Source of the DNA: an uncultured Bacilli bacterium | Lineage (GTDB): Bacteria > Bacillota_I > Bacilli_A > RF39 > UBA660 | Length of the DNA: 37,204 nt | Direction of reading: 5' to 3' | NCBI GenBank assembly: GCA_944363705.1 | Contig: CALVUY010000005.1 | Span: 1 to 37,204, forward strand | In this document: positions 1 to 37,204 of the stretch, in pieces | How positions within the stretch are numbered: position 1 is the stretch's first letter | Layout of the letters: the number at the start of each line of letters is the position of its first letter | Program-made: the position numbers and the translations under genes | The notes under the pieces: model-generated | Database searches by the model: none | What the model was told of the DNA's origin: nothing | Seen by the model: the letters and a program-made list of their open reading frames with translations, nothing else

Positions 1-759
1 GGTGATGTTAATGATATCGTTCTACTTGATGTTACACCATTATCACTTGGTATTGAAACATTAGGTGGAGTTATGACAGTATTAATTCCTAGAAATACTA
101 CTATTCCAACAAGTAAATCAGAAGTGTTCTCAACTGCTGCAGATAATCAACCTGCTGTTGATGTACACGTATTACAAGGTGAAAGAAGTATGGCTGCAGA
201 TAATAAAACACTTGGTAGATTCCAACTTACAAATATTCCACCTGCACCAAGAGGAGTTCCACAAATTGAAGTTAAGTTTGATATAGATGCTAATGGTATT
301 GTTAATGTTACTGCTAAAGATCTTGGTACTAACAAAGAACAATCTATTACAATTACATCATCTACAAATCTATCTGATGAAGAGATTGAAAAGATGAGAA
401 AAGAAGCTGAAGAAAATAAAGAAGCTGATAAAAAACGTAAAGAAGAAGCCGATCTTAAGAATGAAGCAGAACAACTTGTATTCCAAACTGAGAAATCACT
501 TAAAGATTTAGGAGATAAAGTTGATAAAAAAGAAAAGGAAGAAGCAGAAGACTTAATTAAAGACTTAAGAGAAGCTTTATCTAAGAATGATTTAGATGAT
601 ATTAAAGCTAAAAAAGATAAACTACAAGAGAAAGCTATGGCACTTGCAACTAAAGTTTATGAGAATGTTCAAAAAGAAAATCAAGCAAATGCTAGCAATA
701 GTGAAGATGCATCAGATAAAAAAGATGATGTAAAAGATGCAGACTTTGAAGAGAAGTAG
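1..759 (+). CDS. dnaK: Chaperone DnaK (Hsp70), C-terminal part, 5' end outside window
   Basis: This is the last 252 residues of the Hsp70 chaperone, which binds unfolded cytoplasmic proteins in an ATP cycle driven by DnaJ and GrpE. The frame is open from base 1 and starts inside the linker and substrate-binding domain ([16 protein letters not shown]). It continues through the beta-sandwich ([30 protein letters not shown]) and the helical lid, rich in Lys and Glu. The tail ends DADFEEK, like the usual acidic DnaK C-terminus. The first ATG in the fragment (base 73) is an internal Met, not a start. The ATPase domain is outside the window. A hairpin follows directly. dnaJ lies downstream, but a peptidase gene is inserted between them. 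Confidence 0.98.
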
Positions 760-766
760 AAAAATT

Positions 767-793
767 AAAAGTTCTAGGTAACTAGAACTTTTA
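767..793 (+). terminator. Hairpin terminator after dnaK
   Basis: A perfect 11-bp stem (AAAAGTTCTAG / CTAGAACTTTT) with a GTAA loop starts eight bases after the dnaK stop. The U-run is short and lies inside the 3' arm, so read-through into the next gene is possible. Confidence 0.6.
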
Positions 794-822
794 TCTGATA
801 AAGATAAGAGAAAGGGCTAAAA

Positions 823-2610
823 ATGAAAGAATATAAGAATAGGAATGAAGTAGAAGAAGAGTACAAATGGGATTTAAGTGAGTTTTTTGAAAGTAATGAA
901 GCATTTTTTAAAGCAAGTGAAGAAGTAGATAGTAAAATAGATATTTTTAATGATTATAGAGGTTGTACTAAAGATGGTAATAAACTATATGAATATTTAA
1001 TTAAGTTAAAAGAAGTAGAAACAATTGTTGAGAAGATGGATGCTTATGCTTGGTTAAAGAATGATGAAGAGTTAGGTAAAAAAGAAAATCTTGAGATGCT
1101 TTCTAAAAGTAAAGATGCTGTTGCAAAAATTAATAATGTTAACAGTTTCTTTGAACCAGAACTTTTAAAGTTATCTAAAGATGAATTTGAAAACTTATTT
1201 AAAGAAAATAGTAAGTTAGAAGAGTATAGAGCATTTCTATTAGATATCTATAGAAATAAAGAACATACTTTAAATGAAAATGAAGAGAAAATAGTTAATT
1301 CCTTAGTGATGGCTACTAATAACTTTTCTGATATGTCATCTACTTTACTTAATATGGAACATGATTATGGTAAAGTAACTCTTGCAGATGGTAAGAAAGT
1401 AACTCTATCTACAACTAATTCTAGATTCTTAAAGTCAAATGATAATAGAGAAACTAGAAAAGAAGCAGATACAAAACTATTGAAGAAAGGTTTAGAGTAT
1501 GGTAGTACTTCTGCCGAACTATTAAATAGTTATGTTAAGTTAGAAGATACTCTTGCAAATATATATCACTTTAATGATAGTTTTGAAGCACGTCTTTTCG
1601 AAGATAATCTTAATAAAAATATCTTTGATGTTTTATCTAAAACAACAAGAAGTGGTGTTGATACATTACGAAGATACTTTAAATTAAGAAAGAAAATACT
1701 TAATCTTGATACTTTATATAATTATGATTTAGGTGCTAAACTAAGTCATTCTAAGAAAGAATATAGTATTAATGAAGGTATTAAAACAGTAAGAGAAGCG
1801 CTAAAACCATTAGGAGAAGAATATCTTAATAAATATGATAAACTTATTAAAAATCGTAATATTGATTTTTGTGGTTATCCTGGTAAATGTAGTGGTGGTT
1901 ATAACTTAAGTATTCCTTCGTGTGATTCCCGTATTCTTATGAGTTATCATTATGATTTAGAGTCTTTATCTACTATCGCTCATGAAGCAGGACATCATAT
2001 TAATTATCAGTTTATTAATGAAAATAATCCTGTACAATACTGCCATAATTCTCTAATTGTAGCTGAAGTGGCATCTTTAACTAATGAATTCTTGCTATCA
2101 AATTATATCTTTAATAACGCTAAAGATAAGGAAGAAAAAGTTCTTGCCCTTGAGAATTCTCTAAATGTAATCGCTAGTAATTTATTTGGTGCAGTTAGAG
2201 AAGGAGATATGGAAAGATTAATGCATGATAAAGTTCATGATGGTGGAGCCTTAACAAAAGAATTTATGAATGAAATATCAGAAGACTCTTTAAAATATTA
2301 TTATGGTGATACTGTTAAGTTAACTTCTTATGCTAAAGGAAGTTGGATATTTAGAAGTCATTATTATGTAAGCTTTTATTTATATGATTATGCTATTTGT
2401 GTAAGTGTTGCAAGTTACTTTGCATCAAAAATTACTGATGGTGATAAAAAGACTCTAGATAAATATTTAGAATTCTTAAAGTTTGGCTCTGATATTTATC
2501 CTCTTGATGCTTTTAAAAAGTTAGGAATATCTTTAGAAGATGAAAATGTATATAAAAATGCTATTCTCTATTTTGATAAATTAATTTCTATGTTAGAAAG
2601 TCTATATTAG
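823..2610 (+). CDS. pepF: M3 family oligoendopeptidase (PepF-like)
   Basis: Predicted cytoplasmic zinc oligopeptidase that trims short peptides. At 595 residues it is the normal size for PepF-type M3B enzymes. The zinc site HEAGHH lies at residues 387-392, with the third ligand in AEVASLTNE (Glu415, 28 residues later), the M3 pattern. The C-terminal region (YAKGSWIFRSHYYVSFYLYDY) resembles the PepF substrate-binding segment. No signal peptide is seen. The start is the ATG after a modest purine-rich ribosome site (agagaaaggg). The gene sits between dnaK and dnaJ, 16 bp before dnaJ, so it is probably co-transcribed with dnaJ; a link to protein quality control is only inferred. Family assignment is firm, exact orthology to PepF less so. 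Confidence 0.93.
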   Translation: MKEYKNRNEVEEEYKWDLSEFFESNEAFFKASEEVDSKIDIFNDYRGCTKDGNKLYEYLIKLKEVETIVEKMDAYAWLKNDEELGKKENLEMLSKSKDAVAKINNVNSFFEPELLKLSKDEFENLFKENSKLEEYRAFLLDIYRNKEHTLNENEEKIVNSLVMATNNFSDMSSTLLNMEHDYGKVTLADGKKVTLSTTNSRFLKSNDNRETRKEADTKLLKKGLEYGSTSAELLNSYVKLEDTLANIYHFNDSFEARLFEDNLNKNIFDVLSKTTRSGVDTLRRYFKLRKKILNLDTLYNYDLGAKLSHSKKEYSINEGIKTVREALKPLGEEYLNKYDKLIKNRNIDFCGYPGKCSGGYNLSIPSCDSRILMSYHYDLESLSTIAHEAGHHINYQFINENNPVQYCHNSLIVAEVASLTNEFLLSNYIFNNAKDKEEKVLALENSLNVIASNLFGAVREGDMERLMHDKVHDGGALTKEFMNEISEDSLKYYYGDTVKLTSYAKGSWIFRSHYYVSFYLYDYAICVSVASYFASKITDGDKKTLDKYLEFLKFGSDIYPLDAFKKLGISLEDENVYKNAILYFDKLISMLESLY

Positions 2611-2626
2611 AAGGAAGGTGTAGTAT

Positions 2627-3766
2627 ATGGCAACTAAAAGAGACTATTATGAAGTGTTAGGTGTATCTAAAAGTGCTACTAAAGATGAGATAAAAAGTGC
2701 CTTTAGAAAGCTTGCTAAGAAATATCACCCTGATATAAGTAAAGAAGAAAATGCTGAAGAGAAGTTTAAAGAAGTTCAAGAAGCATATTCAGTTCTTTCT
2801 GATGATAATAAACGTCGTCAGTATGATCAATTCGGTCATGCTGGTGTAGGAGGAGCAGGCGCTGGTTCTGGCTTTGGAGGCTTTAATGGAGCAGGCTTTG
2901 GTTTTGATGCAAGTGATTTAGGTGATATCTTTGATGACTTGTTCGGTGGTGGCTTTGGTTTTGGAGGCTCAAGTAGAAGTCGTGGAGGTAGTAGAGCAAG
3001 ACGTGGTAGTGATATCTTAATGCAAGTAGAACTTTCTTTTGAAGAAGCTATCTATGGTTGTGAGAAAGATTTTGACTTAGATGTTGTAACTGAGTGTGAT
3101 AAGTGTGACGGTAAAGGTGGGTTTGGAGAAGAGACTTGTTCTAGATGTCATGGTAGTGGTACTATTACTAGCGAACAAAGAACAATACTTGGTTCATTTA
3201 TGACTAAAACAACCTGTCCAGAGTGTAATGGTAAAGGTAAGACATATAAAGAGACATGTAATAAATGCCGTGGTAAAGGACAAGTTAAATCTCATAAGAC
3301 TATCACTGTAAATGTTCCTAGTGGAATAGATAATGGTGAAAGACTAAGAGTACCAGGTAGAGGCCATGCTGGAGAAAATGGTGGTTCCTCAGGTGATTTA
3401 TATTTAGAATTTCATATTAAAGAACATAAATACTATGAACGTGATGGTCTTGATATTTATCTAGAAGTGCCTATTAATATGGCTGAAGCAGTACTTGGTT
3501 GTAAAAAAGAAATACCTACAATCTATGGTAATGTTAAATTAACTATACCAGGAGGTACTGATAGTGGAGATAAACAAAGACTTAAAGGTAAAGGAATAAA
3601 AGATTCTACTAGTAGAAGAATAGGAGATATGTATGTTATTTTTAAAGTAGTTACTCCTAAGAAGCTAGCAAGAGACCAGAAAAAATTATTTGAATCTCTT
3701 GCTAAAACTCCTTTAGATGATAGCGAAATTGATAGATTTAATAAATTTACTAAAAGTAATGATTAA
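2627..3766 (+). CDS. dnaJ: Chaperone protein DnaJ (Hsp40)
   Basis: Co-chaperone that delivers clients to DnaK and stimulates its ATPase. All canonical parts are present in 379 residues. The N-terminal J domain has HPD at 34-36. A Gly/Phe-rich linker covers about residues 75-125. The zinc domain has four CxxCxGxG repeats (CDKCDGKG from Cys157, [24 protein letters not shown]), followed by the two C-terminal beta domains. The start ATG has a strong ribosome site (aaggaaggtg). There is no promoter in the 16-bp gap, so it is expressed with pepF or from further upstream. A terminator begins at its stop codon. Confidence 0.98.
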
Positions 3767-3797
3767 CGTTTGACTAATACTATGTCAAATGTTTTTC
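3766..3797 (+). terminator. Rho-independent terminator after dnaJ
   Basis: A 9-bp stem (ACGTTTGAC / GTCAAATGT, one G-T pair) with a 9-base loop begins at the last base of the dnaJ stop and is followed by a T-run (tttttcttt). Confidence 0.75.
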
Positions 3798-3826
3798 TTT
3801 ACTATTATAAACGCATATGTTATAAT
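3798..3826 (+). promoter_or_regulatory. SigA-type promoter for the lipoprotein gene
   Basis: A -35 TTTACT (3798-3803), a 17-bp spacer and a perfect -10 TATAAT (3821-3826) lie just after the dnaJ terminator and 31 bp before the next start. A very strong ribosome site (gaggggggaa) follows. Confidence 0.75.
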
Positions 3827-3856
3827 AATGCGTACAAAGAGGGGGGAATATAACCT

Positions 3857-5512
3857 ATGAAAAAACCAAGAGCAACCGCTATAGCATTATCATTAGCACT
3901 TTCTATTAATATGGTAGGATGCACTAAAAATAAAAATATAGATTATTCTAATAATCGTTCTACTGTAGGGATAACTAATCATTGCAACGTAACAGTTTTT
4001 GATAGTGCTAAAAAAATTATTGAGGAAGCTGAATATTTATCTCTGTGTGATAATATAAAACCAACATATAATTATGAAGAATATTACATTACTGAAGAAG
4101 AAATAGATACAATTGTTTCTAATGCTAGCATAGTAACTACTTGTGATAATAAAGATGACGATGTTTTAAGCTTAATAAACCAAATAGATAGTAATACTGA
4201 ATCATATATTAAAGATAAAGGAAATTTACTTAATGCTTTCCACATTGGGGATGCTTATGAAGAACTAGACGAAGAAAAGTTTAGAACAACGATATATGAA
4301 GCAATTATAGAAAGTCTATATAATGGAGATGAGATTAATTTAGAATATTATTGTAAGCTTAAAAATATTAAAATAGTTATAGATATAGAAGATAAGGGGA
4401 ATGGCGGAGCTGCTTACTTTGTTCCAAAAGAAAATAACAGTAATAATTTTATTAATGATAAAGATACACTTTGTTTATGCCTTAATTCTATAATTAATAC
4501 CTACCAATATTATCTTTCAAGATATGAGGAGTATAGTGAACTATATGATAACCCATCTGATATTTATTATTTTATTAAGGAATATATTCTAAAACATGAA
4601 TTGAGTCATGTCAATCAAATTGCCTGTAATTGTCGACTTGAAAAAGGACAAATATATCTTGATATTAGTACTTTATCTTTGAATTCATCAAATAATAGTT
4701 ATTTGCCTGGCAAATTTTTAATAGAAGCTTCAGCAGAATCTAATTTATATTTAAATGAATATGATTATAAACATGATCTTTCATATACGTATTACAACTT
4801 ACGCGATAAGGAAGCTTTAATACTATTGTTAGCATTGTTTTCTGATAATGAGATAGAAGAATATTATAATGCTATTAAAGATTCTGATTTATCAAAACTT
4901 TATGACTTTCTAGGAATTAATACTGAAAATGATTTTTATGATTTTTATAAAGTTTTATATCAGATTGATTCAATCTATGGCTATTCTTCATTTATAGATA
5001 ATTTTATTAGTGAAAGAGACAATTTTACAGTTGGTCAAGCGATGGAAATTATTGGGGATGCTGCTTATACAGACTTGTATAAACTTTTTATAAAAAATGC
5101 TATAGAATATACAAATAAAACTAATGAGTTAACTTTAGAGGATAATTTATTTCTATATGAATTTGGTAGATCTATTATATTGAGTTCTTCTAATAGAGTG
5201 GAAGAAATAGCAGTTGGAGAATACAAGTATGTTTGGAATGAAGATAGAATTAAAGAATTTGAAAAATTAGATGATATTTATAAATCTTATTTAACTAGTC
5301 ATTATGAAACATCATATGAAGATTTAAAAAAACTAGAAAATGATGTGATAGATAATTTGAATTATGATACTGATTTAAGAAGGAAAATGGCAAATGAATA
5401 CACAGTTTTGAAACCTATACTTTTTATAAACAATATTTATGGAGGTATAATTAAAGAATATGAAAACGCTATTAAGGAAACTGAAACTGCTTATACTTAT
5501 TCTCTTAACTAA
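3857..5512 (+). CDS. Lipoprotein with HExxH motif, putative metallopeptidase of unknown family
   Basis: A 551-residue protein I cannot assign to a named family. The N-terminus is a lipoprotein signal: KKPR, a hydrophobic stretch, then MVGC with the lipid-carrying Cys at position 22, so it should be anchored outside the membrane. HELSH at 247-251 fits an HExxH zinc site, and EASAE (290-294), 40 or so residues later, could supply a third ligand as in gluzincins. The rest is acidic and rich in Tyr, Asn and Asp, with no further membrane segment. It is monocistronic, with its own promoter and strong ribosome site. Peptidase activity is an inference from one motif; a non-catalytic surface protein is possible. 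Confidence 0.75.
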   Translation: MKKPRATAIALSLALSINMVGCTKNKNIDYSNNRSTVGITNHCNVTVFDSAKKIIEEAEYLSLCDNIKPTYNYEEYYITEEEIDTIVSNASIVTTCDNKDDDVLSLINQIDSNTESYIKDKGNLLNAFHIGDAYEELDEEKFRTTIYEAIIESLYNGDEINLEYYCKLKNIKIVIDIEDKGNGGAAYFVPKENNSNNFINDKDTLCLCLNSIINTYQYYLSRYEEYSELYDNPSDIYYFIKEYILKHELSHVNQIACNCRLEKGQIYLDISTLSLNSSNNSYLPGKFLIEASAESNLYLNEYDYKHDLSYTYYNLRDKEALILLLALFSDNEIEEYYNAIKDSDLSKLYDFLGINTENDFYDFYKVLYQIDSIYGYSSFIDNFISERDNFTVGQAMEIIGDAAYTDLYKLFIKNAIEYTNKTNELTLEDNLFLYEFGRSIILSSSNRVEEIAVGEYKYVWNEDRIKEFEKLDDIYKSYLTSHYETSYEDLKKLENDVIDNLNYDTDLRRKMANEYTVLKPILFINNIYGGIIKEYENAIKETETAYTYSLN

Positions 5513-5544
5513 TTTATAGCGTTATTAATTTAAACATAAATAAG

Positions 5545-5588
5545 AAGATAGAATCTAATAGGTAATACATTTTCCATCTTTAATTTTT
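5545..5588 (+). terminator. Possible terminator after the lipoprotein gene
   Basis: Arms AAGATAGAA and TTCCATCTT (one mismatch in 9) enclose an 18-base loop and are followed by taattttttt. The long loop makes this only a candidate. Confidence 0.4.
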
Positions 5589-5620
5589 TTGTTGGAATTA
5601 AAGACTTTTCATTAAAAATT

Positions 5621-5629
5621 TGGTACAAT
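5621..5629 (+). promoter_or_regulatory. Extended -10 promoter for the DinG-like gene
   Basis: TGGTACAAT matches the extended -10 form TGnTATAAT. No clear -35 box lies at the right distance. A strong ribosome site (cttggggggaaaac) and the start codon follow within 25 bp. Confidence 0.55.
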
Positions 5630-5653
5630 AATCGTACTTGGGGGGAAAACTTT

Positions 5654-6952
5654 ATGATTATTTGGAAAGAAGAGAGTTTTGAAGATAAAATATATGATGA
5701 AGTAGAGAAATTCTTTAAAATCCATGACTATAGTGAAGGCGATGAAACTCTTGCTTTAGATATTATAGATAGCCTAAGAGATAAAAATATTTTAGTAGTA
5801 GAAAAAGATGATAGTATTTATGGATATTTAATACCATTATTATATGCAAGTAAAGATAAAAGAAATTTTAAAGGCTTTATCATTTCCACTGCAATAATTT
5901 CCTTACAAAATAAATTAAAAGAAGAAATAGATAAACTTTCTAAATTAATAGATGTAGATATTCCAGTTACCATTGCTAAAGGACATGTTAATTATGTTTG
6001 TATGAAAAGATTAGAGAAATATCTTAAAAGTCATCAAGAAAATAATACATTAAATGAAATAAGTAAAAAAATAGGAAAGGAAATGATTGATAAAAAAGAT
6101 TATCCCAGTATTTCTAATGAGATTTGGACTAATATTAATATAAATGGAGAAAGTTGTAAGAAGTGTCTATATAAAGATGAATGTAAATACTATTTAAATA
6201 GAAGAAGTTTGCCTAGTGCTAGTTATGTAATATGTACACATGATTTATTAGTAGCATCTTTAAAAAGAAAAGATAATCCAATGTTTAAAGATCCATCCAT
6301 TTTAGTAGTAGATGAAGCATCTATTTTAAAAGAGAAAGTTAGGAACTCTTATGAAGGTTATATAACCAAAAATATGTTAAAGTCTATAATTAAGGAGATA
6401 AGTTATATTATTGGAGATAAAGAACTAGGAGAAGAAATTATTAGTATAATTGAAAGTCTTTATGATAAACTTGGTGCTCTTATTAAAAGTAAATATATGA
6501 GTGAAGATAATAACTATAAAATATATAGTAATGAAGTGATTAATACTTTAAAAGATGATATTTTATTACTATTTAATAGTTTAAGTAATTTTAGAAAAGA
6601 GTTAAGTTTTTATCAAAACAGTGTCGACTTAATACATTTAAAGAGATTATTAAATAAATATACTAATATTTTATATGATATGATTGGCAAAGGAAGTAAA
6701 CATATATATTATTTTCATTTTCAACCTAATAGTAAAAATTCTATATCTATAAAGTATGGTAGGAAAGATATTTGCTCTTTAACAGCATCTTTATTTGCTA
6801 ATAATAAATATGGTAAAGTATTTACTGATTCTAATATGATAGTAGATAATGATGATTATAAAGCGTTTATAGAAAGTCTAGGATTAGATAAAATAGATGA
6901 TATAGAGATAGTTAAAGAATATTCTTTAGATAAATCTAAATTAAAAAAATAG
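5654..6952 (+). CDS. Degenerate DinG/XPD-like helicase, Walker A and C-terminal motor domain missing
   Basis: A 432-residue protein that aligns by eye with the N-terminal half of Fe-S DinG/XPD (superfamily 2) helicases. The equivalent of the usual EAGTGTGKSLAYLIP reads EKDDSIYGYLIP (residues 50-61): flanks kept, phosphate-binding loop gone. KGHVNYVC supplies Cys116, and CKKCLYKDEC supplies Cys168, Cys171 and Cys177, the four Fe-S ligands. CTHDLLVASL and VVDEAS (DEAH box, His to Ser at 223) follow. The motif III region reads SLTASLF. The protein stops soon after a GLD segment, where the second RecA domain would begin. ATP-driven helicase activity is not expected. It has its own promoter and ribosome site and no internal stop, so it may be a retained pseudoenzyme. 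In Bacillus subtilis dinG lies near asnS, which fits the position here. Confidence 0.75.
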   Translation: MIIWKEESFEDKIYDEVEKFFKIHDYSEGDETLALDIIDSLRDKNILVVEKDDSIYGYLIPLLYASKDKRNFKGFIISTAIISLQNKLKEEIDKLSKLIDVDIPVTIAKGHVNYVCMKRLEKYLKSHQENNTLNEISKKIGKEMIDKKDYPSISNEIWTNININGESCKKCLYKDECKYYLNRRSLPSASYVICTHDLLVASLKRKDNPMFKDPSILVVDEASILKEKVRNSYEGYITKNMLKSIIKEISYIIGDKELGEEIISIIESLYDKLGALIKSKYMSEDNNYKIYSNEVINTLKDDILLLFNSLSNFRKELSFYQNSVDLIHLKRLLNKYTNILYDMIGKGSKHIYYFHFQPNSKNSISIKYGRKDICSLTASLFANNKYGKVFTDSNMIVDNDDYKAFIESLGLDKIDDIEIVKEYSLDKSKLKK

Positions 6953-6962
6953 AATAAAATAT

Positions 6963-6991
6963 TTGACAAGTGAATAAAATAATAGTATATT
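6963..6991 (+). promoter_or_regulatory. SigA promoter of the T-box-gat-aspS-asnS operon
   Basis: A perfect -35 TTGACA (6963-6968), a 17-bp spacer and -10 TATATT (6986-6991) start just after the DinG-like gene. Transcription should begin near 6998, giving a leader of about 300 nt before gatC. Confidence 0.85.
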
Positions 6992-6998
6992 AATAACA

Positions 6999-7288
6999 TC
7001 AAAACATTGATGAAAAGAAGTAACTATTTCTAATCTTTTATAGAGAACTTGTGGTTGGTGGAAACAAGTAAAGTGTGAGTAGTGAATAACATTTCGGAGT
7101 GCTTAAAGAAATTAAGTAGACTAAGCCGGGTGCAAACCGTTACATTTGCTAGATTTGATAGAATCGAAAAAGTGATTATAAAGTAAGTAAAATATTCCTT
7201 TATAATAAATTGGGTGGCACCGCGGAAGACTAGTTTCGTCCCATAGTACTATAAGTATTATGGTATGAGACTAGTCTTTTATTATTTT
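6999..7288 (+). ncRNA. T-box riboswitch leader, probably Asn-specific
   Basis: Leader RNA that senses uncharged tRNA and controls read-through into gatC. The T-box core GGGTGGCACCGCGG is at 7212-7225. The Stem I distal part (AGAGAACTTGTGGTTGGTG then GAAACAAG) is at about 7042-7068. The TGGC of the T-box would pair with NCCA of a tRNA with discriminator G, as in tRNA-Asn and tRNA-Asp. The specifier is most likely AAC (7088-7090) in TGAATAACATTTCGGAG: it is followed by the usual A and stands before a GGAG-type element. AAC codes for Asn, and asnS is the last gene of the downstream set. The specifier call is by inspection, without a folded model. Confidence 0.9.
7226..7288 (+). terminator. Regulatory terminator of the T-box leader
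   Basis: A long stem pairs AAGACTAGT and following bases with a 3' arm ending GAGACTAGTCTTTT, and an upper part joins CCATAGTA to TATTATGG. A T-rich tail (ttttattatttt) follows. It shares its 5' flank with the T-box element, so antiterminator and terminator are mutually exclusive. The gatC ribosome site aaggagggt follows. Confidence 0.85.
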
Positions 7289-7302
7289 AAGGAGGGTAAT
7301 GT

Positions 7303-7596
7303 ATGATAGAAAAAGATAAGTTAAAAGAATATGCACAAAAATTAATGTTTGATATGGATGAAAAAGAATATGAAACTTTGCAAAAAGAATTTGATGTTAT
7401 AATCAGACGAATGGATGTTATTGATAAAATTCCTAATTTGCATGAAGTTAAACCAATGTCTTTTCCATTTTTATTGGATGACAGAAGTTTAAGAAACGAT
7501 GAAGTTGGAGACTATCTTACTGTAGGAGAAGTCCTTTCCAATGCTAAACATCAAGTTAATGATCAGGTTAAAGTACCAAAGGTGGTGGAAGAATGA
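7303..7596 (+). CDS. gatC: Asp-tRNA(Asn)/Glu-tRNA(Gln) amidotransferase subunit C
   Basis: The 97-residue small subunit of GatCAB wraps around the GatA-GatB interface and stabilises the complex. The middle segment (VIDKIPNLHEVKPMSFPF) and the C-terminal SNAKHQVNDQVKVPKVVE match the GatC pattern of an N-terminal helical pair followed by an extended tail. The ATG start has the strong ribosome site aaggagggt. It is first in the operon behind the T-box and overlaps gatA by 4 bp (ATGA), suggesting translational coupling. Confidence 0.95.
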   Translation: MIEKDKLKEYAQKLMFDMDEKEYETLQKEFDVIIRRMDVIDKIPNLHEVKPMSFPFLLDDRSLRNDEVGDYLTVGEVLSNAKHQVNDQVKVPKVVEE

Positions 7597-9029
7597 TAAA
7601 AGATTTAAGAAAAGAATTAGATGAAGGTAAAATTAGTAGTGAAGAGTTATTTGATATAACTGTAAAGAAAGCTAAAGAAGAACAGGATAAATATAATTCT
7701 TTTGTGACTATTATAGATAAATATAAAATAAAAAGAAGAGCAGATAGCATTTTAAAAGGTATTCCTTATGCTTTAAAAGATAATATTTCTACTTCTAATA
7801 TTTTAACAACAGCATCATCTAATATTTTAAAGGATTATGTCCCTATTTATGATGCTACTGTTTATCGTAAATTAAAAAATGCAGGGGCAGTATTAGTGGG
7901 TAAAACTACTTTAGATGAACTTGCTATGGGAGGTACTGGTACTACTGCTGCTACTGGGGTTGTCAAAAACCCTTGGAATCCCGATTGTTTGATTGGAGGT
8001 TCATCTGCTGGTAGTGCTGCTGCAGTTGCTTTAGGAATTGTTCCTTTTGCGATTGGCTCTGATACAGGGGATTCTATTCGTAAACCTGCATCCTTTGGTG
8101 GAGTTGTTGGTTTTAAGCCTACATATGGAAGAATATCACGCTATGGCTTATTTGCCTTTGCTTCAAGTTTAGACCATGTTGGAGTGTTTACTAGAAGTGT
8201 TGAAGATGCTGCTATTGTTACAGACGTTGTTAAAGGATATGATAATTATGATATGACATCTTTAAAAGATGATGGAAAAAGTTATAGCGAAGAGTTAGAT
8301 AAACCACTTACTCATAAAAAACTTTGTTATATTAAGGAAATATGTGATATTAAGGAATATAAAGATTCTGAAATTGTTGAGACCTTAACAAAATTCCAGA
8401 AATTACTTGATGAATGTAGAAATAATGGTTTTCAAGTAGATGAAGTATCTATTGATAGGAGACTATTGGAATCAATATATCCAGTCTATATGATTATTAG
8501 TTGTGCTGAAGCAACTAGTAACAATGCTAACTTAACTGGTATTCAGTTTGGTCCAAGAGGTGAAGGAAATAATATAGAAGAAATTATGTTTTCTGCTAGA
8601 ACAAAAGGATTTTCAGAACTAATAAAAAGACGTTTTATTTTAGGTAGTTATATTCTACAAAAAGAAAATCAAGAGAAACTATTTTTAAATGCTTGTCGTG
8701 TTCGCCGCTTAATTGTAGATAGAGTTAATGAAATATTTAAAGATTATGACGGAATTATTCTTCCTGCAAGTGGTAAAGGTGCTCCATCTTTTGATAAATC
8801 TACAGAACAAGTAACTGATGGACAAGTTATATTAGAAAACCATATGGCTATTGGTAACTTTGGAGGTTTTCCTTCTATTACAATTCCTTTCACATTTGTT
8901 AATGATATGCCAGTTGGTGTAAATATAACAGGAAGAGCAATGGAAGATGATATAGTCTTACATATTGCAAAAGAAATAGAAAGTATTACAGGTCTTAAAG
9001 GATTGAAAGCAGGTGATAGAAATGTATAA
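7593..9029 (+). CDS. gatA: Asp-tRNA(Asn)/Glu-tRNA(Gln) amidotransferase subunit A
   Basis: Glutaminase subunit (478 residues) of the amidase-signature family; it releases ammonia that GatB uses to convert misacylated Glu-tRNA(Gln) or Asp-tRNA(Asn). The catalytic triad is readable: Lys62 in ALKDN, cis-Ser137 in GGSSAGSAAA and nucleophile Ser161 in SDTGDSIRKPAS. Spacing (75 and 24 residues) agrees with the triad known from Staphylococcus aureus GatA. The usual Gly before the nucleophile is Asp160 here, and the usual GGSSGGS is GGSSAGS. I believe these variants also occur in Mollicutes-like GatA but did not check. No GlnRS gene is in the window, so the Gln route is the likely essential role, because AsnRS is present. 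Confidence 0.97.
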   Translation: MIKDLRKELDEGKISSEELFDITVKKAKEEQDKYNSFVTIIDKYKIKRRADSILKGIPYALKDNISTSNILTTASSNILKDYVPIYDATVYRKLKNAGAVLVGKTTLDELAMGGTGTTAATGVVKNPWNPDCLIGGSSAGSAAAVALGIVPFAIGSDTGDSIRKPASFGGVVGFKPTYGRISRYGLFAFASSLDHVGVFTRSVEDAAIVTDVVKGYDNYDMTSLKDDGKSYSEELDKPLTHKKLCYIKEICDIKEYKDSEIVETLTKFQKLLDECRNNGFQVDEVSIDRRLLESIYPVYMIISCAEATSNNANLTGIQFGPRGEGNNIEEIMFSARTKGFSELIKRRFILGSYILQKENQEKLFLNACRVRRLIVDRVNEIFKDYDGIILPASGKGAPSFDKSTEQVTDGQVILENHMAIGNFGGFPSITIPFTFVNDMPVGVNITGRAMEDDIVLHIAKEIESITGLKGLKAGDRNV

Positions 9030-10464
9030 AGCAGTAATTGGATTAGAAGTGCATTGTGAATTGGATACAAAATCTAAAAATTTTTCAGGAGCTCCGAATA
9101 AATTTACAGAAACACCTAATATTCATGTTTCTACTATAGATTTAGGTTTACCTGGTATTTTACCTTATCCTAATAAGGAAGCAGTAAGGAAATCATTAAA
9201 AACTGCTATGGCATTGCATTGTGAAAATCCTGATGAAGTTATTTTTGATAGGAAAAATTACTTTTATCCGGATTTGCCTAAAGGTTATCAAATCACTCAA
9301 GTTACAAAACCTATGGGTAGGAATGGTTATTTAGATATAATTGTTAATGGAAAGAAAAAGCGAGTTTTAATTCATCAGTTACATTTAGAAGAAGATACTG
9401 CATCATTAGATCACTTTAGTAATTATTCCTTAATTGATTATAATAGAAGTGGTATTCCTCTAATTGAAATTGTTACTGAACCTTGTATTGAGAGTGCAGA
9501 TGAAGCGGTTACTTTTTTAGAAGATTTACGTGATGTATTTCTGTTCTTAGGGGTAAGTGAGGCACGCAGTAACTATGGACAAATGAGATGTGATGTAAAT
9601 ATTTCTGTTATGAAAGATACAGATAAAGAGTTTGGCACTAAAGTAGAGATGAAGAATATTAATGCTTTTACTAGTGTTAGGACAGCAATAGAATATGAAA
9701 TAAAAAGACAAATAAAAGTATTAGAAGAAGGTGGTAAAGTAATTCAAGAAACTAGAAGAATAGCAGAAGATGGGAAAACCTATTCTATGCGTGAAAAAGT
9801 AGATGCTATTGACTATAAATACTTTGTTGAACCTAATATCCCTCCAGTTAAATTAACTAAAGAGTTTTATGATGATTTAAGAAAAGAAATACCAGAGTTA
9901 AAATTAGAAAGATATGAAAAATATATAGATAAGTATCACTTATCAGAGTATGATGCAGGAGTATTATCTGCTAAACGTGATATTAGTGATTATTTTGAAG
10001 AAGTAATATCTTATGGTAGTGATGTTGAACTTACTGTTAACTTTGTTACTAGTGCGATTTTATCTACAATAAAGAAATTAGATATTGAACTTAAAGAGTT
10101 ATTTATTACTCCTAAAATGTTAAGTGGTATAATTGATAAAGTTAAAAATAACGAAATATCTTTAGACCATGGTAAAAAAATTTTATATCAAGCGATTGAT
10201 AAAAAAATAGATCCAAACGAGATTATTAAAAAGCAAAATTTACATCAAATAAATGATAAAGATGAATTAAAGAAAATAATAGAGGAAGTAATGGACGAAA
10301 ATGTTAGTCAAGTAAGACAATATATAGATGAAGGAAATACTTATGTATATAACTTCTTTATTGGGAAAGTTATGACTAAAACAAATCGTCAAGCTAATCC
10401 TAATATATCTTTAGAAATTATTAAAGAAGAATTAGAGAGGAGAAAAGAATATGAAAGTAAATAA
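9022..10464 (+). CDS. gatB: Asp-tRNA(Asn)/Glu-tRNA(Gln) amidotransferase subunit B
   Basis: The kinase/amidotransferase subunit activates the tRNA-bound Glu or Asp with ATP and transfers ammonia from GatA. It opens with the family signature AVIGLEVHCEL, then FYPDLPKGYQIT, EEDTASLDH, DYNRSGIPLIEIVTEP and MRCDVNIS. A C-terminal tRNA-binding YqeY-like tail (about 330-480) ends MTKTNRQANP. I chose ATG 9022 (480 residues) rather than the in-frame GTG at 9013: aggtga (9011-9016) is correctly spaced for 9022 and overlaps the GTG. It overlaps gatA by 8 bp and aspS by 14 bp. Confidence 0.97.
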   Translation: MYKAVIGLEVHCELDTKSKNFSGAPNKFTETPNIHVSTIDLGLPGILPYPNKEAVRKSLKTAMALHCENPDEVIFDRKNYFYPDLPKGYQITQVTKPMGRNGYLDIIVNGKKKRVLIHQLHLEEDTASLDHFSNYSLIDYNRSGIPLIEIVTEPCIESADEAVTFLEDLRDVFLFLGVSEARSNYGQMRCDVNISVMKDTDKEFGTKVEMKNINAFTSVRTAIEYEIKRQIKVLEEGGKVIQETRRIAEDGKTYSMREKVDAIDYKYFVEPNIPPVKLTKEFYDDLRKEIPELKLERYEKYIDKYHLSEYDAGVLSAKRDISDYFEEVISYGSDVELTVNFVTSAILSTIKKLDIELKELFITPKMLSGIIDKVKNNEISLDHGKKILYQAIDKKIDPNEIIKKQNLHQINDKDELKKIIEEVMDENVSQVRQYIDEGNTYVYNFFIGKVMTKTNRQANPNISLEIIKEELERRKEYESK

Positions 10465-12196
10465 ATATAGAACACATATGTGTGGTATGTTAACAGAAGA
10501 CGATAGTGGTAAATCAGTACGTGTTGCTGGTTTTATTGAAAATATTAGAGATCATGGTGGAGTGTTATTTCTTGATTTAAGAGATTCATCTGGAGTGTTA
10601 CAAGTTGTTAGTAATGATGATTCTATCTTTGAAGGGCTTACTAGAGAGTCTAGTATTATGATAAAGGGAACTATTCGTAAAAGAGATGAAGATGATTATA
10701 ACGAGAAAATATCTACTGGTACTATAGAGTTATTGGTTGAAAAATTAGAAGTATTAAATAAAAGCAAAAATATTTTACCTTTTGAAGTTGTTACCTCAAA
10801 AGAAGTATCAGAAGATGTTCGATTAAAATATCGTTATTTAGATTTAAGAAACCCTAAAGTTAAAAGGAATATTATTTTTAGAAGTCAAGTAATTGATTAT
10901 ATAAGAGAAATTATGAAGGAGTATGAGTTTTTAGAAATAGGGACACCAATTTTGACTGCTTCTTCTCCAGAAGGTGCAAGAGATTTTATTGTTCCATCAC
11001 GTAAATATCATGGTAAATTTTATGCTTTACCTCAAGCTCCCCAACAATTTAAACAATTATTAATGTGCGGCGGCTTTGATAGATATTTTCAGATTGCCCC
11101 ATGTTTTAGAGATGAAGATGCTAGAAGTGATAGAGTTTATGGAGAGTTTTATCAATTAGATTTTGAAATGGCTTTTGCTGAAGAGGAAGATATCTTAGAA
11201 ATAGGAGAAGATGTATTTTATAAAATATTTAAAAAGTTTGGTGGTAATAAAAAAATAACTGATAAACCATTTCCGAGACTTAGTTATAAAGAGGCAATGG
11301 AACGTTTCGGGACTGATAAACCGGATTTAAGAAACCCGTTAGAATTAATTGATTTAACAGAAGTGTTTGAAGAAACTAGTTTTAGACCTTTTAGAGGTGT
11401 TACTGTTAAAGGAATAGTAGTTAAGGGGATTGCTTCTAAGTCAAACTCTTGGTTTAATGAAATAGTAGAGTATGCTAATAGTATTGGAATGCCTGGTATT
11501 GGTTATTTTAAAGTAAATGATGATATGTCTTTTGCAGGACCAATAGATAAGTTCTTAACAGAAGATGAAAGAGATGATTTAATTGATATAGGCTCATTAG
11601 AACCAGGAGATGTTATTTTCTTTATCGCTGATAGAAGTAAAGCTTATCAGTATGCCAGTTTAATTCGTGATGAATTAGGTAGAAAATTAGAGCTTATTGA
11701 TGAAAATGAATTTTCTTTCTGTATTATTAAAGATTTTCCTATGTATGAATGGAATGAAGAAGAAGAAAAGTATGACTTTATGCATAACCCATTTAGTATG
11801 CCACAGGGAGGTTTAGAAAGTTTAGATTCTAAGAATCCAGAAGAAATAATAGCTTACCAATATGACTTTGTTTGTAATGGTATTGAAATGGCTAGTGGTG
11901 CTGTTCGTAACCATGATTTAAATATAATGAGAAAAGCTTTTGAAATAGCAGGGTATAAAGAAGATGAACTTAAGAAAAGATTTAGTGCTTTATATGAAGC
12001 TTTTCAATATGGTGCACCACCTCATGCAGGTATGGCTCCTGGAATCGATAGAATGTTGATGTTATTGTTGGATGAAGATAGTATTAGAGAAACAATTGCT
12101 TTCCCTCTAACTGCAAGTGGTTCTGATTTACTTATGGGAGCACCTACTGATGTTACTGAATTACAATTAAGAGAAACACATATTAAAATTCGTTAG
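10451..12196 (+). CDS. aspS: Aspartate-tRNA ligase (bacterial type)
   Basis: Class IIb synthetase charging tRNA-Asp in the cytoplasm; 581 residues is normal for the bacterial form with an inserted GAD domain. An N-terminal OB fold (VAGFIENIRDHGGVLFLDLRD) is followed by motif 2 (CFRDEDARSDR, Cys218-Arg228), the GAD insertion at about 290-400 and motif 3 (GIDRMLMLLL from Gly531). The usual QSPQ loop is QAPQ, and the usual QPEFTQLD segment reads VYGEFYQLD, mild departures near the active site. The start overlaps gatB by 14 bp, with gagaggagaaa as ribosome site. AsnRS is encoded next, so a tRNA-Asp-specific enzyme is expected, but specificity cannot be read from the sequence. Confidence 0.97.
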   Translation: MKVNKYRTHMCGMLTEDDSGKSVRVAGFIENIRDHGGVLFLDLRDSSGVLQVVSNDDSIFEGLTRESSIMIKGTIRKRDEDDYNEKISTGTIELLVEKLEVLNKSKNILPFEVVTSKEVSEDVRLKYRYLDLRNPKVKRNIIFRSQVIDYIREIMKEYEFLEIGTPILTASSPEGARDFIVPSRKYHGKFYALPQAPQQFKQLLMCGGFDRYFQIAPCFRDEDARSDRVYGEFYQLDFEMAFAEEEDILEIGEDVFYKIFKKFGGNKKITDKPFPRLSYKEAMERFGTDKPDLRNPLELIDLTEVFEETSFRPFRGVTVKGIVVKGIASKSNSWFNEIVEYANSIGMPGIGYFKVNDDMSFAGPIDKFLTEDERDDLIDIGSLEPGDVIFFIADRSKAYQYASLIRDELGRKLELIDENEFSFCIIKDFPMYEWNEEEEKYDFMHNPFSMPQGGLESLDSKNPEEIIAYQYDFVCNGIEMASGAVRNHDLNIMRKAFEIAGYKEDELKKRFSALYEAFQYGAPPHAGMAPGIDRMLMLLLDEDSIRETIAFPLTASGSDLLMGAPTDVTELQLRETHIKIR

Positions 12197-12215
12197 TGTA
12201 TAAAACCTCAATTAG

Positions 12216-12224
12216 TGCTATACT
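12216..12224 (+). promoter_or_regulatory. Possible extended -10 promoter before asnS
   Basis: TGCTATACT in the 51-bp aspS-asnS gap matches the extended -10 form, without a good -35. It could give asnS some expression independent of the T-box. Confidence 0.4.
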
Positions 12225-12247
12225 AGTTAAGAAAGAGAGGAATAATT

Positions 12248-13630
12248 ATGGTAATTGATGCAAAAGAATTATATGAAAAAATCGATGAATATATGGATAA
12301 AGAAGTAACTTTGGAAGGATGGATTAGAAATCATCGTAAACAAAAAGAGTTTGGCTTTATAGACTTTTCTGATGGTACTTGTTTTAAACATATACAAGTT
12401 GTTTATGATGATAAATTAGAAGATTTTGAAGAGATACAAAAGTATCATGTTGGTAGTGCAATTAGAGTAGTAGGAACAGTAGTTAAATCACCTAAGGAAG
12501 GGCAACCTTTTGAAATACAGGCAAGTGAAGTTATATTACTAGGAGAATGTCCAGAAGACTATCCAATTCAACCTAAGAAACACTCTCGTGAGTTTTTAAG
12601 AGAGCAAGCTTATCTTAGACCTAGAACTAACTTGTTTCAAGCAGTATTTAGAGTTAGAAGTGTAGCAGCATATGCTATTCATAAATATTTTCAAGATAGA
12701 GGCTATGTTTACTTCCATGCTCCATTAATAACAGCAAGTGACTGTGAAGGAGCAGGAGAGATGTTTCATGTAACATGTCTTGATTTAGATAATGTTCCAA
12801 GAGTAGATGGTAAAGTAGATTTTAGTAAAGATATGTTTTCTAAACCTACATCATTAACTGTATCAGGACAATTAGAAGCAGAGACATTCGCTCTTGCTTA
12901 CAAGAAAACTTATACTTTTGGTCCTACTTTTAGAGCAGAGAACTCTAATACTAAAGTACATGCTAATGAGTTTTGGATGATTGAACCTGAGATTGCTTTT
13001 TGTGATTTAAATGGGGATATGGAAATAATGGAAGAGATGTTAAAATATGTAGTTAGTTATGTATTAGAACACTGTAAAGATGAAATGGATTTCTTAGATA
13101 AATTTGTAGAGAAAGGACTACTTGATAAACTTACTAAGTTAGTTAATTCTAAATTTACGAGAGTTACTCATAAAGAGGTTATAGACATATTACAAAAAGC
13201 AGATGTTAAATGGGAGTTTGTTCCTAAACAAGGAGAAGATATTGCAAAAGAACATGAAAAATACATTACAGAATATTTTGATGGACCAGTATTTATTACT
13301 GACTGGCCTAAAGATATTAAAGCTTTCTATATGAAACAAAATCCTGATGGTGAAACTGTCGCTGCAGTAGATCTTGAAGTACCTGGTGCAGGAGAAATAA
13401 TGGGTGGTAGTCAAAGAGAAGAAGACTATGACAAATTAGTCGCTCGTATGGATGAGTTAGGTATGGATAAAGATGAACTTGACTGGTATATTAACCTTCG
13501 TAAATATGGTGGTTGTGTTCATTCGGGATTTGGTATGGGATTTGAGAGACTTTTAATCTATTTAACAGGTGTTGAAAATATAAGAGATGTTATACCATAT
13601 CCAAGAACTCCTGGTAACTGTGAGTTTTAA
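12248..13630 (+). CDS. asnS: Asparagine-tRNA ligase
   Basis: Class IIb synthetase charging tRNA-Asn directly; 460 residues, the usual size. The N-terminal OB fold (VTLEGWIRNHRKQKEFGFIDFSDG) binds the anticodon. Then come LRPRTNLFQAVFRVRS, the motif 2 region (FGPTFRAENSNTKVHANEFWMIEPE) and motif 3 (GFGMGFERLLIY, 427-438), and the protein ends IPYPRTPGNCEF as AsnRS proteins do. The sequence GEMFHVT before the core marks AsnRS rather than AspRS. The ribosome site is agagagg. As the last gene after the T-box it fits the proposed Asn specifier: shortage of charged tRNA-Asn would raise its own synthetase. Confidence 0.97.
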   Translation: MVIDAKELYEKIDEYMDKEVTLEGWIRNHRKQKEFGFIDFSDGTCFKHIQVVYDDKLEDFEEIQKYHVGSAIRVVGTVVKSPKEGQPFEIQASEVILLGECPEDYPIQPKKHSREFLREQAYLRPRTNLFQAVFRVRSVAAYAIHKYFQDRGYVYFHAPLITASDCEGAGEMFHVTCLDLDNVPRVDGKVDFSKDMFSKPTSLTVSGQLEAETFALAYKKTYTFGPTFRAENSNTKVHANEFWMIEPEIAFCDLNGDMEIMEEMLKYVVSYVLEHCKDEMDFLDKFVEKGLLDKLTKLVNSKFTRVTHKEVIDILQKADVKWEFVPKQGEDIAKEHEKYITEYFDGPVFITDWPKDIKAFYMKQNPDGETVAAVDLEVPGAGEIMGGSQREEDYDKLVARMDELGMDKDELDWYINLRKYGGCVHSGFGMGFERLLIYLTGVENIRDVIPYPRTPGNCEF

Positions 13631-13631
13631 T

Positions 13632-13661
13632 AAAGAAAGACATCATTTGATGTTTTTCTTT
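13632..13661 (+). terminator. Terminator after asnS
   Basis: A 13-bp stem, AAAGAAAGACATC / GATGTTTTTCTTT with one G-T pair, and an ATTT loop begin right after the asnS stop. The U-run is mostly within the 3' arm. Confidence 0.7.
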
Positions 13662-13687
13662 GCCTTTTAATTTAAAGATACTTATAG

Positions 13688-13693
13688 TATAAT
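13688..13693 (+). promoter_or_regulatory. -10 box for the Fic gene
   Basis: A perfect TATAAT lies 25 bp before the Fic start, with only a weak TTTTAA at the -35 position. The ribosome site is agaggtgac. Confidence 0.5.
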
Positions 13694-13718
13694 GGAATAA
13701 AGAAGAGGTGACTAGCTT

Positions 13719-14381
13719 ATGAAAGATAAATATCATTTAACAAAAGAGCAAAATATATTTTTAGCAAAAAAGGTGTTAGTATCTAATATTTATAATAGTG
13801 CAAGGCTTGAAGGTATTAATACTACTTATCCTGATACTAAAACTATTTTAGAAGGAGTAAATGTACCTAGTTTAAGATTGGATGAAATAAATTGTATTTT
13901 AAATTTGAGGGATGCTTGGAATTTTGCTCTTTCTAATATAGATGCTGATATTACTCTTGATTTTATATGTAAAGTAAATTCTTTTGTATCAAGAAATGAA
14001 TCTTTAGAGTGGGGTGTTTTAAGGACTGGTAAAGTTGGTATAAATGGAGTAGATTATATTCCTGATATTCCAGAAAGAGAAGATGTAATTGTTAATATAG
14101 AAAACATTTTAAAAGAAGAGAATATTACTAGTAGAAGTTTAAATCTTATGCTCTATTTAATGAGGAGTCAACTATTTTGGGATGGTAATAAAAGAACTGC
14201 TATGATAGTTGCTAACAAACTTCTTATAAGCAATGGTTGTGGTATTATTTCTATTAAAGAAGATGATATCAATGAATTTAATAGACTATTAACGGAATAT
14301 TATAATACTGGTAATAAAGATAAAATCATTACTTTTCTATATGATAAATGTATATTTGGATTAGAATTAAATAACACATAG
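13719..14381 (+). CDS. Fic/Doc-fold protein with His-to-Gln change at the catalytic motif
   Basis: A 220-residue Fic-domain protein. Active family members transfer AMP or phosphate to target proteins using the His of HxFxxGN(G/K)R. Here the motif reads QLFWDGNKRTA (151-161): Phe, Asp, Gly, Asn, Lys/Arg are kept but the His is Gln151. The N-terminal SARLEG (27-32) fits the inhibitory-helix signature (S/T)xxxE(G/N) of self-inhibited Fic proteins. The flap is probably in LRTGKVGINGVDYIPD. No antitoxin or obvious target is next door; downstream is a convergent HD hydrolase. The change is one base from His (CAA against CAT/CAC). Either the protein is a pseudoenzyme or an unusual active form. Family call firm, activity unknown. 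Confidence 0.88.
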   Translation: MKDKYHLTKEQNIFLAKKVLVSNIYNSARLEGINTTYPDTKTILEGVNVPSLRLDEINCILNLRDAWNFALSNIDADITLDFICKVNSFVSRNESLEWGVLRTGKVGINGVDYIPDIPEREDVIVNIENILKEENITSRSLNLMLYLMRSQLFWDGNKRTAMIVANKLLISNGCGIISIKEDDINEFNRLLTEYYNTGNKDKIITFLYDKCIFGLELNNT

Positions 14382-14404
14382 ATTTGCTTCTATGTGTTAT
14401 TTAA
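14367..14404 (+). terminator. Bidirectional terminator inside two convergent gene ends
   Basis: A perfect 15-bp inverted repeat (TTAAATAACACATAG and its complement) around ATTTGCTT holds the last codons and stop of the Fic gene on one strand and of the HD gene on the other. It serves both directions, although U-tracts are weak. Confidence 0.75.
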
Positions 14405-15154
14405 ATATTTAAGTATATTATCTTTTAAATATAGGCACTCACTTGTGTCTTTAACATTAAATGCCTTGATAAAAGTATTAATGATATTATCAATAGTATC
14501 TTTAGTAATTATTCTCTTGCTAGCTTGTAAATTTAAATCATAGACAAAAGCTAAGATATTAGCAAGTTTGTCTATAGCAGTTTTTCTGTTTCTTAAATCA
14601 ACTAATCTATGACTATCAAAATCTTCTTTTACTTTAGAATCTAATTTAGCTCCTTCTACATATGGCAAAATATAAAAGTCTTTAATATTATTATCGTAGG
14701 TAGCTACATAAAATATATCTAATTTATCGGCATCTCTAATTGCTTTACAAAATAGTTCTTCTTTAGAAGTTAATTCATAATTTAAATTCATTTTATTATG
14801 GTATTTAACAGCTTTATAAATAATATCATCATACTTATTATCATCTATAAACCTTCTAATAAGATTATCTTTGAAAAGAATCTCTGCTCCTAAATCGGCA
14901 TGGTCTATAGTTTTACTATCAACAATAGAATTATATCTTTTCATTTGAAGAAATCTGCCGATATCATGTAAATAACCAATTAGAATTAAAAGGTTAGTAT
15001 CTTCTAAAGAAAGATTAAGTGCATTAGCAATTTTTTTACAATTATTTTTTACTCTTAAAGTATGTTCATACTTTCTTTTAATAGTTACATTATTAAAATC
15101 ATACTCACTAACATAATCTTTAAAAGTTTTATCTATTTTTTCTAAATCTATCAT
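14390..15154 (-). CDS. HD-domain phosphohydrolase
   Basis: A 254-residue HD-superfamily metal hydrolase; such enzymes act on nucleotides or other phosphate esters, and the substrate cannot be told here. The metal-binding residues appear in order: His31 (KYEHTLRV), His63-Asp64 (YLHDIGRF), DHADLGAEIL (84-93) and Asp141 (RDADKLDIF). No membrane segment or second domain is seen; the C-terminal 100 residues are helical. The ribosome site reads ggaggaatc on the minus strand. It lies 8 bp after RNase HIII and is probably co-transcribed with it. Confidence 0.88.
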   Translation of the reverse strand: MIDLEKIDKTFKDYVSEYDFNNVTIKRKYEHTLRVKNNCKKIANALNLSLEDTNLLILIGYLHDIGRFLQMKRYNSIVDSKTIDHADLGAEILFKDNLIRRFIDDNKYDDIIYKAVKYHNKMNLNYELTSKEELFCKAIRDADKLDIFYVATYDNNIKDFYILPYVEGAKLDSKVKEDFDSHRLVDLRNRKTAIDKLANILAFVYDLNLQASKRIITKDTIDNIINTFIKAFNVKDTSECLYLKDNILKYLNNT

Positions 15155-15162
15155 GATTCCTC

Positions 15163-16074
15163 CTAAAATATAAGTGTTTTTAATATTCTTTGGGTATTTC
15201 TAAAATTATACTTTGCTACATCTTTTAACTTATCTTCTCCATATTTATTAACTAATTCTTCCCCAACTTTATCAACATTAACTCCTGCTCCTTTAGGAAG
15301 ATGTAGAGAAACTTCATCACATAATTTATCAAACTCTTTTAAGAAAATATATCTACTAATAATAGAAGCTGCACCAACTGCTAGATTCTTATCTTCAGCT
15401 TTTTGAACGAAAGTAATACCTCTTTGAACATTAGGAACATCTTTAATATAATCATAGTATCTAGCTTCTCTTGCAAATTCATCTACAATAATATAATCAA
15501 CTTCAGGCTTTAATTCTGTCATTATCTGATATAATACTTTATTATGCATAATTGCCTTTATCTTATTCATATTAATATCTTTACTATACTTTTCATTATA
15601 TTCTTTATTAGTTAAAATAATTGAACGATATGGGATTTTTTTAATAAGTTCTGGTGTTACTTTTAAAATAAATTCATCAGTTAGTTTTTTAGAGTCCCTT
15701 ATTCCTAAATCTTCTAAATACTTTACATTATCTTTACTAACATAAGTTGCCGTTACAACAATAGGACCAAAATAATCTCCTGTTCCAACTTCATCACTTC
15801 CAACTGATGAACAGCTATGATATATAGAATCTTTCTCTTTCTGTTTTTCTTTTTCTTCCTTAGTATTAGATAAAAAAGTTCCCCACATCGCTGCATCTAC
15901 ATCAGCACTTGTTCCTTGAAACATAACTTTACCTGATTCATACATCGTAATAACAGTATCTTCATCTTTCGCTTGAAATACAACATAAGGAATCTTTTTA
16001 TCACGCATTTTATCTTTATAGTATTCAATCATTTTTTGTTTTACTTCATCATTTACTTTAATAACAACATTCAT
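15163..16074 (-). CDS. rnhC: Ribonuclease HIII
   Basis: Removes RNA from RNA-DNA hybrids such as R-loops and primers. The 303 residues comprise an N-terminal TBP-like substrate-binding domain (about 1-75, ending VMFQGTSADVDAAMWG), a Lys/Glu linker, then the RNase H fold with SVGSDEVGTGDYFGP (Asp94-Glu95), RDSKKLTD and DYIIVDEFA. The GTGDYFGP form and the N-terminal domain set HIII apart from HII. The minus-strand ribosome site is aaggagaga. It is divergent from cvpA across 78 bp and leads a two-gene unit with the HD gene. Confidence 0.96.
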   Translation of the reverse strand: MNVVIKVNDEVKQKMIEYYKDKMRDKKIPYVVFQAKDEDTVITMYESGKVMFQGTSADVDAAMWGTFLSNTKEEKEKQKEKDSIYHSCSSVGSDEVGTGDYFGPIVVTATYVSKDNVKYLEDLGIRDSKKLTDEFILKVTPELIKKIPYRSIILTNKEYNEKYSKDINMNKIKAIMHNKVLYQIMTELKPEVDYIIVDEFAREARYYDYIKDVPNVQRGITFVQKAEDKNLAVGAASIISRYIFLKEFDKLCDEVSLHLPKGAGVNVDKVGEELVNKYGEDKLKDVAKYNFRNTQRILKTLIF

Positions 16075-16097
16075 AATTTTATCTCTCCTTACAAAAT

Positions 16098-16106
16098 ATT
16101 ATAGCA
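16098..16106 (-). promoter_or_regulatory. Extended -10 promoter for rnhC (minus strand)
   Basis: On the minus strand the bases read TGCTATAAT, a full extended -10 match, 24-32 bp before the rnhC start. A plus-strand TATAAT for cvpA lies at 16125-16130, so the short gap carries divergent promoters. Confidence 0.55.
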
Positions 16107-16152
16107 TAGTTTAAAATTTTAGTTTATAATAATTATAGAGGAAGGTGATTTT

Positions 16153-16860
16153 ATGAGTCCAAATATTTTTAGTGTTGTTATAGTTTTATTGATTTTACTC
16201 TGTGGGGTTTTAGGAAGTAAGAGGGGAATACTTAAAGAACTGGTTATAATTGTTGGAACAATTGTTGTCTTTGTATTAGCTTTCTTTTTGAAAGACTTTA
16301 TTGCTGGTTTCTTTTGTACCTATTTGCCATTCTTTAATTTTAGAATACCTTTAGGTAATTTAGTTAGTTTAAATATTATATTCTATCAATTAGTAGCATT
16401 TTTATTGATAGTTATAGTATTAAGATTAATATTACAAATACTAATAGATGTTACAGGTATATTTAGTAAGATTATTAATGCAACAATAATACTTGCTCTA
16501 CCTAATAAACTATTAGGGTTTGTAGTAGGACTATTAGAAGGATATATCTTAATGTTTATCATTCTTAATGTTATTGCAATACCTATGAGTGGAAGCGAAT
16601 TATTTATGTCTTCAGGTGTTAGAAGGTTTATTGTTAATGATACTCCAGTACTTAAAGATTGTTTAGGAGGCTTGAATTATGCAATTGAAGATGTACTTAG
16701 TTTAAGTAGTGAAGATGATAGAAATACTAATGATTTAAAAGTAATTGATATTATGCTAAAATATGATGTAGTTTCTACTGGTTTTATGGATGATGTTAAA
16801 GAAACTGGTAAACTTGATGATATTTCTGGACTTGATAGTGTAATAGATAAATATAGATAG
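16153..16860 (+). CDS. CvpA-family membrane protein
   Basis: A 235-residue integral membrane protein of the CvpA (colicin V production) family, whose members have been tied to envelope maintenance and secretion without a settled biochemical role. Four hydrophobic segments are visible at about 5-22, 28-50, 68-92 and 112-137. The GxxRGxxKEL-like loop after the first (LGSKRGILKELVIIVG) is typical. The last 70 residues are soluble and acidic. The ribosome site is gaggaaggtg. An 8-bp gap separates it from trxA, so the two form a small operon. Confidence 0.88.
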   Translation: MSPNIFSVVIVLLILLCGVLGSKRGILKELVIIVGTIVVFVLAFFLKDFIAGFFCTYLPFFNFRIPLGNLVSLNIIFYQLVAFLLIVIVLRLILQILIDVTGIFSKIINATIILALPNKLLGFVVGLLEGYILMFIILNVIAIPMSGSELFMSSGVRRFIVNDTPVLKDCLGGLNYAIEDVLSLSSEDDRNTNDLKVIDIMLKYDVVSTGFMDDVKETGKLDDISGLDSVIDKYR

Positions 16861-16868
16861 GAGGAAAT

Positions 16869-17174
16869 ATGAATTATTTAGAAAATGTTAATGATTTTGA
16901 AAATTTAATTAAAGAAGGAGATGTTTTAGTAGATTTCTTTGCTACTTGGTGTGGACCATGTAAGATGTTAAGCCCAGTGCTAGAAGAAATAGCTGAAAAA
17001 TTTCCGAGAATAAAAGTAGTTAAAGTAGATATTGATAAGTTTGATGACTTAACAAGAGCTCATGGTATTATGAGTGTACCTACTATAGAAGTATATAGAA
17101 ATGGTACTTTAGTTAAAAAAGAAGTAGGTTATCATAATCTAGATGAAATAGTATCTTGGTTACCAAGGGACTAG
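16869..17174 (+). CDS. trxA: Thioredoxin
   Basis: Small cytoplasmic disulfide reductase, 101 residues. The active site WCGPC (Cys28 and Cys31) lies in DFFATWCGPCKMLSP. The cis-Pro loop SVPTIEVYRNG and the expected VDIDK strand are present. There is no signal peptide or membrane anchor. The ribosome site aggagg overlaps the cvpA stop, and the terminator overlaps its own stop codon. Confidence 0.95.
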   Translation: MNYLENVNDFENLIKEGDVLVDFFATWCGPCKMLSPVLEEIAEKFPRIKVVKVDIDKFDDLTRAHGIMSVPTIEVYRNGTLVKKEVGYHNLDEIVSWLPRD

Positions 17175-17192
17175 TAAAAACTAGTCTTTTTT
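17169..17192 (+). terminator. Rho-independent terminator of cvpA-trxA
   Basis: A GACTAG / CTAGTC stem with a TAAAAA loop and six Ts; the 5' arm contains the trxA stop codon. Confidence 0.85.
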
Positions 17193-17199
17193 CTTTGAT

Positions 17200-17249
17200 G
17201 CAACCAAAAATTTACATAAATTAACTAAAAATTGGTGGGCCGCAACCAA
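17200..17249 (+). repeat. GCAACCAA direct repeats, candidate operator of the XRE regulator
   Basis: GCAACCAA occurs at 17200-17207 and 17242-17249, 42 bp apart (four helical turns). The second copy also forms an inverted repeat with TTGGT at 17232-17236. The position just before a DNA-binding regulator suggests an autoregulatory site. No convincing promoter boxes were found. Confidence 0.4.
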
Positions 17250-17283
17250 GTTTTTTGATAAATTCTAAACAGAGGTGAGAAAA

Positions 17284-18660
17284 ATGAATTTTGCTAGTAA
17301 TTTGCAAAAGTTAAGAAAAAAAGAAAATATGTCTCAAGAAGCATTAGCTGAAAAGCTTGATGTAACTAGACAATCTGTATCTAAATGGGAAAGTGGATCG
17401 AGTTATCCAGAGATGGATAAATTAATTTCTATTTGTAAGATATTTAATGTAGATATGGATACCTTAGTAAATGGAGATGTTTTAGATGAGAAAAAACAAG
17501 ATAAAGAGACTACTATTAATACTAAAGATTTATTAGATAAGTTTAATACTTTAATGAAAAAGATAGTTTGTCTATTTGAGAGTATGAGTTTTAAAGAGAT
17601 AATAGAGTTTTTAGTAACAGTATTTCTTTTAACAATTATTATTTTAATAGGGACTATACCTAAAGATATTATAGAGAATCTAATAGGAGATGGTCTTTTA
17701 TATGATATTGCATATGTAGGACCTGTCTTAAATACTATATTTTGTTTAATAATAGATATCTTATATAGTGTATTCGCTATAGTAGTATTTATCTATGTAT
17801 TAAAAATTAAATACTTAGATAGAATTAAGATAAAAGAAGAGACTAATAAAGAGATAGTGGTAAAAGAAAAAGAGAAAAGAGTAGAAGAAGTAGAGAAAGT
17901 TATTATTAAAGATAATAATAGTAATTCTTTAACAAGAACACTTGCTAAAATAATTATTTATATAATTAAGTTCTTTGTAGTATGCTTTTTAATAGGACCA
18001 CTAATTTGTATTGTAGCACTTGCAGTAATGTTAGGTTTTGAAGTGTTATTTGTTATTAAAGGACTACCTTTAATAGGAATACTTTTATGGACAATTGCAG
18101 GTATAATAATTAGTGCATTATGTTTTGAAGTACCACTTAATTTTGTTATTAATCATAAGAATAATTATAAAAGGGTAATGATTACATTACTTATATCACT
18201 AATAATAATTATTATAGGTTCTATTATCTTTGCTTTTGAGTTTTTCTCTTTAACTTATGTAGATAGTCTACCTATTGATATTAAGACTAAAGAGATAACT
18301 GAAACATTACCTATGACAAATGATTTTAAGACTATAGGATATTATCATAATGATATAGAATATGTTGTAGATGATAATCTAACAGATAAAATAGAGGTAA
18401 CAGTTACTTATTATGACTATTTAGTAGATTATAATATAGAAGTAGAATTACATAATGATAATTTATTAGTCTATATGGATAACCCTAAAGAATTTAGTTT
18501 TAAGGATGCTTTAGATGAAATAAGTGCTGATATTAAAGATGGTAAGATCTATAATTATGATAGGTTAAATGAATATAAAGTTACTATAAAAACTAGTAGT
18601 AATAATATAGATATAATAAAGAATAATAATAAAGAATTCTTTAATGAAAATAATTCCTAG
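17284..18660 (+). CDS. Membrane-anchored XRE-family regulator
   Basis: A 458-residue protein joining a DNA-binding domain to a membrane module. Residues 1-60 form a Cro/C1-type helix-turn-helix (LRKKENMSQEALAEKLDVTR, then SVSKWESGSSYP). Hydrophobic segments follow at about 105-125 and 145-170, then a Lys/Glu-rich coil (about 175-210), three more segments at about 222-245, 250-275 and 290-312, and a hydrophilic tail (313-458) that should lie outside if the segments are as counted. This fits regulators that sense membrane or external conditions; the signal is unknown. ATG 17284 is preferred to an in-frame GTG at 17275 because agaggtgag then serves as ribosome site. The gene is monocistronic and overlaps yigZ by 4 bp, tail to tail. 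Confidence 0.8.
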   Translation: MNFASNLQKLRKKENMSQEALAEKLDVTRQSVSKWESGSSYPEMDKLISICKIFNVDMDTLVNGDVLDEKKQDKETTINTKDLLDKFNTLMKKIVCLFESMSFKEIIEFLVTVFLLTIIILIGTIPKDIIENLIGDGLLYDIAYVGPVLNTIFCLIIDILYSVFAIVVFIYVLKIKYLDRIKIKEETNKEIVVKEKEKRVEEVEKVIIKDNNSNSLTRTLAKIIIYIIKFFVVCFLIGPLICIVALAVMLGFEVLFVIKGLPLIGILLWTIAGIIISALCFEVPLNFVINHKNNYKRVMITLLISLIIIIIGSIIFAFEFFSLTYVDSLPIDIKTKEITETLPMTNDFKTIGYYHNDIEYVVDDNLTDKIEVTVTYYDYLVDYNIEVELHNDNLLVYMDNPKEFSFKDALDEISADIKDGKIYNYDRLNEYKVTIKTSSNNIDIIKNNNKEFFNENNS

Positions 18661-18681
18661 TTAAGTTTAGGAATTGTTTTT
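18652..18681 (+). terminator. Terminator between the convergent XRE and yigZ genes
   Basis: AATTCCTA / TAGGAATT is an 8-bp stem with an 8-base loop followed by gtttttt. It spans both stop codons, which share CTAG. Confidence 0.75.
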
Positions 18682-19238
18682 TCATGCTTATAGTTAATAG
18701 TTACTAAGTTAGAGATACTATCTAATACTTCTTTAGTAGTTTCTATTATATAAGTACAGTTTTCTTCATATGATTTATTTTTAATAATACTATCTTTAAG
18801 TAAGTAGTTAATCTCTTTTTCATTAGAATATGGAAATGTAATAGAAGCCTCTATTCCTTTAATTAACTCTACTAAAGTAGATTTATTAATAACTTCTTTA
18901 CAAGTATTAGAATAGGCTCTAATTAAGCCTCCAGGTCCTAATTTAATACCTCCAAAGTATCTTATTACTACTACTAAGACATTAACTAAATCATTACCTT
19001 CTATTACATTTAAAATAGGTATACCTGCTGTCTTATTAGGTTCACCATCATCACTGAATCCTTTATCATTAAGGAAGGTAAAGGCATAACAATAATGAGT
19101 CGCATTTCTATATTCTTCTTTTAATTTATTTAAATTATTCTTTATATCATCTTTAGACTCTATAGGAATAATAATTCCTATGAATTTAGAATTCTTAATA
19201 GTAGTTTCATATATTTCTTTAGTTAAAATACATTTCAT
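18657..19238 (-). CDS. yigZ: YigZ/IMPACT-family protein
   Basis: A 193-residue member of the YigZ/IMPACT (UPF0029) family; eukaryotic IMPACT acts in translational control, while the bacterial role is poorly defined. The conserved core shows ATHYCYAF, SDDGEPNKTAGIPIL and VVVIRYFGGIKLGPGGLIRAY. A C-terminal ferredoxin-like DUF1949 domain is expected at about 135-193. The minus-strand ribosome site is gaaaggaac, and a minus-strand TATAAT lies at 19259-19264. Confidence 0.92.
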   Translation of the reverse strand: MKCILTKEIYETTIKNSKFIGIIIPIESKDDIKNNLNKLKEEYRNATHYCYAFTFLNDKGFSDDGEPNKTAGIPILNVIEGNDLVNVLVVVIRYFGGIKLGPGGLIRAYSNTCKEVINKSTLVELIKGIEASITFPYSNEKEINYLLKDSIIKNKSYEENCTYIIETTKEVLDSISNLVTINYKHEKTIPKLN

Positions 19239-19307
19239 AATAAGTTCCTTTCATATTTATTATAACTTAATTTTACACTTATGGAAAATAAAATGTAAAT
19301 AAGCTAC

Positions 19308-19337
19308 TTGCATTACCCTTATATTTTGATTTATAAT
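19308..19337 (+). promoter_or_regulatory. Candidate promoter for the surface-protein gene
   Basis: TTGCAT (19308-19313), an 18-bp spacer and TATAAT (19332-19337). The transcript leader would be about 65 nt. The ribosome site aaggagaga precedes the start. Confidence 0.45.
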
Positions 19338-19409
19338 TTGATTATAAAGATAAGATAAGTATTATTATTATCAAGTTGGTTATATTAAGTATTAAGGAGA
19401 GAAACTAAG

Positions 19410-21128
19410 ATGAAGAAAAAGGAAAATATTATAATAATAGTAGTGTTAGTAGTAATGATACTAGCGATAGTAGGAGTAAGTTATGCGGCCTTTAGTTATA
19501 GTAGAACAGGTAGTAAAGTAAACTCTATAACGACAGGTTCTATTACAATGACTTATAAAGAGACAGATAATACAATAAGTTTAAATGGAGCCTTACCAAC
19601 AACAGATAAGACAGGAACTGTTAGATTAAATCCAGGAGAGTACTTTGACTTTAGTGTAAGTAGTGAAATAACAGGTGATGTAAATATCAACTATGAGATA
19701 TCTGCTAAAAAAGAAGATGGTAATACTATAGGTGGAGAATATATAAAGTTATATCTAACTAGATTAACAGATGATGGAGAAGAAGAATTAATGAGTCCAG
19801 AGACTTATAATGAAGAGGAAAGTTCTAATAGTTATACAGGAAGACCATCAGGAGAGATGAGCTTATATACAAGCAGTATGAACTCTAGTGAAAGTAATAA
19901 CTATAGATTAAGAATGTATGTAACAGAAGAATATAATCCACAAGGAGATGGAGGAGGATTAGAGTTTAGTGTACAGATAAATGTATATGGATTAGCAGGA
20001 GATAAGTATGTACCATTAACAACTAAAAAAATACTAGAAGATAATGAGTTACAGGAAGAGACAACAAATATGTTTAATTATGCAAGTAATGGAAGTTATA
20101 TAAGTTCGTTTGATCTTGAATATGGTCCACAATATGGAAGTGAACCTAGTCAAGTAACAAATGGTTTATATAGTATGGAAGATGAAGATGGAACAAGTTA
20201 TTATTATAGAGGTGCAGTAGATAATAACAATGTTCAATTTGGAGAATATCAAAGTGATTATTATGTATATAACTATGGTAGTAGATATTTCCAAAGTTTA
20301 GAATCTTGCCAAGAATATAATAGTAGTTGTAGTGAAAGTAATAGAGTAAAACTTGCAAGTGCAGGAGATAAGATGTACTGGAAGATAGTAAGAGTAAACG
20401 GAGATGGAAGTTTAAGATTAATATATAATGGGACAAGTGTAAATCCAGATAATAGTGATTTAGCCCATTCTTATGCAGTAGGAGTAAGTCCATATAATTT
20501 AGACTATGATGATCCAAAATACACGGGATATACCTACGATAATGGAACAGATTCATTTATAAAAAAAGAAGTAGATACATGGTATAAAAATACATTAGGA
20601 AGTAGTATTTATGATAGTGAGGTAATAGGAGGCAGGTTCTGTAGTGATAGTAGTGGATATAAGAATGCTAGTGAATATGACATCTTAGAAGCAATGTTTG
20701 GAGATTTAACAAACGTTTATATGTATTCCAGTATGGGAGACAGATTAGCAAATTTTATGAAAAATAGTCCAGGAAACAATGCTCCAACATTGAAATGCCC
20801 TTCAACAAGTGAAAGCTATGGAGGGAGTTACAGATTAAAAGCAGGATTAATAACAGCGGATGAGTTAGTATTAGCAGGTGAAAGTATGTATGTAGTAGGA
20901 AATAGTTATTTAAACCCAGGAGATTCTCAGATGTGGTATTGGAGTATGACGCCGGCCGGTTTCTTTGATGGTTATGCTTATGTTTGGTATGAAAGTAAGT
21001 ATCCTGATACCACTCCTGTTTTTACTTCTAATTTGATTAGATATATACGTCCAGTTATCAATGTGACCACTGAAAACGAGTTTACAAGTGGAGATGGAAC
21101 TGCTAGTAGTCCATATGTAATAAGTTAG
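19410..21128 (+). CDS. Secreted surface protein with SipW/TasA-type leader and variable-looking C-terminus
   Basis: A 572-residue exported protein. The start KKKENIIIIVVLV and VGVSYAAFSYSRTGS resemble leaders processed by SipW-type signal peptidases, as in TasA and camelysin, followed by the usual beta-rich segment (SITTGSITMTYKE) to about residue 195. Residues 300-570 form a second module (YWKIVRVNGDGSLRLIYNG, GGRFCSDSSG, YRLKAGLITADELVLAG, MWYWSMTP, RYIRPVINV, GTASSPYVIS) resembling C-type-lectin/FGE-like surface domains I have seen at this kind of C-terminus. No sortase motif or second anchor is visible, and no sipW gene is in the window. Codon choice changes abruptly near codon 514. The function is unknown; adhesion or matrix formation is a guess. 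Confidence 0.8.
   Translation: MKKKENIIIIVVLVVMILAIVGVSYAAFSYSRTGSKVNSITTGSITMTYKETDNTISLNGALPTTDKTGTVRLNPGEYFDFSVSSEITGDVNINYEISAKKEDGNTIGGEYIKLYLTRLTDDGEEELMSPETYNEEESSNSYTGRPSGEMSLYTSSMNSSESNNYRLRMYVTEEYNPQGDGGGLEFSVQINVYGLAGDKYVPLTTKKILEDNELQEETTNMFNYASNGSYISSFDLEYGPQYGSEPSQVTNGLYSMEDEDGTSYYYRGAVDNNNVQFGEYQSDYYVYNYGSRYFQSLESCQEYNSSCSESNRVKLASAGDKMYWKIVRVNGDGSLRLIYNGTSVNPDNSDLAHSYAVGVSPYNLDYDDPKYTGYTYDNGTDSFIKKEVDTWYKNTLGSSIYDSEVIGGRFCSDSSGYKNASEYDILEAMFGDLTNVYMYSSMGDRLANFMKNSPGNNAPTLKCPSTSESYGGSYRLKAGLITADELVLAGESMYVVGNSYLNPGDSQMWYWSMTPAGFFDGYAYVWYESKYPDTTPVFTSNLIRYIRPVINVTTENEFTSGDGTASSPYVIS
20949..21080 (+). other. C-terminal cassette with distinct codon usage, candidate variable region
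   Basis: These 44 codons between SM and FTSGDGT include 32 ending in C or T. They use CCG, CCT, GGT, GTT, ACC and ACT, whereas the preceding part of the same gene mostly uses CCA, GGA, GTA and ACA. The GC-rich CGCCGGCCGG stands out in the local sequence. The encoded residues are rich in Phe, Tyr and Trp. Runs of NNY codons are what diversity-generating retroelements leave when AAY template codons are mutated at A, but no template or reverse transcriptase is in the window. Confidence 0.45.
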
Positions 21129-21150
21129 ATACTATATATATTTTGTTATG

Positions 21151-21190
21151 AACTGATAAATATATTTTTGATGATATTTGTCAGTTTTTT
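21151..21190 (+). terminator. Strong terminator after the surface-protein gene
   Basis: A 13-bp stem (AACTGATAAATAT / ATATTTGTCAGTT with one T-G pair), a 10-base loop and a T-run. Confidence 0.85.
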
Positions 21191-21210
21191 CTTTCTTTTT
21201 GACTTATAAA

Positions 21211-21219
21211 TGCTATAAT
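21211..21219 (+). promoter_or_regulatory. Extended -10 promoter of the comN-secDF unit
   Basis: TGCTATAAT is a full extended -10 match 31 bp before the start; the -35 region is T-rich without a clear box. The ribosome site is aaggagatg. Confidence 0.65.
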
Positions 21220-21250
21220 ATTATTAGTTTGGTAGTAAGGAGATGTCTTT

Positions 21251-21517
21251 ATGGATTTTACCTTTAATAGTAAAGAAGAACTATATCAGATGATAGAACC
21301 TGCTTTGGATGCTAAGAAAAGTGAATTAGATAGATTAGGATATCGTTATATTCATAAAAATGATGTCTGGAACTATCTAATACTAACTAAGTGGTCTAAA
21401 GCTCATAATTTAGAACTTAATGATATTGTTAGTGATATCTTAAATTGTGATAATAAGCTATTAAATAATTACCTTAAAGATAATCTTGCCAAAAGAGAAA
21501 ATATAGAAATTATATAA
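21251..21517 (+). CDS. Post-transcriptional regulator, ComN-like
   Basis: An 88-residue soluble protein resembling the small ComN/post-transcriptional regulator family. In Bacillus subtilis ComN affects comE mRNA and localises to the poles and division site. The characteristic core is a helical segment with LDRLGYRYIHKNDVWNYLILTKW (about 27-49) and LNDIVSDILNCDN after it. The family is commonly met next to secDF, which follows here after 23 bp and supports the call. No DNA-binding motif or membrane segment is visible. The name is family-level. Confidence 0.75.
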   Translation: MDFTFNSKEELYQMIEPALDAKKSELDRLGYRYIHKNDVWNYLILTKWSKAHNLELNDIVSDILNCDNKLLNNYLKDNLAKRENIEII

Positions 21518-21540
21518 AGAAGTATAACCGGAGGTATATC

Positions 21541-23790
21541 ATGAAGAAAGAAAAGAAAATTAAAGAGAAAAAGAGTATGTTACTAAAAACAGGATTACTT
21601 GTTGTAATCGCTGCTATCGTATGCTTTTTAATAGTGCCATTATTTAAATCATTAAACTTTGGACTTGATTTACAAGGTGGATTTGAAATACTTTATGAAG
21701 TAAGTCCTATTGATGGAAGTAAAATGACTAAAGATAAGTTAAATGCTACTTATAAGAGTATGCTTAAACGTATTGATACTTTAGGAGTTAGTGAACCTGA
21801 AATTACTTTAGAAGGTAATGATAAGATTCGTGTTAAGCTTGCTGGTGTTACTAATAAAGAGGAAGCTAGAGAGACTCTATCTACTGTTGCAACACTAACA
21901 TTTAGAGATAGTGAAGATAATTTACTTATGTCTAGTGATGTTTTAGATGCAGGAGGTGCTAGACTTACTACAGATGCTAATGGTAGACCTGCTGTTAGTT
22001 TAGCAGTTAAAGATAAAGATACTTTCTATAAAGTAACTAATGCTGTTAAAGACTATGAAAATAACGTAATAGTTATTTGGTTAGATTATAATGAAATGAC
22101 TGATTCTTATGCTAGTGAAGCTAGTATGTGTGGAACTAGTGAAAGTAACTGTATAAGTTCTGCAACTGTTAGTGAGGGCTTTGCTAGTGATGTTATTATT
22201 CAAGGTAACTTTACAGAAGAAGAAGCTAGTAATTTAGTTGACTTAATTAATTCAGGTAGTCTTCCTGCTAAGTTAACTGAAATATCTAGTAAAACAGTTG
22301 GTGCTAGCTTTGGAGATGCAACACTTACTATGACTATGTATGCTGGTATTGCTGGTATACTTGCAATTATTATTTTATTAATTGGTATTTATAACTTTGC
22401 AGGTATTATTTCTGCTGTATCAATACTTCTATATACATTATTTGTATTTGCAGCTTTCTGGCTAATAGGAGGTGTACTAACTCTTCCTGGTATTGCCGCA
22501 TTAATACTTGGTATAGGTATGGCTGTTGATGCTAATGTCTTAACTTATTCTCGTATTAAAGAAGAACTACTTAAGGGGAGAAGTCTAGAGACAGCCTTTA
22601 AAAATGGTAGTAAAGCAAGTTTTGGAACAATCCTTGATGCTAACCTTACAACGCTATTAGTTGCAATTATCATGTTCTATTTAGGAGAATCTAGTGTTAA
22701 AGGATTTGCAACTATGTTAATCATTAATATTATTGTAACGATGGTTACTATGGTTGGTATTACAAGAATCTTAATGAAGATGTTTGTTAAGACTAAATAC
22801 TTTGATAATAAATTGAACTTATTTATTGGTGTTCATGAAGAGAATATAAAAGAAGAAAAGAAGAAACCTACATATAATTATCTAGGTCTTAGTAAATTCT
22901 TCGCTGCCTTTAGTTTGGTAGTAATACTTGCATCAGCTATTATGTTTACCTTTAAAGGAATGAACCTTGGAATAGACTTCCAAGCAGGTAGTGATATTAC
23001 TCTTGCTACAACAGAAGTTAGTGAAAAAGACTTAAGAAGTGATTTAAAAGAGTTAAAACTTGATGAAGTAAGTATTGATGTTACTAGTAGTGAGACTGAT
23101 ATTAGAGTAAGTGATGAATTAAAAGAAGATGAAATAGCAGAAGTAGAGAGTTATTTCCTTGATAAATATAATGCTAGTGTCGATATTGGTGTTGTTTCTA
23201 ATGTTGTTAAACAAGATTTAATTAAGAATGCTATTTTCTCAATAGTTATCTCTTTAATAGGAATTATCCTTTATATTACCTTTAGATTTAAATTTAGTTA
23301 TGGTATCTCATCAGTTATTTGTCTAGTACATGATGCCTTAATGATGGTAGCAAGTATTATTCTTTTAAGAGTAGAAGTAAATTCTATGTTTATTGCAGCA
23401 GTACTTGCAATTATTGGTTATTCAATTAATAATACAATAGTAGTATTTGATAGAGTAAGAGAAAATCTAAAGAAAAAAGATAAAGAAAACTTTAGTAAAG
23501 ATGAACTTAAAGAAGTTGTTAATATAAGTATTAAAGATACAATGGCTAGAAGTATTTATACATCATTAACAACCTTATTACCAGTAATTGCTTTACTTGT
23601 TATGGGAAGTAGAGAAATATTAACCTTTAATGTTGCTATGATAGTAGGATTAATCGCTGGTACTTATTCATCATTATTACTTGCAGGATGGCTTTATGTA
23701 TTCTTTGCAAGTAAAAAGAAAAACAATAATAAAAAGAAAAAGATAGTTAAAGAAGTGAGTGAGAAAACTATTAAAGGTATAAACGATTAA
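21541..23790 (+). CDS. secDF: Protein translocase subunit SecDF (fused)
   Basis: Membrane motor that pulls exported proteins from SecYEG using the proton gradient. SecD and SecF are fused in 749 residues, as in many Bacillota. The SecD half has a first membrane helix (14-36), GLDLQGGFEILYEV at 41-54, a large external domain and GIGMAVDANVLTYSRIKEEL. The SecF half has GIDFQAGSDITL from Gly477 and YSINNTIVVFDRVRENL; the usual GIDFxGG reads GIDFQAG. About twelve hydrophobic segments are present. The C-terminus is Lys-rich and cytoplasmic. The start has the ribosome site cggaggtat. It is part of the comN-secDF-rel run. Confidence 0.97.
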   Translation: MKKEKKIKEKKSMLLKTGLLVVIAAIVCFLIVPLFKSLNFGLDLQGGFEILYEVSPIDGSKMTKDKLNATYKSMLKRIDTLGVSEPEITLEGNDKIRVKLAGVTNKEEARETLSTVATLTFRDSEDNLLMSSDVLDAGGARLTTDANGRPAVSLAVKDKDTFYKVTNAVKDYENNVIVIWLDYNEMTDSYASEASMCGTSESNCISSATVSEGFASDVIIQGNFTEEEASNLVDLINSGSLPAKLTEISSKTVGASFGDATLTMTMYAGIAGILAIIILLIGIYNFAGIISAVSILLYTLFVFAAFWLIGGVLTLPGIAALILGIGMAVDANVLTYSRIKEELLKGRSLETAFKNGSKASFGTILDANLTTLLVAIIMFYLGESSVKGFATMLIINIIVTMVTMVGITRILMKMFVKTKYFDNKLNLFIGVHEENIKEEKKKPTYNYLGLSKFFAAFSLVVILASAIMFTFKGMNLGIDFQAGSDITLATTEVSEKDLRSDLKELKLDEVSIDVTSSETDIRVSDELKEDEIAEVESYFLDKYNASVDIGVVSNVVKQDLIKNAIFSIVISLIGIILYITFRFKFSYGISSVICLVHDALMMVASIILLRVEVNSMFIAAVLAIIGYSINNTIVVFDRVRENLKKKDKENFSKDELKEVVNISIKDTMARSIYTSLTTLLPVIALLVMGSREILTFNVAMIVGLIAGTYSSLLLAGWLYVFFASKKKNNNKKKKIVKEVSEKTIKGIND

Positions 23791-23813
23791 AGTTAAGTAA
23801 AGGGGTGTAAGAC

Positions 23814-25967
23814 GTGAAAAAAGATACTATTACAATAGATGATTTAATGGAAAAGGTAGATTCTTATATAAAAGACCCTAAAGAAAGAGAAAAGATACTT
23901 GATGCTTATTATTATGCTAAAGAAAAACATGCTGGACAGTATCGTAAGAGTGGGGAGGAATATATTATTCATCCCCTTAATATCGCTTTAATACTTACAT
24001 CTATTTATTCTGATAGTGAGTGTTTAGTAGCGGCACTTCTTCATGATGTTATAGAAGACTGTGATGTAGATGTAGAAGAGTTCAAAGAAAAGTTTGGTCT
24101 TACTGTCTATAAATTAGTAGATGGAGTTACTAAGTTAGGTAGACTTCACTTTTCTACTGATAATGAATACTTGGTTGAGTATTATAGAAAGATAATTGTT
24201 GGGATGAGCGAAGATGTTAGAGTAATCATTGTAAAACTTGCTGATCGTCTTCATAATATGAGAACATTATGGGCAACACCAGTAGAAAAACAAAAGAAAA
24301 AGTCTAAAGAAGTTCTTGAAATATTTGCACCTTTAGCCCACCATCTTGGAATCCATAAAATAAAAAGTGAACTTGAAGACTTATCACTTCGTTACTTAAA
24401 GCCAACTGTATTCTATGATATAGCAGATAAACTTAATAAGACAAAAGCAGAACGTGATACTACTGTTTATGAGATGCAAGAAGAAGTAACTGAACTATTA
24501 AATGAACATCATATACCTCATCAGATTAAAGGCCGTGCTAAAAGTATTTATAGTATCTATAATAAATTAGACAAGGGAAAGAAATTTAGTGATATATATG
24601 ACTTACTTGCTCTTCGTGTTTTAGTAGATACAGAACAAGATTGTTATCTTGCTCTTGGTCTAATTCATTCTAAGTTTAGACCATTACCTAAACGTTTTAA
24701 AGACTATATCGCTATGCCTAAACCTAATATGTATCAGTCACTTCATACAACAGTCTTTGGTATAGATGGATATTTATTTGAAATTCAAATTAGAACTTAT
24801 GAGATGGATGAAATAGCAGAAAATGGTATTGCTTCACACTGGGCTTATAAAGAAAATGGTGGTAGTAATAAAACTGCCAATCTACAGTCTATTACAACTC
24901 AAAAACTACAATTCTTTAAAGAGATAATGGAACTTGAAAATGATAAGATGAGTAGTGAAGAGTTTGTTAGTTCTGTTAAAGATGAAGTTTTAAATAATAA
25001 TATCTATGTCTTTACCCCTAAAGGAGATGTTTTTGAACTACCTAAAGGAGCGACACCACTGGACTTTGCCTATAAAGTTCATAGTAAAGTAGGAGAGACT
25101 ACAGTTGGAGCCTTTGTAAATGGTAATATCGTTCCTTTGGATTATGAATTAAAGAGTAATGATATTGTTAAAATAAATACTAATAAAAGTGCCCATCCAT
25201 CTAAAGAGTGGTTAAATATAGTTAAAACTACAGGAGCTCGTAATAAGATTAAGAGTTACTTTAGTAAAAATGAAAAAGAAGTCTTAGTAGAACGTGGTAA
25301 AGAGTTCTTAGAAAAAGAGTTAAGAAAAAGAAAAATACCACTTGTAGAGTTTTATAGTGATGATAAGATTAAAGAAGTTTATAAAAACTTAAAAATAGAT
25401 AATCTTGATGACTTATACTATGATATAGGTAGTGGTAAACATACCCCTAATAATGTTATTAATATAAATTATGAAAAACGTGAAGAAGAAAAACCTAAAC
25501 TGCTTAAAAACATTGTCAAAATAAATGATAATGCTTCTGACATAATTGTTGATGGAATAGACAAAATAAAAGTAAGTATAGCATCATGCTGTAAACCAGT
25601 TCATGGTGATGATATAGTAGGATATATTACAAGAGGTAATGGTATTACAATTCACAGAAGTACTTGTCGTAATCTTGCTAGTATGGATGATAGATGTATT
25701 AAAGTAAGTTGGGATGATAAACCTACTAATAAATATTATAGTGATTTACTTATTAGAACAGATACCTTAGATAATAAATTAATTGATATTACTAGTACTG
25801 TTAGTAAAGATAATGTTTCTATTACTAGTATTAAAACAATAAATAGAGATGAATATGCTACTTATGAGATGGAAGTTGCAGTTAATGATAAAGCTCATTT
25901 AGATAAATTAATACTAGATTTAGATAATTTACCATATATTACAAGTGTAGAGAGGTTGATATCATGA
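23814..25967 (+). CDS. rel: Bifunctional (p)ppGpp synthetase/hydrolase Rel
   Basis: Makes and degrades the stringent-response alarmone on idle ribosomes. In 717 residues all domains appear in order. The HD hydrolase has His53 (IIHPLNIA) and His77-Asp78 (LLHDVIEDC), with LADRLHNMRTL downstream, so hydrolysis should be active. The synthetase (about 235-345) contains RFKDYIAMPKPNMYQSLHT and FEIQIRTYEMDEIAENGIA. TGS (about 395-455), a Cys-containing domain (SCCKPVHGDDIVGY) and a C-terminal ACT follow. The start is GTG after aaggggtgt. It overlaps dtd by 4 bp (ATGA), the common rel-dtd pair. Confidence 0.97.
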   Translation: MKKDTITIDDLMEKVDSYIKDPKEREKILDAYYYAKEKHAGQYRKSGEEYIIHPLNIALILTSIYSDSECLVAALLHDVIEDCDVDVEEFKEKFGLTVYKLVDGVTKLGRLHFSTDNEYLVEYYRKIIVGMSEDVRVIIVKLADRLHNMRTLWATPVEKQKKKSKEVLEIFAPLAHHLGIHKIKSELEDLSLRYLKPTVFYDIADKLNKTKAERDTTVYEMQEEVTELLNEHHIPHQIKGRAKSIYSIYNKLDKGKKFSDIYDLLALRVLVDTEQDCYLALGLIHSKFRPLPKRFKDYIAMPKPNMYQSLHTTVFGIDGYLFEIQIRTYEMDEIAENGIASHWAYKENGGSNKTANLQSITTQKLQFFKEIMELENDKMSSEEFVSSVKDEVLNNNIYVFTPKGDVFELPKGATPLDFAYKVHSKVGETTVGAFVNGNIVPLDYELKSNDIVKINTNKSAHPSKEWLNIVKTTGARNKIKSYFSKNEKEVLVERGKEFLEKELRKRKIPLVEFYSDDKIKEVYKNLKIDNLDDLYYDIGSGKHTPNNVININYEKREEEKPKLLKNIVKINDNASDIIVDGIDKIKVSIASCCKPVHGDDIVGYITRGNGITIHRSTCRNLASMDDRCIKVSWDDKPTNKYYSDLLIRTDTLDNKLIDITSTVSKDNVSITSIKTINRDEYATYEMEVAVNDKAHLDKLILDLDNLPYITSVERLIS

Positions 25968-26398
25968 GAGTTTTAGTTCAAAGATGTAGTAATGCTAAAT
26001 GTGTTGTAGAAGGTAAAACTATTAGTGAAATAGATAATGGTTTAATGCTTCTTGTTGGTTTTACTGATACTGATAATAAAGATACAATTCTTTGGATGGT
26101 AAAAAAGGTTCTTAATCTTAGAATATTTCCAGATAGCAATGGAGTGATGAACTTATCTATTTTAGATGTTAAAGGATCTATATTATCAATTTCTCAGTTT
26201 ACTCTTTATGCTGATACCTCTAAAGGTAATAGACCTAGTTATATAAAGGCAATGAGTGGAGAGAAAGCTAAACTCTTGTATGAGTACTTTAATAAAGTTT
26301 TAAGTGAATATGTTCCTACAAAAGGTGGAGTATTTGGGGCAGATATGTCTATTACTTTAACTAATATAGGACCTACTACAATTATGTTGGAGAGATAA
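25964..26398 (+). CDS. dtd: D-aminoacyl-tRNA deacylase
   Basis: Proofreading enzyme that removes D-amino acids (and glycine) from tRNA. The 144 residues are full length. Both active-site signatures are seen: SISQFTLYADTSKGNRPSY (SQFTL motif) and NIGPTT (the Gly-cisPro motif NxGPxT). The N-terminus MRVLVQRCSNAKCVVEGK is typical, although Cys and Lys replace the usual VxRASVxV. The start ATG overlaps the rel stop (ATGA), so translation is probably coupled. A 2-bp gap leads to the next gene. Confidence 0.96.
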   Translation: MRVLVQRCSNAKCVVEGKTISEIDNGLMLLVGFTDTDNKDTILWMVKKVLNLRIFPDSNGVMNLSILDVKGSILSISQFTLYADTSKGNRPSYIKAMSGEKAKLLYEYFNKVLSEYVPTKGGVFGADMSITLTNIGPTTIMLER

Positions 26399-26400
26399 TT

Positions 26401-27462
26401 ATGTATAAAAATAGAATAAATTATAAATTGTTAAACTTTTTAATTTTTATGGGGCTTTTATATATTATAGTTACTAATATAGGTACCTGGTTTAATATCT
26501 TTTTATCTATTATTAGTATTTGTATGCCTTTTATCATTGCTTTTGCTATTGCCTATGCCCTTAATCCTATAGTAAGAAAACTAGTAGAAAAAGGCATTAG
26601 AAAGAGCCTTGCTGTTACTATTGTTGTAGTAGTTGTAACTGCCATCATCATTACTCTTTTAGTTATAACACTACCACTTTTATATAATCAACTTGTTATG
26701 TTTGCAACTAACTTTGGTAAAGTTATAGAAGATGTTGGCGATAAATTTAATATTAATTTAAGCTTTATAGCAGATAGTAGTGAAGGTTATTTAAATGATA
26801 TAATTAATAGTCTAGGTAACTTCCTAAAAGATGGTTCTATTGATATAGTAGGTAAAACTGCTTCATTCTTAGGTAAATTAGTAATATGTTATGTTGTATC
26901 TATCTATTTCCTTGCATATATGGATAATATTAGAAGAGCGATAGGAGACTTTTTAAAACAAGTTAAATATAAGTATTTCCGTTATGTTAAAGCTTTAGAT
27001 ACAGAACTAAGTAATTATCTAAAAGGACTATTGACATTTATGATTATTCAGTTCTTTGAATATTCCCTTGTCTTTTTAATAGTAGGACATCCTAACTGGT
27101 TCTTATTTGGTGTTTTAGCATCTCTTACAACAGTTATCCCTTACTTTGGAGGACTAATTACTAACTTGCTAGCCTTATTAACTGCATCAGTTATTAGCCC
27201 CACACTATTTATTGCAACTCTAGTTATCTGTTTAATCTTCCCTCAGTTAGATGGTTATGTCATATCTCCTAGAGTCTATGGTAAGACAAATAATGTCAAT
27301 CCGTTAATTACGATTATGATGGTATCAATTGGTGGTACAGTAGGTGGACCTTTAGGTATAATTATCGCTTTACCAATATATATTTTAATATCTGCAAGTT
27401 ATAGATTCTTTAAAAATGATATTAAAAAAGGTGTTAAAAAAGTAAAAGCCGAGATAAGTTAA
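26401..27462 (+). CDS. AI-2E family transporter (PerM/YdiK-like)
   Basis: A 353-residue membrane protein of the AI-2E exporter superfamily; members carry autoinducer-2, Na+/H+ or unknown solutes, so the substrate is open. Visible features are an N-terminal pair of helices (about 10-55), ALNPIVRKLVEKG, another helix near 65-90, a soluble section (100-150), and the conserved C-terminal region with GVLASLTTVIPYFGG, LDGYVISPRVYGKTNNVNP and GTVGGPLGIIIALPIYI. The start follows the dtd stop by 2 bp, and the weak ribosome site ggagag lies inside dtd. No hairpin follows. Confidence 0.9.
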   Translation: MYKNRINYKLLNFLIFMGLLYIIVTNIGTWFNIFLSIISICMPFIIAFAIAYALNPIVRKLVEKGIRKSLAVTIVVVVVTAIIITLLVITLPLLYNQLVMFATNFGKVIEDVGDKFNINLSFIADSSEGYLNDIINSLGNFLKDGSIDIVGKTASFLGKLVICYVVSIYFLAYMDNIRRAIGDFLKQVKYKYFRYVKALDTELSNYLKGLLTFMIIQFFEYSLVFLIVGHPNWFLFGVLASLTTVIPYFGGLITNLLALLTASVISPTLFIATLVICLIFPQLDGYVISPRVYGKTNNVNPLITIMMVSIGGTVGGPLGIIIALPIYILISASYRFFKNDIKKGVKKVKAEIS

Positions 27463-27487
27463 GTTAGTGTCAAGTAGTAGTGTAAAC

Positions 27488-27516
27488 TTGATTAAATGGG
27501 TAATATATGATAAAAT
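27488..27516 (+). promoter_or_regulatory. Promoter of the HD-DUF177-rpmF unit
   Basis: TTGATT (27488-27493), a 17-bp spacer and TAAAAT (27511-27516) preceded by TGA, so both a -35 and an extended -10 are present. It supports the downstream ATG 27560 as start over an upstream GTG at 27467. Confidence 0.75.
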
Positions 27517-27559
27517 TATATATGCTTATGGAAAAGCGAGAAGAGAAAGTGGGTATTTT

Positions 27560-28060
27560 ATGAGAACTTTTTATCCAAATGAGGAGTTTAATAATATAAT
27601 AATGCCAATTGTAAGTAATAGTGAGTACCAAAAGACAAAATCTTGTGTTCATCATGGAATGGATAGATATTCTCATATGATGAGAGTTGCTTACTATTCT
27701 TATAAAGTAACTAAGTTTTGTCATTTAGATTATAGAAGTACGACAAGAGGAGCGGTTTTACATGATTTCTTTTTAGATGAGTATGATGAAAAGAAAGCTC
27801 ATATATTAGTAAATCATCCTAAGATAGCTTTAGAAAACTCAAAGAAGTATTTTGATTTAAATGATTTAGAGCAAGATATAATTAAAGCTCATATGTTTCC
27901 AGTAGGAAAAACTCTACCAAAATATTTAGAAAGCTGGATAGTCAATGTTGTTGATGACATTGCTTGCTTCTATGAGAGAAGTTATGTCTTAAAGGAAAGT
28001 ATGTCAGTTGCATGTAGTATGGTTATTTTATTATTTATGGTATTTTTTAAGAGATGGTGA
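27560..28060 (+). CDS. Small HD-domain hydrolase
   Basis: A 166-residue single-domain HD-superfamily protein. The metal site can be read as His39 (DRYSHMMRV), His68-Asp69 (AVLHDFFLDEYDE), His86 (LVNHPKIA), His111 (KAHMFP) and Asp132-133 (VVDDIACFYER). The substrate is unknown. An in-frame GTG at 27467 would add 31 residues, but these cover the promoter and look unlike the family start (MRTFYPNEEF), so ATG 27560 is chosen; its ribosome site (aagtggg) is weak. The C-terminus is hydrophobic (SMVILLFMVFF). Its stop codon lies 5 bp before the next start. Confidence 0.82.
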   Translation: MRTFYPNEEFNNIIMPIVSNSEYQKTKSCVHHGMDRYSHMMRVAYYSYKVTKFCHLDYRSTTRGAVLHDFFLDEYDEKKAHILVNHPKIALENSKKYFDLNDLEQDIIKAHMFPVGKTLPKYLESWIVNVVDDIACFYERSYVLKESMSVACSMVILLFMVFFKRW

Positions 28061-28065
28061 GTTTT

Positions 28066-28530
28066 ATGAATATAAAAGAATTATTAGATGGTAGTATTAA
28101 TAGTATTGATATAGATGAAAACTTTACCATTCCTAAAGGAAATTATGCTAATACTGAGATAATAGATTTAGAGAAAGTTAAAGTAAAAGGTAACTTAACT
28201 TATCCAAGTGATGATAATTTATTCTTAGATATAGAATGTTCTGGTACTATGAAATTAAATGATTCTGTTAGTTTAGAACCAGTTCTTTATCCTTTTTCCT
28301 TTAAAATTAGTGAAAATGTGAGCGAATTATTAGAAAATGATCAATTTACTCTTGATATTATTAACATTTTATGGGAAAATATAGTACTAGAGATCCCTAT
28401 TCGCTATAGCGAAGTTACAAATTATGATAAATATAAAGGGGATGGATGGAGAGTTATTAGTGAAGATGATGTTAAAGATAATACTAATAATCCCTTTAAA
28501 GATTTATTAAAAGAAATAGAGAAGGAGTGA
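28066..28530 (+). CDS. YceD/DUF177 family protein
   Basis: A 154-residue protein of the DUF177 (YceD) family, nearly always encoded just before rpmF and linked to ribosome or 23S rRNA matters, without a settled mechanism in this group. Typical features are an N-terminal beta region ([23 protein letters not shown]), the middle [12 protein letters not shown] and the acidic C-terminal [21 protein letters not shown] (the family's DPR-x-L-x-x-L place). ATG 28066 fits ggtgag as ribosome site better than the ATG at 28054. rpmF follows after 4 bp. Confidence 0.9.
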
Positions 28531-28534
28531 TATA

Positions 28535-28750
28535 ATGTTAAAGTTAGATATTCAAATGTTTGCAGTTCCTTTTAGAAAGGTATCTAAAACAAGAAAAAGA
28601 ATGAGAAGAAGTCATAATGCTCTAGAAGTACCTGGTATGGTTAAATGTCCAAACTGTGGTGAAATGATTAAAGCACATCGTGTTTGTCCTAAATGTGGAA
28701 GTTATAAAGGAAAAACAGTTGTAGATATGACTGAGAAAGAAGAGGCTTAA
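28535..28750 (+). CDS. rpmF: Ribosomal protein L32 with a Prp-type N-terminal leader
   Basis: Large-subunit protein of 71 residues. From residue 10 it reads [18 protein letters not shown], the normal mature start of L32, followed by the zinc ribbon CPNC (38-41) and CPKC (51-54). Before it stand nine extra residues, MLKLDIQMF. This closely matches the leader of Bacillota L27 (MLKLNLQFF before Ala), which the cysteine protease Prp removes after Phe. The start is secure: aaggag is 7 bp upstream of this ATG, while the internal ATG at residue 8 has no ribosome site. The gene follows DUF177 by 4 bp and ends in a terminator. Confidence 0.97.
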
Positions 28751-28765
28751 TAAAGTCTTTTTTTA
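28740..28765 (+). terminator. Rho-independent terminator of rpmF
   Basis: AAGAGGCTT / AAGTCTTTT stem with G-T pairs and an AATA loop, followed by a T-run; it overlaps the rpmF stop codon. Confidence 0.75.
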
Positions 28766-28771
28766 TTGTTA

Positions 28772-28800
28772 TTGTTATTTTTATCCTTTTGTGATAGTAT
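28772..28800 (+). promoter_or_regulatory. Candidate promoter for the unknown membrane-protein gene
   Basis: TTGTTA (28772-28777), a 17-bp spacer and TAGTAT (28795-28800) preceded by TGA, an extended -10 form. Confidence 0.55.
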
Positions 28801-28825
28801 ATAAGAACAGAAAAGAGGAAGAGTT

Positions 28826-29575
28826 ATGAAAGTAATTAGAGATGAAGATAAGAAGAGCAATACTTATATAAAAAAAGTCAAAATAAAAAAACGAAAAAAA
28901 ACTAAACATAATAGCAAAAGCTTAAATGACGTTAATGTAACAACTAAAAACTATAATGATTTAGTTGTTTATATGGCAGATGGTTCTAAACCAAGATATG
29001 CTAATATACCAGAGTATAAGAAAAAATTATTAGAAATAAGACGCCAGCAATATATAAAAAACAAAGATGAACTTGTTGATTTGAAAAATAATTTAAAATT
29101 ATATACGACTCTTTTAATTGTTTGTATAGGTATTACTGCTGTTTCTATTCCCATTGCAGCAATAGTAAATGGTTTAAGTGCCATATTGTATTCTATTAGT
29201 TGTGTTTCAACTGCTTCGGGAATAATTAGTGCTGTTTTAGCGTCAAAATATTATAGTAAAATTAATGATGTTAAGAAATATGAATTTTTTGATGATAACA
29301 TTAGCACTTTAAATTCAGTAGATTTAGATAATCCTAATATTTTAGAAAGAGTTAAGAATAAAGACAAAAGAAAAATATATAGAATAAAAAAAGAAAAAGA
29401 TTTTGAAAATGAGAAACCATATTTTGAAAATATTAGTATTGACGGTTTATCATTAGATGCCTTAAAAAGAATTAAAGATAATATATTAAGAGAAAACTAT
29501 TTCGCTTTATCTACTTCTAAAAAAGAAAATAATGATACTGCTGAATCTAAAGGCAAGCCTTATGTAAAAAAATAA
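28826..29575 (+). CDS. Unknown protein with a two-helix membrane hairpin
   Basis: A 249-residue protein I do not recognise. The N-terminus is very basic (KKVKIKKRKKTKH, 16-28). A charged helical stretch (62-90) is followed by two hydrophobic segments at about 92-114 and 117-140, joined by a very short turn, so both ends should face the cytoplasm. The C-terminal 100 residues are charged and helical and end in Lys. There is no signal peptide and no enzymatic motif. It has its own promoter and ribosome site (agaggaagag) and is followed by hairpin repeats. The basic tail could bind nucleic acid or the membrane surface, but that is a guess. Confidence 0.75.
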   Translation: MKVIRDEDKKSNTYIKKVKIKKRKKTKHNSKSLNDVNVTTKNYNDLVVYMADGSKPRYANIPEYKKKLLEIRRQQYIKNKDELVDLKNNLKLYTTLLIVCIGITAVSIPIAAIVNGLSAILYSISCVSTASGIISAVLASKYYSKINDVKKYEFFDDNISTLNSVDLDNPNILERVKNKDKRKIYRIKKEKDFENEKPYFENISIDGLSLDALKRIKDNILRENYFALSTSKKENNDTAESKGKPYVKK

Positions 29576-29593
29576 AATTTATATGAATTTTGT

Positions 29594-29680
29594 AAATTGA
29601 CCCTATTTTTTAGAGTCAATTTTTAATTTTCTCTAGGCGAATTTATAAAATTGACCCCTGTATTTAGAGTGAATTTTCAA
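29594..29680 (+). repeat. Two tandem hairpin repeats of about 54 bp
   Basis: AAATTGACCC and a later TTAGAGTSAATTTT recur with a 54-bp period. In copy 1, AAATTGAC (29594-29601) pairs with GTCAATTT (29615-29622) and a T-rich tail follows, so it can end transcription of the upstream gene. Copy 2 (29648-29680) has mismatches in the stem. This could be a duplicated terminator or the remnant of a small mobile repeat. Confidence 0.6.
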
Positions 29681-29737
29681 AATCCTCTTTTTGCATTACT
29701 TTTCTTCTTATGTTAGTGTACTCACTACATACATGTA

Positions 29738-29749
29738 TGAAAACAATAT
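29738..29749 (+). promoter_or_regulatory. 12-bp perfect palindrome before the Rpn gene
   Basis: CATACATGTATG is fully self-complementary and lies 19 bp before the Rpn start, where a repressor site would be placed. No clear promoter boxes were found around it. Confidence 0.35.
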
Positions 29750-29768
29750 TTGAAAGAGAGGTAAATTA

Positions 29769-30635
29769 ATGGAAAATAATGATAATGATAAATTTGTAAG
29801 CCTTTTAGCCGATAGTACATTTAAGTATATGTTTAAAGATTATAGAGAGTTTTTTAAAAAGGCAATTAAATCAACAATTAATGTCGATATAAGTGAATAT
29901 GAACTTTATAATAATGAGATAAATAGTGGAAATAAAGCTAGAGATTATAGACTAGATATACTACTAAAGAAAGACAATGATTTTATTATAATAGAAATGA
30001 ATAAAAATGCTGATAAAAGGACCCTATTAAAAGCCAGAAAGTATTTATATGCTGTTGCAGGAGGAGGACTAGTAGAAGGAGAAGACTTTAAAAAGATGCA
30101 TACTATTCTTATTAACTTTAATAATTCTAAATATAAAAATGATAAAGAGGCGATCAGTGTTGGATATGATTTAAGAAATGAAAAATATAATGATGTTATA
30201 GATGAAATAAAAATTTATGACATATATCTTGAAAGTCTTGAAAATGTACGTTATAATGGTAGTAACGAAAAAGAAACATATTTAGCAATGTTTAGAGCAG
30301 AGTCTTTTGAAGAGATGAGAAATATTGCTAATGGTAATAAGGAGGCTTTGAAAGTAGTGGAAGAATTAGAAAGGTTAAGTGAAAATGATGAGTTTAGAGT
30401 GCTTTATGATGCTGAAAAAATGAGAAGAAAAGAAATAAACTCGGCAAGACTTGATGGCTATGATGATGGTTATGGTAATGGCTACGAAATTGGGATTACT
30501 AAAGGAAAAGAAGAAGAGAAAATTGCTATTGCTAAAAATTTTCTTAAAAATGGAGTATCTCCTGACATAGTATCCGAAAGTACTGGTTTAAATGAAGATG
30601 AGATAAATAATTTACTAGATGAATTAAACAGCTAA
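29769..30635 (+). CDS. Rpn-type PD-(D/E)XK nuclease (PDDEXK_2 'transposase' family)
   Basis: A 288-residue protein of the family labelled Rpn recombination-promoting nuclease or PD-(D/E)XK nuclease family transposase. The N-terminal start (FVSLLADSTFKYMF) is typical. The nuclease core has Asp63 (RLDILLKKD) and Glu76 in IIIEMNK, where the usual ExQ or ExK position holds Asn78. The C-terminal part has the repeated-Gly spacer DGYDDGYGNGYEIGITKGKEEE and a helix-turn-helix-like end (IAKNFLKNGVSPDIVSESTG). An internal ribosome site aaggagg (30339-30345) precedes in-frame TTG codon 194 (30348) and GTG codon 197. In Escherichia coli, Rpn toxins carry such an intragenic start for a short antitoxin. 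The ribosome site of the full gene is gagaggt. No transposon ends are seen. Confidence 0.88.
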   Translation: MENNDNDKFVSLLADSTFKYMFKDYREFFKKAIKSTINVDISEYELYNNEINSGNKARDYRLDILLKKDNDFIIIEMNKNADKRTLLKARKYLYAVAGGGLVEGEDFKKMHTILINFNNSKYKNDKEAISVGYDLRNEKYNDVIDEIKIYDIYLESLENVRYNGSNEKETYLAMFRAESFEEMRNIANGNKEALKVVEELERLSENDEFRVLYDAEKMRRKEINSARLDGYDDGYGNGYEIGITKGKEEEKIAIAKNFLKNGVSPDIVSESTGLNEDEINNLLDELNS

Positions 30636-30934
30636 TGGTAATAAGGAGGCTTTGAAAGTAGTGGAAGAATTAGAAAGGTTAAGTGAAAATGATGAGTTTA
30701 GAGTCCTTTATGATGCTGAAAAAATGAGAAGAAAAGAGATAAACTCGGCAAGACTTGATGGCTATGATGATGGTTATGGCAATGGCTACGAAATTGGAAT
30801 TACTAAAGGAAAAGAAGAGGGAGCTAAGGCAGAAAAAATTGCTATTGCTAAAAATCTTCTTAAAAATGGTATATCTATTGATTTAGTATCAGAAAGTACT
30901 GGTTTAGGTGTAGAAGAATTAGAAGAGTTAAAGA
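30327..30934 (+). repeat. Tandem duplication of the Rpn C-terminal coding region
   Basis: The sequence from 30327 (GCTAATGGTAATAAGGAGGC) recurs at 30631, an offset of 304 bp. About the first 190 bases differ at only four positions; beyond that a 12-base insertion and many differences appear. The offset is not a multiple of three, so the second copy is out of frame with the full-length gene, whose stop TAA lies in the junction. Confidence 0.9.
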
Positions 30935-30945
30935 AAGAAGCTTAA
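30652..30945 (+). CDS. Free-standing Rpn C-terminal domain, putative RpnS-like antitoxin
   Basis: An open frame of up to 97 codons repeating residues 194-288 of the preceding nuclease. It lacks the nuclease core and holds only the helical, Gly-repeat and C-terminal helix-turn-helix-like parts. The start is uncertain: aaggagg (30643-30649) is 2 bp before TTG 30652 and 11 bp before the in-frame GTG 30661. The first 180 or so bases differ from copy 1 at four sites, all synonymous, which argues that this reading frame has been kept. It adds four residues (GAKA) and ends ELEELKKEA. A role as a separate antitoxin is inferred from Rpn biology; a dead duplication fragment is the alternative. Confidence 0.6.
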   Translation: MKVVEELERLSENDEFRVLYDAEKMRRKEINSARLDGYDDGYGNGYEIGITKGKEEGAKAEKIAIAKNLLKNGISIDLVSESTGLGVEELEELKKEA

Positions 30946-30959
30946 TAACTTCTTTCTTT
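30930..30959 (+). terminator. Hairpin after the Rpn duplicate
   Basis: AAAGAAAGAAG / CTTCTTTCTTT is a perfect 11-bp stem with an 8-base loop over the stop codon. The pyrimidine 3' arm partly replaces a U-run. Confidence 0.55.
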
Positions 30960-30983
30960 AATCCTGGTAAAAGAGGTGTTGAT

Positions 30984-33269
30984 ATGGATTTTAAGTTTAA
31001 TGATAATTCTATATATATTGTTCCTGATAGTTTAAAATTGAAACTATTAGATATCTTATCTAAAGAAAATAAGATTTATAATATAACTTTTATAAGCCTA
31101 GAAGAGTTAGAAAAACATTATTTTTTCGATATAAAAGAAGATGCTTTGTTATATCTATTAGATAAAACTAATGAGAATATAGATGTCTTAAAACTAATGT
31201 TAAAAAATCTATATAAAATAAATGTAAATAAAGATTATAAAGAAAGTAAATTAAATAATCTTAAGAGTTTATATTTGAATTTAAAAGATAATAATTATTT
31301 AATATTTGATAAAGGATATAGAGAATATTTATTGACTAAAAATATTTATATACTAGGTTATAGTATGTTAGAACCTTATCAAAAAGAAATGTTAGATAGC
31401 ATTAATACCAATTATTTAGATATTACTAGTAATCTATCTATAGATACAGTCTATAAATATCACTCTATGAAAGATGAGATAATTAGTACAGCATTAAAAA
31501 TAAGAGAACTTAATAGTAAAGGTATTAGTTATAATAAAATATTTCTAGCAGGAATAGATAATAGTTATAACTATTTACTTAAAACTATCTTTAAGATGTT
31601 TGATATACCAATATATTTTAAATCTACTAATAAGATTACTTCTTTAATAAGTGTTAAAGATTATTTAAAAGACAAAGATATTAATCATGTTAAAGATATT
31701 AATATAAAGTCTAAAATAATGAAAATTGAAAGTGATTTAAGTTATGCTAAAAATAGTAAGTACTATGATATCTTATTAAAAGATAGATTAGAAAATACTA
31801 CCTTAGATAGTATAGAATTAGTAGAGTCTGTTAAAGTTTTAAATGAAGCGATAGAAGTCCCTTATTTAGTTAGTGATGATGAATATTCATTTGTTTTAGG
31901 ATTTAATCAAAATTATTTACCTAAGATTTATAAAGATGAAGATTATTTAAGTGATAGCCTAAAAAGCAAGTGTAATTTAAATACTTCTACTATTAAAAAT
32001 AAACTAAGTAAAGATTCCTTAGTTAAAGTCTTAGGAACTATTAAAAATCTTACACTATCATATAAATTAACATCATTAACTGGAGAATATGCTAAGTCTA
32101 GTTTATTAAATGAGCTTAATTTAAAAGAAGTAGATAGTCTTAATTATAGTTATAATTATAGTAAAGAGTTTAATAATTATAGAGTGAGTAGCCTCTTAGA
32201 TACTTATTATAAATACCATGAGGAAGATAAAGATTTTACCTTTTTAACTACTAATATAGATACTAGTAAATATACTAGTTTTGATCATAAATTTAAAGGT
32301 ATTAATAGACCTATTACCCCTTACAGTTTATCTTACTCGAATCTAGATGACCTTGCTAAATGTCCTTTCAAATATTATTTAAAACATATCTTAAAACTAG
32401 ATAGTTTTGATGAGAATTTCAATACTAAAATAGGTAATATCTTTCATAGTGTTTTAAAAGATAGTTATAATGATAACTTTTCTTTTGATATATCTCTTAA
32501 TAAAACTTTACAAGATAATCCTTTAGATAAGAGAGAAACTGTTTTGTTTAAAAGATTAGAAACTGAATTAAAAGAAATAGTTAATTATAATAAGCAAGTT
32601 GAAAAAAGAAGTTTTTTAACTGAGTTTTATGGAGAGAAAAGGTTAGAGATACCATTAAGTGAGCATGCTACTTTAAAAGGTTTTATTGATAAGATATTAT
32701 TTAAAACATTCCATGATAAGACTTATTATGCTGTTTTTGATTATAAGACAGGTAGTGCAACCTTAAATTTAGATTATTTAGAAGATGGTTTATATTTACA
32801 ATTACCTTTATATATTTACTTAATAAATAAGAGTAATCTATTTGATAATCCTTCTTTTGTAGGTTTCTTTTATCAGTACTTATTACAAAGTTATAAAGAT
32901 AAAGATGAACAGATTAAAAATCTAAAACTAGTAGGATATACAACAGATGATAAGATAATACTTTCTTATTTAGATGAAGACTATGAAAATAATTCTTTTG
33001 TTAAGGGATTAAGTGTAAAAAAAGATGGAGAACTATCTAGTAGAAGTAAAATTTTATCAGATAGTGAGTTAGAAGATATAATGGATTCTATTAATAAAGC
33101 CTTAGAAAAATCTCTTAAAATAATAGATAATAATGATTTTCAAATTGCCCCTAAAATAATTAATAATAAAAATATTTCTTGTGAGTTTTGTCCGTTTAAA
33201 GAAGTGTGTTTCGTAAGTGCAAGTGATTATATCTATCTAGAGAAGAAAGAAGGTGAATCTAATGCCTAA
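30984..33269 (+). CDS. addB: AddB/RexB-like nuclease subunit, short form
   Basis: Partner of AddA in the double-strand-break-processing nuclease-helicase. The 761 residues end in a RecB-type nuclease domain: PYSLSYSNLDDLAKCPFKYYL, FIDKI (Asp569), FDYKTGS (Asp586 and Lys588), and Fe-S ligands Cys460, Cys733, Cys736 and Cys742. The N-terminal part is an inactivated helicase-like region without a Walker A loop, as in RexB. Bacillus AddB and RexB are about 1100-1160 residues, so this one is a third shorter, with loss in the N-terminal helicase-like region. The ribosome site is aagaggtg. It overlaps addA by 8 bp. Confidence 0.87.
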   Translation: MDFKFNDNSIYIVPDSLKLKLLDILSKENKIYNITFISLEELEKHYFFDIKEDALLYLLDKTNENIDVLKLMLKNLYKINVNKDYKESKLNNLKSLYLNLKDNNYLIFDKGYREYLLTKNIYILGYSMLEPYQKEMLDSINTNYLDITSNLSIDTVYKYHSMKDEIISTALKIRELNSKGISYNKIFLAGIDNSYNYLLKTIFKMFDIPIYFKSTNKITSLISVKDYLKDKDINHVKDINIKSKIMKIESDLSYAKNSKYYDILLKDRLENTTLDSIELVESVKVLNEAIEVPYLVSDDEYSFVLGFNQNYLPKIYKDEDYLSDSLKSKCNLNTSTIKNKLSKDSLVKVLGTIKNLTLSYKLTSLTGEYAKSSLLNELNLKEVDSLNYSYNYSKEFNNYRVSSLLDTYYKYHEEDKDFTFLTTNIDTSKYTSFDHKFKGINRPITPYSLSYSNLDDLAKCPFKYYLKHILKLDSFDENFNTKIGNIFHSVLKDSYNDNFSFDISLNKTLQDNPLDKRETVLFKRLETELKEIVNYNKQVEKRSFLTEFYGEKRLEIPLSEHATLKGFIDKILFKTFHDKTYYAVFDYKTGSATLNLDYLEDGLYLQLPLYIYLINKSNLFDNPSFVGFFYQYLLQSYKDKDEQIKNLKLVGYTTDDKIILSYLDEDYENNSFVKGLSVKKDGELSSRSKILSDSELEDIMDSINKALEKSLKIIDNNDFQIAPKIINNKNISCEFCPFKEVCFVSASDYIYLEKKEGESNA

Positions 33270-36200
33270 ATTTACAGAAGAACAACAACTTGCTATCGAT
33301 ATGGAAGGAACAAATATCTTAGTAAGTGCAGGAGCAGGGAGTGGTAAGACTGCTGTTTTAACAGAAAGAGTGTTAAGGAAATTAAAAGAAGGTACTCATA
33401 TTAATGAACTCTTAATCTTAACATTTACTAATAAAGCTGCACTTGAAATGAAAGAGCGCGTTAGAAAGAAACTTAAAGAAAATGAACTAATGGATGAGTT
33501 AGATTTACTTGATAGTAGTTATATTACAACTTTTGATGCTTATTCTCTTGCCTTAGTAAAAAAATATGCCGATACTATTCACTTATCAAGTAATATTACA
33601 ATCGCTGAATCTAGTATTTTAGATCTTGCAAAAAAAGAAATATTAGATGAGATATTTTTAGATTACTATGATAAATGTCCTAAAGACTTTCTTAATTTAA
33701 TTATTAAATTTTGTCTTAAAGATGATAAAACAATTAAGAAAAGAATATTAGAACTTGATAGTACCCTAGATTTAAAACTAAATAAGGATGAGTTTATTGA
33801 CACTTATATCTCTAAATATTATAGTGATGAAGTAATAGATAAATATATTAAAGAATATTTGGAACTTTTAAGTAAGAAAAAAGAAAATATAATAGACCTT
33901 TATGAAGAAGTTAGAAGCCTAACATCAAGTAAATATTTAGAACAGTTAGAAGAAATGTTTTTACCTTTTGTGGATGCAAATAGTTATGATGAGTTAAAAA
34001 GTGCAATCTTTACATCTTTGCCTAGAGCAAGAACAGGAGTAGATAGTGATTCTAAAGAATTAAGAGATAACTTAACAGCATTACTAAAAGAGTTTAAAGA
34101 ACTGGTTATTTATGAAAGTATAGAAGATATTAAAACTAGTATAATTAAGACTAAAGAATATATCTCTATAATCTTAGAACTAGTTAAAGAGTTAGATAAA
34201 AGATTTGCTTTATACAAGAAAGAAAATAACTACTACACTTTTATGGATATAGAAAAACTTGCCATTACCCTAGTTCGTGATAATTTAGAGATTAGAGAAG
34301 AAGTAGGTAACTCTTTTAAAGAAATATTAATAGATGAATACCAAGATACTAATGATATCCAAGAAACATTTATTAGTTATATCGCTCATGATAATGTTTA
34401 TATGGTAGGAGATATTAAACAATCAATCTATCGTTTCCGTAATGCTAATCCTTCCATATTTAAAGATAAATATGATAATTATAAGAAAGAAGTTGGGGGA
34501 CGAGTAATAGATCTTGCCAAAAACTTTAGAAGTAGAAGAGAAGTCTTAGATGATATAAATCTTTTCTTCTCTCACATTATGGATGATTATTTAGGAGAAG
34601 CAGACTATAATAATGGCCATGCTATGGTGTTTGGTAATATGATGTATGAAGGTAGTGCTAAAACAACTAATAATAATTACTTAGATATTTATACTTATGA
34701 TGAGAAAGATAAAAGTTATAGTAAACTAGAAAAAGAAGCCTTTATTATTGCGAATGATATTAAAGAGAAAATTAATAGTAAATACTCAGTTTATGATAAA
34801 GACGAAGATTCTTTAAGAGAAATAGAGTATCGAGACTTTGTTATATTATTAGATAGAGCGACTGATTTTACTACTTATAAACAAGTATTTGAATATTTAG
34901 GTTTACCTATTACTTTATATGAAGATGAAAAGACTAGTGGTAGTACTGATTTATATCTTTTGAAAAACTTCTTTATCATGGCTAAATCTATTATTACTAA
35001 TAATTATGATAGCAAGTTTTGCCTTGCCTTTACTTCAATTTCTCGTAGTTTCCTTTTCTCTTATACAGATGATGAAATTTATCAGTCCTTAGTTAATAAT
35101 ACCTATGAAGATACTAGTGTCTTTAAATTATTTAAGGAAGTCTTAGAAAATATAGATGTATTAACCCCAGTAGTCTATTTAGAAAAACTATTAGAGAAAT
35201 TAAATTATACAGATAAACTTACTTTAATAGGTAATGTAGAGATTAACTCTAGTAGAATGGAATATTTTTATAATCTAATTACAAACTTAGAAAATAGTAA
35301 CTTTACTATTCTTGATGTTACTGATTATTTAGAGAAAATTAATAATGAGAAATTAGAGATTAAACTTGCTATTAGTAAAGAAGATAGTAATAGTGTTAAG
35401 ATTATGACTATTCATAAATCTAAAGGTCTAGAATATCCTATCTGTTATTTTGCAGGCTTCTATAAAGACTTTAATAAAGATGAATATAAGAGTAACATCT
35501 TGTTTGATGATACTTATGGCATCATTATAGATGAAGTTGATACTAATAATAAACTAATTACTAAGACACTTTCACTAGAGAAATTAAAACAAAAAGATAT
35601 TAGTGAAAAGATTAGACTTTTATATGTAGCATTAACAAGGGCAAGAGAGAAAATGATAATAGTTATGCCTAATACCAGTAATGATAAAGAATTAGGAGAT
35701 ATTGTTAGTGATTATGATAGATTAAACTATACTAACTTTGCTAAAATGGTTATTAGTGTAGCATCTTTATTTAAAGATAAAACTAAAGAAATAACTGATA
35801 TAAAAGATATATCTAAAGCTTATTTAGAAGTTAAAAAAATTGCTTCTAAAATAGATAATAATGTAAAAGAATTAGAGATTATTCCTTCTATTTATGATAA
35901 TACTATTAAAGAAAAAGAAACTTATCATAAAGAAGGTGATTATGAGAAAACAGAAGAAGAACTAAAACTTCTCGAGATAGGAAGAAATGTTCATACATTG
36001 TTTGAGAGAATTGACTTTATTAATAATAAGTTACCTTATATAGAAGATAATTATTATAAAGAAAAACTTACTAACTTTCTAAATAGTAGTTTTATCTCTA
36101 AATATAAAGACTATAAAAAATATCAAGAATATGAATTTCTTTGGAGAAATAGTAATAAAACATATCATGGTAAAATAGACTTATTATTAGTAGGGGGTAG

Positions 36201-36357
36201 TGAAGCGATAATTATCGATTACAAACTTAAAAATACTAAAGATAAAGCTTATATAGACCAACTTAATGGTTATAAAGAAGTAATTAGTGATAAGTTAAAT
36301 CTTCCTACTAGTTGTTATTTATATTCGATAGTTGATGAAAAAATCGAAAAAATTTGA
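33262..36357 (+). CDS. addA: ATP-dependent helicase/nuclease subunit AddA
   Basis: UvrD-type (superfamily 1A) helicase with a C-terminal RecB nuclease domain; with AddB it resects double-strand breaks and destroys foreign linear DNA. The 1031 residues show Walker A AGAGSGKT (23-30), DEYQDTN (358-364), VGDIKQSIYRFR, VKIMTIHKSKGLEYP, YVALTRAR (788-795) and the nuclease site IIDYKLKN with Asp986 and Lys988. It is somewhat shorter than the 1200 or so residues of Bacillus AddA. ATG 33262 is chosen over the in-frame GTG 33253 because aaggtg precedes it at good spacing. It is translationally coupled to addB. Confidence 0.96.
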   Translation: MPKFTEEQQLAIDMEGTNILVSAGAGSGKTAVLTERVLRKLKEGTHINELLILTFTNKAALEMKERVRKKLKENELMDELDLLDSSYITTFDAYSLALVKKYADTIHLSSNITIAESSILDLAKKEILDEIFLDYYDKCPKDFLNLIIKFCLKDDKTIKKRILELDSTLDLKLNKDEFIDTYISKYYSDEVIDKYIKEYLELLSKKKENIIDLYEEVRSLTSSKYLEQLEEMFLPFVDANSYDELKSAIFTSLPRARTGVDSDSKELRDNLTALLKEFKELVIYESIEDIKTSIIKTKEYISIILELVKELDKRFALYKKENNYYTFMDIEKLAITLVRDNLEIREEVGNSFKEILIDEYQDTNDIQETFISYIAHDNVYMVGDIKQSIYRFRNANPSIFKDKYDNYKKEVGGRVIDLAKNFRSRREVLDDINLFFSHIMDDYLGEADYNNGHAMVFGNMMYEGSAKTTNNNYLDIYTYDEKDKSYSKLEKEAFIIANDIKEKINSKYSVYDKDEDSLREIEYRDFVILLDRATDFTTYKQVFEYLGLPITLYEDEKTSGSTDLYLLKNFFIMAKSIITNNYDSKFCLAFTSISRSFLFSYTDDEIYQSLVNNTYEDTSVFKLFKEVLENIDVLTPVVYLEKLLEKLNYTDKLTLIGNVEINSSRMEYFYNLITNLENSNFTILDVTDYLEKINNEKLEIKLAISKEDSNSVKIMTIHKSKGLEYPICYFAGFYKDFNKDEYKSNILFDDTYGIIIDEVDTNNKLITKTLSLEKLKQKDISEKIRLLYVALTRAREKMIIVMPNTSNDKELGDIVSDYDRLNYTNFAKMVISVASLFKDKTKEITDIKDISKAYLEVKKIASKIDNNVKELEIIPSIYDNTIKEKETYHKEGDYEKTEEELKLLEIGRNVHTLFERIDFINNKLPYIEDNYYKEKLTNFLNSSFISKYKDYKKYQEYEFLWRNSNKTYHGKIDLLLVGGSEAIIIDYKLKNTKDKAYIDQLNGYKEVISDKLNLPTSCYLYSIVDEKIEKI

Positions 36358-36382
36358 CAAAATGTTAATTTTGTAGTATAAT
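36354..36382 (+). promoter_or_regulatory. Consensus SigA promoter overlapping the addA stop
   Basis: TTGACA (36354-36359), a 17-bp spacer and TATAAT (36377-36382): perfect boxes and ideal spacing. The -35 contains the addA TGA stop codon. Transcription should start near 36389. Confidence 0.92.
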
Positions 36383-36429
36383 ACAAGCAACTTCAAGATA
36401 TGGGGGTTTTAATAAAGGGGGTTATACAT

Positions 36430-36849
36430 ATGGAGAAGTCATTTATATTTGAATATTTAGATGAGAATGATTTTAGAAAAAGAGAACGTTCTGTAAGAAA
36501 ATATAACATGTTAGCTTATAAAAAACTAACTTTTGAATATTATCCAGAACTTAGGAAAGGTCATTTTTTAGGTGAAAAGGTTAGTGAAGATACTAAAGCA
36601 GGTACAATGAATTATGAACTTAAATTACCAACAGATGAGTTATTCGCTAAAGTACATGGAGAAATTAGAGTTCATTATACAGTATACCCTGATAAACGTG
36701 TTATTCTACTTACCAATATTACTCCAGAAGGTATTTTAAATGAAGGTCATATGGCTGAGTTATCTACTTATAAAGGAGTAATGATATCTAAATCTCACCC
36801 TGAAAAAGATATGTTTAAAATCAACTTATTAAATATGCTAAACAAATAG
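36430..36849 (+). CDS. Small unknown soluble protein behind a consensus promoter
   Basis: A 139-residue protein I cannot assign. It is mixed alpha/beta, charged and without signal peptide, membrane segment or Cys cluster. Its middle reads YELKLPTDELFAKVHGEIRV, then HYTVYPDKRVILLTNITPEG, and it ends in an amphipathic stretch. ATG 36430 is chosen because aaaggggg lies 8 bp upstream; an in-frame ATG at 36400 has no ribosome site. The best promoter of the window, a strong ribosome site and a strong terminator point to high expression as a single gene. It stands between addAB and two tRNA genes. Confidence 0.85.
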   Translation: MEKSFIFEYLDENDFRKRERSVRKYNMLAYKKLTFEYYPELRKGHFLGEKVSEDTKAGTMNYELKLPTDELFAKVHGEIRVHYTVYPDKRVILLTNITPEGILNEGHMAELSTYKGVMISKSHPEKDMFKINLLNMLNK

Positions 36850-36874
36850 TCATGAAAGTATGGCTATTTTTTTT
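36846..36874 (+). terminator. Strong terminator of the unknown gene
   Basis: An ATAGTCAT / ATGGCTAT stem (one T-G pair), a GAAAGT loop and eight Ts. Confidence 0.88.
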
Positions 36875-36884
36875 GCAAAAACTC

Positions 36885-36913
36885 TTGCAGAAGTCTAGAA
36901 TTTATGCTAATAT
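36885..36913 (+). promoter_or_regulatory. Promoter of the tRNA pair
   Basis: TTGCAG (36885-36890), a 17-bp spacer and TAATAT (36908-36913) preceded by TGC (extended -10). Transcription would start about 14 bp before the first tRNA. Confidence 0.75.
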
Positions 36914-36933
36914 TAAATAGCAGTGATTATTAT

Positions 36934-37010
36934 GGACCCTTAGCTCAGTTGGTTAGAGCATCCGGCTCATAACCGGACGGTCGATGGTTCGAGTCCATCA
37001 GGGTCCACCA
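36934..37010 (+). tRNA. tRNA with CAT anticodon (Met elongator or Ile2)
   Basis: A complete 77-nt tRNA with encoded CCA. The acceptor pairs GGACCCT with AGGGTCC; the anticodon stem TCCGG / CCGGA encloses loop CTCATAA with CAT at 36968-36970; the T arm has GGTTCGAGTCC. The first pair is G-C, so it is not the initiator. The acceptor stem resembles Bacillus tRNA-Ile(CAU), whose C34 is changed to lysidine, so Ile2 is as likely as elongator Met. Confidence 0.95.
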
Positions 37011-37018
37011 TTTATCTT

Positions 37019-37102
37019 GCGGGTATGGCGGAATTGGCAGACGCGCTAGACTTAGGATCTAGTGTCTTAGACGTGCAGGTTCAACTCCTGTTACCCGCAC
37101 CA
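37019..37102 (+). tRNA. tRNA-Leu (TAG anticodon)
   Basis: An 84-nt class II tRNA with encoded CCA. The acceptor pairs GCGGGTA with TACCCGC; the anticodon stem CTAGA / TCTAG has TAG at 37053-37055; a variable arm (TGTCTTAGACG) and T loop GGTTCAACTCC follow. It reads CUA/CUG-type leucine codons and is 8 nt after the previous tRNA, so they share a transcript. Confidence 0.96.
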
Positions 37103-37114
37103 GAAAGTATACAT

Positions 37115-37150
37115 CCGAACCTTTCAGGGTTCGGTTAATTTGTTTTATAA
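37115..37150 (+). terminator. Terminator of the tRNA pair
   Basis: A CCGAACC / GGTTCGG stem with loop TTTCAG followed by T-rich sequence (ttaatttgtttt). Confidence 0.75.
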
Positions 37151-37165
37151 AGGTAAGGATATGCA

Positions 37166-37204
37166 ATGAACTTAATATTAAATGATGAAAACTTACAACT
37201 TGAT
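37166..37204 (+). CDS. Start of a further gene, cut by the window end
   Basis: An ATG with upstream aaggtaaggat opens a frame of 13 codons (MNLILNDENLQLD) that runs off the window. An ATG at 37161 meets a stop after one codon and is excluded. Too little is visible to name it. Confidence 0.5.
   Translation, partial: MNLILNDENLQLD

Follow-up and report, generated by a model that had tools for sequence, protein, structure and literature searches.

An Rpn-type nuclease gene that is followed directly by a second copy of its own C-terminal domain raises the question of whether this copy serves the adjacent nuclease and, if not, where it came from. Free downstream RpnS genes are known for E. coli rpnE and rpnC, namely RpnES (ypaA) and RpnCS (Zhong et al. 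2023, PMC10327210). A tree-based reading of those loci gave independent self-duplication with occasional fusion or loss (PMC10327210), and Zhong et al. left open both the origin of the separate rpnS copies and the cause of the fast variation in tail repeats (PMC10327210). The locus described here lies in a stretch of 37,204 nucleotides (the window), equivalent to contig C5 in the 1.46-Mb metagenome-assembled genome of a gut bacterium. Uncultured Bacilli, Candidatus Onthousia among them, make up its named relatives. Comparison with related loci leads us to consider it probable, though well short of certain, that the locus is a gene-within-gene toxin-antitoxin system of the Rpn type in which a former tail has been displaced and retained.

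The nuclease gene and its internal start

The nuclease gene, rpn, lies between a gene for a small membrane protein and addB. Its C-terminal tail (T1), the free-standing tail that follows (T2) and the associated sites are as follows:

29769..30635, + strand: rpn, a PD-(D/E)XK nuclease, RpnL-like, 288 aa, including fused tail T1 (TIGR01784, active site, structure model)
30229..30257, + strand: promoter-like site TTGAAA-17-TATAAT within the gene, ahead of the internal start (11/12 match; conservation)
30339..30345, + strand: internal Shine-Dalgarno AAGGAGG (codon-level conservation in relatives)
30357..30635, + strand: putative intragenic RpnS-like product of T1, 92 aa from GTG (start-codon conservation; 7th0 profile match)
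30631..30635, + strand: junction GCTAA, in which the Ser-stop of T1 uses the letters of the Ala-Asn codons (GCT AA) at the tail border within the nuclease gene (sequence)
30643..30649, + strand: Shine-Dalgarno of T2, AAGGAGG, retained in most free tails (sequence)
30661..30945, + strand: free-standing tail T2, 94 aa from GTG 30661, or 97 aa from TTG 30652 (open frame; TIGR01784)
30820..30831, + strand: additional four-residue unit GAKA in T2 relative to T1 (alignment)
30927..30962, + strand: hairpin over the T2 stop codon, candidate terminator ahead of addB (folding: 14-bp stem, -16.9 kcal/mol, z -2.35)

The rpn protein scored 54.5 bits against TIGR01784, above the curated cut-off of 52.1, with residues 15-281 of 288 aligned. 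Residues D63, E76 and N78 were invariant in 59 relatives, the asparagine occupying a position where Q or K is usual (an E-x-N variant). The predicted structure consists of a nuclease core, a 54-residue helix (207-260) and two short C-terminal helices, and a Foldseek search with this model returned weak matches to McrC-type nucleases, with McrC on top (E 2.2e-3); a Pfam search gave nothing useful for the locus. By its score, its PD-(D/E)XK active site and its predicted fold, the rpn product is assigned to the Rpn nuclease family. A profile built from the family alignment matched the structure of the short form of E. coli RpnA (RpnA-S; 7th0, E 1.6e-6). From this match, the helix at 207-260 and spacer differences in the long helix between free and fused tails that are multiples of four residues in 17/17 genus pairs, the tail is identified as an RpnS-type helical, putative dimerisation domain with four-residue repeats.

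The internal signal and start are conserved at the level of individual codons. Glutamate within the signal is encoded by GAG in 55 of 59 relatives, against 26% overall in these AT-rich genomes; the lysine preceding it is AAG, against 27% overall; and the valine at the start position, where valine occurs, is always GTG (13.6% overall), with ATG/Met in other subfamilies. About 100 nt upstream lies the promoter-like site, whose -10 hexamer TATAAT is perfect in 53/59 relatives and whose -35 is matched at no fewer than five of six positions in 41/59. The site is retained even where the encoded amino acids differ among relatives, and the leucine codon at the -35 is CTT in 52 of 57 (25% overall). The 59 relatives are related to one another and the counts not independent; the contrast with the usual codons of the same genes is strong. 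Selection on the internal translation start of rpn is thus strongly supported by codon choice, and the promoter-like site, conserved across the genus, is placed to drive the short form. Both fit the internal starts and internal transcripts found in E. coli rpn genes (Zhong et al., PMC10327210). A first-pass annotation had proposed an Rpn nuclease with an internal start, and the TIGR01784 score together with the signal, NTG start and promoter-like site kept among the 59 relatives bears this out.

Several further observations concern rpn sequences and their surroundings. In the window, a 50-nt sequence upstream of rpn (29585-29688) occurs in tandem (76%) and also forms an inverted repeat. Elsewhere in the same genome, L021 (contig C52) is an Rpn remnant without most of the nuclease, followed by a diverged second tail-like ORF of 75 aa. 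A second rpn type, present as L017 (contig C16) and as L146 (G013, contig C3), has a nuclease frame that stops at the same place, YLENYGRNKI, after which the tail runs on in another frame, as a shared frameshift or a split gene. Contigs C29, C65, C84, C91, C93 and C102 of the window genome end within rpn genes or tails, as repeats would lead one to expect, and these breaks may make the arrays of this genome look smaller than they are. At L063 (G025, contig C5, 1921-2322), the second tail begins further upstream and takes in a second copy of the internal promoter-like region.

The free tail as a probable gene

The tail of rpn and the sequence downstream of it form a direct repeat (30313-30514 and 30617-30818) that is 95% identical at a spacing of 304, followed by a 100-nt stretch of 81% identity with a 12-nt length difference between the copies; this is no chance match. 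T2 matches TIGR01784 positions 196-273 (E 8.7e-10) and lies one base out of frame with rpn at the GCTAA junction, a type of junction that recurs at several loci. AAGGAGG stands 2 nt from the TTG and 11 nt from the GTG. Because the TTG is so close to the signal, the GTG (30357 in T1, 30661 in T2) is the likelier start; relatives carry ATG in its place. A scan for simple terminator patterns returned no site, although folding gives the 14-bp stem over the T2 stop codon. With an open copy, a signal of its own and a position directly downstream of rpn, T2 reads as a free downstream RpnS gene of the ypaA kind. Coordinates, open frames and repeat all agreed with the first-pass description of a nuclease gene with an internal aaggagg and a free copy offset by 304 bp, and its suggestion that the short form exists twice, within the gene and as an ORF of its own, is upheld by the internal start of T1 and the open frame of T2.

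Between the two copies of the repeat there are four synonymous differences (T1 positions 30401, 30434, 30476 and 30494) and no non-synonymous ones, which had been taken as a sign of selection on both copies. All four T2 states are those of the fused tail of genome G028, whose position before addB corresponds. The T2 head agrees with the G028 tail at 154/155 aligned positions and departs from T1 at three, the fourth site lying just beyond. Most simply, the four differences arose while the head belonged to a nuclease gene. Since they are common to a fused tail, they are uninformative on selection on the free copy, and purifying selection on T2 was rejected as a conclusion from these sites.

A free tail is present in 19 of the 58 fused loci with enough downstream sequence, all chosen by similarity to the window protein, and most free tails keep signal, start and frame. 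At L098, L101, L104 and the addB site of G010, a 1-nt deletion between signal and start is found together with a GTG-to-ATG change; as these are tolerated only by an independent start, the start appears to be used on its own. In E. coli, the free tails of 14 two-tail loci all read open. Five free tails are broken (G021 C3, G007 C3, G010 C60, G024 and G016), and that of L016 is short of 14 residues. Orthologous free tails gave synonymous to non-synonymous counts of 5:1 in one pair and 3:4 and 3:5 in the others. Purifying selection at the free orthologues of slot 2 (slots are defined below) was rejected as a candidate; the first count had looked strong, and a count on the translated part only was mixed.

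It is possible, but in our view rather unlikely, that free tails are inert recombination debris that persists until it decays or recombines. The five broken copies and the shortened L016 tail would be expected of debris, the evidence of purifying selection is weak and mixed, and the four synonymous differences go back to a fused tail. Debris would not be expected to keep frame, signal and start in most cases, to carry at three loci and the G010 addB site a start change that is tolerable only with an independent start, or to read open throughout the 14 E. coli two-tail loci. We conclude from these patterns that free tails are real small genes in several lineages and are decaying in others. Independent translation of the free copies is likely, and T2 is probably translated. 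The first-pass claim that both forms are translated thus retains the support of the signals and starts kept in most free tails, and of the ATG start peculiar to one group, and loses its selection argument. Stops or frameshifts in the duplicate, which that annotation had named as evidence against its proposal, occur in five relatives, most other free tails being intact.

Repeat register of free and fused tails

The indel between T1 and T2, overlooked in the first-pass annotation, is exactly one four-residue unit (GAKA), so that the helix spacer measures 26 residues in T1 and 30 in T2; the equal repeat number expected of a cognate antitoxin was not found. In E. coli, the four-residue repeat sets RpnL/RpnS specificity (PMC10327210), and one added repeat abolished inhibition in RpnC (PMC10327210), the one E. 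coli protein on which this repeat rule rests. Under the rule, T2, one unit longer than T1, would not be expected to work as an antitoxin for its neighbour, and it is probably not the cognate antitoxin of the adjacent nuclease. Among the 17 genus pairs, 14 disagree in register and 3 agree, compared with 24% equality among random fused pairs. At E. coli rpnE, 0 of 10 distinct free/fused combinations match, all differing by whole four-residue repeats. Across loci, register matching was no commoner than chance. Selection against matching registers was also rejected: 3/17 stands against 0.24 for random pairs, and the 0/10 of E. coli against a chance of about 0.09, an estimate from the observed rpnE values that is already low. 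The proposal that T2 is simply the separated antitoxin of this nuclease is therefore not supported, the tail being one unit longer and matching no commoner than chance.

It is accordingly improbable that a free tail acts as a dedicated extra antitoxin for the adjacent nuclease, raising the RpnS dose and holding the nuclease off. Such a role would account for the Shine-Dalgarno and start retained in most free tails, for the production of free RpnES in E. coli (PMC10327210) and for a locus in genome G033 at which both tails are intact despite stops in the nuclease. It is difficult to reconcile with registers that differ in most genus pairs and in every E. coli rpnE combination, given that an added repeat abolished RpnC inhibition, or with matching that is not maintained. 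In addition, the head of a free tail can come from another lineage than that of the fused one (L056, the third tail of L057, L062 and L077). An assembly artefact or strain mixture can be dismissed with near certainty: the metagenome assembly is fragmented and several rpn tails lie at contig ends, but the window copy is inside a contig that continues beyond the locus, and complete E. coli genomes, as well as other assemblies and slots, show the same junction and layout.

Probable tail displacement at orthologous slots

Loci of the genus were grouped into orthologous slots by their flanks (DISPLACEMENT). At the addB slot, one tail is present in G014, G007, G027, G008, G001 and others; two in the window genome, G021, G033, G029 and G004; and three in G030, whose second tail has the T1-type end of the window. 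The second tail is broken in G010, G024 and G016. Fused or free, the tail adjacent to addB in most cases has a KKEA, KKEV or KKEG end together with the hairpin, and inner tails end in ELNS or LLEDND. The usual end is KKEA then ATAACTGTTTC at slot 2, ENLTD or ENLTN at slot 3 and NKEA at slot 4. At these four slots, the site-specific end of the last tail is identical whether that tail is fused, in one-tail genomes, or free, in multi-tail genomes; exceptions to a slot's usual end include L076, L078, L091 and L102 (slot 2) and L083, L085 and L097 (slot 3), among others. In G007, the leader and end of the fused tail are those found on the free tail in G030 and G021, with 158/162 identity to G030 in the B part, which indicates exchange between free and fused tails. 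Apparent scars of a deleted last tail are present in G028 and G033, and the repeat block of T2 has the same length as that of the G028-type nuclease. Separately, the nuclease of the G033 locus (L058) contains two in-frame TAA stops. A family-level search found the tail in 25 of 78 genomes sampled and was not used for array counts, and tblastn of viral contigs returned no phage-borne relatives of the free tail.

The slot ends are most simply read as insertion between the nuclease and the resident tail. Here, at other slots of the genus and at E. coli rpnE, an extra tail, with signal, start, four-residue repeats and HTH-like end, lies at this point, and the resident tail with its site-specific end stands out of frame behind it as an RpnS-like gene of its own. 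The tail head, common to all copies, may provide the homology for tail insertion, exchange and loss. Translation of T2 would use its own AAGGAGG and GTG 30661 within the shared mRNA, and the product would inhibit the adjacent nuclease poorly. It would instead fit nucleases bearing the former tail, and could serve as raw material for tail switching. Displacement is suggested by the ends anchored to the site at the four genus slots and at E. coli rpnE; by the identity of the T2 head with the fused G028 tail, the three tails of G030, the G007 exchange and the apparent scars; and by the register mismatch taken with the repeat rule (PMC10327210) and the signal and start kept in most free tails. Against it count the slot genomes that lack the usual end, the broken free tails, the mixed selection counts and the three register matches. 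The direction of events is inferred and proven for no single event; one-tail loci could be collapsed arrays, and insertion and array collapse probably both happen.

The E. coli loci resemble those of the genus in having a nuclease, an internal tail start, four-residue helix repeats and a second tail directly downstream. At rpnE of K-12, ypaA starts at a copied AAAAGGAGAGATTAATG that overlaps the stop, and both this junction style and the register mismatch are shared with the window. One-tail strains mostly have a fused rpnE tail ending in SEADLAANNH; in two-tail strains, this end belongs to the free copy, and the fused tail ends in TDADIPNCH or similar. At rpnC, the spacer is longer in two-tail strains, and their free copy carries another repeat block. 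The anchored ends at rpnE suggest insertion ahead of the resident tail, unlike the published self-duplication, and many free tails of the genus do not derive from the adjacent nuclease's own tail. The loci described here differ from E. coli RpnL/RpnS in phylum, with little sequence similarity, and in having a GTG start, the E-x-N active-site variant and up to two free tails. A parallel exists in CDI loci, where new C-terminal modules are believed to displace earlier ones, which persist downstream and are available for reuse (review PMC9086364). Orphan toxin/immunity modules of CDI resemble displaced Rpn tails by analogy only, and no homology is claimed: they are tips of secreted toxins with separate immunity genes, the orphan toxins lacking a start codon, whereas the unit displaced here would be the antitoxin-like tail of an intracellular nuclease, with its own signal and start.

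A downstream RpnS copy has been published for E. coli; what is added here is the displacement rule, a register mismatch that is general, and an array of three tails. Searches of open-licence literature turned up no description of displaced or arrayed Rpn tails. We advance only tentatively, as less likely true than false, the wider proposal that Rpn loci across phyla evolve by tail displacement, with new tails of another repeat register entering ahead of the resident one and out-of-register RpnS proteins protecting against nucleases that bear the former tail and storing specificity cassettes. The slot comparison nonetheless offers a concrete, testable answer to the origin of rpnS copies, namely insertion ahead of a site-anchored resident tail, a pattern common to uncultured Bacilli and E. 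coli. On this basis, the majority of free RpnS copies, among them ypaA, are predicted not to neutralise the nuclease next to them, and a downstream antitoxin-like copy is not to be assumed to be the cognate antitoxin.
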